Below are positions 1 to 64,000 of a DNA stretch of 64,000 bases, one piece after another (the stretch's first letter is position 1; each line of letters opens with the position of its first letter). The position numbers were made by a program, and so were the translations under genes. Source of the DNA: Methanosarcina sp. (GTDB lineage Archaea; Halobacteriota; Methanosarcinia; Methanosarcinales; Methanosarcinaceae). The DNA lies in contig NZ_JAQUVZ010000017.1 of NCBI RefSeq assembly GCF_028693135.1, forward strand, positions 1-64,000, in the 5' to 3' direction. Below the pieces are notes generated by a model. It had not been told where the DNA came from. It ran no database searches and worked only from the letters and a program-made list of their open reading frames with translations.

Positions 1-2
1 AG

Positions 3-116
3 GTATTGGCTTGGCAAAAATTCAGAAATAACAAAAACTCGAAGGTTAATTGGCAATTCACAACCGAGGATGCAAGAATAAAATTGTCGCGCCTTTATCC
101 GACACTTGAGGATTGA
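3..116 (+). pseudogene. 3' end of an IS630-like transposase (truncated by window edge)
   Basis: The reading frame is open from the window edge to a TGA at 114-116 and ends with residues reading VNWQFTTEDARIKLSRLYP. This kind of WxFTxxDAxxKLxxLYP tail is the usual C-terminus of IS630/Tc1-type DDE transposases, as far as I recall the family. Only 37 residues are inside the window, so whether the rest is intact cannot be said. No terminal inverted repeat was identified just downstream. Family assignment rests on this tail alone. Confidence 0.5.
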
Positions 117-456
117 CGCGACACTAGGCTTCCGGTGAGTTCATCAGGCTGAGCGCATGCAGCTGGTATAAATACCAGGCAAAGAAATAAACTTAGTAAC
201 TGAAATGCTGATTTTAACGCTGTACTTTTACGCATATTTCTGGCTCCTTTCATTTAATCATGAACTTATCCCAGAACTCAAAATTACTTCTCTATATCTT
301 ATTTTGTAAGTAACTGGTCGAGTCTCTGGATTCTGGATTCCAATCTCATATTTCACGCCTGATTGAATTCCAAACATTACAACTTCTTAACATCTATATA
401 ATCTGTATTACCAGAGTCTCTAACAATCAACATTTTAATCAACTTTATAAAGCTCC

Positions 457-511
457 GTGATTGGATCTGTGATTGGATCCGTGATTGGATCCGTGATTGG
501 ATCCGTGATTG
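457..511. repeat. 12-bp tandem repeat (GTGATTGGATCC), 4.6 copies
   Basis: Four full copies and one partial copy of GTGATTGGATCC stand head to tail; the first copy ends in T instead of C. It lies in a gene-free stretch and encodes nothing recognisable. Confidence 0.9.
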
Positions 512-689
512 AAATTAAGGAGTATGCTGAAAACGTCATTTCTTGAAGTTTTAATGTCAGCAGCATATAGAAACGAAATCAGGTTTCGGATAAGCTCTTT
601 AATAGAAGTTTCTAAAATAACTTAAAACTTGAAATCGTTAAAAAGCCTAAGAAAGCTGAAAAAAGAGTTTAATAATAAGAAAAAAACCT

Positions 690-1374
690 AAGAGCATGTC
701 TTAAAATTAAATTTGGTTCTATAATCGGGATAGGACTTACACACTTGAATTGCAAAACATGCAACAGAAGTAGGCATTATCAAATCCCAAATCCGGAAAT
801 CCGGCTGGAATTTTGCAGAGACTTTCGGGTATGAAACTAAGTACAGGAGAGAGCAGGTCTTGAAGTTGTTAAAAACACATTACTTTGATGCTGTTGCTAT
901 CTGTTGCAGGGACGATCAGAAAGTAGAGGTAGAAGATTCGGTTTTTCTAAAACGAAACGTTCCTGCGGGAGATTATCAGCAGCGGAGAGGGAAGAGATCG
1001 GAGAGGGAAGAGATCAGAGAAGAAAATACCTATCGGAAAGCTTTTTGGGCTCAGGAAATTCGATCATGTAAAAACGGAAAAAGGGATCGGGTTCATTCGT
1101 GGCAAACGGTCATCCGGTTTCTTTACTTTGTGTGATATTTTTGGCAACATGATAATTACAAGTGTTAATATTAAGAGAAATTGCAGGAAACTGAGAGCGG
1201 CTAGTACAACATTAGTTCAGATGGTACAGATGACGCATTCCTTCCCCCACTGAAGTGAGGGAGATCCTGCTAATTTGTCCTGAATTGCTGAACAAATTTA
1301 CGGTATGAATTTTAAAGTTAACATTGCCATTATCCAATTGTATGAATAGTTTGAATTTTAAGACACGCTCTTAG
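690..1374. mobile_element. Decayed element bounded by ~20-bp imperfect inverted repeats
   Basis: The left end (CTAAGAGCATGTCTTAAAAT, about 689-709) matches the reverse complement of the right end (about 1354-1374) with few mismatches. A second, shorter copy of the same left arm begins at 2951. The interior codes for no recognisable transposase; an open frame at 860-1135 has low-complexity content and is not taken as a gene. The interior also holds an IS605-type end (1230-1273), so this looks like a small inverted-repeat element that received another insertion and decayed. Parent family not identified. Confidence 0.5.
1230..1273. repeat. IS200/IS605-type end remnant with hairpin
   Basis: TGACGCATTCC is followed by a CCC-CACT/AGTG-GGG stem-loop and ATCCTGCT. 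The same plan (TGACGGCATTCC, hairpin, CTTCCTGC) is seen at about 47287-47330. Sub-terminal hairpins of this sort mark the ends of IS200/IS605 elements; no transposase gene remains here. Confidence 0.45.
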
Positions 1375-1701
1375 AAAACACTTTTATTACAGGCCGGAAC
1401 AAAACGAAAAGTTTTGAGAGGTTATTCTCCCGCAGATTTGTATATTATGAGAACTACAAAAAAGAGATGTCCTACGTTATAATACTTTATAAATTTATCG
1501 GACTGCCTGGTTTATGAAAAATGGAACATGTGTGTTTCAAAAACAAAACCAAGTCGGATAAACATTGTGGTTAAATTTCAAATATTGGGCAGTATCAAAC
1601 CTATATAATTTATTATTTATAAAAACTCCAGTAGCGCCACTCATTGGATTTCAAATCATAAGATTTATATGTAGTCTTATCTCACTTTTTTGGGTGATCT
1701 G

Positions 1702-1854
1702 TTGACAGGCTCTAATTCAGTAAACTCACGTAGGGAAGTTATTTTGACTTCTACCGGAAAAGAATACATTGTTGAACGCTTGAAAGATAATTCTCCTGGT
1801 ACTGGAACCTTACTTTCCCATATTTTGATAGAGGAAGCCGAAGAGGTGCCCTAA
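1702..1854 (+). CDS. Small protein (50 aa), first gene of an overlapping cassette
   Basis: A 50-residue frame begins with TTG at 1702, placed three bases behind a strong ribosome binding site GGGTGATC (1692-1699), and ends with TAA at 1852-1854, which shares one base with the ATG of the next gene (TAATG). The centre reads REVILTSTGKEYIVERL and the tail is acidic. I do not recognise the family. A TATA-like stretch (TATATGTAG) around 1667-1676 could drive the cassette. The tight overlap with 1854-2168, which in turn overlaps 2125-2949, argues that all three are translated together. It could be a small partner or regulator of the downstream membrane-bound winged-helix protein; that is inference. 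Confidence 0.6.
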   Translation: MTGSNSVNSRREVILTSTGKEYIVERLKDNSPGTGTLLSHILIEEAEEVP

Positions 1855-2168
1855 TGACAACCTACTACATAAAGCAGGGGAATAACAAAGTTCACGAAGC
1901 AACTGTGCCACCTGGAACAACTATCCTCACCCTGGAGTTGAACTGGGGGAACACACAAAGTAAACTATCCCTTACTCCCTACGACCCTGACGGAACCAAG
2001 ATTGGTACATACTATGATGAGGACGATTCCAAAGGTATAAACGGTAAAATAAGCGTCAGAATATCCTCTAAAAACGGTTTGGAATCGGGAGTCTGGAAGT
2101 TCAAGGTAAAAGGAGTGTCTGTACTTGAAAAAGAGGATTACAAGTTTGATGCCTTTGCGCATCATTAA
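1854..2168 (+). CDS. Hypothetical beta-rich protein, 104 aa
   Basis: The ATG overlaps the stop of the preceding small gene by one base, so translational coupling is likely. The protein lacks a signal peptide and alternates short hydrophobic and polar strands (for example TTILTLELNWGNTQSKLSL), with a DPDGTKIG turn. This resembles the beta-sandwich P-like or pre-peptidase C-terminal domains found in archaeal surface proteins, but I cannot assign a family. Its last 44 bases overlap the start of the membrane winged-helix gene at 2125. The function is unknown; the three-gene overlap suggests it acts with the regulator, perhaps as a ligand-binding or scaffold subunit. Confidence 0.75.
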   Translation: MTTYYIKQGNNKVHEATVPPGTTILTLELNWGNTQSKLSLTPYDPDGTKIGTYYDEDDSKGINGKISVRISSKNGLESGVWKFKVKGVSVLEKEDYKFDAFAHH

Positions 2169-2949
2169 GCTTCAAAAAAAGCTTATCCTCTGTTTACTAT
2201 TTTTTTCATTTGTTCTTTTAATATCAACATCTGAGGCTCATGAATATATAGTACAACTCGTTCCAAGTGATCAAGTAGGAGTCCCAATTAACGGAGAAGA
2301 AGTAACAAAGCTTGAGATCACTGAAATATCCTACTGGCAGTTTCTGTTATGGCTGGGTACGATGTATATCTTAGCTACAATTGATCTTTTCTACCCTCAA
2401 AAGCTATTTTTCTCAATACTCGGATATCGAATTGTAAACCCTGGAAATGTACTTGAAAATTCCAGTCGTTTTAGAGTTTATGGCTATATCAAAACCAAAC
2501 CTGGAGCATACATTAGTGAAATTGTAAAACAGATTGGTTTAGACAGAGAAATAGTAAAATATCACATTAAAATCCTTACAGCTAAGAAAAAAATTGAAGC
2601 CTATAAAGACGGCGGGAAGACAAGGTATTTCGAAAATATTTTAGTTTATAACGAGAACGAAAAAAAAGTTATTTCTGCTCTTCAAAACCTGACGAATAAA
2701 AGAATAATTTCGGAAATAATGAATGAAAAGTGTAATACAAATGTAGCTCTTGCTCGTGAAATTGGAGTTTCCAGGCCAACAGTTAGCTGGTATGTTAAAA
2801 ACCTCAGAGAAACTGGCCTGATAATAGAAACAAAAGAAGGAACAAAAATAATTTACAGAATAAATCCTGTATATAAACTCCTTATTGAAAAGTATATAAA
2901 TACCTTAACAGAGAAAACAGAGCCACAACCACTCGCAGTAGTGACTTAG
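2125..2949 (+). CDS. Membrane-anchored double winged-helix regulator
   Basis: In a 274-residue reading from TTG 2125, residues about 20-38 form a hydrophobic segment (LILCLLFFSFVLL), 39-68 would be outside, and 69-92 form a second membrane span (SYWQFLLWLGTMYILA). Two winged helix-turn-helix domains follow, about 112-171 (GAYISEIVKQIGLDREIVKYH) and 172-250 (VALAREIGVSRPTVSWYVKN). This layout matches the membrane-tethered ArsR-like regulators common in Methanosarcina, which would read DNA from the membrane face. TTG 2125 has AGGAG ten bases upstream; ATG 2149 is an alternative start. Both overlap the upstream gene. The likely role is sensing an external or membrane signal and altering transcription; the signal is unknown. 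Confidence 0.85.
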   Translation: MKKRITSLMPLRIIKLQKKLILCLLFFSFVLLISTSEAHEYIVQLVPSDQVGVPINGEEVTKLEITEISYWQFLLWLGTMYILATIDLFYPQKLFFSILGYRIVNPGNVLENSSRFRVYGYIKTKPGAYISEIVKQIGLDREIVKYHIKILTAKKKIEAYKDGGKTRYFENILVYNENEKKVISALQNLTNKRIISEIMNEKCNTNVALAREIGVSRPTVSWYVKNLRETGLIIETKEGTKIIYRINPVYKLLIEKYINTLTEKTEPQPLAVVT

Positions 2950-2950
2950 A

Positions 2951-3075
2951 GCATGTCTTAAAATTAAATTTGATAATACGCTTGAGATAGGACTTAAGCA
3001 TTTGAACCAAAAAGCGGTAGAATTAAACCGTTAAATGTATAAATTGTAATTTTTGTCTGAATTCTAAAGCACACC
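2951..3075. repeat. Short copy of the inverted-repeat element (MITE-like)
   Basis: The left arm GAGCATGTCTTAAAATTAAA is the same as at 691-711, and about 55 bases are recognisably alike to the copy at 690. A degenerate right arm (GAATTCTAAAGCACACCC) lies near 3058-3075. The element starts directly behind the stop codon of the winged-helix gene. It has no coding capacity. Confidence 0.45.
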
Positions 3076-3143
3076 CATGCGGCAGTTCTGTCTCATGAAG
3101 TGTAGCTATGTTGCAGAGAAGATGAGGGTGGACCACTCGGACC

Positions 3144-3251
3144 TGCTATGCAGGTAGAGATTCCAAACCACCACAAGCCCCCTTTCATCATTCCGAAACC
3201 CTTACCACGTACTGCTTGCTATGCAGGTAGAGATTCCAAACCACCACAAGC
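3144..3251. repeat. Two copies of a 35-bp direct repeat with 38-bp gap
   Basis: A 35-base sequence starting TGCTATGCAGGTAGAGATTC is repeated exactly at 3144-3178 and 3217-3251. The gap (38 bases) and repeat length are what a CRISPR unit would show, but there are only two copies, no leader or cas genes here, and the repeat is not one I know from Methanosarcina. The first copy sits in a larger palindrome, ACCTGC-TAT-GCAGGT. Confidence 0.7.
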
Positions 3252-3281
3252 TGCTTTGGTCAAAGGAGCCTGAAAGATATC

Positions 3282-3458
3282 TTAAACAGTTATCTCTCCT
3301 ATGGAAAGGGACTGACCTTCCGCATAATCAGCGTAGAGTTCGACTTCAACAGTAGGCCAGGGCTGGACGTTCACACTGTATGTTTCCGTAAACTTGCCAT
3401 CCAGTGTGAATTTGAACGTGTAATCCACGATTTCAAACCCCGGAACCCGAAACCGGGA
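3282..3458 (-). pseudogene. C-terminal fragment of an unknown beta-rich protein
   Basis: Read on the minus strand, an open frame from just after a TGA (3459-3461) to a TAA (3282-3284) gives 58 residues with a convincing beta-strand pattern, including VPGFEIVDYTFKFTLDG and PWPTVEVELYADYAEGQSL. There is no start codon or upstream coding part, so it looks like the surviving 3' end of a gene broken by the surrounding repeats. The strand pattern suggests an immunoglobulin-like or surface protein domain; no family is assigned. Confidence 0.45.
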
Positions 3459-3634
3459 TCAGCTTAGTAACCTTAGTTCCGCATTTTTAGGCGCATAAAC
3501 GTCTCTTGATATCGGAGTGTGCGCTTAAATTTAAGCACATAATATTAGGAGCAGAATTTCAAAATCGTGGTCAAATGACCTCGCATATATTCATTACTAC
3601 ACCTATGCGCTTAATATTTGGGAACTAAGGGTAT

Positions 3635-3900
3635 AACCATATTCACTATCTTGGGTCGTTCTTGTCACGCTCGACGCAGGAGAGCGGCTTTCAAAGGAAA
3701 AAGAAAAGAAAGAAGCAAGGCCAAAAAGTGAAAAAGCAAAGCCAAAAAGTGAAAAAGCCAGATACTCTGTCAGGATGCAAATAGAATTAAAACTCTCTGA
3801 AAAACACTTCTTTTCAATTTTCTTCTTTAGTCTCAATTTTCTTTCATTTTGAGAAGAGCCGCCAGACAAGCTGGCGAAGGCGCTTATATTTATTTATAAA
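3635..3900 (+). repeat. Dispersed two-hairpin repeat, copy 1
   Basis: Module A, containing CGCTCGACGCAGGAGAGCGG (3668-3687; CGCTC/GAGCG stem), is preceded by a conserved lead-in ATTCACTATC...GTCGTT..TGTCA. About 170 bases of purine-rich DNA follow, then module B, GAGCCGCCAGACAAGCTGGCG (hairpin stem CGCCAG/CTGGCG), and GGCGCTTATATTTAT. The same arrangement recurs at 8945-9295 (minus), 12060-12382 and 50750-50950. Any open frame across it is likely a by-product of the repeat. Confidence 0.75.
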
Positions 3901-4106
3901 TTAAAAAGTGGCTTCCGAACTTAAGGAAAGTATTCTCTCATCCCGTGGACATTTTTTCAGCTTATTGTCTCTTTTTGTTGTGGGGTCGTTTTGTCGGTTG
4001 TTTTTTATCTGAGTGGAAGGCCGGCTCGGGTCCGGTGCGGTGCAGGGAGAGAAAACTGAGATATTCTCGATCTAGATCCCGGAGAGATATGCCAATAATC
4101 AGATAA

Positions 4107-4166
4107 GGCAACAAAAAAGGCAACAAAAAAGGCAACAAAAAAGGCAACAAAAAAGACAACAAAAGG
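4107..4166. repeat. 12-bp tandem repeat (GGCAACAAAAAA), 5 copies
   Basis: Four exact copies and a fifth variant copy (GACAACAAAAGG) run head to tail. Read on the minus strand it gives an artificial FLLPFLLP string, which is not considered a protein. Confidence 0.9.
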
Positions 4167-4251
4167 TTTACTGTTAAATTTTAGCCTTTACAGTACTTTA
4201 CAGTAAGCAGCTCGTTCCTGTTTATTAGCAACTTACAGTTACAGATGGATA

Positions 4252-4710
4252 TTAAAATCCACTTTCTTTCCCCGTTATCTTCTCAATTTCGATCTTAATC
4301 ACACACAGCCTGTTAACTTTCCATGCTTCAAACTCAAACGGCCCCTTCTTCCCGTAATGCTTGGAAAGCACAGTAAGCCCCTCAACTTTTTCATTGTAAT
4401 CTTCCAGAAACTTTGCTTGTCCGTGCCCGATAACGCTCCTGTAGCGGACATTGTACTTGCAGGGGTCGTCAGCAGTGATCACTTCGGTTTCGATGTCAGC
4501 TTCGAAACAGATCCTGGGGTTCTTTTTAAGGATATCGATTTTCCTGCCCTCCCGAGAGCTGTGCAGGTAGATAGCATTTTCCTTGTAGCCGAAGGACATG
4601 GAGACTATGTATGGGGTTTCGGAATCGGAAAGGGCAAGGCGGAGGAATTTTGCAGTTGAAAGGATTTCTTCGATTTGCTGCTGGTCTCGGATGAGTTTCT
4701 GGCTTCCCAT
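4252..4710 (-). CDS. NimA-like FMN-binding split-barrel protein (pyridoxamine 5'-phosphate oxidase family)
   Basis: The 152-residue protein has the short PPOX/flavin split-barrel layout: an N-terminal helix, a strand FLRLALSDSETPYIVSMSFGY, then AIYLHSSREGRKIDILKKNPRICFE, which is characteristic of the NimA (5-nitroimidazole reductase-like) branch, and a C-terminal strand ending in KITGKESGF. Members bind FMN or heme as dimers; substrates are mostly unknown. The start is set at ATG 4710, which follows GGTGA with six bases between. An upstream in-frame extension is entirely made of the 18-bp tandem repeat and is rejected. The repeat array at 4743-4868 lies directly in the leader or promoter and may affect expression. 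Confidence 0.85.
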   Translation of the reverse strand: MGSQKLIRDQQQIEEILSTAKFLRLALSDSETPYIVSMSFGYKENAIYLHSSREGRKIDILKKNPRICFEADIETEVITADDPCKYNVRYRSVIGHGQAKFLEDYNEKVEGLTVLSKHYGKKGPFEFEAWKVNRLCVIKIEIEKITGKESGF

Positions 4711-4742
4711 TGTTTCACCTGAAAAGGGGTTTTTGCTGAAAA

Positions 4743-4868
4743 TGCCTGTAAAATGATAAATGCCTGTAAAATGATAAATTACTGTAAAATGATAAATTAC
4801 TGTAAAATGATAAATTACTGTAAAATGATAAATTACTGTAAAATGATAAATTACTGTAAAATGATAAA
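4743..4868. repeat. 18-bp tandem repeat, 7 copies, upstream of NimA-like gene
   Basis: Seven copies of TKMCTGTAAAATGATAAA-type units (mostly TTACTGTAAAATGATAAA) stand head to tail, starting 32 bases upstream of the NimA-like start codon. Because 18 is a multiple of three, all frames stay open. Related TTTACAGTA words occur downstream of the gene near 4190-4205. It may be an array of protein binding sites or simply slippage-prone DNA. Confidence 0.9.
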
Positions 4869-4987
4869 AACAATAACTCAAATTGATAGTTCTTCATTTC
4901 ATAAAATATCATATGCGAAACGTTCTCATATAAAATGAGATGTCTTTTATAGATTACAGTCCTTACAATTGCAATGGAGAAATAATA

Positions 4988-5086
4988 ATGAACATAAAAA
5001 AAATGATCAGTGTAACCATATCTCTTCTTATTTCGTTATTGATTTTGATCCTGCTTTTTATGTACCCGCCAAATACGTTCATGTAA
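4988..5086 (+). CDS. Small single-span membrane peptide (32 aa)
   Basis: ATG 4988 follows a GGAGA ribosome binding site (4975-4979) with eight bases between, and a TATA-like CTTTTATAGATTAC stretch about 35 bases further up. The peptide begins MNIKKM and continues with one hydrophobic helix (SVTISLLISLLILILLFM) ending YPPNTFM. Two lysines before the helix suggest an inward N-terminus. No family is recognised. It could be a genuine small membrane protein or the intact N-terminus of a lost larger gene. The coding case rests on signal layout alone. Confidence 0.4.
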   Translation: MNIKKMISVTISLLISLLILILLFMYPPNTFM

Positions 5087-5186
5087 AAGAAACAGGTTCC
5101 CTTCTGCACTCTTTTATGTATTCTGATCCAATACCCCTTTTGTCCAGTATCTTTGCCCAGATTCTTTACGTATATTCTATTACCCT

Positions 5187-6689
5187 TTATGTAGATTCTA
5201 TTAACCTTACTCTTCCGCCCGTGCCCTCTAAATCCGGCTCCATCTCAACAATATACGTATAATCTGAAATCTCCGAAAGCCCTCCTGCTCCGCTGCCTCC
5301 AACGATCAGCGAATAGACCTTTGCGTTATACTTCTTTTTTGCCTCTTCCCAGCGAGCCAGAACCAGCTCGTCAGAAATCTCTGACTTTCCATCCGTGATA
5401 AAAAGCAGGTCTGCACCCTGAAAGTCCTTTTCCTTAAGGGACTTAAGGCCTGAAGCAAGTGCGGTATTGAAATCCGTCCCGCCGCCAAAGGTGTAGAGGA
5501 GGAAATTCAGAAATTTCTCGGACATCTTTTTCCTGCTGCTGAGCTCGATTTCCAGGTGCTGGCTGGTGGATGCAAAAAGGATAACCTTCATGTCCCGCTG
5601 CTGGGAGAGCATCAGCTTTGCCATGGCAAGCACTGCAGATTTGGCAAGGGTCTGTGGTGTCCCGTGCATGGAACCGGAGGTATCGACGAGCACAATCATA
5701 GGGCCTCTCGGCTTTATTCGGGGAGGACCGGTATAGTGTTTGCCAAGCAGCTGGTAGCTCAGGAGTTTTCCTTCAAGCATATCAGCATAGAACTTCCGCT
5801 TCAGAGCCGGGTTAAGGAGCTTTGCGGCTTCCATTGGCAGGAGGTTATTTATCGAGTCTGAAAACCGCACAGTCTGGATCCTGTTTTTTCCAAAAGGAGA
5901 GTAGCGTATGCGGTCAGCAGGGGGATCAAATTCCCGCCTGCCTATAAAATTCACGATTCTTCTGAGGTCAGGATTTTTTTCAAAAAAAGCTGAGTAATTT
6001 TTCAGCATCTTAAGCTGGACATAAAACGGCTCTTTTTTAAGCTCTTTTACGGAATAACTCCAGTTCCTGCCAGGGAAAAGAAGGGCAAGGGTATCGAAAA
6101 GGTCCAGGTTTTCTTCCATTTCAGAAACGAATTCCTGCATCCTGCAGTACAGCCCTTCCAGCATCCCATCAAGAAAACTCTGGCAACCGTCCTTTTGCAT
6201 GAAACTGAGGACAGCTTCATAAATGTCGGATTTACCGGAAATCGGGGAAGGGAGCTGAGCATTCCGGGTTGATAAGTCCTCTGAATTCCTGCTTTCCCAG
6301 AGAAGGAGGGTTTGTTTAAGGATTTTTTCAAACTCCCTGAGAATGGCTTCGGTTTCGGCGTCAAGCCCTTTGAATAAATCTGTTTTCGAACCGCCGTCCC
6401 CGGAGGCTGAAAAGCGTTCCATAAGGTCGTAGATTAGAGGAAGAAGAAGCTTCAGGCAGGCAATTCCTGCTCCTCTGCTCCTTTTTGCAATCTTCTGAAG
6501 CCCGGGCCAGGGCCTTGAGTTTCTCAAGGTAAGAAAAATCGGGTAAAATGCCCCGAAAAGCCCTATGAACCTTTCAGCATCTTTTATTTCGTACGGCTGC
6601 TCAAAGAGAATTTCAAGGGCTATCACTTCGGCTATTTTCTCACGCAGAGAGCGGGGAATCGTGCGGGGGTAAGCAATAGTGCTTCTCAA
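5187..6689 (-). CDS. vWA domain protein (ViaA/CoxE-like), partner of the MoxR ATPase
   Basis: The C-terminal third carries a von Willebrand A domain: DTSGS at about 336-340 is the metal-ion (MIDAS) motif, with the supporting Thr in GGGTDF and Asp in TDGKS. The first 320 residues are mostly helical, as in ViaA-type partners of RavA ATPases. Together with the upstream AAA+ gene it probably forms a MoxR-vWA chaperone pair involved in assembling or remodelling a protein complex. The first canonical start is TTG 6689, but the same frame stays open for about 145 bases upstream with plausible coding content (SRNRLWHEALSVQKQAASLL) and no ATG, GTG or TTG. The true N-terminus may therefore involve a frameshift near ATG 6838 or an unusual start. 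Confidence 0.88.
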   Translation of the reverse strand: MRSTIAYPRTIPRSLREKIAEVIALEILFEQPYEIKDAERFIGLFGAFYPIFLTLRNSRPWPGLQKIAKRSRGAGIACLKLLLPLIYDLMERFSASGDGGSKTDLFKGLDAETEAILREFEKILKQTLLLWESRNSEDLSTRNAQLPSPISGKSDIYEAVLSFMQKDGCQSFLDGMLEGLYCRMQEFVSEMEENLDLFDTLALLFPGRNWSYSVKELKKEPFYVQLKMLKNYSAFFEKNPDLRRIVNFIGRREFDPPADRIRYSPFGKNRIQTVRFSDSINNLLPMEAAKLLNPALKRKFYADMLEGKLLSYQLLGKHYTGPPRIKPRGPMIVLVDTSGSMHGTPQTLAKSAVLAMAKLMLSQQRDMKVILFASTSQHLEIELSSRKKMSEKFLNFLLYTFGGGTDFNTALASGLKSLKEKDFQGADLLFITDGKSEISDELVLARWEEAKKKYNAKVYSLIVGGSGAGGLSEISDYTYIVEMEPDLEGTGGRVRLIEST

Positions 6690-6841
6690 CTCCCCTTCCA
6701 GCAGGGAAGCTGCCTGTTTCTGGACAGAAAGAGCCTCGTGCCAGAGCCTGTTTCTGGAAAAAAAAGAATATGATTCGGGGGAGGCTTTATCCAGATTGCT
6801 CAGAAAACCGGCTGAATCTTCCGTACCAACACCTCATATGC

Positions 6842-8476
6842 TCATCTGAGCTTGAATCTGGACCCGAGCCCTTTAATAAAACTGCCGGCATTGCTGCCCG
6901 AATCAGGTACCTGGCCTTTTGCTTCCAGTTTTGCGGCATCGGAGTCTGAATATCCTGATTTTGCAGACCTGAAATCTCCGGACCTGAAATCTCCAGACTT
7001 GAAATCTCCGGAAATGGATTCTCCGGACCTGAATTCTCCGGACCTGAACTCTTTATTCTGTAGACCCAGCAGGGCTTCGATTTCACCTAGCAGGGCTTCA
7101 GTTCCGGAAAGCTGTGCACTGCCGGTGTCATGCAGGAGCAGGGCTTCGTTTCTGTCCGAAATTGAAAGCCAGATATTTGCATCCATCAGGTTTCTTAACA
7201 GCTCCTTTTCTTCCTCAAGCCGTTGTTTTACTCCGTTTACTTTGCCAGCCAGGGTTTTGAATTCCTTTTTAAAAACCTCTCTCTGGCTTTGAGACAGGGT
7301 ATTTTTCTTTCCCGACCGCTCATGGAGAGATTCAATTTCCCTTACCAGGTTATCATAAGGATAGATCCTCGAATTTCCTTCCTGCTTATTTCCTTCCTGC
7401 TTATTTCCTTCCTTCCTTAGAGTATAGCTGTGGTTCGGGCAAGCAGTATGGTGAACTTCCAGGTTCTCTCTAAGCTGGAATTCTTCCCCGCAGCTGTCGC
7501 AGATAACTCCAACGGGAAGTTCGTTTTTCAGGGCAATATTAAGGGCGGTTTTCAGGTCCTCAGCGTCCAGACGAAGTTTTTCGGTATTTGTTCCGCCGGA
7601 AACAACGAGTTTAAAGACCGTCTTCCTGATGGTTTCCCGCTCTTCGGGCAGGTTCCAGAGCATGTGCTGGAGCAAAAGTGCCATTGTCCTGTCAACAGCC
7701 GGACACCCGCTGCTGTAGGCTGCAACCTTCAGGACCTGGACAATCCTTTTCCAGCGCCTGTCTGAAATCTCGATCTCCTGAAGCTGGAGGTTCCTCCTAA
7801 GTTCCGTGATTATTATTTCAACATCAGGGTCAACAGGCAGTGAGTTTGCGCTTTTGCGGAGCTTCTCGATTTCTGAAACCTGAATGGTTACAGCGGGTCT
7901 GAAATCCTCAGATTCTCTGAAAAGAAGGCTTTTGAAGTTTTCATCATCCTGAATATATGAGAGCCTGTACCGGAACAGGAAACGGTCATAAAGAGCTTCC
8001 AGGCTTTCATCCTCTTCCGGAAGCTCGTTCGAAGCCCCGAAGACCGACAGCAGGGGGACATCGACGATCTCCCTTCCGTTATGGTATTTTCTTTCATTCA
8101 GTATGGTCAGGAGGCTGTTGAGGATAGCGCTGCTTGCCTTAAAAATTTCGTCCAGTAAAGCAATATGAGCAGTTGGGAGGCAGCCTTCGATATTTCTCCG
8201 GAACTCGTCTTCTTCGAGAGCTTTTAAGGAAAGAGGTCCGAAAAGCTCTTCGGGGGTTGAAAAGCTTGTTAAAAGGTAATTATAGAAGTTCCCGCCTTCA
8301 ATTATCTGGCAGATGCTTCTGGCAAGCTGGGTCTTGGCTGTACCGGGAGGTCCCAGAAAGAGCAGGTTTTCGCCTGAAAGGACAGCAAGGAGAGAGCCGT
8401 TGATCTCAGCTTCGCGTTCTTTAAAGTAGTCTGTAAATTCTGATTTTACCTCATGAAGAATTTCTTTCAGGTTCAT
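6842..8476 (-). CDS. MoxR/RavA-type AAA+ ATPase
   Basis: Walker A GPPGTAKT is at about 42-49 and the Walker B region ALLDEIFKASSAILNSLL at 106-123; the latter is typical of the RavA branch of MoxR ATPases. A sensor region follows (FGASNELPEED). After the AAA+ module, residues 326-349 read CDSC...HH..C..H, a possible metal-binding finger. The extreme C-terminus is built of short repeats (FRSGE, FKSGD, FRSGD), encoded by 15-bp DNA units at about 6957-7050, and GNKQE repeats lie before it. ATG 8476 follows GGGAGGT with almost no spacing; TTG 8515 is an alternative. The gene lies directly upstream of the vWA gene, so they form a two-gene unit acting in protein remodelling. Confidence 0.88.
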   Translation of the reverse strand: MNLKEILHEVKSEFTDYFKEREAEINGSLLAVLSGENLLFLGPPGTAKTQLARSICQIIEGGNFYNYLLTSFSTPEELFGPLSLKALEEDEFRRNIEGCLPTAHIALLDEIFKASSAILNSLLTILNERKYHNGREIVDVPLLSVFGASNELPEEDESLEALYDRFLFRYRLSYIQDDENFKSLLFRESEDFRPAVTIQVSEIEKLRKSANSLPVDPDVEIIITELRRNLQLQEIEISDRRWKRIVQVLKVAAYSSGCPAVDRTMALLLQHMLWNLPEERETIRKTVFKLVVSGGTNTEKLRLDAEDLKTALNIALKNELPVGVICDSCGEEFQLRENLEVHHTACPNHSYTLRKEGNKQEGNKQEGNSRIYPYDNLVREIESLHERSGKKNTLSQSQREVFKKEFKTLAGKVNGVKQRLEEEKELLRNLMDANIWLSISDRNEALLLHDTGSAQLSGTEALLGEIEALLGLQNKEFRSGEFRSGESISGDFKSGDFRSGDFRSAKSGYSDSDAAKLEAKGQVPDSGSNAGSFIKGLGSRFKLR

Positions 8477-8944
8477 ACCTCCCGGTTTTGTAATAGTTAT
8501 GAAATAATTCGGCAATGAAATTGTTTCAGTTATGAGATCGGTCCGGGATAAAAGAGTTTTTTGAAGGGTGTTTTCGGTCTGTTTTTTAAGTCTTTAGCCT
8601 GATTCTATTTTAATTCTTGCAATTATGTTTTGTCCCGGTCTTCACAAAGCTTACCCGATGCAGTTTCACAAGTTCAAAGGCTGTGCGAAAGGAAAAAATT
8701 AATTCATCAAGTTTTTTTTTCGCATTGATATCTCTGATTAGTTATTTTATCTCTTCCGGAATCCGGAAGGGAATCTATCTTTTTACTCTCCCTGCGCCAC
8801 ACCGGGTCTGAGCCCGCCCGTCAGCCAGATAAAAAGCGCCCGACAAAACGACACCGAAATTAAGAGAAACAATACATTGGAGAAATATTCCAGGGCTGAG
8901 ATAATCTATCCTTTACATCGAAAACCTGTATTTAATTCACAGGT

Positions 8945-9295
8945 AAATATAAGCGCCTCCGCCAGCTTGTCTGGCGGCTCTTCCCAAAAAGAAAGAAAAC
9001 AGAAGAAAAATAGATTAAAAAACGACATGTAAAAGAGTCTTTTTCAGATATAACTTAATTCTGCTCCGTTTGGTATACTTACAGGTTTTTTGTTGCTTTC
9101 CTGTGTCTAGTTTTGTTGATTTTTTTGTTGATCTCTTATGGCTTCCCCGGTCATTTTTATCTATTAGTTTCTTACAGCGTTTTCAGTAGTTTTCACTTTC
9201 AGGATCTTATTTTCTCTTCTTTTTTATCTGAAAGCCGCTCTCCTGCGTCGAGCGTGACAAAAACGACACGATATAGCGAACATGGTTGTACGAAT
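8945..9295 (-). repeat. Dispersed two-hairpin repeat, copy 2 (minus orientation)
   Basis: On the minus strand the order is lead-in (CGTACAACCATGTTCGCTAT), module A (about 9235-9256), AT-rich middle, and module B (about 8953-8975, hairpin CCGCCAG/CTGGCGG), then GGCGCTTATATTTA. It is the inverted counterpart of copies 1, 3 and 4, sitting between the MoxR and trkH genes. Confidence 0.75.
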
Positions 9296-9318
9296 CAGAA
9301 TATTTCTTATTAGTCCGC

Positions 9319-9462
9319 TTGAGTGAAACGAAGCGAGTGAAATGGACTGCGGGTTCCCAACTCGTAATTCGGGAAGCAGAACTCGAATTTTTAAAAAATA
9401 TCATCCATGTGACCCTGGAAATTTACAAAGAAGATCTGGAGTACTGGAAAAACTACGATTAA
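9319..9462 (+). pseudogene. Short coding-like fragment (47 codons)
   Basis: One frame between 9319 (TTG; GTG at 9337 also possible) and TAA 9460-9462 has a protein-like composition, containing QLVIREAELEFLKNIIHV and LEIYKEDLEYWKNYD. No ribosome binding site is evident. It may be the C-terminal remnant of a helical protein or a short real gene just upstream of trkH. I do not recognise the family. Confidence 0.35.
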
Positions 9463-9528
9463 GTTCTTTTTCCTTTCCCTTTTTCCAGAGTGAAACAGGC
9501 TTAAATAAAAAAAATGTAATTAGGTCTT

Positions 9529-11028
9529 ATGTATGAGCTTGTCTCCCCGGTAAACCCCCTTGCTGTCCTGAGGTACACGGGACATCTTTTGCTGGTCTTT
9601 TCAGCAGTCCTGCTTGTCCCTATGCTTGCAGCATTTGTTCTCGGGGAAACGGCTGCAGCCATAATTTATGGGAGCAGTGCCCTTATAACTGCAGGAACGG
9701 GGGTTATACTCCAGAAAGTGCTTCCGGATTTTGAACTTGAAATAAAAGAAGCCCTGATCCTTGCAGCTATTACTTTTCCACTTTGCTCTTTAGTTAGCGC
9801 AGTGCCAATGGCGCTTTTTACCGGAATGCCTTTTATGGATGCTTTTTTCGAGTGTGTTTCGGGCCTGACAACAACAGGCTTGAGCCTTGCCCCGCCTTCT
9901 CCTACAAGGCTCTTTTTCTTCACCCGCTCCTGGCTGCAGTGGGTAGGAGGAATAGGCATAATCGTGCTTGTGCTTGGAATCCTTATTCGCCCGGGGACTA
10001 CGGCATTCAGGCTTTACAGAGTAAACTTCGGGGAAAGCCGGATCCGCCCCAGTGTAATTACAACTACCAGGGCACTTGGTACGGTTTATTTTGGCCTGAC
10101 TCTGCTTTCACTGACACTCCTGCTCCTCAGCGGCATGCCTTTTTATGAAGCTGTCTGCCATACCCTGAGTTCGATTTCTACAGGTGGATTTTCAACGCAG
10201 ACGGCAAGCATCGGGGCATATGGGGGCTTTTTGATCCCATTCCTGATAACAGTTTCCTGCATAATGGGTGCAATCAGCTTTTCGCTATATCCGGAAGTCC
10301 TGAAGGATCCCTGGACTCTTGTGAGAGATCCGCAGGTAAGGTACATGTTCGGGCTTGCCGTACTCGGGACAGCACTTTTTGCTTTAACCCTTTCAGGGGG
10401 AGCAGGCGGGCTTGAACTGCTACACACACTGCCTGATGCTGCTTTCCAGGTAATCTCAGCCCTTACTGGAACCGGTTTTTCCACTATAGACATGGCTCCC
10501 CTTTCAGATGCTTCAAAAGGTTTTCTCAGTGCAATTATGTGCATAGGAGGCAGTATAGGCTCAACCACAGGCGGGATTAAGCTTTTCCGGTTGATTGTAA
10601 TAGTGCAGCTCATAAGACTGGTTTTCTACCGCTTTTTTCTCCCCAGGGAAGCAATTACCCCTCTCAAGGTAAAGTCGCAGGTAGTTGATTCCGACGAAGT
10701 CTACCGCATCATGACCTATGTGCTGCTTTATTCAGTTGTGCTCGTGTTATCCGCTTTCATTTTCATGCTTTACGGCATAAACTCAGCAGATGCTATTTTT
10801 GAGACTTCAAGTGCTCTGGCTACGGCAGGGCTGTCAACAGGCGTGACAGCTCCCGGCATGCCGTCTCTCCTGAAGTTTGTGCTCTGTGCTGATATGCTGC
10901 TTGGAAGAGTAGAGATAATTCCGCTCTTCATCCTGCTCCTGCCCAGGACGTGGCTTGAAAGAAGGAGTAAAACTGGGGAAAACATAGTCAAAGCCGAAGA
11001 AAAAAGAGTCCAGGAAGATACAGCCTGA
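9529..11028 (+). CDS. trkH: Potassium uptake protein TrkH (membrane subunit)
   Basis: This 499-residue integral membrane protein shows the four pore-loop repeats of the TrkH/KtrB family: GLTTTGLS, SISTGGFST, ALTGTGFST and ALATAGLSTG, each providing one part of the K+ selectivity filter. About ten to twelve membrane spans surround them. It imports potassium, gated by the nucleotide-binding TrkA subunit encoded next (11244), so the two form the Trk system. The start ATG 9529 has a weak AGGTC element four bases upstream. The length agrees with the family. Confidence 0.93.
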   Translation: MYELVSPVNPLAVLRYTGHLLLVFSAVLLVPMLAAFVLGETAAAIIYGSSALITAGTGVILQKVLPDFELEIKEALILAAITFPLCSLVSAVPMALFTGMPFMDAFFECVSGLTTTGLSLAPPSPTRLFFFTRSWLQWVGGIGIIVLVLGILIRPGTTAFRLYRVNFGESRIRPSVITTTRALGTVYFGLTLLSLTLLLLSGMPFYEAVCHTLSSISTGGFSTQTASIGAYGGFLIPFLITVSCIMGAISFSLYPEVLKDPWTLVRDPQVRYMFGLAVLGTALFALTLSGGAGGLELLHTLPDAAFQVISALTGTGFSTIDMAPLSDASKGFLSAIMCIGGSIGSTTGGIKLFRLIVIVQLIRLVFYRFFLPREAITPLKVKSQVVDSDEVYRIMTYVLLYSVVLVLSAFIFMLYGINSADAIFETSSALATAGLSTGVTAPGMPSLLKFVLCADMLLGRVEIIPLFILLLPRTWLERRSKTGENIVKAEEKRVQEDTA

Positions 11029-11035
11029 AAGAAAT

Positions 11036-11215
11036 TTATTAGAAGAAGAGAGTAGAATAGATTAGAAGAGAGCAGTAGAGTAATAAAAGTTAAAAGAGAG
11101 TAGAAAAGTTAAAAGAGAGTAGAAAAGTTAAAAGATTAAGAAAAAGCACAAAGGCTACGAAAAAAAGAAAAAGCACAAAGGCTACGAAAAAAAGAAAAAG
11201 GTTCTAATAAAGGAA
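11036..11215. repeat. Purine-rich tandem repeats between trkH and trkA
   Basis: The 215-base gap holds about two and a half copies of a 19-bp unit (TTAAAAGAGAGTAGAAAAG) and two copies of a 27-bp unit containing AAAGCACAAAGGCTACGAAA, ending in a run of AGGAAAGGAAAG that serves as the trkA ribosome binding region. One strand is almost entirely purines. Confidence 0.8.
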
Positions 11216-11243
11216 AATAAAGGAAAGGAAAGGAAAGAAAAAA

Positions 11244-11894
11244 ATGAGAGTAATCATTATTGGAGCGAGTTCCCTTGGGATGCACCTGACCCGTACGATG
11301 ATTCAGCAGGGAAATGAGGTTGTCCTTATAGAAAAGGAAGAGGAAATTGCAAGGCAGCTTGCTGAAGAACTTGACTGCACCGTAATCAATGCCGAGGGCA
11401 CCCACCCGGACATCCTTGAAAAAGCAGGAATGGATTCAACGGATGCAGTTGTGGCTTGCACCAACCATGACCAGGACAATATTCTGATAGGTCTGATTGC
11501 CCAGGAAGCAGGAGTGAAAAGGGTCATTGTCAAGACCGACGATACAAAGTTTATGGAAATTGCAAAAAAGCTGGGAATTAGCTCTGCGATTAACCCGCCT
11601 CATATCTCCTCAACCATTATTTCTGATACCCTGCGTGGAATTGATACAATCGAGCTGAGCAACCTTATCAGGGCTGATGTCCGTGTAATTAGCTTCATTA
11701 CAGGGGAACAGCATGCCGGCAAAAGGATTTCTGAAGTCCAGTTTCCAGAAAATACCGACTGTATCGGGCTTTACAGGAAAAATGACTTTATCCTTGCGCG
11801 TGAAGACCCGAAGCTTGAAGAAGGGGACGAGCTTCTCATAATCACACGTTCGGGGAATATAGACAGTATTTATGAGAAACTTCGAGAAGCATAA
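11244..11894 (+). CDS. trkA: TrkA-type potassium uptake regulator (RCK protein)
   Basis: The 216-residue protein starts with a Rossmann fold (VIIIGASSLGMHLTRTM, a GxSxxG nucleotide-binding loop, with acidic residue E at the end of strand 2) that binds NAD(H) or ATP, followed by a C-terminal TrkA-C domain (about 135-216, ending DELLIITRSGNIDSIYEKL). It is a single-RCK protein, half the length of bacterial TrkA, as is common in archaea, and would work as a ring of subunits on TrkH, encoded just upstream. The cytosolic ring opens the channel in response to nucleotide. ATG 11244 is preceded by a GGAAAGGAAAG ribosome binding region. Confidence 0.92.
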   Translation: MRVIIIGASSLGMHLTRTMIQQGNEVVLIEKEEEIARQLAEELDCTVINAEGTHPDILEKAGMDSTDAVVACTNHDQDNILIGLIAQEAGVKRVIVKTDDTKFMEIAKKLGISSAINPPHISSTIISDTLRGIDTIELSNLIRADVRVISFITGEQHAGKRISEVQFPENTDCIGLYRKNDFILAREDPKLEEGDELLIITRSGNIDSIYEKLREA

Positions 11895-11949
11895 CCCTAG
11901 TTTTGCCTCGCCCGAGTTGCCTCGCCTGAGTTGCCTCGCCTGAGTTGCG

Positions 11950-12382
11950 CCACCCGAATTGCGCCTCGGGAGTACGCGGTCCTTTTCGCTGCGCTCAAGA
12001 GGACTAAACGATGGGTTATGCAATTATCTTCATTTAAGAGGACTGAATTACAAATATCTCTGACCCGTACAACCTTATTCGCTGTATCAAGTCGTTTTTG
12101 TCACGCTCGACGCAGGAGAGCGGCCTTTCCAAAAAATAGAAAAAAAGAAGAAAACGTGCATGAGATTCCTTGAATAACAGGCTCAAATAAATGAAATTGC
12201 TTGAAAGCACTTTCATGCCAAAGCACTTTCATGCCAAAAGCCCAAAAATAAAAGTCATAAAGCAAAATTGAAGTCACGTCTTATTTTATTGATTTTTCCT
12301 GCTTTTTCCTCTCGATTTCTTCTTTCGTCGTCCTTCTTTTTTTGAAGAGCCGCCAGACAAGCTGGTGGAGGTACCTTATAAC
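11950..12382 (+). repeat. Dispersed two-hairpin repeat, copy 3, with 56-bp module C
   Basis: Module C (11951-12006, starting CACCCGAATTGCGCCTCGGG) is identical over 56 bases to 50681-50736. It is followed by the lead-in CGTACAACCTTATTCGCTGT, module A (hairpin at about 12104-12123), about 220 AT-rich bases with two copies of AAGCACTTTCATGCCA, and module B (about 12346-12369). Just before module C are three copies of a GAGTTGCCTCGCC unit. The rest of the 750-base gap up to the MarR gene has only its promoter. Confidence 0.75.
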
Positions 12383-12483
12383 GTGTTAATTTTTTGGCAT
12401 TTATCTTAATCCTTTTAGTTTTATTCTCATTTTGAAGCTTTATTTATGGAAGTATAGAAATATTTAAATACAATTAGTTATTA

Positions 12484-12497
12484 GTTGATTTATCAAC
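12484..12497. promoter_or_regulatory. Palindromic operator candidate upstream of the MarR gene
   Basis: GTTGATTTATCAAC has perfect five-base arms around TTTA. It lies 154 bases ahead of the MarR start, close to an AAATATTTAAATACAA TATA-like stretch. MarR proteins usually bind such inverted repeats in their own promoter, so it is a candidate autoregulatory site. Confidence 0.45.
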
Positions 12498-12650
12498 CAT
12501 TGATATTTTAATTATATGATTTTGTATAATTGAAAATTCAATGTGTTTTCATGATAATTCATTATGCTCCTAACAATTATAAGCAAGTTTTTCGGGTCAG
12601 GACCTGAGGGTTAGGGTCTGGTAGACTCCGTTAAAAAAGGATGATAAAAA

Positions 12651-13118
12651 ATGGATGAGGCAACACTGAGTAAGATAATTCTCCTTTCAATGGAAAGAGA
12701 TGCTCTCAATAACCTGATTTTTAAGCAGACCTTTCAAAATAAAATTGCAGGTAAGTTCAGGGAACTGAGCAAGAACCAGCCATTGGTAATTAAAATCATA
12801 GGAATAGAAAGAGAAATTATGCCTTCAACGCTTGGAAAATACACCGGGATGGAGAAGAGCAGCCTGACGAGGATGGTTGATGACCTGGAAAAAAAAGGGA
12901 TTGTGTTCAGAAAAACAGATCCCGATGACAGGAGAAAGGTGCTTGTTTCCCTTACTGAAAAGGGGTTTGATTATTATAACTGTTTAAACCGGATTACCGC
13001 CGAAATGGCTGATGAAATCCTTCAGTTTGTTGACGATAAGGACGTTGAGGATTATTTGCACAGCCTTGAGACCATGGTAAAACTCATGCGGAAAATAGAT
13101 TCCAGTCGTACTGCCTGA
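12651..13118 (+). CDS. MarR family transcriptional regulator
   Basis: The 155-residue protein has the MarR layout: N-terminal dimerisation helix, winged helix with recognition helix KSSLTRMVDDLEKKGIVFRK, the wing DPDDRRKVLVSLTEKG that is diagnostic for the family, and a C-terminal helix pair. It would bind DNA as a dimer and release it on a small ligand. A GGATGATAAAA ribosome binding region precedes the ATG. The target is unknown; a palindrome at 12484-12497 is a candidate site. A TrmB-type regulator follows on the same strand 155 bases later. Confidence 0.92.
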   Translation: MDEATLSKIILLSMERDALNNLIFKQTFQNKIAGKFRELSKNQPLVIKIIGIEREIMPSTLGKYTGMEKSSLTRMVDDLEKKGIVFRKTDPDDRRKVLVSLTEKGFDYYNCLNRITAEMADEILQFVDDKDVEDYLHSLETMVKLMRKIDSSRTA

Positions 13119-13273
13119 ATAAGGTGGCTGCAATCTGGTTATAGAGAATTACAGATTAGAATTACAGATTAGAATTATTATCGATATGAAATTATTGAGC
13201 AATTGAAGCCATTAAATAATGAAGATTGTCAGATGGATCACATCTCAGCGCGTGAAAGATGGAGGAAACCGGA

Positions 13274-13633
13274 ATGCCTCTTAAGCTTATCGAGAACCTT
13301 CAGAAACTGGGTTTTACAGGCAATGAAGCCAAGGTTTATGCGTCACTTGTCTGCCTGAAGCAGGCAAAAGCCAGCGAAATTGCAGAAAATGCGGGAGTTC
13401 CGAGACCTAAAATCTATGGAACCCTCAGAGGAATGGAAAAAAAAGGCTACGTCAGGATTATTGAAGGCGAACCAACCTTTTTTTGCTGCGTCCAACCAGA
13501 AGTGCTTATTTTAAGGATAAGGGCCGATTTTATGCTTTCTTTAAGCGAAACCGCCAGTGAACTGGAGTCTCTGACTCCTGGAAGCAATAACTTTACTTCA
13601 AGAAATTTCAATGGGGAAAAGATCAGAGTCTGA
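13274..13633 (+). CDS. TrmB-like winged-helix protein, DNA-binding domain only
   Basis: The sequence LIENLQKLGFTGNEAKVYASLV is the signature N-terminus of the TrmB family (sugar-responsive and other archaeal regulators), followed by ASEIAENAGVPRPKIYGTLRGMEKKGYV, the helix-turn-helix. The protein is only 119 residues, lacking the C-terminal ligand-binding domain of full TrmB proteins. ATG 13274 is preferred because GGAGG lies eight bases upstream; ATG 13259 would put that site inside the gene. It could be a truncated regulator or a short stand-alone form. Confidence 0.85.
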   Translation: MPLKLIENLQKLGFTGNEAKVYASLVCLKQAKASEIAENAGVPRPKIYGTLRGMEKKGYVRIIEGEPTFFCCVQPEVLILRIRADFMLSLSETASELESLTPGSNNFTSRNFNGEKIRV

Positions 13634-13815
13634 AGAATAAGAGAAAACATTTTTTCTCGCTCAATGCAGAAAATACTTCTCAATTTCTTATTTTTGGATC
13701 TAACGGACTGAAGGGAACTATTATTTATATTTTTAGGGAACTATCTGGACATTAATAACTTTGTAGATTAATAACTTTGTAGAATAACCAGATAAAAATT
13801 TAAAGGTAGGAATGC

Positions 13816-14868
13816 ATGTCCCTCAGTACTAACCGGAACGTATGGCAGTTTTTGGCATTAACAACCATACTTTTTACATTGTTTTTTGCGATACTTTTCT
13901 ATTTTGAGGACATTTTCATAGTCCTTATTGCAGGTGCAATCCTGATCCTGATTGTGGAAAAAGTAATAAAGGTATTCAACAGGTGCATGGACAGGTTTCC
14001 GAACTTTAATAGAAAAGTGGTGGGTTTAATCCTTCTTACTGGTGCAGGGCTTATGTTCCTGTTTCTTGTGGGCAGCCAGGTACAGGGTATTGGAGTTCTT
14101 ATAGGGGATTTCAGTAACATACAGCAGGATTATGCAAGCGGAGCTTCAGCCCTTTTTACCGAACACGAGTCCGAGCTTTCAAGGCTTACGGATTCCGGCG
14201 TTGTCAAACCCCAGGACCTGCAAAAAATAGGAAACACCATCTTTTCTGGAATTGCTGATCTGATTTCGAAGGTATCATATTATTTTTTTACCGGTGTATT
14301 GATAATCCCTCTCATGTTTGGTGTATATTTCAAGCACTATAATAAAATAGGAAATTACATTCAAGCTTACGCTCCTCCAAAACATGCGGATGGTATTTCC
14401 AGGGCTTTAAAAAGCATAGGTAGTGAACTTGAGGATTTCTTCAGTGCAAAAATGATTGAGTCTGCTATTGTAGGTCTTATTTGCTGTATAGGGTTTTATC
14501 TGGCAGGCATTGAAGGGTGGCTTTTCCTGGGCATTCTGGCAGGCTTCCTAAATATTATTCCCTATATCGGCCCTTTTCTTGGAGCAATACCTCCAGTTAT
14601 TGTGGGTTACATCGATAGTCCGATGACAGCTCTCTTTGCAGTGATAACGGTTATTATTGCCCAGCTTATTGACAACCTTTACCTAATTCCATTCATGATC
14701 TCGGAAAAAGTGAATATTAACCCGCTCTTAAGTGTGGTTCTAACTCTTGCCGCCTCCAAGCTGTTAGGCCCTCTTGGCATGGTACTCGCAATCCCTATAT
14801 ACATCATATATAAAATAATTATTAGAGAGTCATATAGGGAACTGGTTAATATATATCCTGAAGATTAA
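13816..14868 (+). CDS. AI-2E family transporter (PerM/YdiK-like), copy A
   Basis: This 350-residue membrane protein has about eight spans in the typical order: two pairs of helices at the N-terminus, a soluble stretch of helices (about 95-145), then the conserved pairs with GWLFLGILAGFLNIIPYIGPFLGAIPP and the PxxxSxxxxxNPLLSV-like segment ISEKVNINPLLSVVLTL. Members export small molecules or ions (autoinducer-2, Na+/H+), but the archaeal substrate is unknown. A second family member is at 44880. An AGGTAGG ribosome binding site precedes ATG 13816. The last codons merge into a 23-bp tandem repeat. Confidence 0.9.
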   Translation: MSLSTNRNVWQFLALTTILFTLFFAILFYFEDIFIVLIAGAILILIVEKVIKVFNRCMDRFPNFNRKVVGLILLTGAGLMFLFLVGSQVQGIGVLIGDFSNIQQDYASGASALFTEHESELSRLTDSGVVKPQDLQKIGNTIFSGIADLISKVSYYFFTGVLIIPLMFGVYFKHYNKIGNYIQAYAPPKHADGISRALKSIGSELEDFFSAKMIESAIVGLICCIGFYLAGIEGWLFLGILAGFLNIIPYIGPFLGAIPPVIVGYIDSPMTALFAVITVIIAQLIDNLYLIPFMISEKVNINPLLSVVLTLAASKLLGPLGMVLAIPIYIIYKIIIRESYRELVNIYPED

Positions 14869-14870
14869 TG

Positions 14871-14962
14871 ATCTTATATTCTGATGATTAATGCTCTTAT
14901 ATCCTCACTACTAATGCTCTTATATCCTCACTACTAATGCTCTTATATCCTGATAACTAATG
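14871..14962. repeat. 23-bp tandem repeat, 4 copies, touching the end of a CDS
   Basis: Units of CTCTTATATCCTCACTACTAATG repeat four times. The 20 coding bases before the array (ATATATCCTGAAGATTAATG) are a fifth, diverged unit that includes the stop codon of the AI-2E gene, so the array appears to have grown out of the gene end. The rest of the gap up to the ABC gene has a promoter-like AAAAATATATTAATA at about 15072-15086. Confidence 0.85.
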
Positions 14963-15161
14963 CGCTTTTCTGACTCCTGAGGTCAACCCTCCTTGTGAAA
15001 TTGGGGGTTTGCTGATTACAGGGTCAAAAAGTACAGATGTATTTCTTATATTTTTTAGAACACAGAAAGGTTTAAAAATATATTAATAGTATCTGTACAT
15101 AATTATTGGACTGTTGATGCATTGATTTTTGAAGAATGACAGCTTTGAAGGAGCCTGAAAT

Positions 15162-15926
15162 ATGATTGAGGTAAAGGGTCTTTCTAAATTTTACAGACAG
15201 ACAAAAGCAGTAGACGGTGTAGACCTTTCTATCAGGAAAGGTGAGCTTTTTGGCCTTCTGGGCCCAAACGGCTCCGGAAAAACAACTATGATCAAAATGC
15301 TTACAGGGCAAATAAAGCCAACCTCCGGCACTCTTAAGGTACACGGAATAAATGTGCTGGAAGATCCCCTGCGGGTCAGGGAACTTATAGGCGTAATTCC
15401 GGAACAGGAGACACCCCCAAGTTTCCTGACTGCAGAAGAGTACCTATACTTCGTTGCAAAGGTAAGAAAAATGGAGCACTATGAAGAGGCCTGTGAGAAG
15501 TGGTTTGAGTTCTTCGATTTTGGGGATCAGAAAACCTCACTATGTAAAGACCTTTCAAGGGGCACAAGGCAAAAACTGATGTTTGCCCAGGCTTTTCTGC
15601 ATGAGCCTGAACTTGCCATTATCGATGAGCCGCTTATTAATCTTGATCCTGTGATGCAGAGAAAAGTTAAGGACTTCTTACGGGGTTACGTGAAAAATGG
15701 GGGAACTGTTTTTATTTCCACGCACATCCTTGAAATCGCAAAAGAGATCTGCACAAGTATCGGAATCATTTACAGGGGAAAGCTGGTCTATACAGGCCGC
15801 CTTGACGACCCTGAGCTTCAAGACAAAAACTTAGAAGAGTTCTTCCTGGAGCTTGTTGGCAAGCGGAAAGGGATTTCAAAAGATATTTTGGAAGAATCTC
15901 AAAAAGGGATCTCGGCACTGGCCTGA
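15162..15926 (+). CDS. ABC transporter ATP-binding protein
   Basis: The 254-residue protein has Walker A GPNGSGKT (34-41), a Q-loop IPEQET, a degenerate signature LSRGTRQK in place of LSGGQ, Walker B LAIIDEP and the switch histidine in STHILE. It is the nucleotide-binding subunit of an ABC-2 type exporter and pairs with the permease at 16097. TAAAGTATCTGT-type promoter DNA (AAAAATATATTAATAG) lies about 80 bases upstream, and GGAGCC is the ribosome binding site. The substrate cannot be told from sequence. Confidence 0.92.
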   Translation: MIEVKGLSKFYRQTKAVDGVDLSIRKGELFGLLGPNGSGKTTMIKMLTGQIKPTSGTLKVHGINVLEDPLRVRELIGVIPEQETPPSFLTAEEYLYFVAKVRKMEHYEEACEKWFEFFDFGDQKTSLCKDLSRGTRQKLMFAQAFLHEPELAIIDEPLINLDPVMQRKVKDFLRGYVKNGGTVFISTHILEIAKEICTSIGIIYRGKLVYTGRLDDPELQDKNLEEFFLELVGKRKGISKDILEESQKGISALA

Positions 15927-16096
15927 TATCACCTTGTAAATTATTGTGAGGTTTTTCTTAACAAGTGTGAGAATAGTAATTATAAAAAAGTAAATATAAA
16001 AACATACGTATAAAAATATATGTATATAAATGTAAGTGTGAAAAATCGCACGCACGAAAATAGCGAGTACCAAAAACAATAAATTGCAGGGATTTT

Positions 16097-17512
16097 ATGT
16101 TTGACATCTTCAAAAGTATGATTAAAGAAGAGTGGCGGATGCACTCAAGCCTCTTCGGACACAGCGGTTTTGCCCTATTTCCAGTCTTCATTTTTCTGTT
16201 TACATTTTTTGTAAGCCTGGTCCTGCCTGTGTTCAGGGAGATCGTTACCGATGCCCAGATAGCTCTCGGGATGCATTATATCTTCCTGCTTGTGGGGGGG
16301 ATGGTAGGGGCTTTCGGGCTTCTGGGCCGCGAATTTATGAACCGCCGCTTCGGGCAGGCAAGCCTGATTGCATATTCCTCAAGAGTGCTCCCTGTTTCTG
16401 AAAGGTTTATCTTTGCCAACTTCCTGGGAAAAGATGTCGTATATTATTTTATCCTCTACATCCTGCCCTTTGTTGCAGGCTTTGCCCTTGCTGCAAAATT
16501 TGTTCCTGCGGGAAATTTCGGTGCTTCTGCAACTCTTCTGACTCTTCTTCTGACCCTTTCCATTTCTTTTATGATCGGGATTTCTGCAATATTCTTTCTG
16601 TCTACTGTTTATGCACACTCAGGAAAGATCTTGCTTTTATGCCTTCTTGCTGCTTCTCTGCTCCTGCTCCATATCTCCGGAAACTTTAACCAGGGTACCC
16701 TTTATAGCCTGCCAAGCCTTTCCTTTTTCCTCGTTCCGTCCGAAAACCAGCTCCTGCTTTCCGGGGTTCTGATCCTTGTTCCTTCAGCTCTATCGCTTAT
16801 TTTCCTAAAAATCGACTTCCCGCAGGCGCAGAAGAGCTTCTCCAACTCTTTTTCAAAGCTCTGCAGATATCTGGGTTCATACAGGTATGCAGCCTTTGTT
16901 GCAAAAGATTCCCTTGACCTTAAAAGAAGTGAAGGTGGACTCGGGAAATTAATTTTCTCTTTCGTGCTGCCTCTTCTGCTTGTCTGGACTCTGCTGTCAG
17001 CTCTCGGAAAAGTTATACCGGCTTTGAGCACACTTACGCTTTTTGCCCTGGTACTCGGCGTGCTTTCATCTTCAATGTACAACTGGCTTACCGAGTACGA
17101 TATTTTTTCGTCCTATGCCTTTCTTCCCCTGAAGGCATCTGATATGATTAAGAGCAAATTGAACAGCTACCTTATTCTCAACCTTGTCCCACTTGTAATT
17201 CTCACACTGCTCGCCCTTAAAAAAGACCCCATGTTCCTGATTCCGTCCCTGACACTCTTCCTTACGATCTCACTTTATATGGTTTCGGTACTCGTTTACC
17301 TGACCGGGCTTTCCCCCTCCATTAATCTCTACAACGGGAAAATCTTTGCCCTTTATATGCTTTCAGTCATGCCACTTCTGATGCTTAATATAATCTTGTC
17401 CATGTTTGGTCCGTACTATGCGCTTATGGACCTGCTGCTGATCCCTGTTGCCCTGTACATACTCGGGAAAGGTTTCAGGAAATGGGACCGCAATGAGTGC
17501 CGGTGTTTTTAA
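16097..17512 (+). CDS. ABC-2 type permease, 471 aa
   Basis: The protein has roughly twelve hydrophobic spans over 471 residues, with no nucleotide-binding motifs, and follows the ABC ATPase by 170 bases, so it is taken as the membrane subunit of the same exporter. The N-terminus (MFDIFKSMIKEEWRMHSSLFG) is cytosolic and amphipathic. The gap between the two genes has several TATA-like words (TATAAAAATATATG near 16010), so the permease may also have its own promoter. The substrate is unknown. Confidence 0.8.
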   Translation: MFDIFKSMIKEEWRMHSSLFGHSGFALFPVFIFLFTFFVSLVLPVFREIVTDAQIALGMHYIFLLVGGMVGAFGLLGREFMNRRFGQASLIAYSSRVLPVSERFIFANFLGKDVVYYFILYILPFVAGFALAAKFVPAGNFGASATLLTLLLTLSISFMIGISAIFFLSTVYAHSGKILLLCLLAASLLLLHISGNFNQGTLYSLPSLSFFLVPSENQLLLSGVLILVPSALSLIFLKIDFPQAQKSFSNSFSKLCRYLGSYRYAAFVAKDSLDLKRSEGGLGKLIFSFVLPLLLVWTLLSALGKVIPALSTLTLFALVLGVLSSSMYNWLTEYDIFSSYAFLPLKASDMIKSKLNSYLILNLVPLVILTLLALKKDPMFLIPSLTLFLTISLYMVSVLVYLTGLSPSINLYNGKIFALYMLSVMPLLMLNIILSMFGPYYALMDLLLIPVALYILGKGFRKWDRNECRCF

Positions 17513-17964
17513 GGATCAGCAGTTTTTGAGGACCTGTATTTATTCTCACAAATGGAATAAATTACGGGTTTATCGCCTTCATGGATGCTTTTTTACGTTA
17601 ACCTTTAAGATGTGTATTCTTTTCATCCATTCTGTTGAGGGCTGGGAACCCTGATCGGTTTTGTAACTCCTATTGGAGAATTTATAGTGTGTCTATAGTG
17701 GATCGAAGTCTATAGTGGATCGAAGTCTATAGTGGATCAGAGACTCGAAAAAGTACAAAAGAAGGGATAAGAAGAAAAAAACCTGAAAATGAATTTGACA
17801 TTTCTGGCGTAGTTGGAAAGTTGAAGGGAAAAAGATAAAGTTTATTGTCTTCCAAACTTTTTACATTAGATTAATTAAATATGTCATTTATAAAATATAT
17901 TATTGCATCTATATAATTGGGTATTGAGTATAATATACAATAATTTTAAAATTAAACGAGTGGG
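17513..17964. other. Intergenic stretch with 17-bp tandem repeat
   Basis: Three copies of TCTATAGTGGATCGAAG stand at 17692-17742. The lipoprotein promoter region lies at about 17890-17945, with TTTATAAAATATATTATTGC as a TATA candidate. No gene is recognised. Confidence 0.7.
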
Positions 17965-18801
17965 GTGAAGATCATTAAAAAATTCAGTTTTTTTGTAATG
18001 GTAGTGCTTATTGCAGCAATGTTATTTGCTTCCGGCTGTTCTCAAAATGTACCTGAAAAAGATACAATTGAAGAAACAGAAAGTGAAGTGACAGAAGTGG
18101 TAACTGAAGAAGTAACCGAAGAAGCAAATGAAGCAGTAACTGAAGGATTAGGGGAAACAGAAGGGGAAAATGGATACAACCCTGTCATAAATCCTGATGA
18201 TTTTGTTGAGGTTATAGACAATCCTTATTTTCCGTTGACTCCAGGCACAACTTTTGTCTATGAAGGTGAGGATGAAGACGAAACGATAAGAGATGAGGTT
18301 TTTGTAACCAATAAAACCAGGACGGTAATGGGAGTAAATACAATTGTTGTCCGGGATCGGGTATTTGAAGATGAGGAATTGGTTGAAGAGACTTTTGATT
18401 GGTACGCTCAGGACAAAGACGGCAATGTCTGGTACTTCGGGGAGGATTCCAGAGATTATGAAGACGGAGAAGTGGTAAGTACTGCAGGTTCCTGGGAAGC
18501 CGGGGTTGACGGAGCTCAGCCTGGAATTCTAATGAAAGGGGATCCTCAGGTCGGCGATACTTATCGGCAGGAATACTATGCGGGTGAGGCCGAAGACATG
18601 GCTGAAGTTCTCTCTCTGAACGAATTGGTTACCGTTGCTTACGGTTCTTTTGAGGATTGCCTGAAAACAAAAGAATGGACTCCGCTTGAACCTGGCATTG
18701 AGGAAAACAAATATTATGCTGCCGGAACAGGTCCGGTTATGGAGATTGCGGTAAAAGGCGGATCAGAAAGGCTGGAACTTGTAGAAATCATCACTGAATA
18801 A
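17965..18801 (+). CDS. Acidic secreted lipoprotein
   Basis: The signal sequence (KKFSFFVMVVLIAAMLFASGC) ends in a lipobox ASGC, so Cys 25 is probably lipid-anchored outside the cell membrane. A low-complexity Glu/Thr/Val linker follows (about 35-65), then a beta-rich domain beginning INPDDFVEVIDNPYFPLTPG and containing TFVYEGE. This NPYFPLxPGTxxxYEG type domain is known from uncharacterised lipoproteins of bacteria and archaea. The start is GTG 17965, overlapping its own GGGGTGA ribosome binding site; a later ATG would remove the signal. It stands alone. The function is unknown. Confidence 0.85.
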   Translation: MKIIKKFSFFVMVVLIAAMLFASGCSQNVPEKDTIEETESEVTEVVTEEVTEEANEAVTEGLGETEGENGYNPVINPDDFVEVIDNPYFPLTPGTTFVYEGEDEDETIRDEVFVTNKTRTVMGVNTIVVRDRVFEDEELVEETFDWYAQDKDGNVWYFGEDSRDYEDGEVVSTAGSWEAGVDGAQPGILMKGDPQVGDTYRQEYYAGEAEDMAEVLSLNELVTVAYGSFEDCLKTKEWTPLEPGIEENKYYAAGTGPVMEIAVKGGSERLELVEIITE

Positions 18802-19454
18802 CAGGATTAACGACAGTTCAGAACGGGTTTGCAGAAATCAAGTACAGATATCAAGTACAGATGAGCCAGAATTTAAGACCTGTTATAGGGCTCATTATAA
18901 AACCCGTTCTTATATTTCCAGACGTAAATATTCAGACGTAAACGTTGGCGGACCCTGGTTAATTGGTTGTTATTATTTCGAAATGGCCGCAAATGCATAT
19001 TTCGTTCTTTATTTTCACGCGCCACACTCCGTTTTAACCCGCCTGCGTACAGTAGATAAAAATGAAATCATTAGCCACGCTGGGAAGTCTGACCCAGAAT
19101 ATCAACCATGCAGCCGGGGACGACCTAAATATCCGGACGTAAATATTTACTCAAGACTCTATGACCACCGATATTACGGAATAATGGATTAATACAGTTG
19201 AATCTTTTCCTTGTTTCCCGTGCCGTTTGGTGTTTCATCCTTTCTTTTCAACAGCCTGTTTTTTGGAATAAAATATTCTGAGGGTATAGTATAACCATCG
19301 TATATTGATCAGATATTGGGAAGTTCAATCATCGTTTGATAAATTGATTCTATATGAGTTTCTTGAATAAGAGAAGATTTTGACTGGAAACTAATATATA
19401 AATTTAAGATAGTGTAATTAGTACTTATATAAAATATAAGTATAGAGGTGTTTT
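18802..19454. other. Intergenic stretch, no recognised gene
   Basis: There are short direct repeats (AAGTACAGAT twice near 18839-18862; CAGACGTAAA twice near 18919-18940) and one weak open frame at 18983-19192 with no coding character. The promoter of the small Lys/Ala-rich gene, CTTATATAAAATATAAG at about 19425-19441, is at the right end. Confidence 0.6.
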
Positions 19455-19598
19455 ATGGTAAAAAATGCTTCAACGGAAAGTAGTCAAAAAACAGGAGCTT
19501 CTTGTGGAAAACCCCAGGCAAAAGCTCAAGCATCGGAAAATTCTGCAAAGAAGGACGCAAAAGCTGACCGCAAAACGTCCAAAGGTGCAAAGAAGTAA
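19455..19598 (+). CDS. Tiny Lys/Ala-rich basic protein, copy 1 (47 aa)
   Basis: ATG 19455 follows GAGGTG by four bases and a TATA box (TTATATAAAATATAAG) about 15 bases before that. The protein is 47 residues, rich in Lys, Ala and Ser, with the core CGKPQAKAQA and the tail KKDAKADRKTSKGAKK. It has no hydrophobic segment and looks disordered and strongly basic at the C-terminus. A paralogue follows at 19771 in the same orientation with matching promoter and downstream sequence. I do not know the family. A nucleic-acid-binding or small stress-related role is possible but unsupported. Confidence 0.7.
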   Translation: MVKNASTESSQKTGASCGKPQAKAQASENSAKKDAKADRKTSKGAKK

Positions 19599-19770
19599 AA
19601 ACAGACCAATAACTATCTGAAAGCCAATCCTTTCAGCAGCAGCTTATCAAGATTCAAGACTTCCTAGGAGTCTCTTAAATTAGTGAACATTCTGGTTGGA
19701 ATCTACCAGATATAATTGAAACAGATTATCTAAGCACTTGTATAATATATAAATATAGAGGTGTTTATTT

Positions 19771-19908
19771 ATGACAAAGACAATTGTTGATTCTCAAAAA
19801 GCAGGGGCAGCATATGGAAAACCCCAGGCAAACACTCCAGCACCGGCAATATATGCAAAGAAGGACGCAAAATATGAATGCAAACCGTCCAAAGGTGCAA
19901 GGAAGTAA
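19771..19908 (+). CDS. Tiny Lys/Ala-rich basic protein, copy 2 (45 aa)
   Basis: This is the tandem paralogue of 19455-19598: SQKAGAAYGKPQANTPA aligns with SQKTGASCGKPQAKAQA, and the tails KKDAKYECKPSKGARK and KKDAKADRKTSKGAKK align. It has the same TATATAAATATAGAGGTG leader and the same 3' flank (GCTTATCAAGATTCAAGACTTC). Codon changes are mostly amino-acid changing outside the conserved GKPQA and KKDAK blocks, while those blocks are kept, which suggests selection on them. The function is unknown. Confidence 0.7.
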   Translation: MTKTIVDSQKAGAAYGKPQANTPAPAIYAKKDAKYECKPSKGARK

Positions 19909-20222
19909 AAACAAACCAATCACCACTTAAAGCCAATTATCGCAGCAGTAGCTTATCAAGATTCAAGACTTCTTAAAACTGGTAATACACTAAATCTGTA
20001 ACATTAAGAGCTCAATCGTTACTGAAAAACGGAATAATAATTAATAAACAGAATAAGTTGCTGCTCTTAAATCAAATTTTCAGGATCCGGACTGCCAGAA
20101 ATAAGCAGTCCGGAGAACCCGATAAGATTAATCAGAAATGGATTTTTTATCTTTTTTGCTCTTTCAATCAAGATTCTTTTTCTTTCTTCTGTCAAGGGCG
20201 AAATTTTGGAATGCTACTGTTC

Positions 20223-21074
20223 TTAAATCAATTTCCTCGGCTGTTTATGTTCCGGCAAAACCGGCAGCTTCATGGTATTGATCAAAATGGGGCTTTCGAT
20301 ATCTTTTGCCCTTTCAATCACAAGTTCCTTTCCTTTCTGCGTGAGGGCAAAGAGAGGGATCGCAGCTGCAACTTGCACAAGCGGCTTTGCAAGTTCTCTG
20401 ATATATTTTGAGGCACAGCTGATTACAATGTCCGAATTTTCCAGCAGGCCCTTAGCTTCTTCCCGGCTGACACCTGTTACATGTACTGCGATGACCAGCA
20501 GGTCAAGCCCGAGTTTGGATTCGATTTCCCTGACTTTTGTGGCGGTTTCTGCACCTGCAACCGTAACTGCGATTTTTTTGTAACCAAGTTCCGCAGCTTT
20601 CCTGACCCCGCCTGCCGGGTCGATGGCTGCAGTTGAGGGAGCAAGCACGGTCCCTCCGCGCTCTTCTATCCCTTTGATGACCGCATCTATAGGTTCGGTT
20701 TCGACCAGACCGGACATCCTGCCTCCGATTCCCTGGACCAGTGCCGGGTTGCTGGAGATTACTGTTCCTGCGCCGTCACAGGCTGTTACGGTTGTTTCAA
20801 GGAAGCCGTTGTTGAGGCCACTCATCATTATTTCTGAGGCACCGAAAGCAACAACAGTTGTTTCAAATTCGAGCTTGCGTCTTTCTGTAAACATTCCTAA
20901 CTCGCTGATCCGGGCCTCCATGTTTTTCCGGATTTCTTCCGGGGTCATCTTCTGGACTCCCCGCAGCTTGACAAAGAGGGGGCACCATTCTACTTCCGGA
21001 GCCCCGACTTCCACGACTTTCCCGTCTTTTACGACTACCCTGGCTTTTCCCATCATTTCCATTATATGAGGCAT
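20223..21074 (-). CDS. Methanogenesis marker protein 8 (DUF2099), paralogue 1
   Basis: The 283-residue protein has the hallmarks of the marker-8 family, found in methanogens: the N-terminal VKDGKVVEVG.PEVEWCPLF block, FGASE, TACDGAGTVISSNPALVQG, GGRMSGLVETEPI, a Rossmann-like middle (GYKKIAVTVAGAE), the VHVTGVS block and CASKYIREL. The biochemical role is not known; a role in methanogenic cofactor or enzyme maturation is inferred from its distribution. GGGTGGT precedes ATG 21074. A very similar paralogue lies at 23519, and this copy keeps all conserved blocks, so both may be active. Confidence 0.78.
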   Translation of the reverse strand: MPHIMEMMGKARVVVKDGKVVEVGAPEVEWCPLFVKLRGVQKMTPEEIRKNMEARISELGMFTERRKLEFETTVVAFGASEIMMSGLNNGFLETTVTACDGAGTVISSNPALVQGIGGRMSGLVETEPIDAVIKGIEERGGTVLAPSTAAIDPAGGVRKAAELGYKKIAVTVAGAETATKVREIESKLGLDLLVIAVHVTGVSREEAKGLLENSDIVISCASKYIRELAKPLVQVAAAIPLFALTQKGKELVIERAKDIESPILINTMKLPVLPEHKQPRKLI

Positions 21075-21130
21075 AATAGACCACCCTCTAAGTACTGGAT
21101 AAAGTTGTTTTCGTTAAAAATAAGTGATTC

Positions 21131-21205
21131 TTATCTTGATTATTCTTATCTTGATTATTCTTATCTTGATTATTCTTATCTTGATTATTCTTATTTTGAT
21201 TATTC
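21131..21205. repeat. 15-bp tandem repeat, 5 copies, upstream of marker 8 paralogue 1
   Basis: Five copies of TTATCTTGATTATTC stand head to tail 57 bases upstream of the marker-8 start codon, in its promoter region. Confidence 0.9.
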
Positions 21206-21410
21206 TTAATTTAATGCTTCTTTTTCTGGTTTTACTTATTGTCTTAATAAATTACTTAATCTACAGGTTAAAATGAATCAATACCCACATCGAATTGAGT
21301 TTAAATGAAAATTAATAATGAATAATAAGCAACGGAAAGTGACTGATGAAAAGGCACAAAGAAAAGGCACAAAGAAAAGTGAATAATGAGCAATAAAGAA
21401 TTAAGAAGGA

Positions 21411-21431
21411 GGGCAGGACTTAAAGCCCTGC
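21411..21431 (-). terminator. Hairpin overlapping the stop codon of the MTH865-like gene
   Basis: On the minus strand, GCAGG-CTTTAAG-CCTGC forms a stem whose loop carries the TAA stop codon; TTCTTAATTCTTTATT follows. A very similar design ends the gene at 23519. Confidence 0.5.
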
Positions 21432-21659
21432 TCTGTCAACTATTGTGTCTGCCACGTGTTTTGCATCTTTGAATGGGAAATCTGCTGCTGTGAGCAATTT
21501 GCCTGCTTCTCCTGCAGTAACTGCAAGGTCGCCTGATCTGCATGTGGTGTCTGCTCCGGCAGGGAATGCAGCGAGTAATTCTTCAGGTGTGTTTATGGGA
21601 AACTTTGCGCCTTTAAGGCCGCCAACAATCTGTCCGTGAATATCATCTCTTACAGTCAT
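21420..21659 (-). CDS. MTH865-like family protein (EF-hand-like fold), 79 aa
   Basis: The sequence HGQIVGGLKGAKFPINTPEE, AFPAGADTTC and GDLAVTAGEAGKLL matches the MTH865-like family, small helical proteins with an EF-hand-like fold known mainly from methanogens. The family's function is not established. It is a single short gene on the same strand as the two marker-8 genes and lies between them. A GAGGGAT ribosome binding region precedes ATG 21659. Confidence 0.85.
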   Translation of the reverse strand: MTVRDDIHGQIVGGLKGAKFPINTPEELLAAFPAGADTTCRSGDLAVTAGEAGKLLTAADFPFKDAKHVADTIVDRAGL

Positions 21660-22158
21660 ATCTTATCCCTCAGATATTGTATTTTTACTTAAATTTTGTT
21701 TTTTCCCCGGTTTCGGGTTTTTTCTTTATCTGGACTTTTTATTTCTTTGCAGTTTGATTTCCTTTGGAGAATTCATCCTGCAATATCCTATTGGCGGGTT
21801 ATTGATATATACTTAATCGGCATTGGAATGTAGTTGGTGCATCACAGTACATCACAAAGACCTCTAAAGTTATCCAGACGCCCTTTCTGGCTGCAATCAT
21901 TAATATCGTGCCGGATGCCCTCAACGATTGCTTATCAAGCGGCTGCACGAATGCTAAAAACCCATTGAAATAAAATTTCTCTAAAGTAGGTAATAAGAGA
22001 ACCTTAAAAACGAAACTTAAAAACAAACCTTAAAAATGAAACTTAAAAAGAGAACAAATAGCCGGGAAAACCGACTACAGAAAAATGGGTCGCACAAGGA
22101 CCCAATACTTATTCTTAAGATACTCAAATCCATGAAAAAGGACGGCCATCCTCCTAAT
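21660..22158. other. Intergenic stretch with a possible gene fragment
   Basis: On the plus strand from about 21825 to 21973 one frame reads TKTSKVIQTPFLAAIINIVP and DALNDCLSSGC before a TAA, which looks protein-like but has no start or upstream part. It may be a relic. Repeated AAACTTAAAAA words lie at 22000-22050. Nothing else is recognised. Confidence 0.35.
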
Positions 22159-23331
22159 TCATATTCCGAATCCTGATGTATCTTCAACCATGCCCAATCC
22201 ACTGCCGGTTTCCTTTAGTGTTATGAACTTACCCTCGATCTCGATCTGGAAATCAACGACATCGACAAGGTTCTCTATATAACTGAAATTAAAGTTATTC
22301 ATAAAGCTAAAAGATTCCTTGCAATAGCTCTTCATGACCATGAACACTTTGCCTTCTTCAGCGGTAATGACCCATCTTTTATCTCCTTTTTCTGACGGGT
22401 ACTCGTGCACTTTTGCCTTCTTGAATCTGTGAATCTTTTTGTTTTCTGCATCATAGAATTCCATGAAATTGCGTATCTCGTATTCTACTCCCCCAATCTC
22501 TATATTCGGGATATAGTAGGTCAGGATAGACCCGTTCATGAAAATGATTCTCGACCATTTCCAGGGGATGAAAGGCCCGATAACAATTACTTTCTGCGCA
22601 TAGCATTTCCCGGAGAAATTCTTATCAAACAGCAAGCCCTCGAAATCGAAGTACAGGCTAGCAAGCCTGTACCCGAATAAGCCTCTGAAATTTTCAGCCA
22701 CCTCTGAATTATAATTATTATCCTCCGGCTCTCTTATATCCACACAGCAGACCTTCTTGCCATTGCTTGAAATATCAAGCACATATTTCGGAAACGACCC
22801 ATAGAAATCCGCTTTCAGGTCTTTGTTGGAGCAGGTCACTCTGTCATCTTTCACTTCGATGACCCCCAGATCATCAGTGAGTTTTATCTTCATCTCATCA
22901 TATGCCCAGGAGACAAAATACCCGTCCGTTTTATCATTTATTATCTTGCTATTCTCTACGTATCTGCCATTAACCTCGGTATCCCCCGCGCTCCTGCCGA
23001 ACGTGAGAAAAAACTGGCGCCTGGACCCGTCATCGGTTGTGAATTTCATGAACCAGTATTCTTTCCCGAAAAGCGGAAGGTCCTCAAAAGAAAAAAGAAG
23101 GTCGTCAATGCCTCTTTTGAGTTCTTTCTTCACCAATAGCCTTTCGATTTTACCTTTACTTTCCTTTATTTTCTGTATTGACGCGATAAATGCTTTCTTT
23201 TCAGTTTCAGGCAGACTTCTGATGTAATCGTTTCTTTCTTTTATAAAAAGAAAAAACTTGTTTTTTTCGATTATAATTCTCTCTTCAAGAGTTTTGTTTT
23301 TGTTCTCTTTGTCATTTGATATGGCAGTCAT
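22159..23331 (-). CDS. Hypothetical protein, possible lipocalin-like (AttH/CrtC-type) fold, 390 aa
   Basis: The N-terminal 100 residues are charged and helical (KNKTLEERIIIEKNKFFLF). The remainder is strongly beta-patterned with many aromatic residues, including YWFMKFTTDDGSRRQFFLTF, GPFIPWKWSRIIFMNG and KRWVITAEEGKVFMV. The pattern of two beta-barrel-like halves with WxW motifs is reminiscent of AttH/CrtC-type (carotenoid hydratase-like) folds, but I cannot confirm this. There is no signal peptide. It lies between MTH865-like and marker-8 paralogue 2 on the same strand. The function is unknown. Confidence 0.7.
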   Translation of the reverse strand: MTAISNDKENKNKTLEERIIIEKNKFFLFIKERNDYIRSLPETEKKAFIASIQKIKESKGKIERLLVKKELKRGIDDLLFSFEDLPLFGKEYWFMKFTTDDGSRRQFFLTFGRSAGDTEVNGRYVENSKIINDKTDGYFVSWAYDEMKIKLTDDLGVIEVKDDRVTCSNKDLKADFYGSFPKYVLDISSNGKKVCCVDIREPEDNNYNSEVAENFRGLFGYRLASLYFDFEGLLFDKNFSGKCYAQKVIVIGPFIPWKWSRIIFMNGSILTYYIPNIEIGGVEYEIRNFMEFYDAENKKIHRFKKAKVHEYPSEKGDKRWVITAEEGKVFMVMKSYCKESFSFMNNFNFSYIENLVDVVDFQIEIEGKFITLKETGSGLGMVEDTSGFGI

Positions 23332-23501
23332 TTCATCGTCCGTGGAACTTTAAGTAATGTTTTTTCAGAAACATAATATCTATAAGTTCTAAAAAATATA
23401 ATCTTATCGTAGAAAATGTTGCTTATATATTCATTGTTGATAATATGAAGGTAAAGAAGAGGAAAAAGAAGAGGAAAAAGAAAGAAGGTAAAAAAAGTAA
23501 T

Positions 23502-23519
23502 AACGGCTTTAAAGCCGTT
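23502..23519 (-). terminator. Perfect 18-bp palindrome ending marker 8 paralogue 2
   Basis: AACGGCTTTAAAGCCGTT begins directly at the stop codon of the gene at 23519; on the minus strand it is followed by ATTACTTTTTTT, the usual look of a stem-loop/oligo-T terminator. Confidence 0.65.
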
Positions 23520-24367
23520 TATTTTAAATCCCGGGGCTGCTTTTGTTCAGGAAGTACAGGCAGAGCCATGGTATTGATCAGAAGTGGGCTTTTGATATCT
23601 TTTGCCCTTTCGATCACAAGTTCTTTTCCTTTCTGGGTAAGGGCGAAAAGTGGGACTGCGGTTCCGACCTGAGCGAGGGGCTTTACCAGGTCCCTGACGT
23701 GCTTTGAGGCGCAGCTGGTTACGATATCTGAATTTTCTACCAGAGTCTGGGCTCCTTCCACGCTTAAACCTGTTACGTGGACCCCAATTACTATCAAATC
23801 CAGCCCAAGTTCGGCTTCAAGCTTCCGTAACTCTTTTGCGGTTTCCCCGAAAGCCACGGTTACTGCGATTTTTTTGTACCCGAGTTCTGCTGCCTTTTTT
23901 ACTCCCGCAACCGGGTCCATTACGGCAGTTGAGGGGTCAAGCACAATTCCGCCGCGTTCTGTGATTCCGTTTATGATGCCATCGATTGGCTCGGTTTCGA
24001 CCAGTCCCGACATCCTGCCGCCTATGCCCTGAACAAGGGTAGGATTATTGGAAATGACAGTTCCTGCGCCTTCACAGGCGGTCACGGTTGTGTCAAGCAA
24101 GCCTCTGCTCAGGCCTGTCATCATAACTTCAGATGCTCCAAATCCTACAAAGTCCTCGAGTTCCAGCTTGCGCTTTTCCGTAAACATCCCGAAATCGCTG
24201 ATTCTGAACTCCATATTCTTCTTGACTTCTTCAGGGGTGATCTTCTGGATCCCACGCATTTTGGCAAAGAGGGGACACCATTCGACTTCAGGCTCTCCTA
24301 CTTCGATTACTTTGCCATCCTTTACGACAACTCTTGTTTTTCCAAGTAATTCCATTATGTGAGGCAT
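23519..24367 (-). CDS. Methanogenesis marker protein 8 (DUF2099), paralogue 2
   Basis: The protein is 282 residues and aligns over its full length with 20223-21074. It has all conserved blocks (EPEVEWCPLFAKMRG, FGASEVMMTG, GAGTVISNNPTLVQGIGG, SGLVETEPIDG, HVTGLS, CASKHVRDL). Differences cluster in surface helices. ATG 24367 follows AGGTGG; an in-frame ATG further upstream (24382) has no such site. Two marker-8 genes so close suggest local duplication followed by divergence. The role is unknown, presumably in methanogenesis. Confidence 0.78.
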   Translation of the reverse strand: MPHIMELLGKTRVVVKDGKVIEVGEPEVEWCPLFAKMRGIQKITPEEVKKNMEFRISDFGMFTEKRKLELEDFVGFGASEVMMTGLSRGLLDTTVTACEGAGTVISNNPTLVQGIGGRMSGLVETEPIDGIINGITERGGIVLDPSTAVMDPVAGVKKAAELGYKKIAVTVAFGETAKELRKLEAELGLDLIVIGVHVTGLSVEGAQTLVENSDIVTSCASKHVRDLVKPLAQVGTAVPLFALTQKGKELVIERAKDIKSPLLINTMALPVLPEQKQPRDLK

Positions 24368-24597
24368 AGTTCCACCTTTCAAAATTGAGCAAAAATATGA
24401 TTGTTAAGAAATTCAAATCCGGTAAAAATTGCAGGTAAAGTTTGTGGTTGCTTATTTAATAGCTTATTGGTTTTGGGGTTTTGGTTCGATTTCTGGGTTT
24501 TTGAAGAAATTTTTATTGATCTGGATTGTGGTTTTGAAAATTACTCATGAATCATTGGATTCAAAGTGCGAAATTCTTTGAAAAAGTGAAATCAAGT

Positions 24598-24880
24598 CAT
24601 TCCCCAGATCCTTCAAGTTCCTTTAATTTATACTCGCAAAAGCCAATTATCCTCGGGTCTTAAATCGCCTTTCCTATCTCCAGGATTGCTTCAAAAACTC
24701 AATTGCTTTTCTGGGCTCTTCCAGACGGCTCTCTCAGACCCAAGACGGCTCTCTCAGATATAGTATGAGTATGCTCCCCAAATTTTCAAGGTGATTTCCT
24801 TCCCCGCGCCTGTCGCCTATTTCTCTGGAAATTTTCAGTGCTTGTTCGTAATATTTAATTGCTTTTTTCACTTAACCAGG
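24598..24880 (-). pseudogene. Decayed partial copy of the TPR gene at 26603
   Basis: The sequence aligns base by base with the 3' end of the TPR gene at 26603-27994 (shared GATCCTTCAAGTTCCTTTAA, GCCAATTATCCTC, CGCGCCTGTCGCCTATTTCT) but has internal stops, frameshifts and a local duplication (GACGGCTCTCTCAGA twice). The downstream flank is shared too (TGTGGTTTTGAAAAT). It therefore came from duplication of the gene end together with its flank. Confidence 0.75.
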
Positions 24881-25029
24881 TTGATAGTAAGTGAGTACAG
24901 GGTCACCAAAAACAAAACTCTTCATCTTATTGCTTAAAAGAACTTTTTCTTTGAGCAGATAAGCTGGTAGTAATCGCCTTTACAATGTTATGAGGGTAGT
25001 GTAGTCTCCCCAAATTTCAAGATAACAAA

Positions 25030-26016
25030 TTATTTTCGACCCATACAAAACAGCTTAAAGCCCTTTTTTTCTTTCAGGTCTTTTGAAACTCCTATTTTCT
25101 GTTTGTAATAGCGATCTGCTCTTTTTGTTTTTTTCAGATCCCTTAATTTTTCGATTAGAATTTCCTCTTGTCTCCTGTTACCTAATTCTCTGGAAATCAC
25201 GAGTGCCTGCCCATAACGTTCAATTGCTTTTTCTTTTTCTCCCAGAAAACTATATGTCAAACCTAACCTTTCAAGAGTTTGTCCTTCTTTATATTTTTCC
25301 CCAATCTCCCTCAATATTTCAAGTTCCTGTTCACTATATTCTGCTACTTTTTTCATTTCTCCCAGGCGATTATATGCTATCACCAGATTCTTGAGAATAT
25401 CTCCTTCTCCCCGCTTATCCCCTATTTCCCTTGACATTTTGAGGGTTTGATCAAAGTATCCAATTGCTGCCCTTATTTCCCCCACCTGATAGCATAAGTT
25501 ACCCAGGTTTCCCAGGTTATTTCTTTCTCCTGTCAAATTCCCGGTTTCTCTGGCGATTTTAAGTGCACGCTCATAGAATTCAATTGCTTTTCCTGTTTCT
25601 CCCAAAAAACCGTATGCTATTCCTAAATTCCCTATAACAGCTCCTTCAATTTCTATGTTTCCTATTTCGCAGGAGATTTCCAGAGCCTGTTCATAGTATT
25701 CAATAGCTTTCTCTATCTCTCCTAAACGGCTATAGACTAATCCTATATTTTCGAAAGCTAGTTCTTCTCCTTGCCTATCGCCTATTTCTTTAAAAATCTC
25801 TACTGCCTGCTGGTAATATTCAATAGCTTTTCTTATTTCTCCAAGATGGCTGTAAGCTAAACCCAATCTTCCAAGGTTATTCCCCTCTTCCCTTCTATTT
25901 CCACTTTCCCTGGAATTTTTAAGATCCAGCTCACAAATTTCAATTGCTTTTTTGCTTTCTTTTACATCATTGTGTGTCAATCCAAAATTTACGGACCTGT
26001 TTTTTGCTTCTCGCAT
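25030..26016 (-). CDS. Tetratricopeptide repeat protein (328 aa)
   Basis: Six complete and one partial 40-residue TPR units (consensus AIEYYEQALEIxxEIGDRxGEG, then xxLGNLGxAYxxLGEIxK) cover residues about 22-300. This is the 40-residue LGN/MalT-like type that forms a superhelix binding peptides or other proteins. The basic tail reads KKGFKLFCMGRK. The gene has its own GGGGGGAA ribosome binding site, 586 bases downstream of the TPR/iSTAND-like gene on the same strand. The repeats resemble those of that protein, so it is probably derived from it. It may be an adaptor or competitor in the same system. Confidence 0.85.
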   Translation of the reverse strand: MREAKNRSVNFGLTHNDVKESKKAIEICELDLKNSRESGNRREEGNNLGRLGLAYSHLGEIRKAIEYYQQAVEIFKEIGDRQGEELAFENIGLVYSRLGEIEKAIEYYEQALEISCEIGNIEIEGAVIGNLGIAYGFLGETGKAIEFYERALKIARETGNLTGERNNLGNLGNLCYQVGEIRAAIGYFDQTLKMSREIGDKRGEGDILKNLVIAYNRLGEMKKVAEYSEQELEILREIGEKYKEGQTLERLGLTYSFLGEKEKAIERYGQALVISRELGNRRQEEILIEKLRDLKKTKRADRYYKQKIGVSKDLKEKKGFKLFCMGRK

Positions 26017-26269
26017 ACTTGTTCCCCCCTACAGGAATTATATATTCTATGCATGTCGTTTATTTATCTTTTCTTTTTCCCTGTAGTCTTCATGATCACT
26101 TTTTTAAAAACCATCTAAAATACACTAATTATTTTTTAATAATGTTTTAAACCAAGATAAGTTTTTTCTTTTCAAAGATAAAGATCAGACAACGGAAGTT
26201 TCAATATAAACTCTTAATTTCCATTCATTTTCACAGTCCAAGGAAAATTATAAAGAAACCGCTCGTAGA

Positions 26270-26405
26270 GCTGTAGTAGAAGCTCCAGACGTTCTAAGAA
26301 GCAATACTTCCAGTGTTACTGCTTTGATAAAAAGTGTCCGAATTTAATTAAACAGTAAACAAAAAAAGAGTTGAAGAAAATCAGAGAATAAATTTCCTGA
26401 TTATT
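26270..26405 (-). repeat. Partial dispersed repeat (variant D)
   Basis: It shares TTCTAAGAAGCAATACTTCCAG, in pieces, and GAAAATCAGAGAATAAATTTCC with 31735-31850, but the GC-rich module A is degenerate here. It is a relic of the same repeat family as at 29520 and 31684. Confidence 0.45.
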
Positions 26406-26551
26406 GGCTTGTGGTTTTGAAAATCACTTTCTCGGTTGTTGGGTTTGAAATGTAAAATTCGTTGATTACTGCAACCTGAGCCGAAAATTCATTGCTTCTT
26501 TACTTTCAATTTATGACCGGGTTTCCAGCTCGAATCTTTCCCCGGCAACCC

Positions 26552-26570
26552 CCGTTTGCGAAGCAAACGG
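26552..26570 (-). terminator. Stem-loop behind the TPR/iSTAND-like gene
   Basis: CCGTTTGC-GAA-GCAAACGG is a perfect 8-bp stem with a three-base loop, 33 bases past the stop codon at 26603 on the minus strand. It may end transcription or be a repeat hairpin; no long T-run follows. Confidence 0.45.
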
Positions 26571-26602
26571 CTTTTCCCATAAAATTAAAAAAGAAGATAA
26601 AA

Positions 26603-27994
26603 TCATTCATCAGATCCTTCAAGTTCCTTTAATTTCTGCTCGCAAAAGCCAATTATCCTCAGGTCTTCAATTGCCTTTCCTATCTCCAGGGATTGCTTCA
26701 AAAACTCAATTGCTTTTCTGGGTTCGCCCAGATCACTGTATGCGTCCCCCAGATTTCCAAGGCGATTTCCTTCTCCGCGCCTGTCGCCTATTTCTTTGGA
26801 AATTTTCAGTGCCTGTTCGTAATATTCAATTGCTTTTTTCGGCTCTCCCAGACTATAGTATACTGACCCCATACTTCCAAGACAATTTCCTTCTCCACGC
26901 CTGTCGCCTATTTCTCTTGCAATTTTCAGTGCCTGTTCATAATATTCAATTGCTTTTCTGGGTTCGCCCAGATAACTGTATGCTAACCCCAGATTTCCAA
27001 GGTCTGCACCTTCTCCGCGCCTGTCTCCTGTCTCTTTAGCGATTTTTAGCGCCTGTCCATAATATTCAATCGCTTTTCTCACAGAACCAAGCTGTTCATA
27101 TATGACGCCAAAGTTTTTCAGAATATATCCTTCTTCTTTCTTGTTCCCGATTTCTTTTGCTATTACCAAAGCCTGTTCTGAATATTCAAGAGCCTTTTTC
27201 AAATCTCCAAGCTGGTAGTATGTTATCCCGAGTTTGCTGTATATCGATTCATTTAGATTCTTGTTGTCGAGTTTGGATGATATCAATGCAGCAGTTTCAA
27301 GGTATTTTACAGCTTCTTTTGAATGACCAAAAAATAGTGTAATAGTTCCGAGGTTGTAATTCCAGTAAGCAAGTTTATAGGGGTCTTTTATTCCCCTGTC
27401 CTTAAACTCTTTTATTAAGTTCAAATAATACTCAATTAGGTCTTCAAGTCCCTTTTTGTCCAGACCATCGAAATCCTCAAATTCAAACATTGGGCTGGAA
27501 GTTATTTCTCGCTTTACATCAAACTCAAAAATAGTGGTTCTCCAGGAGAAAAAATCCTGTGCCTCGTCAAGAATTAAATTAAGTGATGCACTGTTAATCC
27601 AGATAAGTATTGGGTGTTTGATTTCCAGGAATTTCTCTCGCATCATATTTAGTAAGAGGAGAACCTCGGATTTTCCACTAATGTTTTTCGTTTTTACTGC
27701 GCTATCAATCCCAAAAACAAAAAATGCAACTTTTTTATTTTCCTCAAGTTTTGAATTGTATAAATCTGATTTAGTGGTTTCCTCTAAAAGCTGGAAAAGA
27801 TTGGTAGATTCCTCATTCATTTCAAGGTTGTAAATGTGAATTCTACTGTGTACCCTCTCAAAAATTTCCTTGCAGATTGTATCACATAAAACTGGTTCGT
27901 TACAGCGCACAAATGCAATTGTGCAGTCCTCGGAAAGATCAAGAAGTGTAACTATTTCTTCAATTTTCATTAAATGAGAAGGGTCCAGTTCCAT
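26603..27994 (-). CDS. TPR protein with N-terminal inactive-STAND-like domain (463 aa)
   Basis: Residues 1-160 form a P-loop-NTPase-like alpha/beta domain without a Walker A motif; strands KVAFFVFGID and HPILIWINSASL, then LDEAQDFFSWRTTIFEFD (143-160). The last motif (xxxDFWSWRxxxFEF) recurs in bacterial TPR proteins next to GHRGSGKS-type ATPases, and it fits what has been called iSTAND (inactive STAND) in conflict systems. From about 205 to 455 there are six TPRs of 40 residues, the last four nearly identical. The gene follows the AAA+ ATPase at 28062 by 67 bases on the same strand, so they form a two-gene operon. Predicted cytosolic, probably a sensor or effector-recruiting partner of the ATPase. 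Confidence 0.8.
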   Translation of the reverse strand: MELDPSHLMKIEEIVTLLDLSEDCTIAFVRCNEPVLCDTICKEIFERVHSRIHIYNLEMNEESTNLFQLLEETTKSDLYNSKLEENKKVAFFVFGIDSAVKTKNISGKSEVLLLLNMMREKFLEIKHPILIWINSASLNLILDEAQDFFSWRTTIFEFDVKREITSSPMFEFEDFDGLDKKGLEDLIEYYLNLIKEFKDRGIKDPYKLAYWNYNLGTITLFFGHSKEAVKYLETAALISSKLDNKNLNESIYSKLGITYYQLGDLKKALEYSEQALVIAKEIGNKKEEGYILKNFGVIYEQLGSVRKAIEYYGQALKIAKETGDRRGEGADLGNLGLAYSYLGEPRKAIEYYEQALKIAREIGDRRGEGNCLGSMGSVYYSLGEPKKAIEYYEQALKISKEIGDRRGEGNRLGNLGDAYSDLGEPRKAIEFLKQSLEIGKAIEDLRIIGFCEQKLKELEGSDE

Positions 27995-28061
27995 AGTTCT
28001 ACCTGTTGTGGTTCCAAATATTGAAAATAAGTTTTGAGGTATACCCTGTTTCCTGTTTGTT

Positions 28062-29330
28062 TTACTTTTTCGGAAGAAGATTTTTCTCTTCGAGAATCGA
28101 CCTGACTATAGGATTGAGGTCACACCAGCTTCTTCCGTTTTTGTATTCAAGCACACTGAGGTTATGAAGCAGACCAACAAGCTTCTCATCTCTTTTTATT
28201 TCTTTAGTCTTATAAATCTTCAGAAGTACTTCGTAGTCTTCATCACTTAACTGTGCCTGATATGAGTTCTTAAGCCCATTAATCACTTCGACAACAATAT
28301 CTTTGTCTATCAAGGTCTTTTTTCTGGTTATGGCACGTACTGCCGAATCTCTGATAATCCTTATGTACTCCCTGATAACGCCCCCACTCATATCAATTAT
28401 GTATTCAAGGGCTTCGGGAGTAAATAGGTCAAGAGAAACTCTTTTTGTCACAATTTGCTTCATGAAAGTTCTCCCAGCTGGTTCCTGGGCTATACTTTCA
28501 TCTTTTTCGCGAACTTTGATGTTCGGATAAATGATATCGTCGCTAAAGTTCATTTTTATCTGGGTGAATTTTTCTGAACTTCGAAGTGATATGGGAAATG
28601 TATAGATTATCTTGCACATTGGCTGGGTTAGTTGGGTGCTGTGATAGTAGAATAGGTTTAATGCTTTTTCATAATCGCATTTTTCAAGGTTGTCTATTAT
28701 AACAAGTACCTGTTTTCCACTTCTTTCGATTTCAGCAATTATGTCGTTTATAAGGTTAATTAGCTCAGATACACGCGGCTGGATTTCCTCTCTTATTTCT
28801 TGCCTGGTGGTTGTTTCACTCTTCATCCTTGCCAGTAGTTCAACAAAGTAGACAGGTAAGCTAAAGCCTGCACCGCCCTCAAGCTTATCCTCATGAACTT
28901 CCATTTTTGTGATTGATTTCCCCCATTTTTTTGTTCTTTCCATTAATGGGGGACTTATATTACAGTCTTCATCTTGACATTTTCCTATTATTTTTGTAAG
29001 TATTGAAAATAAGACATCAGTGTAGTTTATGTCGTTGTTGTCCAGAAGATCGAGAACACTAAAATGTACAATAAAAAATTTATCTCCCATCTCTCTGTTC
29101 AGATATGACACAAGACGGTTTAATGCAGTTGTTTTGCCTGAGCCTCTATGTCCTGTGAAAAGAAGTTTAACTGGCTCATTAGTTTCAAGGCTAAGCTCAA
29201 GGCGGGTTTTAAGCTCTTCGATGTTTGTTTCGTTCTGATCAATTTCTACATAGTAGTTTTCCAAATCATCATTTTGAAGAGCTTTATTTGGGTTAAATAA
29301 GTGGTAAATTTCCTTTAAGTCTCCGGCCAT
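28062..29330 (-). CDS. AAA+/STAND-like P-loop ATPase (422 aa)
   Basis: Walker A GHRGSGKT is at 60-67 and Walker B VLVIIDNLEK at 208-217, with a sensor-like segment KIIYTFPISL after it and a helical lid (SGGVIREYIRIIRDSAVRA). The C-terminal ~70 residues (LSDEDYEVLLKIYKTKEI, NLSVLEYKNGRSWCDLNP) look like a winged helix, as in Orc1/Cdc6-type and MalT-like ATPases. It is probably a regulatory switch that hydrolyses ATP. SD AAGGAAG precedes ATG 29330. It is the first gene of an operon with the iSTAND-like TPR protein at 26603. Confidence 0.85.
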   Translation of the reverse strand: MAGDLKEIYHLFNPNKALQNDDLENYYVEIDQNETNIEELKTRLELSLETNEPVKLLFTGHRGSGKTTALNRLVSYLNREMGDKFFIVHFSVLDLLDNNDINYTDVLFSILTKIIGKCQDEDCNISPPLMERTKKWGKSITKMEVHEDKLEGGAGFSLPVYFVELLARMKSETTTRQEIREEIQPRVSELINLINDIIAEIERSGKQVLVIIDNLEKCDYEKALNLFYYHSTQLTQPMCKIIYTFPISLRSSEKFTQIKMNFSDDIIYPNIKVREKDESIAQEPAGRTFMKQIVTKRVSLDLFTPEALEYIIDMSGGVIREYIRIIRDSAVRAITRKKTLIDKDIVVEVINGLKNSYQAQLSDEDYEVLLKIYKTKEIKRDEKLVGLLHNLSVLEYKNGRSWCDLNPIVRSILEEKNLLPKK

Positions 29331-29519
29331 TATTGTACTTCCTTTTCAGAAATTTAGATGATTTCAGCATGAAGTCTATGTTATGAACGATATATAACAT
29401 TTTGAGTGTAATGATCTTTGTGATGGTTTCACTTTTTGTTTTGCAGATAACTTAGCTTTGAATAACTCTTATATTTTCGTATATGTTGCATTCTTAAGTT
29501 TTAGGATGTGTTGCTTTTT

Positions 29520-29588
29520 TGCAGACTTCACGGAAAAGCCGCTCTCCTGCGTCGAGCGTGGAGTTGCCCAGGGTTCTAAAAAGCAGTA
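29520..29588 (-). repeat. Partial dispersed repeat (variant D), with module A
   Basis: Module A (GCCGCTCTCCTGCGTCGAGCGTG, split at about 29537-29559 on the plus strand) is preceded by TTTTTTGCAGACTTCACGGA and followed by GGTTCTAAAAAGCAGTACT, as at 31684. Module B is absent. Confidence 0.6.
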
Positions 29589-29593
29589 CTAAG

Positions 29594-29721
29594 AGCCTAT
29601 CCGAAAAATCAGTAATGCATGTTGAAAAGTCATAATAGGTCTATAATATCAGAGTATCCGTTCCGGTTTTGATATTGCATATTGTAAAAGTTACAGCAGG
29701 TAAGCACTTTTCGGATAGGCT
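29594..29721. mobile_element. MITE-like element, 128 bp, with target duplication
   Basis: The ends AGCCTATCCGAAAA and TTTTCGGATAGGCT are perfect inverted repeats of 14 bases (16 with flanks), and the flanks are a five-base direct duplication CTAAG (29589-29593 and 29722-29726). The 100-base interior codes for nothing. It was probably moved by a transposase encoded elsewhere. It has landed directly beside a variant D repeat. Confidence 0.75.
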
Positions 29722-29966
29722 CTAAGAACTGGCTGCTGCTGTAAGGAATCATGTGGACTGTTAACAGATCAACTCTCCAAGTTTAGTTAACGTTCCACCA
29801 AAGTTTTTAATATATTTGTGCTAAATTATAATATCGGTAGCAAGGATTTACACCTTACTTTTAGAAAGAATCGAAGGCATACCGTCTTAGAAGATGTTGA
29901 AGGGATCCTCTCTTTTTTAGTGTAATTCTTTGCGAGAATAATTACAGCTTACGGGGGAAATAGTAT

Positions 29967-31460
29967 ATGAAAACTTATATGCTACTTATACTACTTGGCG
30001 TTTCGTTCATAATGTTAACAGGAACTGGCCTCGCAGAGAATGAAACGTATGATACGGAGGCTTTTCGACAAGCTTTAGAGCAGGATGGGTTCACCGTACA
30101 GGACGGTGAGCTGGGGTACTTTGATTTAATCAGGTTATTGGAGGAAGGAGTATTACCTTCTGCGTATGGAAACAATCCCACCACAAAATATGTGGCATTT
30201 TTTGTTCCAGCGGCATCTGGCCATGAAGTAGATGAACGGATTTCTAAACTAACAAGTACGCTCGGGATGAGCGGGAACACAACTCCTTTCTGGAACCTTG
30301 GTCCTGATGAAGCTGTTGTTTTCGTGGGAAGAACCCCACCGGAATGCAGGTACTTCAGTTACGATCATTACATAATGCACAGGACATATGGGAATGAGAA
30401 AAGATGGCTCTTTTCCAACATAGCAGATACGCTGAACAGCCTGGTTATCAAAACCGAAGGAACTCCAAATGGGTCGTCTGGGAATCCTTACAATCAAACC
30501 ACGGTAATAATCATTACAGCTGACAGAGGCATTGATCAACGCATCCGGGCTGCTGCCCAATCAGCGGGGTATTCGGATAACATAACTAACACCCAGGTGC
30601 TTCCCTCAGCCATATTAAACATGGGTCTGGAGAATAACTCCGATACATTTGCCGCATTTGTCCGCCCGGCCTTAGTCAATGACACGCAGGCTGGTGATGA
30701 TTACATAAATAATACACCTGCAACTGTTTTCCGGATTACTCCCAATAACACTACGGAGCTGGACCCGTATGATTATCCGGAGCTAAGAGTCCGTGGAACC
30801 GGGCAAACAGAGTTTGAGCTTAAAGATGATCTCGAAGAGCTAAGGATTGCGATTCTCAACAAATATAATGAGTCGAATGCCACAGAGCTTCCGACCAGTC
30901 AGGCAGTTCCTGTAGGGAGTGATGCTATCCAGAGAGGAATTAACGCCGTGGGTCCTAACAACGATGCGTGCTATCTATGGACAGCAAACCAGACTGTCTC
31001 TTCGCCTACACCTCCTTTCTTTAACACTTCGCTGTACTATCCTTTCCTGCGAGACTCGGCAATTACTCTGGGCAACGATACCAATGAATTCATAATTGTC
31101 TATGGGGTCAACCATGTAGCCACAGGAAAGGCGACGTACTCGAACTTCGCAATATACGGAGCTGATGTGTGGAATGGTGTTAGAGCAATCACAGACGAAG
31201 ATTTCAATGGATCTGCTGAGGAATATCTCCCTGACAATCCCAATGCGAAATACCTTTACGTCTACAAGCTCGCCAGGAACTGCAGCGAAGGTGATCAATA
31301 CTGCTACGAGGTTCCCTCTGGTATGGGACCCCATGGCATAGAGCCGGATCAACCGCTTTTTGTTGCCTGGAGGGCCTACATGGAAAACTCTACTAAAACC
31401 GGGCCATCCTACTCGGAGATTGTGTACGATCGGGCTATAAAGTTCGACCTGAAGAGTTAA
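29967..31460 (+). CDS. Secreted protein of unknown family (497 aa)
   Basis: A signal peptide (MLLILLGVSFIMLTGTGLA) is followed by a mature protein with many N-glycosylation sequons (NNT, NQT, NDT, NAT, NCS) and four cysteines (CYL, NCSEGDQYC), so it is exported and probably glycosylated. A conserved-looking core reads PPECRYFSYDHYIMHRTYG. Towards the end GPHGIEPDQPLFVAWRAYMEN looks like another fixed block. I do not recognise a domain. The GGGGGAAATAGTAT leader serves as ribosome binding site, with TAAATTATAATAT about 140 bases upstream as promoter candidate. It stands alone, surrounded by repeats. Confidence 0.75.
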   Translation: MKTYMLLILLGVSFIMLTGTGLAENETYDTEAFRQALEQDGFTVQDGELGYFDLIRLLEEGVLPSAYGNNPTTKYVAFFVPAASGHEVDERISKLTSTLGMSGNTTPFWNLGPDEAVVFVGRTPPECRYFSYDHYIMHRTYGNEKRWLFSNIADTLNSLVIKTEGTPNGSSGNPYNQTTVIIITADRGIDQRIRAAAQSAGYSDNITNTQVLPSAILNMGLENNSDTFAAFVRPALVNDTQAGDDYINNTPATVFRITPNNTTELDPYDYPELRVRGTGQTEFELKDDLEELRIAILNKYNESNATELPTSQAVPVGSDAIQRGINAVGPNNDACYLWTANQTVSSPTPPFFNTSLYYPFLRDSAITLGNDTNEFIIVYGVNHVATGKATYSNFAIYGADVWNGVRAITDEDFNGSAEEYLPDNPNAKYLYVYKLARNCSEGDQYCYEVPSGMGPHGIEPDQPLFVAWRAYMENSTKTGPSYSEIVYDRAIKFDLKS

Positions 31461-31683
31461 GGTAAAAGGAACCGGGATATTAAGGCCAATTCAAGCTCTG
31501 GCTGATATGTGTTACCTGTAGGCTGAATGTGTTACCTGTAAACACATTCATTCATTTTTTATATCTACAACGCCAGAGCTGTATTTTATAATACCCTTTT
31601 GTTGTTTAGAACGGTTGGCAAGAATAATTTTCAGGCTTTAACTTTTTTCAGGGCTTCATTTGATAAAATGCAGGAATTTCAGC

Positions 31684-31856
31684 TTTTTTGCAGACTTCAC
31701 GGAAAAGCCGCTCTCCTGCGTCGAACGTGTGGAACCCCGGTTTTAAGAAATAATACTTCCAGCCCTGCTTCTGTAAAAAAAAGAAATTGAAATTTTGTTT
31801 AACGGATGCAAAAAAGTTAAAAGAAAATCAGAGAAGAAAAATTCCCTGATTGTTTA
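31684..31856 (-). repeat. Partial dispersed repeat (variant D), longer copy
   Basis: It contains TTTTTTGCAGACTTCACGGA, module A with one change (GTCGAACGTG), CGGTTTTAAGAAATAATACTTCCAG in segments, and AAAATCAGAGAAGAAAAATTCCC. The same order is found at 26270-26405. It fills most of the gap between the secreted protein and the CoA ligase. Confidence 0.6.
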
Positions 31857-31890
31857 AGTTACTAAATAGTGATTTAAAATTGGGCGGGGC

Positions 31891-33192
31891 TCAGAGTTCT
31901 GCCCGCCTGTCAATAACCCTCTTTGCCTTTCCTGTGGTCCTCTCGATGCTGCCTTTCTCCAGCAATTCGACGTTTGTGCGGATGTTCAGGACGGCTTTGA
32001 GTTCGTGCTGGACGTGGTTCTGGATGGCTTTGAGGTCTTTGAGGTCGCCGGTAAAGGCGTTATCTTCGAGTTCGACTTCGATTGTGAGCTCGTCAAGCAT
32101 GTGTTTATTGCGGTCAAGGATAAGCTGGAATTGTTCACCGACCTGCGGGATTCTTGAGATTACGTCCTGGATCTGGGAGGGGAAAACATTGATACCACGG
32201 ACGATCATCATGTCGTCTACCCTGCCAAGAAGACGTGAGATCCTGGTTGTTGTACGGCCGCAGTCGCATTCGGACTCAAGGAGGCGGGTTATGTCACCTG
32301 TGCGGTATCTTATGTTACATAAGCCTTCCTTGTTGAGGGAGGTTAAGACGAGTTCCCCTTTTTCACCTTCGGACACCTGCTCTCCGTTTTCATCCAGGAC
32401 TTCGACGAGGAAGTTGTCGCTCCAGATGTGCAGGCCATTCTGTTCCTGACACTCAAAACCGACGCCGGGACCGAGCATTTCGGAGAGGCCGTAACAGTCA
32501 TAGGCTTTGAGGTTCAGGCGTTTTTCAAGCTGCTTCCGCGTGTTTTCTGACCAGGGCTCGCCACCGAAAATGGCTGCTTTTAAGGAGAGTTTGTCTATTA
32601 AGCCGAGCTCTTCTGCGGTCTCTGCGAGGTAGAAAGCGTAGGAAGGGGTGCAGTGGACTGCGGTTACCCCGAAGTCGATCATCATTTCAAGCTGCCGGGC
32701 GGTGTTGCCTGTCGCTGCCGGCACGACCAGGGCTCCCATCCTCTCTACACCGTAGTGGAAGCCCATGCCTCCGGTAAAGAGGCCATAGTTCATGGAGTTC
32801 TGGATCACGTCGCCTTTTGTAAGCCCTATCATCGTAAGGCTTCGGGCGATCAGGTCCGACCAGGTCTCAATGTCCTTTGCAGTATATCCGACAACCGTGG
32901 GCTTTCCGCTGGTTCCTGAGGAGGCGTGGATGCGCACGATATCCTCTTTCTTTGCAGCAAACAGCCCGAATGGATAGTTGTCCCGAAGGTCTGTTTTGCG
33001 TGTGAAAGGCAGCTTCCGGACGTCCTCAAGGGTCTTGATGTCCCCGGGAGCGACTCCAGCCTCTTTGAATTTCTGCCTGTAGAAGGGAACGTTGTCATAG
33101 ACCAGCTTTGCACTGTGCTGCAGGCGTTTCAGCTGTAGTCTCTTCATTTCTTCGGGATCCATTGTTTCATATTTCGGCTGCCAGTATTTCAT
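31891..33192 (-). CDS. Phenylacetate-CoA ligase (PaaK-like adenylate-forming enzyme)
   Basis: The 433-residue protein is a full-length member of the adenylate-forming family: HASSGTSGKPTVVGYT is the ATP-binding loop, AYDCYGLSEMLGPGV the second core motif, YRTGDI the hinge aspartate region, and the C-terminal domain ends with RTTGKAKRVIDRR. It converts an aryl acid plus ATP and CoA to the aryl-CoA via an adenylate. In methanogens such ligases are thought to recover aryl acids for aromatic amino acid synthesis; the exact substrate is unknown. It is a single gene; the upstream region is not obviously shared. Confidence 0.9.
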   Translation of the reverse strand: MKYWQPKYETMDPEEMKRLQLKRLQHSAKLVYDNVPFYRQKFKEAGVAPGDIKTLEDVRKLPFTRKTDLRDNYPFGLFAAKKEDIVRIHASSGTSGKPTVVGYTAKDIETWSDLIARSLTMIGLTKGDVIQNSMNYGLFTGGMGFHYGVERMGALVVPAATGNTARQLEMMIDFGVTAVHCTPSYAFYLAETAEELGLIDKLSLKAAIFGGEPWSENTRKQLEKRLNLKAYDCYGLSEMLGPGVGFECQEQNGLHIWSDNFLVEVLDENGEQVSEGEKGELVLTSLNKEGLCNIRYRTGDITRLLESECDCGRTTTRISRLLGRVDDMMIVRGINVFPSQIQDVISRIPQVGEQFQLILDRNKHMLDELTIEVELEDNAFTGDLKDLKAIQNHVQHELKAVLNIRTNVELLEKGSIERTTGKAKRVIDRRAEL

Positions 33193-33597
33193 TAAAAGAA
33201 CCTTCTTTGATTTGTAAAACCGTTCTCCAGTTGTAAACTTTAATGCATGGGTGCCATGTCTCTACATGTCATGCTATGTTAAGTAATCTTATGAGCAATA
33301 TAATATGTTAGGAAAAATCAAACTTTACTGTAGCCCTTCCCACATATAAATATTGTTGAGCGAACCTTTCGGGTTGGGAAGGTTATTAAATTTAGTTGGT
33401 TTGAATCTTATTTATCTTCCACATCAATTATCGTCCACATCAATTATCTTCCAAATCAATTATCGTTCACATCTATCGTCCACATCAATTGCTTGCAATT
33501 CCCTGTACTTCTAATATTTCTAAGGCATTATAAGTAAACTTTTCATACTGGTGCGGAAATATAAGCTATATAAATAAAATAAGGGGGACTTCTGGAA
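33193..33597. other. Intergenic stretch with 16-bp tandem repeat
   Basis: Five units of ATCKTCCACATCAATT (one shortened) stand at 33414-33490. A promoter-like GCTATATAAATAAAATA at 33566-33582 precedes the methyltransferase-like gene at 33598. Nothing else is recognised. Confidence 0.75.
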
Positions 33598-34230
33598 TTG
33601 GTTTCTTCCAAAATTACTGCTGTTATTTCTCTGGTAGTATTTGCATTTATTCACAGCCTGACTGCGAGCCTGCCGTTCAAACGCTTTGTCATGAGAGTTG
33701 CTGGTCCCAGAGCAGAAACGCTTTATCTGCCGGCATATAGCCTTACTGCGGGGCTGACGATATTGCCGCTTGTCTATCAGCTCTACAAAAATCCGGGGCG
33801 GGTTCTCTACAAAATACCTTCTCCCTGGCGCTGGTTCATGGTTGGGGGACAGTTAATTGCCGGAATGCTTGCCCCCATGGCTTTTCGGGATGCTCGGCAC
33901 CGGTTCAAAATACGCTCGCAGCTATCTGGCCCGCAGGCTTCAGAAGCAGATTCCCTGAAGATCCGGGGCATTTACCGGTGGGTAAGGGATCCCTTCCTGC
34001 TTTCGGGGCTTGTCACGATCTGTCTCACTCCTATTATGACCGTCAATCTGCTTGTCATATACCTTTTGACTACCATCTATCTGTATCTGGGGTCCCTGCA
34101 CTGGGAGACAAGGCTGGTGGCGCAGTTCGGTGATGAATACCGGGAGTACCAAAAAAGGGTTCACAGGATAATTCCCGGATTAAGAGGAGGAAGTGTTAAA
34201 GAATCTGATCAATCCTCAGTTAATATATAA
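33598..34230 (+). CDS. NnrU/isoprenylcysteine methyltransferase-like membrane protein
   Basis: The 210-residue protein has five or six membrane spans and the C-terminal pattern GIYRWVRDPFLLSG ... LGSLHWETRLVAQFGDEYREYQKRV, which is typical of the NnrU and isoprenylcysteine carboxyl methyltransferase-like groups (the RHP and YxxYxxxV region). Such proteins may methylate isoprenoid or lipid substrates with SAM. The start codon is TTG 33598 with GGGGGACTT upstream. The next gene (34338) encodes a small protease-like protein on the same strand, 107 bases later. Confidence 0.75.
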   Translation: MVSSKITAVISLVVFAFIHSLTASLPFKRFVMRVAGPRAETLYLPAYSLTAGLTILPLVYQLYKNPGRVLYKIPSPWRWFMVGGQLIAGMLAPMAFRDARHRFKIRSQLSGPQASEADSLKIRGIYRWVRDPFLLSGLVTICLTPIMTVNLLVIYLLTTIYLYLGSLHWETRLVAQFGDEYREYQKRVHRIIPGLRGGSVKESDQSSVNI

Positions 34231-34337
34231 CGCTAAATATAATTGTAACCCAGTTTAACGTAAACTCCAAAAATACCATTAACTATGCCCAGAAGAAAAA
34301 CTATGTCCAGACGAAACCGGCAGGTTGGCTAAAGCTT

Positions 34338-34820
34338 ATGATAAAAGCAGGCAGTTCTTTTTTTCACGATGGAAAACGCGGTACTATCGGCGCTGTAATC
34401 TCGCTCAAAGGAGTGCTTTACATGGTCACGGTTTCCCATATATTCCAGGGGGAAGATGACCATCTAACAGTTAATGGAATGAAACTTATTGTTACCAGAA
34501 CTTTGAAAGACCATAATTTAGCCCTGATAGAGCTTCCTCCTGGCACTGCGGTTGAAATCACCGAATTTGGCAGCCCGGCAGAACTGGAGCTGGCTGAGCT
34601 CGTCAATGACACCCGTACTATCCATTATTGCAGGGTGGTTAATTCCGGGGCTTCACTGCTTTTCCTGGGCTTCCAGTGCCAGGATATGCCGGAGCCGGAG
34701 GATAGCGGCTCTCCTGTCGTACAGGGAGGGAAGGTAATAGGGATGATGTCCTCAACAACACTGGACACCTGCATGGGAATGGCGGTTTCATCTAAAATTC
34801 TTCGCAGCCTGGAAGTATAA
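34338..34820 (+). CDS. Small trypsin-like serine protease-fold protein (160 aa)
   Basis: The three catalytic positions of the chymotrypsin/trypsin fold can be placed: His 34 in MVTVSHIFQ, Asp 58 in KDHNLALIEL and Ser 123 in EDSGSPVVQGGKVIGM (the GDSGGP motif with one change). The spacing is compact, giving only 160 residues against more than 200 for usual family members. There is no signal peptide, so it would act in the cytosol. Family: peptidase S1/S6-like fold, as in Do-like proteases but lacking PDZ domains. It could equally be an inactive sensor; the triad suggests catalysis. Confidence 0.75.
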   Translation: MIKAGSSFFHDGKRGTIGAVISLKGVLYMVTVSHIFQGEDDHLTVNGMKLIVTRTLKDHNLALIELPPGTAVEITEFGSPAELELAELVNDTRTIHYCRVVNSGASLLFLGFQCQDMPEPEDSGSPVVQGGKVIGMMSSTTLDTCMGMAVSSKILRSLEV

Positions 34821-34894
34821 CGATGCTACGATGACGATGCTACGATGCTGAAAATTAATTTTACGTTCTATTTTACTTCACATTTCTCTTGACT

Positions 34895-35962
34895 TCATTT
34901 CTTCTGCAGATAAAAAGCTACAGGAAAGCCGATTAACGTGGGGATCCAGAAAGAAAACATCCTGTAACCAAGTATGACCACAACTGCAATCGGACTCGGC
35001 ACCCCCAGCCCTGTGTACAGTGCAGCCATAGTGCTCTCCACAATCCCCACCCCTCCGGGAATGAAAAAAGCCATTTTTCCAAAGAGCAGGGGAAGTCCGT
35101 ATCCCACAAGCAGGACTGAAGGTCCTACAGGGTGTCCTGCGGCTATGAAAAAAAAGTACAGAGTCAACATATCAAAACCCGTAGAAAGCGCGGATCCCAG
35201 GACCGGCCGTTTCCAGCCCCCATTACCAAGCGTATCAAGGGCTGCAAACATGCGGCTTACCGAGGCTTCGGTTGGATCAGAGACATAGGGTTTGTGCCGG
35301 AGCCGGGCAAAATAAGCCGCAATCCTGACAGCTGTTGATGTGAAACTGTCCCTGTGACTTTTTCCCCAGCTCACTGCTGCAAAGCCCAACCCCAGTAAAG
35401 CCAGGATCAGGAGGAACATGAAAAACTGCAGCAAAGACAGTTCATGGACCAGTAGAAGATGGATTATTCCAGCTACTGCAAGTACCATTAAAATTGCATT
35501 GTTAAAAATAGTGGGAAGAGTGCCTGCAAGCCCGGAGCCTTCGGCGCTGACGCCCTGTTTCCGTACCCAGCGGTAAGTGGCTGCAGCATTCCCCAAAGTG
35601 CCTCCTGCCAGCATTCCCATACTTGTCGCAGCGAGATTTATCAGAGCTCCCTTAAACACTGAGAGTTGCTGGTTTACTATTGCCACAACCGAATACAGGA
35701 GATAACCTGTTCCTGCGTAACTCATTACCTGGGCAAGGGCAGCCAGCAGCACAGCCCACAGTACCATTGTCTTGATAACCTGAAAGGATGATTCAACTGA
35801 GGCAAGCTGGGGAAGGATCAGATGAACAGCCAGTCCCAGCAAGATAAGAGTTGGAAGATAATGGCCTACCTTCAGGACAAAAGGAGGAGGAGTATTCAGG
35901 CTTTTATGGTTATTATCTTTATTTTCTGGCGCCTGCAAACCTTCCTGTCTGTTTATATCCAT
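34895..35962 (-). CDS. UPF0104/lysylphosphatidylglycerol synthase TM-like flippase family protein
   Basis: This 355-residue protein has about eight to nine membrane spans and the family's conserved blocks (LAATSMGMLAGGTLGNAAATYRW, GSALSTGFDMLTLYFFF, FFIPGGVGIVESTMAALY). Members of this family include the membrane part of bacterial MprF and archaeal AglD-like proteins; they flip lipids or transfer groups on lipids. No soluble aminoacyl transferase part is present. The substrate is unknown. The gene converges on the protease-like gene. Confidence 0.85.
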   Translation of the reverse strand: MDINRQEGLQAPENKDNNHKSLNTPPPFVLKVGHYLPTLILLGLAVHLILPQLASVESSFQVIKTMVLWAVLLAALAQVMSYAGTGYLLYSVVAIVNQQLSVFKGALINLAATSMGMLAGGTLGNAAATYRWVRKQGVSAEGSGLAGTLPTIFNNAILMVLAVAGIIHLLLVHELSLLQFFMFLLILALLGLGFAAVSWGKSHRDSFTSTAVRIAAYFARLRHKPYVSDPTEASVSRMFAALDTLGNGGWKRPVLGSALSTGFDMLTLYFFFIAAGHPVGPSVLLVGYGLPLLFGKMAFFIPGGVGIVESTMAALYTGLGVPSPIAVVVILGYRMFSFWIPTLIGFPVAFYLQKK

Positions 35963-36122
35963 ATATAATCCTCTGATCTTAGATATCCATCTTCATCTTA
36001 TTTTGTATTTTCTGACATCCTTTTACACAAAAATGAGATTGAATTAAGGATCGAACTAAAGGATAAGCTATTTCCTGTAAGGCATCACAGCCTTTAATTA
36101 TTATAAAGGAGAATTCTTTCTC

Positions 36123-36395
36123 ATGGCAGAGATTGTTTACCTTCTTTTCCCTATCGTCTATGCTGCCCTTAACGCAGCTTCATTTGCCCTTTATGGGTTG
36201 GACAAATATAAAGCAAGAAAGGAAATATGGCGAATCTCGGAAAAAACCCTGCTGACTATTTCCCTTTTCGGGCCGATCGGCGCATGGCTCGGAATGATGC
36301 AGTTCAGGCATAAAACCCAGAAGCCCCTTTTCAGGTACTCTGTGCCGGCTTTTATTGGAATTCACCTTCTTCTGGTACTCTGGATAAATCTGTAA
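36123..36395 (+). CDS. DUF1294 membrane protein (90 aa)
   Basis: The sequence ALNAASFALYGLDKYKARKEIWRISEKTLL and GAWLGMMQFRHKTQKPLF fits DUF1294, small proteins with two to three membrane spans and a conserved D-K-A-x pattern after the first span. No function is established. A GGAGAATT ribosome binding site precedes ATG 36123. It stands alone between the flippase-like gene and the IS607 element. Confidence 0.88.
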   Translation: MAEIVYLLFPIVYAALNAASFALYGLDKYKARKEIWRISEKTLLTISLFGPIGAWLGMMQFRHKTQKPLFRYSVPAFIGIHLLLVLWINL

Positions 36396-36609
36396 GTCTA
36401 CAGCAGCCTGTAACGCTTCTTATACCTGAATTTTGTTAAAGTCTCCTGTGAAGAGCACAAATTGATTATAAAAGGTATAAGAGCTGTAAACACCATGGAA
36501 TAGCTGAAACCGCATATGGGAATGAAAATCAGTAACAATAGTAACTAAAGTAATCATATGATATTATCAAACAGAGAAGTACAAATAAAATCAATACCAA
36601 TCATATATT

Positions 36610-37197
36610 GTGAAAGCTGGAGATGTCTTAAGAGTCTTGCACATCTCAAGACCTACATTATACAGATATGCTGACAACGGTTACATAAAAAGACTTAAAC
36701 TTCCGAGTGGGAAATACAATTATGACGATGAATCCGTTTACGCATTTCTTAACAAAGATGTGAAACGCAAACATGTAATTTATTGCAGGGTTTCAACTGC
36801 AAAGCAGAAAATTGATCTAAACAACCAGGTTGAATTCCTTAAAAGCTGGTCTTTCAATTCTGGAATAAAAATAGATGCAGTGTATAAAGATATTGCTTCG
36901 GGCATTTCATTTGAGAAAAGGAAAGAATTCTTTGAGATGCTTGATGAAATACTTGCTTTCAGGGTTGAAACTGTAATAGTTGCATACAAAGACCGTTTAA
37001 GCAGAATTGGATTTGAATTATTTTCAAACTTGTTTGCAAAATTCGGGACAAAAATAATAGTGGTTTCAGAAGCAGGAAACAAGAAACTTGATTCAGAAGA
37101 AATTTTTGAGGAGATAATTTCCTTACTGCATTGCTACAGCATTAAACACTACAGCAAACGAAAAAACAACAAATCATTAGAAATAGAAGTGGAATAA
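36610..37197 (+). CDS. tnpA: IS607 serine resolvase (TnpA)
   Basis: An N-terminal MerR-like helix-turn-helix (HISRPTLYRYADNGYIKRLKLP) precedes a serine recombinase catalytic domain; the nucleophile is the Ser in YCRVSTAKQK, and AYKDRLSRIGFELF and the C-terminal GNKKLDSEEIFEEI complete the fold. The IS607 resolvases recombine through a circular intermediate with little target specificity. The start is GTG 36610; no clear ribosome binding site is present. It ends two bases before the tnpB start, so the two are coupled. Confidence 0.92.
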   Translation: MKAGDVLRVLHISRPTLYRYADNGYIKRLKLPSGKYNYDDESVYAFLNKDVKRKHVIYCRVSTAKQKIDLNNQVEFLKSWSFNSGIKIDAVYKDIASGISFEKRKEFFEMLDEILAFRVETVIVAYKDRLSRIGFELFSNLFAKFGTKIIVVSEAGNKKLDSEEIFEEIISLLHCYSIKHYSKRKNNKSLEIEVE

Positions 37198-37198
37198 C

Positions 37199-38434
37199 AT
37201 GGCACTTGTGACTAGAACTGAACAAATCCAATTTAAATCTGAAACAATCTCAGGTCTAGCTCACGCATCCAAAAACCTGTTTAATAGTGCAAACTACATA
37301 ATACGACAAAGATTCTTTGAAAATGATAAGCTTTACCAGGAAACTGGTGAAAAGGGTGAAGGTATCTGGTATAAACAGCTTTACTCAATGCTAAAAAACA
37401 CAGAGCAGTACCGAGCATTGCCAGCACAAACAGCTCAACAGGTACTTAAACTACTGGATAAAAGCTGGAAATCGTTCTTCAAAGCATTAAAAGTATACGC
37501 AAAATCTCCTGAATTATTTCTGGGACGACCTAAACCACCCAAATACAAACATAAAGATGGGGAACACATCCTGGTATTCACAAACCAGCAGTGTAAAATC
37601 GTTAATGGTATACTCAACTTCCCAAAAGTGGTAAACCTGGAATTGAAAACCAGATTAGTTGATGTGGACCTCAGAGAAGTACGGGTAATCCCAAACGCAA
37701 ATAAGTATACGTGTGAAATCGTGTACGACAAAACAGTTTCTGAGAATGAAATTAACTCAAGCCGAGTTTTAGGAATTGATCTTGGTGTTCGCAACATTGC
37801 AACTATCGCAAATAACTTTGGTGCAAACCCAATTGTTGTTAAGGGTAATACTGCAAACAACATTAATCAGTTCTATAACATGAAAAAAGCCATGATTCAG
37901 CACATATACGATCTGGCTAAAATTAAATATGGAAATAAACTTGCAAAACTCGACTTCAAACGAAATAACATGATAAAGGATTATTTCCACAAACTTAGCC
38001 GTAGAATAGTTAATTACGCAATCAAAAACAATGTTAAATCAATCATAATTGGCAAAAACGAAAACTGGAAGCAAGACGTTAACATGGGACGAAAAACCAA
38101 CCAGAAGTTCGTTCAGCTCCCACTGGCTAAATTGATTGAAATGATCCAGTACAAAGCTCAGGAAGTCAACATAGAAGTTATACTTCAAGAAGAGAGTCAT
38201 ACATCAAAATGTAGTTTCCTTGATAACGAACCTGTAGAACACAGAGCTAAATACGTAGGCAGAAGGATCAAACGAGGTCTATTCAAATCCGCAACTGGGA
38301 TAATTATCAATGCCGATGTCAACGGAGCTCTGAATATAATCAGGAAAGCAACTCCAAAAGCATTCGCAGACGGAGTGGAGGGTGTAGGGTTACACCCAAA
38401 GAGATGTTTGATAACATCTTTTGAAGATACTTGA
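37199..38434 (+). CDS. tnpB: TnpB RNA-guided nuclease of the IS607 element
   Basis: The 411-residue protein has a RuvC nuclease core: GIDLGV (Asp), IIIGKNENW (Glu) and NADVNGALNI (Asp) supply the three acidic positions. The usual CxxC zinc-ribbon cysteines between the last two are not present; the region reads TSKCSFLDNEPVEHRAKYVG with a single cysteine. TnpB proteins cut DNA guided by an omega RNA encoded at the 3' end of the element, helping the IS persist. ATG 37199 lies two bases after the tnpA stop. The zinc-ribbon loss is shared by some archaeal relatives as far as I recall. Confidence 0.9.
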   Translation: MALVTRTEQIQFKSETISGLAHASKNLFNSANYIIRQRFFENDKLYQETGEKGEGIWYKQLYSMLKNTEQYRALPAQTAQQVLKLLDKSWKSFFKALKVYAKSPELFLGRPKPPKYKHKDGEHILVFTNQQCKIVNGILNFPKVVNLELKTRLVDVDLREVRVIPNANKYTCEIVYDKTVSENEINSSRVLGIDLGVRNIATIANNFGANPIVVKGNTANNINQFYNMKKAMIQHIYDLAKIKYGNKLAKLDFKRNNMIKDYFHKLSRRIVNYAIKNNVKSIIIGKNENWKQDVNMGRKTNQKFVQLPLAKLIEMIQYKAQEVNIEVILQEESHTSKCSFLDNEPVEHRAKYVGRRIKRGLFKSATGIIINADVNGALNIIRKATPKAFADGVEGVGLHPKRCLITSFEDT

Positions 38435-38621
38435 TTACATTTTGATCATTTATGATAACCTACAATGTCACATTAATTCTTTTTTTTGTAAAATGTTTTT
38501 TATAGTATTTTCTTCATAAGATAAGAGGTATCACAGTTTTCATTCCTTGTCCTGTATGGGGGTACACTCTGGCAATTGGCTTTGGGAACTGCAGATAAAT
38601 GGGGGACTGAGGAATTAAGAT

Positions 38622-38733
38622 AACCGGGAAATAAAGACAACCTGGGAATAATGATGACCTGGAACCAGTGAATAAAGACAACCTGGGAATAAAGATGACC
38701 TGGGGCCAGTGAATAAAGACAACCGGGAATAAA
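38622..38733. repeat. 41-bp tandem repeat, about 2.7 copies
   Basis: Units begin ATAAAGACAACCTGGGAATA at 38631, 38672 and 38713, the last cut short. The array lies directly upstream of the inositol phosphate synthase gene, in its promoter region. Confidence 0.85.
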
Positions 38734-38773
38734 TATATCTGATACTATTTTGAGCTTATTTGGGGGGGTTTCA

Positions 38774-39883
38774 ATGGCAGGTAAAGACAGAATCAAAATT
38801 GCCATTGCAGGGGTTGGGAACTGTGCAAGTTCTCTTCTGCAGGGGATTGAGTATTACAGAAAACAGGGGAGCACAGATGCTATCGGCCTTATGCACCGGG
38901 ATCTTGGAGGTTACTTTCCTTATGATATTGAGGTGGCAGCAGCTTTTGATATAGACAGGAGAAAGGTGGGAAAGGACGTGTCGGAAGCAATTTTTTCTCT
39001 TCCAAACTGCACCACCGCTTTTTGTCCAGAAGTTCCGGAAACAGGCGTTAAAGTGAAAGTTGGAAGGGTTTTGGACGGTTTTTCCGAGCACCTTGCAGAT
39101 TATCCTGAAGAGTGCAGGTTCCTGCTTGTAGAGGGAGAAGGCGCAACAAGAGAAGACATTGTGCACACCCTGCAGGCCTCAGGAGCCGAGATCCTCCTCA
39201 ATTACATGCCTGTTGGTTCCGAACTTGCTGCCCGTTTCTATGCCAAATGTGCCCTTGAAGCCGGCTGCGCCTTTATCAATAACATGCCTGTTTTTATTGC
39301 TAGCGACCCTGAATGGGCAAAACGCTTTGAAGAAAAGAAGCTTCCTATCATAGGAGATGACATCAAGTCCCAGCTCGGTGCGACCATAGTTCACAGGACT
39401 CTTGCTGACCTATTCAGGAAACGGGGAGTAAAGCTGGAAAGGACATACCAGCTTAACACAGGTGGAAATACTGATTTCCTTAATATGCTAAACCGGAACC
39501 GGCTTGCATCCAAAAAGACTTCGAAAACCGAAGCCGTTCAGTCCGTGCTTGCCGAGCGGCTTGAAAACGGAAATATCCATGTGGGTCCTAGCGACTATGT
39601 TCCCTGGCAGAAAGACAACAAAATATGCTTCTTGCGTCTGGAAGGAAAAATCTTTGGGGATGTACCCATGAATCTCGAACTTCGGCTTTCGGTAGAAGAC
39701 TCTCCGAATTCTGCCGGGGTTGTAATTGACGCTATCAGATGCTGCAAACTGGCACTTGATAGGGGAAAAGGCGGAATTCTTTATCAACCATCTGCATATT
39801 TCATGAAACACCCTCCAAAGCAGTATCCGGATGATGAGGCATATCGTATGATTGAGGAGTTTATTGCAGAGAATCAATATTGA
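38774..39883 (+). CDS. Myo-inositol-1-phosphate synthase
   Basis: The 369-residue protein has the NAD-binding Rossmann motif IAIAGVGNCASSLLQG and the family blocks YPEECRFLLVEGEGA-like, NNMPVFIASDPEW, GDDIKSQLGATIVHR and YQLNTGGNTDFLNML. The catalytic lysine-rich region (SKKTSKTEAVQSVL) follows. It turns glucose-6-phosphate into inositol-1-phosphate, the first step to archaetidylinositol and other inositol compounds. Its start is ATG 38774 behind GGGGGGGTTTCA; an upstream TTG 38750 in frame is less likely. It is the last gene of the plus-strand cluster; the 41-bp repeat array precedes it. Confidence 0.92.
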   Translation: MAGKDRIKIAIAGVGNCASSLLQGIEYYRKQGSTDAIGLMHRDLGGYFPYDIEVAAAFDIDRRKVGKDVSEAIFSLPNCTTAFCPEVPETGVKVKVGRVLDGFSEHLADYPEECRFLLVEGEGATREDIVHTLQASGAEILLNYMPVGSELAARFYAKCALEAGCAFINNMPVFIASDPEWAKRFEEKKLPIIGDDIKSQLGATIVHRTLADLFRKRGVKLERTYQLNTGGNTDFLNMLNRNRLASKKTSKTEAVQSVLAERLENGNIHVGPSDYVPWQKDNKICFLRLEGKIFGDVPMNLELRLSVEDSPNSAGVVIDAIRCCKLALDRGKGGILYQPSAYFMKHPPKQYPDDEAYRMIEEFIAENQY

Positions 39884-40055
39884 AAAAAACTTAACGTAGA
39901 AAACATAAAATAGATATCCGAATTAAAGGAAATTGATTCGGAAGTAAAAGCAAAACAATTCTCAATAAAAGTTAAAATCGTTAGATAAGGACTTTCCCTG
40001 GAATCTTTTAATCATCCAGAGAAAGTTCAAAGCTTAAACATCAGGGAATTTATCC

Positions 40056-40111
40056 GACTGCTTATTTGGACAACTCTTCCTCTGACTGTTTATTTGGACA
40101 ACTCTTCCTCT
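40056..40111. repeat. 28-bp tandem duplication of a gene end
   Basis: GACTGTTTATTTGGACAACTCTTCCTCT at 40084-40111, containing the end and stop codon of the ferritin-like gene, is repeated at 40056-40083 with one change. Confidence 0.85.
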
Positions 40112-40374
40112 ACTTCTTCGGCTCCGGCTTCGAGTTCCTCTTTTTGCTGGGCATCGAACCGGAGTAAAAGCGCCTGAAACTCCCCAACGTGTGTTTTTTC
40201 TTCCTTTGCTATATCCAGCAGGACTTCTCTTACATTCTCATTTTTGGTAAGTGCAGCCATCTGCTCGTAAAGGTTTACGGCATCAAGCTCGGCAATAATT
40301 CCGGCTCTGAGGATTTCCTTGTCGATATCGTCTTCAGATACATTCTTAAGATCTACAGGAATTTTAGATAACAA
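40090..40374 (-). CDS. Ferritin-like / rubrerythrin-like protein (about 94 aa)
   Basis: The helical protein has ILRAGIIAELDAVNLYEQMAAL and LLDIAKEEKTHVGEFQALLLR, giving ExxxxxxYE and ExxH iron-ligand motifs of a half-ferritin (two-helix) protein that dimerises to form a four-helix bundle, as in encapsulated ferritins. It ends with an acidic tail (EEVEEELSK). The role is probably iron oxidation/storage or peroxide defence. TTG 40374 is preferred because AGGGGTGA lies five bases upstream; GTG 40383 is possible. No encapsulin gene is in the window. Confidence 0.8.
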   Translation of the reverse strand: MLSKIPVDLKNVSEDDIDKEILRAGIIAELDAVNLYEQMAALTKNENVREVLLDIAKEEKTHVGEFQALLLRFDAQQKEELEAGAEEVEEELSK

Positions 40375-40493
40375 TTTATTCACCCCTATTTGCTGTATAT
40401 GATGTATAATCATAAGTATTTTTACAACCATTATACATTTTTTTAGCATGATGATTGTTTAGTTCCTCTGACGCGTTTGCAAGGGTATTCGAA

Positions 40494-41639
40494 TCAACTG
40501 TAACTGATCCTGTAGATTGCATTATTTTTATCATCCGACACAAGCAAAGCTCCATCAGGCATTACAAGGACATCCACAGGCCTTCCCCAGGCTGCAAATC
40601 CCTGGAGCCAGCCGTCGGCAAAAGGCTCATAACTTACCGGGGTTCCGTTTTCCAGCCTGACAAGGGTAATCCGGTAGCCAATGGGAATTTTCCTGTTCCA
40701 GGAGCCGTGCTCGGCAATAAAGACCTGGTTCCTGTATTCTTCAGGGAACATTGTGCCTGTGTAAAAGGTCATCCCAAGGGCAGCCACATGAGGGCCCAGT
40801 TTTTTCTCAGGCGGCGTGAACTCGGAGCAGTTCCTGAGTCCTCCAAATTCCGGGTCAGGGATGTCGCCTGCATGACAATAGGGAAAGCCAAAGTGCATCC
40901 CTGGTTCGGGCGCTCTGTTGAGTTCATCCGGAGGTAAATCATCCCCAAGCCAATCCCTGCCGTTGTCGGTAAACCACAGTTCTCCGGTTTCAGGGTCCCA
41001 GGCAAAACCAACCGTATTCCTTATTCCTCTTGCAAAGATTTCGAGCTGGCTCCCGTCAGGCTCCATTCGCATGATCGTTCCATAACGCTCATCTTCCTCT
41101 TCAAGGTTGCAGATATTACACGGCGCCCCTACAGGCACGTACAGTTTTCCATCAGGCCCGAATTTGAGGTATTTCCAGCCATGTGAGCGGTCGGATGGAA
41201 AATTAGCATTGACCACGATCGGCTCGGGCGGGTTTTCAAGCCTTGCTTCAATGTCGTCATAACGGACCACCCTCGAAACTTCGGCTACATACAGGGAACC
41301 GTTCATGAATGCCACCCCATTTGGCATATCCAGACCCTCAGCAAGCACAATAACATCATCAGCTTTATTGTCCCCGTTCCTGTCAGGAACTGCATAGACC
41401 TTCCCCGTACCCCAGCTTCCGAAAAAAAGCGTCCCGTTCGGGCTGAGGGTCATAGACCTCGCCCCTTCAACATTCTCGGCATAATAATCAATGGAAAAAC
41501 CGGGTGGGAGCTCAATACAGGCAAATCCTGACCCGTTTTCTCCACAGTTATCAATCGGCACGGTTCTCAGGATGGCATAAGCTGCAAAAATAAGGACAAC
41601 AAGAGCAAAAAATCCAAGTATTATCTTCATTCCTCTCAT
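40494..41639 (-). CDS. PQQ-dependent sugar dehydrogenase-like protein (381 aa)
   Basis: An N-terminal membrane helix (GFFALVVLIFAAYAILRTV) anchors a six-bladed beta-propeller of the soluble glucose/sorbosone dehydrogenase type. Diagnostic blocks include WKYLKFGPDGKLYVPVGAPC, LWFTDNGRDWLGDDLPPDEL, GMHFGFPYCHAGD and VFIAEHGSWNR. Members use PQQ and Ca2+ to oxidise sugar alcohols or related compounds outside the cell; archaea often lack PQQ synthesis, so the cofactor is uncertain. It follows the ATP10-like gene at 41681 by 41 bases and likely shares its promoter. Confidence 0.85.
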   Translation of the reverse strand: MRGMKIILGFFALVVLIFAAYAILRTVPIDNCGENGSGFACIELPPGFSIDYYAENVEGARSMTLSPNGTLFFGSWGTGKVYAVPDRNGDNKADDVIVLAEGLDMPNGVAFMNGSLYVAEVSRVVRYDDIEARLENPPEPIVVNANFPSDRSHGWKYLKFGPDGKLYVPVGAPCNICNLEEEDERYGTIMRMEPDGSQLEIFARGIRNTVGFAWDPETGELWFTDNGRDWLGDDLPPDELNRAPEPGMHFGFPYCHAGDIPDPEFGGLRNCSEFTPPEKKLGPHVAALGMTFYTGTMFPEEYRNQVFIAEHGSWNRKIPIGYRITLVRLENGTPVSYEPFADGWLQGFAAWGRPVDVLVMPDGALLVSDDKNNAIYRISYS

Positions 41640-41680
41640 TTCCCCTCCATTTCCTCCACTATTTCACTTGAAATTCACCA

Positions 41681-42181
41681 TCATTTGAGAGTCATTGCAG
41701 TTTTGAGAAGTTCTTTTTCGGTTTCAGGGCTGGAGTATCCCTGCCCTTTCCAGCGGACAATGCCTTCGGGATCCAGTAAAAAAACGTAGGCAAGGTTTGT
41801 ATTTTCCATTCCAAGGGTTTCCTGGTAGCCGGAATAGTCCCCATAAAAGGTGATCACGTTATCATGTTTCTCTACCGGTATCCCTCCCCTCATTCCGGAA
41901 TCAATCATCCAGGAAAGGACCTTCCAGCCTTTGTTTATCATAGGGACTTCGTAGACCGCAAACATGCTGTCTTTTCCAAACTCCTGTTCAAAAGGTTGAG
42001 CCCAGGAATCGATCATACTCTGTGAGCTTCGTACAAAAGCAATACAGACGAGTGCTACCTTTCCCTTCACCGATTCCGGAAGGGTCACAACTTTGCCTGC
42101 AAGTGATTTTGATATGATTTCTGGGAAAGGTTGTCCGATGACCTCATATTCAATTTTTGAACTGTTCTGCTCTGCTTTAAT
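41681..42181 (-). CDS. ATP10-like / thioredoxin-fold protein; apparent AUU start
   Basis: The sequence GQPFPEIISKSLAGKVVTLP, KVALVCIAFVRSSQSM and AYVFLLDPEGIVRWKGQGYS follows the ATP10 family pattern, related to thioredoxin-fold redox proteins; the usual CxxC is replaced by RSSQS. The first canonical start, GTG 42088, would remove GQPFPEIISKSLAGK, which is clearly part of the protein. Upstream, the only well-placed initiator is ATT 42181, six bases after GGGGGAT. So initiation at AUU is inferred, or an ATG was lost. The protein is cytosolic or membrane-associated. It is followed by the sugar dehydrogenase gene, with which it forms an operon. Confidence 0.65.
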   Translation of the reverse strand: MKAEQNSSKIEYEVIGQPFPEIISKSLAGKVVTLPESVKGKVALVCIAFVRSSQSMIDSWAQPFEQEFGKDSMFAVYEVPMINKGWKVLSWMIDSGMRGGIPVEKHDNVITFYGDYSGYQETLGMENTNLAYVFLLDPEGIVRWKGQGYSSPETEKELLKTAMTLK

Positions 42182-42620
42182 GAAATCCCCCCGGATTTAA
42201 GTTAAATAAAGATCAATAATAAAGATCAAAAAATAAAGACCAAAAATAAAGATCAATAATAAAGATCAAAAATATTACAATTATATATTTATCGGCTTTA
42301 TAGATATGTTTTTTCAAGCCGCAGTTCAGGCTACAGGGTTCAAATATTGAAGTTTATCTGTCATAGAGAGATGGGTTTTAATGTATCAGGTAAGCCTGCA
42401 GTATATATATTCACAGGAAGGACTCTTATAGTAAGATATATTTAATATTTGTATCTAAGGTTAGGGTGTCCATTTCATACAATGGAGATGGAGTTGCAGC
42501 ACCCTGTATGAAGGGTCAGTCACATTGGAGCCGGCAAGAATCGGTTGTTAGTGTCTCATTATTATATTATGACAGCCCGTTTCATACTCACCTGACTTTA
42601 CATTTTGCGGTGATGAGTTT
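42182..42620. other. Intergenic stretch with 14-15-bp tandem repeats and promoters
   Basis: Units of AATAAAGATCAAAAAT/AATAAAGATCAATAAT repeat at about 42205-42275. TATA-like words lie at 42286-42296 and near 42436. GCGGTGATG just before the next start is its ribosome binding site. No gene is recognised. Confidence 0.7.
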
Positions 42621-43241
42621 ATGAGGATAAACATTGCGCTGGCATTGACATCAGTTGTCTTTATGATGACGTGGTTTACAGGCTTTGTATCCCTAATATT
42701 CCACTCCATGTTTGTTACAACACCGGAGGTTGTAGCATCCGATTTGCTTTTCATCACCATCATCGAACTATTGATCATTACCTCTCTTTTCGGTTCTGTA
42801 CTTTTCTTACTGGAAGCCAAAAAAACACTATCTCGATGGTATCTGGCAGTCCCCCTTTGTATTTCTCTGTCTTTATTCGTTATAACGAATTTTCTGGTAT
42901 ATTCCAGTGAAAAATCCTTTCTTGGTACCCCGGTAAACACAGTGGAAACGCTCTGGCTCATTATACTGGCGTTACTGTCCCCCTGCTCTACACTCCTTTT
43001 TTTATCCTCAAATGGAGAAGGTGGTTCAATAAACGTCTACGTTGTAGTTTCGTTTGCAGTTAGTATTTTTTCTATGTTTTTTCTTTTTCTCGCCCTCAAC
43101 GAACTTTCAAAAGTATCGAGCATTGATGAGGTTCTTTTGCCCCTGATTTTTTACTGGGACATCTGCATGCCGGCTATAGGAATTTGCTTCTTATCGAAAG
43201 CGACAATGTACAGGGACAACAATGATGTACAGGAAACCTAA
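42621..43241 (+). CDS. Hypothetical membrane protein (206 aa)
   Basis: The protein has about six hydrophobic spans (for example INIALALTSVVFMMTWFTGF, LLFITIIELLIITSLFGSV, YVVVSFAVSIFSMFFLFLAL) with short loops and a charged C-terminus. GGTGATG lies seven bases upstream of ATG 42621, a strong ribosome binding site. No family is recognised, and no neighbour suggests a role. The gene may be unique to Methanosarcina. Confidence 0.7.
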   Translation: MRINIALALTSVVFMMTWFTGFVSLIFHSMFVTTPEVVASDLLFITIIELLIITSLFGSVLFLLEAKKTLSRWYLAVPLCISLSLFVITNFLVYSSEKSFLGTPVNTVETLWLIILALLSPCSTLLFLSSNGEGGSINVYVVVSFAVSIFSMFFLFLALNELSKVSSIDEVLLPLIFYWDICMPAIGICFLSKATMYRDNNDVQET

Positions 43242-43387
43242 ACAGGAAAAGAAGCCAGGCATAGAAAAAGAAACCCAGAACAGATTCTTTCGGTACGGTT
43301 ATTTTTTGAACAGCAGGTTAGAACAGCAGATTAATACTTTCACCCTACTTCCTCAAGCCTTTTTTATATGTTTTATTCTAATCCTAT

Positions 43388-44497
43388 GTGATGCCTACCC
43401 CCAATCCTAAAACGAACATTTCCGAAAAGCGAATAACCTTCCATGTAGATATGGACAGCTTCTATGCATCTGTAGAGGTCAGGGAAAGACCAGAACTAAA
43501 AGGGCTGCCCGTAGTTGTAGGTTCTGACCCTAAAGGCGGATCTGGAAGGGGAGTTGTAAGTACATGTTCTTACGAGGCAAGAAAGTATGGAATCCACTCG
43601 GCAATGCCGATTTCACAGGCTTACAGGCTCTGCCCGGGTGCCGTATTTTTACCTGTGAACATGAAGCTCTATGCAGGGGTCTCGGCAGGGGTAATGGAGC
43701 TTTTGAGGGGTTTTTCAGAAAAGTTCCAGCAGGTCAGTGTGGATGAAGCCTACATTATACCGGGGCCTGAGGTCAGGAATTTTGAAGAGGCTGCTCTCTA
43801 TGCTCTCAGGATAAAAGACGAGGTGCAGAGGCAGCAAGGAATCACCTGTTCTGTGGGGATTGGGCCTAACAAGCTTATTTCAAAAGTTGCTTCGGGTTTT
43901 CAAAAGCCTGACGGGCTTACGGTTGTCAGGCCGGAAGATGTTCGGGATTTTCTCTTTCCACTGCCGGTTTTTAAAATTCCCGGAATAGGGGAAAAGACTA
44001 CGGAAACCCTTAAAGGAATGGGAATAAGCAGGGTAGAAGAGCTTGCAAACTGTGATGTCCAGCTGCTTTCGGAGAAGTTTGGGAAAATGGGGCTCAGGAT
44101 GAAGCAGCTGGCAAACGGACTCGACTTTGAAGAGGTTATTGAAAAGGAAGGCGTGAAGTCAATCAGCAGGCACGGGACCTTTGCAGAGGATACGAATGAC
44201 CCTGTGAAAATCTCCGGATCCCTGGATATTCTTGCAGAGAGCGTGCACGGGTCTCTCCTGAAACACCATTTTCTTTTCAAAACCGTAACCCTTATAGTGC
44301 GCTTTGAGGACTTTTCCACTTATACACGCTCAAGGACTCTCTCTATCTGGACTTCGGATATCTTCGTTATCAAAAGGACAGCCATTCAGCTTTTATCGGA
44401 ATTCATGGGCAGGAGGAAATTCAGGCTTGTAGGTGTAGGGGTCACAAAATTGAGGGAAAGGGATGAAAGGCAGACTCTAATTACGGATTTTCCTTAA
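43388..44497 (+). CDS. dinB: DNA polymerase IV (Y-family, DinB)
   Basis: The catalytic motifs of Y-family polymerases are present: HVDMDSFYASVE (metal-binding Asp residues), VSTCSYEARKYGIHSAMP, and SVDEAYII with the second metal site. A thumb helix-hairpin-helix (PGIGEKTTETLKGMG) and a little-finger domain (TVTLIVRFEDFSTYTRSRTL) follow. It copies past DNA lesions. GTG 43388 and ATG 43391 are adjacent in frame; the TATA box (TTTTTATATGTTTT) is only about 25 bases upstream, so the messenger may be nearly leaderless. The length (369 aa) is normal for archaeal enzymes. Confidence 0.95.
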   Translation: MMPTPNPKTNISEKRITFHVDMDSFYASVEVRERPELKGLPVVVGSDPKGGSGRGVVSTCSYEARKYGIHSAMPISQAYRLCPGAVFLPVNMKLYAGVSAGVMELLRGFSEKFQQVSVDEAYIIPGPEVRNFEEAALYALRIKDEVQRQQGITCSVGIGPNKLISKVASGFQKPDGLTVVRPEDVRDFLFPLPVFKIPGIGEKTTETLKGMGISRVEELANCDVQLLSEKFGKMGLRMKQLANGLDFEEVIEKEGVKSISRHGTFAEDTNDPVKISGSLDILAESVHGSLLKHHFLFKTVTLIVRFEDFSTYTRSRTLSIWTSDIFVIKRTAIQLLSEFMGRRKFRLVGVGVTKLRERDERQTLITDFP

Positions 44498-44600
44498 TTT
44501 TGGGTCGTATGGGTAGTTCACTGGAATTCATGGGCAGAAAAACGGTTCTCAAATTTTGCTAAACAGGTCGATGTGCCTTTTTGTCATATTTGGTCAATAG

Positions 44601-44810
44601 ATTCTCATCCTTAGATTCTCATCCTTAAATTCTCATCCTTAGATTCTCATCCTTAGATTCTCATCCTTAGATTCTCATCCTTAGATTCTCATCCTTAGAT
44701 TCTCATCCTTAGATTCTCATCCTTAGATTCTCATCCTTAAATTCTCATCCTTAGATTCTCATCCTTAAATTCTCATTCTCAACTTCTCATTCTCAACTTC
44801 TCATTCTTAG
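44601..44810. repeat. 14-bp tandem repeat, 15 copies, upstream of an AI-2E gene
   Basis: Twelve copies of ATTCTCATCCTTAG (some ending AA) are followed by three diverged copies (CTTCTCATTCTCAA type). The array ends 69 bases before the AI-2E transporter start. It is the longest tandem array in the window. Confidence 0.95.
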
Positions 44811-44879
44811 ATTTTATTACTAAATTTCCATATCCTGTGCAGTATAGCATTTTATAGCATAAACTCTAATTTAGATCCG

Positions 44880-45920
44880 ATGGAAAGATCTGCCAAAATG
44901 GTGCTGGCCCTGATCCTCATCCTAATCCTTACTGCAGTCATAGCCTATGCCGTGCTGCCGTTCAAAAATTACTTTTTCAGCGCCTTCATCCTTTTTGTCA
45001 TCTTCAGGCCTCTTTATCATTTCCTCCGGAAAAGAGCCCGTATTGGCCGGTCTCTTGCCTCAATCTTCGTTATAGTAATTTCCATCTTTGTCGTATTAAT
45101 CCCCCTTTACTTTCTCCTCAGCGTCATTGTCAGTGAAACCCAGCAGCTTTTAACAGACCAGGAGTCCATAATCGCATCCATAAAAACCGGAGGCCAGCTG
45201 TTAACAAGTTTTCTCTCCCACCTGAACATTCCTCAGGAGTCCCTGCAAACGAAAATCGAGGAAAAAGTGATGGGTTTCGTCTCGGATACTGTCAGTTTCA
45301 CAAGCAGATTCATCCTGGGCTCAATCCAGAGCCTCAGTCAGCAATTCGTGGGCCTCACGATCATGTACTTTCTGCTTTACTATCTTTTTACAGGGGAGAA
45401 CTCTTCCTTCATGCAGAAAATCTCTGTAGCAATTCCTTTCAATGAAGAGAACACCGCCAGACTCCTGCAGGAGTTCAAAACCATTGTCCGCACAACCCTT
45501 ATTGCCACCGGAGCCATCGCCCTTGTCCAGGGTGGGATCCTTACCATCGTTTTTTTGTTCTTCGGAATTCAAGGAGCTTTTCTCTGGGGCTCCATTGCAG
45601 CAATCCTGTCTTTTCTGCCCGTGGTCGGGGCGCCTTTTGTCTGGGTGCCTGCCTTCATTATCCAGCTGCTTCAGCAGGACTATACTGCAGGGATTGGCAT
45701 TTTTATCGCAGGGCTTGTCATAAGTACGGTGGACAACTTCCTCCGACCCGCTATTCAGAATAAAGTGGGAGCAATTCATCCTTTCCAGTCCCTGCTGGGA
45801 ATCATTATCGGAATATCCCTTTTCGGGCTTATAGGAATCGTTATAGGGCCTCTGCTCCTGTCCTATTTCATCCTGACCGTGGAAATGTTTTCAGAGGAGT
45901 ATCTTTCGGACAGGGCATGA
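44880..45920 (+). CDS. AI-2E family transporter (PerM/YdiK-like), copy B
   Basis: Spans at about 7-25, 30-48 and 60-82 precede a soluble helical part (QQLLTDQESIIASIKTGGQLL), then the core FGIQGAFLWGSIAAILSFLPVVGAPFVW and DNFLRPAIQNKVGAIHPFQSLLG, which is the conserved C-terminal block of the family. It is a paralogue of 13816-14868, only moderately alike. The substrate is unknown. A TATA-like TTTATAGCATAAAC lies about 30 bases upstream, so the leader is short. Confidence 0.9.
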   Translation: MERSAKMVLALILILILTAVIAYAVLPFKNYFFSAFILFVIFRPLYHFLRKRARIGRSLASIFVIVISIFVVLIPLYFLLSVIVSETQQLLTDQESIIASIKTGGQLLTSFLSHLNIPQESLQTKIEEKVMGFVSDTVSFTSRFILGSIQSLSQQFVGLTIMYFLLYYLFTGENSSFMQKISVAIPFNEENTARLLQEFKTIVRTTLIATGAIALVQGGILTIVFLFFGIQGAFLWGSIAAILSFLPVVGAPFVWVPAFIIQLLQQDYTAGIGIFIAGLVISTVDNFLRPAIQNKVGAIHPFQSLLGIIIGISLFGLIGIVIGPLLLSYFILTVEMFSEEYLSDRA

Positions 45921-46054
45921 AAATAAAAAATTTTAATTTTTGTAATCTGTTTTTTGATGTAAGAGAAAGATCTCTTCTATAAATTTTTCTATAAATTCTT
46001 CTATAAATGTTTCTCCTGAAAAAGATTTTTATTCATGTAAACAAATAAAACAAT

Positions 46055-46963
46055 ATGCAGATTGAAATCCTCGGGTGTGAGTCCTTCGGAGCAAGGTCTC
46101 TCGCCTGTGCTGTCAAAACCGGGGAGAAAAAAATTCTGATCGATCCGGGAGTTGCCCTCGCGCGCCTGCGTTACGGTTTGCCTCCCCATCCTGTAGAGGT
46201 TGCAGCTGCCCTCAGGATCAGGAAAAAAGTCCTTGCTGCACTTGAAGGTGTAACGGACATAGTAATCAGCCACTACCATGGGGACCATATGCCCATGAAA
46301 GCCGAAGACCCTTATCAACTGCCAGTAGAAGCCCTTCCTCCTCTGGAAGGGGTCAGGTTCTGGTGCAAAGGTCCAACAAATATTTCAGGGCTGTCTGCAC
46401 GCAGGAGAAAAGAGCTATCTCATTTTCTGGGCTCTTCCCTTCCCGCTTCTGAAGGCATTAGTTTCGATGGCATAAGTTTTTCTTCTCCCGTTCCGCATGG
46501 GACCAGACATAAGGGTTTTGGCACGGTAATGATGACCCGGATCTGTGAAGGAAATGATGTCTTTGTCCACAGTTCGGATATCCAGCTTCTGGATAGGAAA
46601 GCTGTGCTTGAGGTACTTGCCTGGAAACCTACAATCGTTTTTGCCTCCGGTCCCCCGCTCTATCTATCTCACCAGATCCCTGAAGCTTCAAAAGAGGCTT
46701 TTGAAAACGCTCTTCTTCTTGCCCAAAATGTTGATACTCTGATCCTGGATCACCACCTTCTGAGGTCTCTTAAAGGCTACAGGTGGTTAAAAAAACTGGC
46801 AGGAAAGGTTGAAAACACAGTCCTGTGTGCCGCAGAGTTCATGGGAAAGAAGCCTGAACTGCTTGAGGCGCAAAGAAAAATTCTTTATGAAAAATTGCCT
46901 GTATCCCGGGGGTGGCATGAAGCATATGCAAAAGGCGAGACAGGGTTTGAGGAATATATCTAA
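46055..46963 (+). CDS. UPF0282 metallo-beta-lactamase-fold protein
   Basis: The 302-residue protein has ILIDPGVAL and the metal-binding HYHGDH motif (SHYHGDHMP), followed by HGTRHKG, HSSDIQ and ILDHHLL as further His/Asp ligands, matching the archaeal UPF0282 group of the metallo-beta-lactamase superfamily. The enzymatic reaction is not known. It is cytosolic. ATG 46055 has no strong ribosome binding site but lies behind a TATA-like TAAACAAATAAAACAAT. The length is normal for the group. Confidence 0.88.
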   Translation: MQIEILGCESFGARSLACAVKTGEKKILIDPGVALARLRYGLPPHPVEVAAALRIRKKVLAALEGVTDIVISHYHGDHMPMKAEDPYQLPVEALPPLEGVRFWCKGPTNISGLSARRRKELSHFLGSSLPASEGISFDGISFSSPVPHGTRHKGFGTVMMTRICEGNDVFVHSSDIQLLDRKAVLEVLAWKPTIVFASGPPLYLSHQIPEASKEAFENALLLAQNVDTLILDHHLLRSLKGYRWLKKLAGKVENTVLCAAEFMGKKPELLEAQRKILYEKLPVSRGWHEAYAKGETGFEEYI

Positions 46964-46994
46964 ATGTTTGATGAACATATCTGAATATCTCTCA

Positions 46995-47350
46995 TATATG
47001 TTGTCAACTACCCCATGCTAAAGCAGTGTGGCTTGCAAGAGCCCTGGTTGACCAGCCTGAGTCTTAATTGACTACGTTGGAAATGTCATGATACCTGCGA
47101 ATGCTTCCTCAGTTTGTAGCTCTATCGTGTAGCATTAAAAGTCCTGAGAGGTAGGGGCGGTGTGTTACACATAACAAGCATATCCAACATTGGCGAGAGG
47201 AGATACGAAAGTACGTTACCTGCGGAGGAAACTCGTTTCCAAAGCAGAGTGGAGAAATCCAAACGTGGAACGGAATGCCAGAAAGTTGACGGCATTCCTC
47301 CCTGCGCTAAAGCAACAGGGCTTCCTGCATGTCACATGTGAGGAGCTCAC
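46995..47350. mobile_element. IS200/IS605-type non-coding remnant (PATE-like), possible structured RNA
   Basis: The left side begins TTGTCAACTACCCCATGC with a hairpin around TAAAG, and the right side is GACGGCATTCCTCCCTGCGC-TAAAG followed by a CCCTG/CAGGG hairpin. The same start (GTCAACTACTCC, TAAAGA, hairpin) occurs at 50420, and the same right side at 1230. About 350 bases between have no coding frame but several GC-rich inverted segments. This is the expected look of an IS605-family element that has lost its genes; the interior may be a relic of an omega RNA. Confidence 0.5.
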
Positions 47351-47397
47351 CCTGTGAGGTCATACCCTGGAGCTTTTTAGCTGACTTTGATTTATTT

Positions 47398-48210
47398 TCA
47401 GGGCGTATTGCTGGCGTAGCTGTCGATATTCTGGATTTGTTTCGAGATTTGTTCGTAGTAGTCATAGAGTTCTTTGCCCCAGGCAAGAGCTCCGGGCTCA
47501 AAGCTTATCAAGTATTTTCGGTCAAAGGAAGCATCCTTCGGGAAAAGAGATATTCCCATAAAATTGTCTGCCGCCACAATATTAGGAATCTTTTCACAGT
47601 CTTTGCAGACCAGGAGTTCAGTATTCTTCATTTTAAGAAACTGCCTGGTTTGTTCCCTGTAATCGTCCTCAACCCACCTTCTAAGGATTGATTCGGGAAG
47701 TATCAGTGACACCGATGTACCCTTTTTTGCAAGCTCAAGATAAAAGGAAGGAAAAATAGGTTGGAAATAAGAAAAGAGTGCCTTGAACGTCTTTGCCTCT
47801 TCAGCATTTTTTACATACTCGGGAATCATTTCAAACAGATGTTCGATCTGGGGTTCAATTGTAATGCAGTGCCCAAGTTCGCCTACGCGACTCAGGAGAA
47901 AAGGCGGAATTTTACTAATATCCCTTTCAGTCCAGTAATCTGCATTTTCTTCCAGCACAGAAAGAGTATCCAGCAGTGGTTTCATCTTCTCGGCTATGAT
48001 TTTCCCTATCTCGCTAAGCCTGTAGAGATCTTTGTCCTGGACTACAAGGTGTTTTTCCCTGAGCATTTTTACCTGGGGCTGGACTGAAGTTGCACTTGCT
48101 TTAAGTTTTTTTTTAATCGTTTCGATATCATTGGGCTCCTCAAGCAGGAAGAGAAGTATACGCTTTCTTTTTTCTGAGAGGAAAATCAGGTCGAGTAGAG
48201 AGTTTTCCAT
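47398..48210 (-). CDS. Msr-type (DUF1724) winged-helix regulator, copy 1
   Basis: The N-terminus IFLSEKRKRILLFLLEEPND begins a winged helix (KASATSVQPQVKMLREKHLV), followed by the DUF1724 domain (ADYWTERDISKIPPFLLSRVGEL through AWGKELYDYYEQI). In Methanosarcina this family includes the Msr proteins that control methyltransferase genes for methanol and methyl sulfides. ATG 48210 is chosen because AGGTG stands six bases upstream; an in-frame extension is less likely. It lies 3 kb upstream of mtbC but on the other strand. Target genes are inferred, not shown. Confidence 0.88.
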   Translation of the reverse strand: MENSLLDLIFLSEKRKRILLFLLEEPNDIETIKKKLKASATSVQPQVKMLREKHLVVQDKDLYRLSEIGKIIAEKMKPLLDTLSVLEENADYWTERDISKIPPFLLSRVGELGHCITIEPQIEHLFEMIPEYVKNAEEAKTFKALFSYFQPIFPSFYLELAKKGTSVSLILPESILRRWVEDDYREQTRQFLKMKNTELLVCKDCEKIPNIVAADNFMGISLFPKDASFDRKYLISFEPGALAWGKELYDYYEQISKQIQNIDSYASNTP

Positions 48211-48963
48211 ATTATGCACCTGAACCGAACACATGCAGTCTTTGGCCTGTATTTTTACAGTGTATTTCAACTGAAAGTATGATCATCAGACCTCTGGCCT
48301 ATACCCAGATCTATATATGTCTATAGCACTCTGTCTAGGTGTACTATATCAAATTCTGTTCTGCCTATTATACAGCACACATATATATTTTTATAATATC
48401 TGTATTATTAATAAATTATCTGTATTATCAATAATATATATATTTTCTTGTATATTATAGATATGGTTCTTTATAAGTGCCTTTTTTCTTAAGGAGTGAA
48501 AAAGAAAAAGTGAAATTGAAAGCGACAGAAAAAACCCTCAGGGTGCAAATACCTGTATTTTTTTAAGCCAGAGGGAAAAGTTTCTTCCGGCAGAACTTCA
48601 AAAAGGGCAGAGCTTAAAAAATAGGAAAGTTCCGTTTCCTCGTCCAGAACTATTTCCCCGGTCTGGGGGAAACCGTGCCTCTTTAATCAGTGGTTGCAGT
48701 TTTGCAAAGCTATAAGTTTTGAGGCGATTGCCTCGCCTTTAATATTTGCCTTGCCTTCAATATTTGCCTTGCCTTTAATATTTGCCTTGCCTTTAATATT
48801 TGCCTCATCTTTAATATTCCTGTGAACTGCTTCCACCCGCTTTCTGATGAAGGCAAGAAAGGGACTTCCTGTTTTCTCCCTTGAACTATTGTTCGCAGAT
48901 CCCCAGGCTCATTCCCTTCCTCTGATTTTTACTCTTCCGGGATCCCTGATCTCCCTGGAATTT
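48211..48963. other. Intergenic stretch with 18-bp tandem repeat
   Basis: Five copies of TTGCCTTGCCTTTAATAT-type units run at 48728-48817. AT-rich DNA with TATATATATTTTTATAATAT at 48371-48400 may contain the promoter of the Msr gene (minus). The end of the double-PAS gene lies at the right. Confidence 0.75.
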
Positions 48964-49881
48964 TCAGGGTTTTTTAACCTTTTCAGTTATATCTTCGATT
49001 ATCCCCTGAAAATGAGTCACTTTCCCTTCCTGGTTGCGCTGGATAAAGGTTTTTTCTTCTACCCAGCGTACCTCTCCGGTCTGTGTCAGGATGCGGTACT
49101 GCCGGTTAAACTCTTTTCCACCTTCGTCACAGTTTTCCTCAAGTTCGAGTTCCACAAGGAGAAGGTCTTCAGGATGGATGATCTTTCCGTAGAGGACTCT
49201 TCCTGAAACGAAATCTTCAGGAGCGTACCCAAAACGCCGGACATTTTCTGATACGTAGAGCGTAGGCCAGTATTTTTCTGCTTTCCAGAGAAAAACTACC
49301 ACAGGGCTGTTGTTTATTACCGTCTCCAGCACTTTCTGTCGATCAAGCAGAGCTTTTTGTTTTTCCATAAGGGCTTTCTGGCTCTCAAGGGCTTCCAGAA
49401 GTGCCTTATCGTTTTTTATTTCAGAGGTAACGTCCCTTACGATCCCCTGGAAATTGGCTACATTTCCTCTTTCATCGCGCTGGATAAAGGTCTTTTCTTC
49501 CACCCATCGGATCTCCCCCTCGCCTGTAAGGATCCTGTATCTAGTGACAAAATCGTCTTTTCCGATTTCACAGCATCTGGTGAGTTCTTTTCTTACCCTG
49601 TCTACATCCTCGGAATGAACTATGTTTGCATATAATATCCTGCCCGTAAGGAAGTCCTCTGCACTGTACCCCAGCTGGTTCACGTTTTCCGAGACATATT
49701 TCGCAGGCCAGTTCTTTTCCGAGGTCCAGAGAAAAGCCATTACAGGGCTGTTATCAATCACGTTTTCCAAAATTCGTTGCCTTTCGAGTGCTTCATCAAG
49801 AATCAGTTCGTCGTTTTCATTTACCTGATTGAATCCCATATTATCCCTATCCTCCAAATCCTTTTTAATTCCAGGGTCCAC
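48964..49881 (-). CDS. Double PAS domain protein without kinase domain
   Basis: Two PAS-PAC units stand at about 27-145 and 170-300. Each has NSPVxxFLWxxExxWPxxYVSENV and ends RWVEEKTFIQRxxxGxVxxFQGIxxDxT. They resemble the PAS domain of the two sensor kinases at 55750 and 60877. A short coiled-coil of ALLEALESQKALMEKQKALL links them. Without a transmitter domain, it is probably a ligand sensor or partner for another protein. GTG 49881 is the first start; ATG 49839, behind GGAGG, is equally likely. It is transcribed divergently from the DUF2769 gene with a 70-base gap. Confidence 0.85.
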   Translation of the reverse strand: MDPGIKKDLEDRDNMGFNQVNENDELILDEALERQRILENVIDNSPVMAFLWTSEKNWPAKYVSENVNQLGYSAEDFLTGRILYANIVHSEDVDRVRKELTRCCEIGKDDFVTRYRILTGEGEIRWVEEKTFIQRDERGNVANFQGIVRDVTSEIKNDKALLEALESQKALMEKQKALLDRQKVLETVINNSPVVVFLWKAEKYWPTLYVSENVRRFGYAPEDFVSGRVLYGKIIHPEDLLLVELELEENCDEGGKEFNRQYRILTQTGEVRWVEEKTFIQRNQEGKVTHFQGIIEDITEKVKKP

Positions 49882-49953
49882 ATGACCACAGGTAAAAACG
49901 TATTTATAAAAATCTCAAGCAATATATAATATATTTTGACATCTTATAAATGA

Positions 49954-50415
49954 ATGTCCTTTTTTTACATAGGGGGAAATGTTCTGGACTCTGAGGCCTT
50001 TACAGAAAACAGAGGGAATACCGAAGCAGCAGAAGCAGAAGCGTTCTCACGGGAAATACCTGCTATATCCCTGAAATCCAGGGAAACATACGGGAGGTAT
50101 TTCGGGATCTGCAGTTCATACCACCACCTGAAAGCCTGTGTCTGTAAAACCTGTCCATCTTATCCGGGAGGTGCAGGGATATTCTGTGCCAGAGGCAATA
50201 GCGAGGTCGAGGGAAAAAAAGAGGGCTGTCTCTGTGAAACATGTGAACTTTTTAAAAAGTTCCGGCTTGAGGGCGAGTACTTCTGTCAGCCAAAAGAAAA
50301 GTTTGAAGTTTTTGAAAGCACCCAGCCTCCTCTGAATATCTGTACGAATTTCCGGACTAGTGCCGGAACAATCAGGGTCTGTGTACTGGATAACCGGGAT
50401 ATGCATTCAAAGTAA
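49954..50415 (+). CDS. DUF2769 cysteine-rich protein (153 aa)
   Basis: The cysteines occur in the pattern CVCKTCPSYP, FCARG, GCLCETCELFKKFRL and YFCQP, which is the DUF2769 signature and suggests a metal or Fe-S binding fold. The N-terminal 40 residues are acidic and probably disordered. The function is unknown. Upstream AAATATATAATATATTTTG could serve both this gene and the divergent double-PAS gene (start at 49881). This pairing suggests a shared signal, but that is inference. Confidence 0.85.
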   Translation: MSFFYIGGNVLDSEAFTENRGNTEAAEAEAFSREIPAISLKSRETYGRYFGICSSYHHLKACVCKTCPSYPGGAGIFCARGNSEVEGKKEGCLCETCELFKKFRLEGEYFCQPKEKFEVFESTQPPLNICTNFRTSAGTIRVCVLDNRDMHSK

Positions 50416-50470
50416 CAAGTCAACTACTCCTGAACTAAAGATTCAGGGGTTTTATGCTGAGGTTTTATGA
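50416..50470. repeat. IS605-type end hairpin behind the DUF2769 gene
   Basis: GTCAACTACTCCTGAACTAAAGATTCAGGGG has a CCTGAA/TTCAGG stem around CTAAAGA, as at 46998. A following TGCTGAGGTTTTATGAATA is repeated at 55394-55412. No transposase gene is present. Confidence 0.45.
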
Positions 50471-50639
50471 ATAAGGCACAGATTTTTAAGGAATAGATTC
50501 CTGATAACTCGAATTCACTTTCGAATTTCGGAACTCAATCCTTGTTTTAGATGTCCATTTTTACATGGTTGATATTTTTGATAAAACAACGTCTAACTCA
50601 AACTTCTGGATTTTGATCCGTACAACCATATCCTCTAGA

Positions 50640-50950
50640 TTGGGCCCAACCTTATTCACTGTATCAAGCCGTTCCTGTCCCACCCGAATTGCGCCTCGGG
50701 AGTACGCGGTCCTTTTCGCTGCGCTCAAGAGGACTACTTAAATATTTATGATCCGTACAACGTCATTCGCTTTACCGTGTCGTTTTTGTCACGCTCGACG
50801 AAGGAGAGCGGCTTTCAGATAAAAAAAAGAAAAAAGAAGGGAAAAAAGCCAGCAAATAACAAATACTGGTAACCTTTCAAGGAACTAACTTTGCCTTTTT
50901 TGCCTTTTTTGCAGGGCCGCCAGACAAGCTGACGGAGGCGCTTATATTTA
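50640..50950 (+). repeat. Dispersed two-hairpin repeat, copy 4, with 56-bp module C
   Basis: Module C (50681-50736) is identical to 11951-12006. It is preceded by a first lead-in (AACCTTATTCACTGTATCAA) that is interrupted by module C, and followed by a second lead-in (ATCCGTACAACGTCATTCGC), module A (about 50790-50811) and module B (50915-50938, GCCGCCAGACAAGCTGACGG). This suggests module C was inserted into the lead-in of a copy. Confidence 0.75.
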
Positions 50951-51348
50951 TCCGTGAATTTTAATAAGGCTCATGGGGTCAGGAGATTTTTTATCCATCA
51001 GGAGGGATAAAAATCTTCGGACAGGAAATACGGTGCTGAATTCAGTTTATTTCAGAGACGGTTGGTTTACCTGTTACTTTTTTGCGTTGCATACGGACAG
51101 GTTAAGCCTGCAAGAAGCAGAACAAAAAACAAAAGATCCCAGTTCGTATATCCGGATAATATTAACCGATTAATACGGGACCCCCCTTGTTTTCGCCCCT
51201 GCTTTTATTTAGAGTGAAAATTTCAACGCCGTTAAAAAGCCTCATTGCTTGAGCCTGAACCGGAGGGCCTGTCCTTTGCTTCCTGTCCTTCACAACGCTT
51301 CCCGGAAGTTCCAATTCCATACCATTAAGAAAAAACACCATAGGCTGG

Positions 51349-51384
51349 GCTATATAATTTTACACATATAATTGTAGCTACAAT
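51349..51384 (+). promoter_or_regulatory. Promoter and perfect palindrome upstream of mtbC
   Basis: GCTATATAATTTTA (51349-51362) is a TATA box. ATTGTAGCTACAAT (51371-51384) is a perfect 14-base palindrome at the expected transcription start, 72 bases before the mtbC start codon. A regulator such as an Msr protein could bind there, or it could lie in the 5' leader. Promoter confidence is good; the operator role is inferred. Confidence 0.6.
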
Positions 51385-51455
51385 CAGGAATCAAGCTTCA
51401 GTCGCGATGCTTCGGATGCTGAAGAGAGTTTCTGACGAAAATCGGAGGTTTAAAA

Positions 51456-52100
51456 ATGGCAACTAAAGAAGAACTTATTCAGGAGCTTTCGGATGCGGTA
51501 ATCTCCTGTAAAAGGGATGCAGTACTGGCTGCTGTAGAAAAAGCAAAGCAGGTCATGGAACCCGCAGAAATCATTGATAAAGGGCTTTCTGCTGGCATGA
51601 ATCAGGTAGGAATTCTTTTTGAGAGAGGGAAACTCTTCCTGCCCCATGTAATGATGGCTGCTGATGCAATGACAGCAGGAGTCAAATTCCTTGAAGCTGA
51701 TCTCCCTGCAGGGAGCGAGAGCAAAAAGCTTGGAGTAATTGTAAACGGGACCGTTGAAGGCGATGTTCACGACATTGGCAAGTCGATCGTTTCAACCATG
51801 CTTCAATCCGCTGGTTTTGAAGTCCACGACATAGGCAGGGATGTCCCAATCAAGAACTTTGTCGAGAAGGCAAAAGAAGTCAATGCAAATATGATAGGGC
51901 TTTCTGCTCTGATGACCACAACACTTCCCGGACAGAGGGGGGTTATTGAACTCCTGAAAGAGGAAGGGATGCGCAGCCGTGTTAAGGTAATGGTAGGAGG
52001 AGCCCCTGCAACCCAGGCCTGGGCAGAAAAGATCGGGGCGGACTGCTACGCTGAAAACGCAAGCGAAGCTGTTTCAAAGGCAAAGGAACTGCTGCTCTGA
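51456..52100 (+). CDS. mtbC: Dimethylamine corrinoid protein MtbC
   Basis: The 214-residue protein has the cobalamin-binding methyltransferase fold: an N-terminal four-helix domain (to about 88) and a Rossmann domain with the base-off ligand motif DVHDIG at 103-108. It takes the methyl group from dimethylamine through MtbB onto its Co(I) corrinoid and passes it to MtbA, which makes methyl-CoM. GGAGG is the ribosome binding site. It stands immediately before mtbB, with which it is co-transcribed. Its sequence matches the dimethylamine group better than the monomethylamine or trimethylamine groups by context (mtbB next). Confidence 0.93.
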   Translation: MATKEELIQELSDAVISCKRDAVLAAVEKAKQVMEPAEIIDKGLSAGMNQVGILFERGKLFLPHVMMAADAMTAGVKFLEADLPAGSESKKLGVIVNGTVEGDVHDIGKSIVSTMLQSAGFEVHDIGRDVPIKNFVEKAKEVNANMIGLSALMTTTLPGQRGVIELLKEEGMRSRVKVMVGGAPATQAWAEKIGADCYAENASEAVSKAKELLL

Positions 52101-52170
52101 ATTCCGGTTCTCATTTTGAGTTTAGTCATCGAAGTTCAGTCAATATCATTTATCAATGGAGAGTATAAAA

Positions 52171-53574
52171 ATGGCAACTGAATATGCTTTGAGGATGGGA
52201 GACGGGAAACGTGTCTTCCTTACCAAAGAAAAGATTCTAAGCGAGATCGAAGCCGGAACCGCAAATGCGGCAGACCTTGGTGAAATCCCTGTCCTGGACG
52301 GAAACGAGATCGAGAAACTTGCAGAAATCCTGATGATGCCCGGAAAGGCAGTCAGTGTCGAGCAGGGTATGGAAGTCCCGGTTACACACGATATAGGGAC
52401 TCTCAGGCTTGATGGGGATCAGGGCAACAGTGGTGTTGGGATTCCTTCCAGCCGCCTTGTTGGCTGCATGATGCACGAGAGGGCATTTGGCGCTGACACC
52501 ATGGAACTCGGGCACATCGACTACAGTTACAAGCCTGTCAAGCCTGTAATCTCAAACGAGTGTCAGACCATGGAAACCTGCCAGCAGAACATGATCATCC
52601 CGCTCTTTTATGGCGCAATGCCGAACATGGGGCTGTACTACACCCCCGACGGACCCTTCGAAAACCCGGGAGACCTTATGAAGGCTTTCAAGATTCAGGA
52701 AGCCTGGGACTCCATGGAACATGCCGCAGAACATCTCACCAGAGACACCGTATGGGTTATGCAGAAACTCTTTGCTTCCGGGGCAGACGGGATCAACTTT
52801 GACACAACCGCTGCAGCCGGGGATGCAGACATGTACGGAACCCTCCACGCCATCGAGGCTCTCAGAAAAGAATTCCCGAACATGTATATCGAAGCCGGGA
52901 TGGCAGGAGAAATGGTTCTAGGGATGCACGGTAACCTGCAGTATGACGGCGTAACCCTTGCCGGGCTCTGGCCACACCAGCAGGCTCCTCTTATCGAAAA
53001 GGCAGGCGCAAACGTCTTCGGTCCGGTGTGCAACACCAACACCAGCAAGACCTCAGCCTGGAATCTGGCACGGGCTGTCACATTTATAAAGGCTGCAGTA
53101 GGCGCAACCTCAATTCCATGTCACGTGAACATGGGTATGGGTGTAGGTGGAATCCCTATGCTTGAGACTCCTCCAATCGATGCCGTTACAAGGGCAAGCA
53201 AGGCAATGGTCGAGATTGCCGGCGTCGACGGCATATAGATCGGGGTCGGCGACCCAATGGGTATGCCGATTTCCCACATAATGGCATCGGGGATGACCGG
53301 GATAAGAGCAGCCGGAGACCTCGTTGCAAGGATGCAGTTCTCAAAGAACATGAGGATAAAAGAAGCAAAAGAGTACGTGGCAAAGAAGCTTAATGTTGAA
53401 ACAATGGACCTCTCAGACGAACATGTCATGAGAGAACTCCGTGAAGAACTCGATATTGGCGTCATCACCTCAGTTCCAGGTGCTGCAAAGGGAATTGCTG
53501 CAAAAATGAATATCGAGAAGCTGCTCGATGTCAAGATCAACTCCTGCGATCTCTTCAGAAGACAGATCAGATAA
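52171..53574 (+). CDS. mtbB: Dimethylamine methyltransferase MtbB with in-frame UAG (pyrrolysine)
   Basis: The gene reads 467 residues if TAG at 53236-53238 (codon 356, in DGI-Pyl-IGVGDP) is translated as pyrrolysine, the length of known MtbB proteins, and ends at TAA 53572-53574. If UAG stopped translation, the protein would lose its last 112 residues. MtbB transfers a methyl group from dimethylamine to the MtbC corrinoid; the pyrrolysine is thought to hold the amine. ATG 52171 follows GGAGAG by seven bases; an upstream in-frame ATG is rejected because [12 protein letters not shown] is the usual start. The pylTSBCD genes are not in this window. Confidence 0.96.
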
Positions 53575-53873
53575 ACATACCGAATAGTAACCGAATTTGT
53601 ACAAAAGATTGCAATAAACACGAATAGCGGGGTTAAGGAACCATATTCCTCTGGACAGGAACCATATTCCTCTGGAATAATTCAGGAAACATGGCGAAAC
53701 TTTTTACGGGTTGCTGCTACAGGCGGAAAAACGCAGGTGCACCCACCCGGCCTGGTTCCTGAATATCTTCCCGCTTCTTCTGCTTGCAGGTTCTGCAGGC
53801 TTATTTATGCTGCAAGAGCTGTGCGAATCTTCAGGTTATGCCAATAAATAATTAATGGAGTGTGTGTTGAAAA

Positions 53874-55319
53874 ATGAGTGACGAAAAAAGTGAATCAGGG
53901 GGGCTTCAGCGGACAATAGACTGGAAGCAAGGGCTTGCAATCGCCCTTGGGGTTCCTGTGCTGATCCTTCCGTCTATCGGCTACTTTGCAAGCTATGTCT
54001 GGGCTTTTGCAATCGTCATCTGGGTTCTTTCCGTTTTCCAGGGGTTCATGCAGAACTTTGCCTACGGAGAACTTGCAACAATGTTCCCTAAAGCTTCAGG
54101 GCTTCCGGGATACGCCCAGAGTGTGTTTGGTACGAATAAGGGAAACAAGAAGTACGACCAGGGTAAACTTCTGGGAGGGTTCAGTGCCTGGAGCTACTGG
54201 TTTGCCTGGAACCCCGTGCTTGCTATCTTTGCAATCCTTATCGGAAGCTACCTTAAAGGCCTGGTCCCTGCCTTTGCCGGCGTTCCTGACCTTGCCCTCT
54301 ACCTTGCCTCAGGGGCAGTTGTGTATGTATTCCTTATGATAGTCAATTATCGCGGGCTTGCCGGCGGAGCAACCCTCGGGTACATTCTTGCCGTGCTTTC
54401 TCTTGCCCCGCTTATCATCATTTCCCTTGCACCTTTCGTAACCGGGCAATTTGAAATGAGCAACATCACCGGTGCCTGGCTTCCCACAGACTGGAGCTGG
54501 GATATACCGCACATCCTGATCTTGCTCGGGCTTTTTGCAATGGCTCAGTGGAGCGCCTGTGCCTGGGAAACTGCAGCCATCTACGGACCTGAGTACAAAA
54601 ACCCGAAGTCCGACGTTCCCAAAGCCCTCTTTATCTGCGGCGCAATCTGTCTGGTGACCTTTATCCTTGTTCAGGCAGCCTGTACCGGAACCCTGGGAAT
54701 AGCAGGAATTCTGGCAGAACCTTTCTCGCCAATGCTCCCGATGGCTCAGATGACTCTTGGGCCCGTAGGTGGATCTCTTACCATCCTCATGCTGATAGCG
54801 GCAATGGTAATGATCATCCAGACTGCCTTCCTTGGAGCTTCAAGGGCAATGTATTCCATGGCTGATGAAGGAAATCTTCCAAAGTTCTTCGGAAAGATGA
54901 ATACTCACGGAACTCCTGTTAATGCGATGATCGTCATCGCTCTCTTCAACATGGGTTTCATTTGCCTTGGGACTCCTGCAGCCATCCTGGCGGCATCTGC
55001 AATCGGATACGTCTGTGCTAACGGAATCAGTCTCTTTGCGTATGTGAAGGCAAAAATCGACCCCCGATTCTCAAGTCTTGAGAGACCTTTCAAAGCCCCG
55101 GGAGGCTGGAAGTACGTTGCTATGATTTTCGGGCTCTTTAACCTGCCTCTCTGTCTGATAGGGGTTATTTATCTCAATAGCCTTGAGGTGGGCTGGACTT
55201 CCACCATAGTCGGTTTTGTGGTGCTTGCCCTTTATGTCCCGCTCTGGTTCTATTCCCAGAACGAGAACCCGATAAGGGTGGAAAAAGAAACCCATGTACT
55301 GGGTGAAACCACGACATAA
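53874..55319 (+). CDS. APC superfamily permease, probable dimethylamine permease (MtbP-type)
   Basis: The 481-residue protein has about twelve membrane spans and the N-terminal glycine-rich segment (LAIALGVPVLILPSIGYFAS) of amino acid-polyamine-organocation transporters. Its place directly behind mtbCB, with a 300-base gap that includes two copies of GAACCATATTCCTCTGGA, fits the methylamine permeases of Methanosarcina. Substrate assignment is by context. GGAGTGTG is the ribosome binding site. The C-terminus carries a short charged tail (VEKETHVLGETTT). Confidence 0.85.
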   Translation: MSDEKSESGGLQRTIDWKQGLAIALGVPVLILPSIGYFASYVWAFAIVIWVLSVFQGFMQNFAYGELATMFPKASGLPGYAQSVFGTNKGNKKYDQGKLLGGFSAWSYWFAWNPVLAIFAILIGSYLKGLVPAFAGVPDLALYLASGAVVYVFLMIVNYRGLAGGATLGYILAVLSLAPLIIISLAPFVTGQFEMSNITGAWLPTDWSWDIPHILILLGLFAMAQWSACAWETAAIYGPEYKNPKSDVPKALFICGAICLVTFILVQAACTGTLGIAGILAEPFSPMLPMAQMTLGPVGGSLTILMLIAAMVMIIQTAFLGASRAMYSMADEGNLPKFFGKMNTHGTPVNAMIVIALFNMGFICLGTPAAILAASAIGYVCANGISLFAYVKAKIDPRFSSLERPFKAPGGWKYVAMIFGLFNLPLCLIGVIYLNSLEVGWTSTIVGFVVLALYVPLWFYSQNENPIRVEKETHVLGETTT

Positions 55320-55749
55320 ATATTAAATGGGAATGCAGAAACATATCCTGCACTCCTTCTTTTTTCCGTATCCATTCTTTTTATCAGGTTTCCTGCTGAG
55401 GTTTTATGAATATGAAATAGAACTTCTCCACTCTAATAGAGATTCCCATTTTTAGGGTTTCTTAGAGGTGTTTTTTAGGAGTTTTTAAATATTTTAAGTG
55501 CCCATAAAATTAAATCGTTAAAAACCCGATTGTGCCTGATTTTTTCCTCAGGTTCATAAATTCTTCTGACTAAAAAGAATGTTTCAGGATAAACATTCAG
55601 AAATTGAAAGTTCCCTTCCTGAATGAATTCTCCTGCAAAATAATAGAATTGGGGACTGGTTTTTTATCCGAATCTAAATTGTGGAAAGTTGCTTCCTTTT
55701 CACCTGTTCGGCAGCTAAAAACGAAAGATACCAATAGTGAGGGTTAATA
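55320..55749. other. Intergenic stretch, no recognised gene
   Basis: It holds TGCTGAGGTTTTATGAATA (shared with 50452-50470), and TAAATATTTTAAGTGC near 55486. A GTGAGGGTT region precedes the kinase start at 55750. No gene is seen. Confidence 0.6.
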
Positions 55750-58320
55750 ATGCTCAGTGATACCCCGTTGAAAACAAAGATGATCCTCTATACCGTGCTC
55801 GGGGTTTTTCTAATCCTTACGGCTTCCACAGCTGTGATTATTTCCACGGTTACAACGCAGGAAGAAAAGCTGGCTTACCAGCAGTCAGTTGAAATGGCTT
55901 CCAATTATGCAAACCAGTTTGATGCGGACATGAAAGCCAACCTTGCCATTGCAAGGACGATTTCCACTACCATGGCAAGTTACAAAACTGGAGACCGGGA
56001 CGAAGCTCTTCTGATTCTGGAAAACCTGCTCCTTGATAATCCTCTTCTCCTCGGGACCTATGTAGCTTTTGAGCCCAATGCCTTTGATGGGAAAGATGCA
56101 GAATACGTAAATGCTCCTGTCCATGATGAAACTGGCAGGTTTGTCCCTTACTGGAATAAAATTAATGGGACTGTTGCAGTTGCACCTCTCCTTCATTATG
56201 ACCATTCGGATTATTACCAGCTTCCAAAAAATACGAAAAAAGATTTGCTCACTGAACCCTATTTTTATGAAGGAGTCTTCATGGTGAGTTACGTTTCTCC
56301 TATCATTAAAGATGGGGAATTTGCAGGGATTGGGGGAGTGGACGTTCCCCTTGAATATGTGGATGAAGTGGTAAGTGAGGTCCGGACTTTTGATACAGGA
56401 TACGCTTTTATGGTTAGCAACGCGGGAGTTCTTCTGTCCCATCCGACCCATAAGGACTGGATCGGAAAAAAGAACCTTTCTGATTTTGAAGGGGAAGAAC
56501 TCAAAAAAGCCTCATTAAATATAAAAAAAGGTGTTAGTGGACACTTTGAGACAACGGATCCGACAACCGGAAAAACCGTTATTATGTTTTACGAACCTGT
56601 TGAGACCGGAGACTCTGCTTTCGTACTGGTCGTCCCGAAAGAAGAAATGCTTGCCGGAGTTACCGATCTGAGAAACAGGCTTCTTATTATTTCTGCAATC
56701 TCAATCCTGTTCATGGCGGCTCTGGCTTATATGATTGCGAGGTCCGTAACAAAACCAATTAACAGAATTGTTGATAACTTCAAGAGCATTGCTGAAGACG
56801 CGGTTAAAGGAGAACTCGGGGTAAGGGCTGAAACAGATGTGGAAATCGATTTTAGGGAAATTCCCAGAGGCCTGAATGAAATCCTCAATGCTGTTGTTAT
56901 CCCTATCCGGGAAACCATGAGGGTAACCAATGCTCTTGCACAGGGAAAGTTGAAGGAAAGGGTCAATGTGGATGTGCAGGGGGAGTTTCTGGAACTTGAG
57001 GATACGCTGGATAAGTTTTCCGAGACCCTTAATATGATTATTGACGACTCGACCGCCGTGCTAACAGCTTTTCAGCACAATAATTTCAAGCGCTCTATCC
57101 GGATACAGGGACAGGGAGACTTCAAACTCCTGACCGATGGAATTGAAGAGACCCGCCTGGTCCTTTACAGGGCTACAACCCAGCGCAGAGAGGCGGAAAA
57201 ATCCTTAATTGAGTATGCGAGAAAGCTTGAGCACTCGAACAGGTTAAAAGAAGAAATGGAACGAATAATTAACAACAGCCCTGTGATTGTCTTTTTGTGG
57301 AAGTATGAGGAAGGCTGGCCAATAGAATTTGTCTCGGAAAATGTTTCAAGGCTTGGATATGAAGTAGAGGATTTTATCTCAAAAAGTATTCTCTATGCAG
57401 ACATTGTCTATCCGGATGACCTCGAAAAAGTGGAGAATGAACTTTCTAGAAATGTGGACGTAGGCTGTGATGCCTATAATTCGGAATACCGGATATTTAC
57501 CAAATCCGGAGATGTCCGCTGGGTGGATGAGAGGACTTTTATCCAGAGGGACGAAAAAGGCGAGATCCACCTTCAGGGAATTATCCTGGACATCACCGAG
57601 CACAAAAAAGCTGAAGAAGCCCTGCTGCAGATGGAAGGCATCCGCAAGAAAGAGATTCACCACAGGATCAAGAACAATCTGCAGGTAATCTCAACCCTGC
57701 TCTATCTAGAGTCCGGAAATTTCAATGATGAAAAGGTAATCGAAGCTTTCAAAGACAGCCAGCACAGGGTTAAGTCCATGGCTCTTGTCCACGAAAAACT
57801 TTACCAGTCCGAAGACATGATAAGCGTTGACTTTTCGGACTACATCCAGAACCTTGCAAACTATCTTTTCGGGGCATATTCCGTGGGTGATAGAAATATC
57901 AGCCTGAGACTCGATGTTGATAATGTTTTCCTCGGAATGGATACTGCAGTTCCCCTGGGCATTATTATCAACGAACTTATCTCAAATTCCCTTAAACATG
58001 CCTTTTCGGAAGGGGAAAGCGGCGAGATCTGTGTCTGTCTCAAAAAGGAAGAAAACGGAACGGATGACAAAGGGACCGAATCGCCTGACACCGATAAAGA
58101 AAGCAAGACCGGAGTTTCAGGAAAGTGTTTTTCACTTATTGTCAGGGATAATGGCAAAGGTTTCCCTGAAGATATTGACTTCAAAGAGACCGACTCCCTG
58201 GGCCTGCAGCTGGTTGTTTCCCTTGTGGACCAGGTTGAAGGCAGCATTGAACTTGACACGAGCAGGGGAACCGAATTCAGGATCAGGTTCCGGGAATTAA
58301 AGTACAAGCAAAAATTATGA
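55750..58320 (+). CDS. Membrane sensor histidine kinase (Cache-HAMP-PAS-HisKA_2), paralogue 1
   Basis: Two membrane helices (about 12-32 and 308-330) enclose an extracellular double Cache domain (YFYEGVFMVSYVSPIIKDGEFAG, DVPLEYVDEVV, DTGYAFMVSNAGVLLSHP). A HAMP segment and coiled coil follow, then a PAS domain (about 510-615), HisKA_2 (EIHHRIKNNLQVISTLLYLE; His phosphorylation site) and a HATPase_c domain (INELISNSLKHAF, DNGKGFPEDID, SLGLQLV). It would sense an external small ligand and phosphorylate a receiver. It lies behind the dimethylamine genes. A paralogue stands at 60877 and a receiver-only protein at 63499. Confidence 0.93.
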   Translation: MLSDTPLKTKMILYTVLGVFLILTASTAVIISTVTTQEEKLAYQQSVEMASNYANQFDADMKANLAIARTISTTMASYKTGDRDEALLILENLLLDNPLLLGTYVAFEPNAFDGKDAEYVNAPVHDETGRFVPYWNKINGTVAVAPLLHYDHSDYYQLPKNTKKDLLTEPYFYEGVFMVSYVSPIIKDGEFAGIGGVDVPLEYVDEVVSEVRTFDTGYAFMVSNAGVLLSHPTHKDWIGKKNLSDFEGEELKKASLNIKKGVSGHFETTDPTTGKTVIMFYEPVETGDSAFVLVVPKEEMLAGVTDLRNRLLIISAISILFMAALAYMIARSVTKPINRIVDNFKSIAEDAVKGELGVRAETDVEIDFREIPRGLNEILNAVVIPIRETMRVTNALAQGKLKERVNVDVQGEFLELEDTLDKFSETLNMIIDDSTAVLTAFQHNNFKRSIRIQGQGDFKLLTDGIEETRLVLYRATTQRREAEKSLIEYARKLEHSNRLKEEMERIINNSPVIVFLWKYEEGWPIEFVSENVSRLGYEVEDFISKSILYADIVYPDDLEKVENELSRNVDVGCDAYNSEYRIFTKSGDVRWVDERTFIQRDEKGEIHLQGIILDITEHKKAEEALLQMEGIRKKEIHHRIKNNLQVISTLLYLESGNFNDEKVIEAFKDSQHRVKSMALVHEKLYQSEDMISVDFSDYIQNLANYLFGAYSVGDRNISLRLDVDNVFLGMDTAVPLGIIINELISNSLKHAFSEGESGEICVCLKKEENGTDDKGTESPDTDKESKTGVSGKCFSLIVRDNGKGFPEDIDFKETDSLGLQLVVSLVDQVEGSIELDTSRGTEFRIRFRELKYKQKL

Positions 58321-58410
58321 CTGATGCTATTAAAAGAGTTATAGTGGTGAATCCGACAGAAACTGCTCTCAAAATAAGCAGAATTGTTGAACTATATCAG
58401 GATGGAAATA

Positions 58411-58554
58411 AAATTAAAAGGAAGTAAAATTAAAAGGAAGTAAAATCAAAAAGAAATAAAATTAAAAGGAAGTAAAATTAAAAGGAAGTAAAATCAAAAA
58501 GAAATAAAATTAAAAGGAAGTAAAATTAAAAGGAAGTAAAATCAAAAAGAAATA
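58411..58554. repeat. Higher-order tandem repeat: 48-bp unit x3 made of 16-mers
   Basis: Nine 16-base units follow the pattern a-a-b three times, with a = AAATTAAAAGGAAGTA and b = AAATCAAAAAGAAATA. It is nearly all purine on one strand and lies behind the stop codon of the first kinase. Confidence 0.9.
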
Positions 58555-60008
58555 AAAAGTGAAATCTGCAGGGCATGAGATAATTACAGTGATTTATGTG
58601 CCAGTTCATTTCACTGTTTTCACTTTGTTCCAGGGGTAGAGTAAAGGAAATGTTCAACAGCTTATGTATCAGGTCATACATTAGCCTGATCTTGTTTCCA
58701 AATGAACCTCAATTTGCCATTATCTCAAGTTGCCATTCAGGATCATGTACATAACATCACAAAACCCTGACTTGAGACCTTGAGGATCTTTTCGATCATT
58801 AGCTGTTTACTAATTGGGGTTTTCCTCTCTCATATTTATTAATTCGGGTTTCTCTAAGGTTGGGGTTCCTTTATGAGAAGTTATTTTAACTGGCATTTTC
58901 TCTTTTTTCTCTCATATCCTAACAAATTTCCTTTTTCTTCGATGAGTTCCCAAACTCATATCCGTTTTTTTCTGAAATCCCGTTTTTTTCTGAAGGTGGT
59001 GTTTTGTTCTTGATGAGTTCCCAAACTCATATCCCTTTGAGGTTCTTTTTGATGTATCTGGTTTTACATCTTATGTTTGCTTCTCAAAATTATCCCTTCT
59101 TTTGAGCCTCAAATCATGCCAGGATGAACCTCTTTTTGCTTTTCCTGACAGCTATTATTATATGATTTATGATATATAGCCCAACCTATGAAGTTCTTTC
59201 AATTGCCATGAGTTCGAGAAAGTGCCTCAGGACATTACCTATTTCATGTGATTTTTTAATGCCATTAAAAGTTTCAATCATTTGAAAAGAGCCGGTCAAT
59301 TATTTGAAAAAAGCCGATCAATTATTTGAAAAGAGCAGGTATTATTTGGAGGTACCCGAGGAATGTGACCTTAAATCCCACGGCCACATCCCTCAGGTAA
59401 ATGTTGTAATGCATTTGCTGGGGTTCAGGAGCAGCTAAGAAAGATGCCTGTACATCTCTAATAGCAATCAGTTGTTCTCTTACTCGCTATTCTCAGTTTG
59501 TCCCGTAAGTGCCGGATTGCATTCCCACATGCAGCCCGGAAAGCTTTCGTTCTTCCCTGAGATTCATTTTACTTTCTTTTCGAGGATGCAACAATTTTTC
59601 TATATTATACTCAATCCGTTTTTTGTGCCATTTTTAATCTGTTTTCAAACCTTCTTTTTTTATTGTACCGGGGATTTACTCAAGACAATTTGCCTATTCC
59701 AGAAGGTTTGATAAGTTTCCCGGGGTGTGATTTATTATATAACTCCGATAATATATAGCCCAACCTATGGGGTTCTTTCAAAACGTTCAGGTAAAAGAAA
59801 GAGTAAAAAGGATATTCCTTTGGCACAGGATTTTTTGATGCTGTTAAATTTTTTGAGCGGCTTGAAATTCTCCTTATTTAAAAAAGTATATTTTTCAGGT
59901 TATATATGGAAAAGTAACCCAAAATCTGAACTTTAGAGATAATTGATCAATTAGAGATCTCCAGAACATAACATATTAATAAAAGTTAATTTATATAATG
60001 GAGCATCA
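58555..60008. other. 1.45-kb gene-free stretch with hairpins and direct repeats
   Basis: GATGAGTTCCCAAACTCATA is a hairpin-forming sequence found twice (58941-58960 and 59012-59031). Three copies of a CAATTATTTGAAAAGAGCCG-type unit lie at 59276-59340. TATATAGCCCAACCTATG followed by GTTCTTTCAA occurs at about 59173-59203 and again at 59755-59785, so the leader of the next gene seems partly duplicated. Open frames inside are not gene-like. No RNA gene was recognised. Confidence 0.7.
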
Positions 60009-60794
60009 ATGACCTCCTCTTTATGCGATACCATCTGGCTTTCTGAAAAAAGGAAAAACCTCCTCCTTTTGCTTATGGAGGGACCCCGGGACATCGAGCA
60101 GATCAAGACTTCCCTTAATGTAAATTCTAAAGCGATGATGCCTCAAATCAAGATCCTGAAAAAGCAGGAGTTGATCCTCCAGAAAGGGGACACTTATGAA
60201 CTTTCGGAGATTGGAAAACTGGTTGTAGGGAACATGCTGCCCCTGCTCAACACACTTGAGGTCATCGAGGAAAACAAAGAATACTGGGCAAGCCGGGACA
60301 CAAGTGTGATACCAGCGGATATGTTCATGCGCCTTGGTGAACTCGGGGAGTGCATGGTGATTGAGCCTGACCTGAACCATCTTTTTGACCTCCCCAGGGA
60401 ATTTACGGAAAATCTTGCAAAATCCGGGTGCATTCTGAGTTCTCTTTCTTATTATCACCCCCTGTATCCGTCTTTATATTCGAAGCTTGCAAAGAGTGAG
60501 GCTGAAGTGGAACTCGTACTAACGGAATCCGTATTTGAGAGGCTCAAAAACGACTCTCCCGACGACCTTCAATCCCTTTTTGATTCTGAAAATACAACTG
60601 TAGCGGTCTGTGAAGAAAGTCTTGGTATTCCTACCATTGCTGTCACTGATCGTTTTATGTACCTCTGCCTTTTCAACAGGCAGGGAAGATATGACCATAG
60701 AAAGGTGATGAGCTTCGATGCAAGTGCACTTCGCTGGGGCAGGGAGCTTTTCATGCATTACAGAAAATTTGCTCGGGAAGTAACAGACGTTTAA
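60009..60794 (+). CDS. Msr-type (DUF1724) winged-helix regulator, copy 2
   Basis: The 261-residue protein matches 47398-48210 throughout: TIWLSEKRKNLLLLLMEGPRD at the N-terminus, a winged helix (NVNSKAMMPQIKILKKQEL), the KEYWASRDTSVIPADMFMRLGELG block and the C-terminal SALRWGRELFMHYRKFA. In this family the winged helix binds promoters of methyltransferase genes. It is placed between two sensor kinases and 25 bases before the second kinase frame, so the signal may pass from kinase to regulator. ATG 60009 has a TATA-like TTAATTTATATAATG immediately upstream, so a leaderless transcript is likely. Confidence 0.9.
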   Translation: MTSSLCDTIWLSEKRKNLLLLLMEGPRDIEQIKTSLNVNSKAMMPQIKILKKQELILQKGDTYELSEIGKLVVGNMLPLLNTLEVIEENKEYWASRDTSVIPADMFMRLGELGECMVIEPDLNHLFDLPREFTENLAKSGCILSSLSYYHPLYPSLYSKLAKSEAEVELVLTESVFERLKNDSPDDLQSLFDSENTTVAVCEESLGIPTIAVTDRFMYLCLFNRQGRYDHRKVMSFDASALRWGRELFMHYRKFAREVTDV

Positions 60795-60876
60795 TGTCCT
60801 CGGTTTTTAAAAACGATAGTTGACGGTCCATGCTGAACCGATCTCCAAAAGCCCTAATTCACGGAAGCCTGGTACT

Positions 60877-63495
60877 ATGAGGTTCAAAGACGTCCCCTTA
60901 AAGCCAAAGCTGGTTATTCTTATTGTTGTCGGAGTTTTTCTCGTTCTTGCCGTATCCATGGCAGTCATCATCGGGACTGTAACCTCTCAGGAAGAAAAGC
61001 TTGCTTATGAGAAATCCATTGAGATGGCAGACAACTATGCAAACCAGTTCGATGCTCGTATGAAGTCCAACCAGGCTGTTGCACGAACCCTTGCGCTTAC
61101 AATGGCTGAGTACGAAGCTTCTGACAGGGAAGAGGCAATAGACATCCTTGAAAATATCCTTGAAGGAAACCCAAGTTTAATTGGCGTCTATCTGGGTTAT
61201 GAGCCGAACGCTTTTGACGACATGGATAGAGACTATGTTAATACTTCCGGGCACGATGTAACAGGCAGGTTTGTCCCGTACTGCAACAAGATTGAGGGGC
61301 CTATGGTAGTTGAGCCCCTTGTTCATTATGATTCTTCTGACTACTACCAGCTGCCAAAAGCTACTGGCAAGGATATCCTGACCGAACCCTACTTTTACGA
61401 AGGAATATTTATGGTGAGTTACGACTCTCCTATTTTTAAAGACGGAGAATTTGCAGGGATTGCTGGGGTGGATGTCCCGCTTGAGTATGTGGATGAGGTT
61501 GCAAGTAATATCCGGACTTTTGATACGGGATATGCTTTCATGGTTAGCAACACCGGTGTTTTCCTCTCTCATCCCACGCAGAAAGACTGGATCGGAAAAA
61601 AGAGCCTCTCTGAATTTGATGCAAAAGAGATAAAATATGCCTCAGAGGATATTCGGCAGGGGAGAGGAGGGCATATTGAAGTTAAGGACCCGACCACAGG
61701 CAAGACAGTTATTATGTTTTACGAGCCTGTTGAAACAGGAGATTCTGCGTTTGTGCTGGTAGTCCCTAAAGAAGAAATGCTTGCCGGCGTTGCTGATCTG
61801 AGAGACCGGCTTCTTATCATCTCTGCAATCTCGATTCTTTTTATGGCGGCTCTGGCTTATATGATTGCCCGGTCCATCACAAAACCAATCGATGAAATTG
61901 TTGATGACTTCAGGAACATTGCACAGGACGCGGTAAAAGGAAAGCTCGATGTAAGGGCAAATACTGATGTGGAAATTGATTTTCGGGAAATTCCAAGCGG
62001 TCTGAACGAAATTCTCAGGGCCGTGATTGTGCCTATCCGGGAAACCATAAGGGTAACCAATGCCCTTGCAAAAGGGGAGTTGAAAGAACGGGTCAATGTA
62101 GATGTACAGGGGGAGTTCAGGGATCTTGGGAATACCCTTGATAAATTTTCCGGAACCCTCAACAGGATCATTGATGATTCTAATGCTGTTCTGACGGCTT
62201 TTCAAAACAATGATTTCAAGCGAGAGATCCTTGTGCATGGGCATGGAGACTTTAAGCTCCTTACGGATGGGATTGAAGAGACCCGCATGGCTCTTGATCT
62301 TGTTACAGCGCAGCGCAGGGCAGCAGAAAAAGCCCTGCTGGATTACGCAATGGAGCTGGAGCGTTCCAATAAGCTTAAAGAAGAAATGGAACGAGTCATC
62401 AACAATAGTCCGGTAATTGTCTTTTTATGGAAATATGAACCTGGTTGGCCTGCGGAATTTGTCTCGGAAAACATTAAACGTTTAGGGTATGAAGTAGGGG
62501 ATTTTATCTCAAAGAACGTTTTTTACGAAGATATCGTCCATCCGGAAGACCTCGAAAAAATGCACGAAGAGCTTGCCAGGAATGTGGAGTCCGGCTGTGA
62601 CTTCTATACCTCGGAATACCGGATACTGACAAAGTCCGGGGAAGTCCGCTGGGTGGATGAGAGGACTTTTATTCAGAGGGATGAGAAAGACGAGGTCCGC
62701 CTTCAAGGAATTATCCTTGATATAACCGAACATAAAAAAGCCGAAGAGGTCCTGTTACAGATTGAAGAAATCCATAAAAAGGAAATTCATCACAGGATCA
62801 AAAATAACCTCCAGGTAATCTCAACCCTGCTCTACCTGGAATCCGGAAACTTCTCAGATAAGAAGGTAATGGATGCTTTCAAAGATAGCCAGCACAGGGT
62901 TAAGTCAATGGCTCTTATCCACGAAAAACTCTACCAGTCCGAAGACATGGTAAGTGTGGACTTTGCAGATTACATTCAGGAACTTTCCAATTATCTCTTC
63001 CAGTCCTATTCAGTGGGGAGCGGAAAAGTCAGTCTGAGACTCGATGTTGATAACGTTTTCCTCGGAATGGACACTGCAGTTCCTCTGGGCATTATTATCA
63101 ACGAACTTGTCTCAAACGCCCTTAAACATGCCTTTTCTGAAGGCGAGGACGGAGAAATCTACATCCAGCTGCACAGGAACAGAAGAGATTCACCTTCTTA
63201 TAGAGAAAATTATAAAAATGCAGAAGATCAAGTGGCTAAGTGCGAGAAAATCGATTGTACTGGCATTAGCAGCACACAGGGGAAAAACAAAATAGTGGAT
63301 GGGCTGACCCTGATTGTCAGAGATGATGGTAAAGGGTTCCCTGAAGGCCTTGATTTTAGAAACACGGATTCTCTCGGGCTCCAGCTGGTAACTGCACTTG
63401 TAGACCAGATTAATGGGAGCATAGAACTTGATACCAGCAGAGGAACCGGGTTTATAATTGTCTTTCAGGAGCTGAAGTACAAACAAGGGGTGTAA
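60877..63495 (+). CDS. Membrane sensor histidine kinase (Cache-HAMP-PAS-HisKA_2), paralogue 2
   Basis: The domain order is the same as at 55750: Cache (YFYEGIFMVSYDSPIFKDGEFA, DTGYAFMVSNTGVFLSHP), second membrane helix, HAMP, coiled coil, PAS (NSPVIVFLWKYEPGWPAEFV), HisKA_2 (EIHHRIKNNLQVISTLLYLE) and HATPase_c (INELVSNALKHAF, DDGKGFPEGLD). ATG 60877 is the start matching paralogue 1 (MRFKDVPLKPKL against MLSDTPLKTKM); TTG 60820 would add 19 residues with no counterpart. It overlaps nothing but ends three bases before the receiver-only gene, its likely partner. The cache sequence differs from paralogue 1 mainly in surface positions. Confidence 0.93.
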   Translation: MRFKDVPLKPKLVILIVVGVFLVLAVSMAVIIGTVTSQEEKLAYEKSIEMADNYANQFDARMKSNQAVARTLALTMAEYEASDREEAIDILENILEGNPSLIGVYLGYEPNAFDDMDRDYVNTSGHDVTGRFVPYCNKIEGPMVVEPLVHYDSSDYYQLPKATGKDILTEPYFYEGIFMVSYDSPIFKDGEFAGIAGVDVPLEYVDEVASNIRTFDTGYAFMVSNTGVFLSHPTQKDWIGKKSLSEFDAKEIKYASEDIRQGRGGHIEVKDPTTGKTVIMFYEPVETGDSAFVLVVPKEEMLAGVADLRDRLLIISAISILFMAALAYMIARSITKPIDEIVDDFRNIAQDAVKGKLDVRANTDVEIDFREIPSGLNEILRAVIVPIRETIRVTNALAKGELKERVNVDVQGEFRDLGNTLDKFSGTLNRIIDDSNAVLTAFQNNDFKREILVHGHGDFKLLTDGIEETRMALDLVTAQRRAAEKALLDYAMELERSNKLKEEMERVINNSPVIVFLWKYEPGWPAEFVSENIKRLGYEVGDFISKNVFYEDIVHPEDLEKMHEELARNVESGCDFYTSEYRILTKSGEVRWVDERTFIQRDEKDEVRLQGIILDITEHKKAEEVLLQIEEIHKKEIHHRIKNNLQVISTLLYLESGNFSDKKVMDAFKDSQHRVKSMALIHEKLYQSEDMVSVDFADYIQELSNYLFQSYSVGSGKVSLRLDVDNVFLGMDTAVPLGIIINELVSNALKHAFSEGEDGEIYIQLHRNRRDSPSYRENYKNAEDQVAKCEKIDCTGISSTQGKNKIVDGLTLIVRDDGKGFPEGLDFRNTDSLGLQLVTALVDQINGSIELDTSRGTGFIIVFQELKYKQGV

Positions 63496-63498
63496 GGA

Positions 63499-63915
63499 AT
63501 GACCGAAGGACGAATTCTAATAGTCGAAGATGAACATATCGTTGCGATGGGAATAAAGCGCATGTTGAAAGGCCTGGGATACACGGTTACAGGTGTAGCT
63601 TCATCCGGAGAGGACGCCATAAGCAAAGCCGAGAGCACTTTTCCTGACCTCGTGTTGATGGACATAATGCTGAAAGGAGAACTTGACGGCGTGGAAGCTG
63701 CAAAGGAGATAAAAGAACGTTTTGATGTGCCTGTGGTTTACCTGACTGCTTATTCCGACAGCAATATTCTCGAGCGGGTTAAAAAGACCGGACCCTTTGG
63801 CTATATCGTAAAACCCTTTGACGAAAAAGACCTGCACAGCAATATAGAAATAGCCCTGCACAGGTACAGGAAAGAAAAAGAAAATCCAGAGGAAAGAACT
63901 GACGGAGAAAGCTAA
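63499..63915 (+). CDS. Response regulator, receiver domain only (138 aa)
   Basis: The receiver has the acidic pair in LIVEDEHIV, the phosphorylatable Asp in PDLVLMDIMLKG, Thr in YLTAYSD and Lys in IVKPFDEKDL. It contains no output domain; the last 20 residues are charged and flexible (KEKENPEERTDGES). The start is three bases behind the kinase stop with an AAGGA site, so the two are translationally coupled. It could relay phosphate to another protein, for example the Msr regulator or the PAS protein, but this is not shown. Confidence 0.95.
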   Translation: MTEGRILIVEDEHIVAMGIKRMLKGLGYTVTGVASSGEDAISKAESTFPDLVLMDIMLKGELDGVEAAKEIKERFDVPVVYLTAYSDSNILERVKKTGPFGYIVKPFDEKDLHSNIEIALHRYRKEKENPEERTDGES

Positions 63916-64000
63916 GCAGGTAGAGAAAGATAATCTATAAACTTCTAATCTATAAACTTCTCAGCACGATTATTCTTGAGTTCAGCTCTTCAACCCTGAT

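Follow-up and report, generated by a model that had tools for sequence, protein, structure and literature searches.

Two tiny neighbouring genes in the analysed window, a 64,000-nucleotide stretch of a Methanosarcina genome, are, as judged by sequence comparison, real members of a family found only in Methanosarcina. By the same evidence the family is protein-coding under moderate constraint, because the reading frame is kept across species and omega is about 0.47. The inverted repeat in its 3' flank is shown, by comparison of the aligned arms, to be a conserved pairing.

Distribution and coding constraint of the family

The first-pass annotation had described two ORFs of 47 and 45 residues, each preceded by GAGGTG, and both ORFs and both motifs lie where it placed them (Table 1); translation gives the peptides MVKNASTESSQKTGASCGKPQAKAQASENSAKKDAKADRKTSKGAKK for copy a and MTKTIVDSQKAGAAYGKPQANTPAPAIYAKKDAKYECKPSKGARK for copy b. 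Leader, ORF and 3' flank form a tandem repeat with a period of about 310 bp (309-313 bp spacing), in which the copies are 83% identical over 130 nt, 86% over 50 nt of the 3' flank and 88% over the 34 nt surrounding the Shine-Dalgarno site, so that the reported duplication of gene and 3' flank holds at 83-88% identity. The GKPQA and KKDAK blocks, said to be common to both copies, are present, and their G-K and K-K core is kept in the family alignment. The genome holds no further paralogues besides copies a and b.

Table 1. Features of the small-gene locus (window coordinates)
Feature	Position	Strand	Basis or remark
Copy a, 47 aa, Lys/Ala-rich	19455-19598	+	ORF list, family searches, codon test
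Copy b, 45 aa	19771-19908	+	ORF list; orthologous to last copies in G008 and G021
Probable TATA box, copy a (AAACTAATATATAAATTT)	19388-19405	+	Aligned with AAACTTATATATAACTT at about -70; promoter role inferred
AT-rich 5' leader block, copy a (TATA box of the first-pass annotation)	19420-19443	+	Short hairpin fold in copy a
Shine-Dalgarno GAGGTG, copy a	19445-19450	+	Kept across the genus
Duplicated leader block and Shine-Dalgarno region, copy b	19733-19766	+	GAGGTG at 19758-19763
Proximal hairpin arm 3' of copy a	19635-19649	+	Own distal arm absent in window genome
3' hairpin, proximal arm (AGCAGTAGCTTAT)	19944-19956	+	Arm alignment and pairing tests
3' hairpin, distal arm (ATAAGTTGCTGCT)	20053-20065	+	Arm alignment, folding, pairing tests
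Third methanogenesis-marker-8 gene, 3'-end remnant	20067-20195, up to 20222	-	ORF MTEERKRILIERAKKIKNPFLINLIG..., likeness to C-terminal end of 20223-21074 judged by eye
Methanogenesis marker 8 (DUF2099), convergent neighbour	20223-21074	-	PF09872 E 2e-111; TIGR03275 E 2e-117

From the pair itself it had been concluded that the short frames are selected. Between the two copies, NG86 counts 5.5 synonymous and 26.5 nonsynonymous differences (dN 0.32, dS 0.21; omega about 1.5), and since dN is about equal to dS, selection is not readable from the window pair and becomes visible only between species. A GY codon model of 26 copies and 44 codons yielded an omega of 0.46-0.48, with omega fixed at 1 costing 19.3 log units (2dlnL 38.6, 1 df); the claim of selection therefore stands between species, while its derivation from two copies was unsound. 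In neutral nucleotide simulations on the same tree, conservative as to branch lengths, a mean of 49% of copies stayed stop-free under coding base composition and 24% under AT-rich composition, and all 26 frames did so in 1/1000 and 0/1000 runs, respectively. Ascertainment by profile is biased to intact frames, and a frame-blind DNA search likewise recovered mainly intact copies.

A profile search of 238 genomes in all located the family in 23 of the 31 Methanosarcina genomes, in 0/81 other genomes of the taxonomic family and in 0/207 other genomes of the class; the one match that a single-sequence search gave outside the genus but within the taxonomic family (G054, E 0.09) lay inside a 442-aa frame and was gone with the profile. 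Two copies are present in G000 and G008, three in G021 and one in every other carrier. The earlier statement that no family was known for these peptides agrees with the lack of significant matches in Pfam, NCBIfam, PHROGs and PDB, and a scan of 18000-22000 against Rfam with an E cutoff of 1 was likewise empty. An origin from phage or plasmid was rejected, as no relative occurs among 2.9 million viral contigs or in PLSDB.

The small gene stands tail-to-tail with marker 8 wherever the contig extends far enough, and nearly always overall, while its opposite side is usually occupied by a putative ABC-transporter membrane protein gene; in G014 and G016 it is the second marker-8 paralogue that adjoins the small gene. 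The window locus, 96% identical to that of G008 in a DNA search, carries a marker-8 remnant, similar to one in G002, that separates the small genes from the intact neighbour at 20223-21074, and a second intact marker-8 paralogue at 23519-24382. Several further elements were observed in this region. Upstream of the small genes, 17965-18801 encodes a putative lipoprotein with a signal peptide-like start and no Pfam or NCBIfam match, whose gene is also upstream in G027 and G001; G008 lacks it at this place and has the ABC membrane gene as its neighbour on that side. A strong, short palindrome (CCGGACTGC...GCAGTCCGG) at 20092-20116, in the convergent intergenic space, is possibly a terminator in either direction. 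Tandem repeats of the cttgattattcttat type lie just 5' of the marker 8 start (21130-21200), and a TPR-repeat-like gene cluster at 24734-27994 contains near-identical 'GEPRKAIEYYEQALKI' units.

Comparison of the loci indicates that the small gene is lost or truncated several times in Methanosarcina. It is reduced to its 3' end in G010, its place is taken by unrelated DNA in G011 and G023, and in G001 the spot is fused to the end of the upstream gene, which leaves it without a promoter, and a frameshift follows the start. The gene is thus dispensable over evolution, and since omega is not low and losses recur, its role would be minor or condition-specific. Frameshifted orthologues or a dN/dS near one had been named in advance as signs against selected genes: the frame is kept in orthologues and omega over the 26 copies lies well below 1, but the G001 copy is frameshifted and promoter-less, several genomes are without the gene, dN/dS is near or above 1 between the window copies, and the copy b clade is indistinguishable from neutral.

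A predicted polycation and its proposed role

Family peptides comprise 41-52 aa, of which K makes up 27%, A 17%, S 11%, G 8% and P 8%, with no W or F. Every copy has a pI of 9.8-10.8 and a net charge of +6 to +13, concentrated in the C-terminal half. AlphaFold2 returned no secondary structure (mean pLDDT 60.5, pTM 0.11) from an alignment of 11 sequences, whose shallowness also lowers its confidence, and the peptide is accordingly predicted to be an intrinsically disordered polycation. The family alignment has invariant K and G and a core reading GK(P/T)QAK.

Tentatively, and with slightly less than even confidence, the locus is read as a Methanosarcina-specific gene that would be transcribed from its own promoter into a short mRNA led by a Shine-Dalgarno site, whose 3' flank forms a hairpin that would stabilise or terminate the transcript. 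This mRNA would encode a 41-52-residue disordered, lysine-rich polycation that, to go by its composition, could bind DNA, RNA or a different polyanion, for example polyphosphate, through its charge, much as a histone tail of the H1 type does, and would act as a dispensable accessory factor. Composition suggests nucleic acid as the most likely polyanion; an acidic protein or a membrane as the target would also agree with so much lysine.

The latter possibility leads to a small-protein regulator, a basic peptide that would dock on an enzyme or a membrane complex at an acidic face, which is considered rather unlikely. Precedents exist in M. mazei, where MtrI and MtrR are reported to act on the Mtr complex and another small protein on ammonium transport (PMC12774963, PMC13370731, PMC10714827), and the invariant residues and GK(P/T)QAK core suggest some sequence specificity. 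However, a peptide without W or F that AlphaFold2 leaves structureless offers no hydrophobic or folded interface, and no co-occurring partner gene was found besides convergent marker 8. Two other roles were rejected. A small toxin of a type I toxin-antitoxin system does not agree with a GRAVY of -0.9 to -1.7 and the lack of a hydrophobic membrane-spanning stretch, and a leader peptide or attenuator does not agree with the next gene, marker 8, being convergent rather than co-directional downstream.

Conserved pairing in the 3' flank

The 3' flank contains a 15-bp inverted repeat with compensatory changes. Its proximal arm, with the consensus AGGCAGTAGCTTATC, lies just 3' of the stop codon, and the reverse complement follows 100-320 nt further, beside the marker-8 stop codon or its remnant. 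With arms placed by likeness to each arm's own consensus and not by per-genome complementarity, 90.8% of 360 cells were paired in the intended register, against 25-56% in slid registers and 87.6% after shuffling, no shuffle attaining the observed figure. Both sides had changed in 18 cells, compared with 7.9 in shuffles (0/500); the pairs with a double change, 4, were not above shuffles. When whole distal arms were dealt among species, the observed pairing was reached in 4/5000 permutations. Compensation is clear at one pair that alternates between A-U and G-C (11 vs 11 genomes) and at a second that alternates between U-A and C-G; G007, G025 and G015 add single cases.

In G021 an arm pair is present at each of the three copies, indicating that small gene and hairpin move as a unit. 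For the window, a distal arm exists with copy b only. The duplicated 3' tail of the first-pass annotation is indeed duplicated (86%, 50 nt), and the copied tail proves to be one arm of the conserved hairpin. The hairpin may stabilise or end the transcript. A mobile repeat was rejected, as the arm motif GCAGYAGCTTATCA is not genome-wide and has no more than five matches per genome at up to one mismatch. Within the hairpin loop of G029 (L034:1627-1881), tandem copies of a short unit (GGAAAATACATGGAGCACAACC...) were observed.

The same helix, kept with compensatory changes and duplicated together with the gene in G021, would also suit a dual-function or mainly RNA gene, whose transcript, ending in the hairpin, would regulate targets, perhaps the mRNA of convergent marker 8 through 3'-end overlap, with the peptide secondary. 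On the small gene's strand, the inner 13 pairs hold 28 G-U pairs against 10 A-C mismatches, an excess suggesting that selection acts on the RNA of the small gene and not on the opposite RNA, in a count that takes related sequences as independent. Moreover, the M. mazei Ribo-seq catalogue places 64 of 314 newly found translated small ORFs on known sRNAs (PMC11456600). This explanation is nevertheless unlikely given the clear coding signal and the lack of an Rfam match; conservation is poor in the loop and over most of the 3' flank, copy a's leader and ORF fold no better than shuffles (z -1.46), and the 3' flank of copy b folds only weakly better than they do (z = -1.7, more exactly -1.69). The corresponding flank of G022 reaches z = -4.8.

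Initiation, uneven constraint and comparison with known systems

Each copy had been credited with its own TATA box, in a duplicated AT-rich block at 19420-19439 and 19733-19752. This block, at -35 to -16 from the ATG, is unlikely to be a TATA box, because it leaves too short a distance to the ATG for an mRNA carrying the Shine-Dalgarno site. The better candidate for copy a is probably AAACTwATATATAA at about -70, which is kept in copy a and in nearly all single-copy species and is degenerate in copy b and in G021 copies b and c. Judging by this degeneration, copy b may be expressed differently or read through from copy a. A strict promoter and leader pattern found 0 matches, own genome included, being too strict.

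GAGGTG or a near variant precedes the start of nearly every copy at a near-fixed spacing; in G006 it reads GAGATG. Three lineages, namely G007, the pair G029/G006 and the pair G014/G016, have ATA where the others have ATG, with frame and Shine-Dalgarno region otherwise retained, and the gene-tree positions of these lineages imply three separate changes. An in-frame GTG within the Shine-Dalgarno site offers an alternative start in G014 and G016, while G007, G029 and G006 have no in-frame ATG, GTG or TTG 5' of the conserved peptide. In the ATA lineages translation may start weakly at AUA, or decay may be at an early stage. Pooling the pairs G029/G006 and G014/G016, 11/24 differences are synonymous, with P = 0.01 against a site fraction of 0.226 and P = 0.07 if transitions raise that fraction to 0.30. 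A literature search retrieved no paper on AUA starts or on marker 8 in Methanosarcina.

Constraint is unevenly spread over the tree. Omega is 0.44 (2dlnL 9.9) in a clade nicknamed here mazei-type, 0.48 (2dlnL 17.4) in one nicknamed barkeri-type, and 0.25 (2dlnL 8.1) in the group G028/G004/G026/G015; for the copy b orthologues (0.57, 2dlnL 1.5) and for G019/G029/G006, two of them ATA-start genomes (0.77, 2dlnL 0.4), it does not differ significantly from neutrality. These last two values, dN about equal to dS between the window copies, the losses and the broken G001 copy, and the ATA replacements would be expected of a decaying relic drifting in much of the genus, window copy b included, which is improbable since 26 copies, long diverged, still keep their frame, their charge and the Shine-Dalgarno site, and omega is as low as 0.25 in one group and 0.44-0.48 in two large clades. 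Improbable as well is a bifunctional locus in which polycation and functional long-range 3' hairpin share one mRNA and repeated ATG-to-ATA changes tune start strength; if true, it would show archaea naturally initiating at AUA.

With these peptides a genus-wide and apparently undescribed gene family is added to Methanosarcina, model methanogens few of whose small proteins are characterised. It offers direct tests of the role of short disordered polycations in archaea, of the AUA translation start in vivo and of the purpose of a conserved hairpin between convergent genes, at a locus adjoining methanogenesis marker 8.

Small basic chromosomal proteins of Methanosarcina include MC1 and Alba, which have folded domains. 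The peptides described here are likewise small and basic and occur in the same organisms, but have no predicted fold and no Pfam or PDB match. Among histone-H1-like lysine-rich proteins, bacterial AlgP is associated with polyphosphate granules (PMC9239181); compared by sequence and composition only, the Methanosarcina peptide resembles it in being K/A/P-rich, strongly basic and predicted to be disordered, yet is much shorter, lacks KPAA repeats and gives no significant Pfam, NCBIfam or PDB match that would indicate homology to the H1 or AlgP family. As for the M. mazei spRNA and small-ORF proteins, the two that the catalogue treats in detail, one a hydrophobic membrane helix and the other a protein with four cysteines (PMC11456600), are unlike the basic peptide. 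With that class it nonetheless shares an intergenic position, a length below 70 aa, an expected transcript of its own and conservation only within Methanosarcina, and, at 41-52 aa with an omega of 0.46-0.48, it belongs with the constrained coding ORFs that do not exceed 70 aa.
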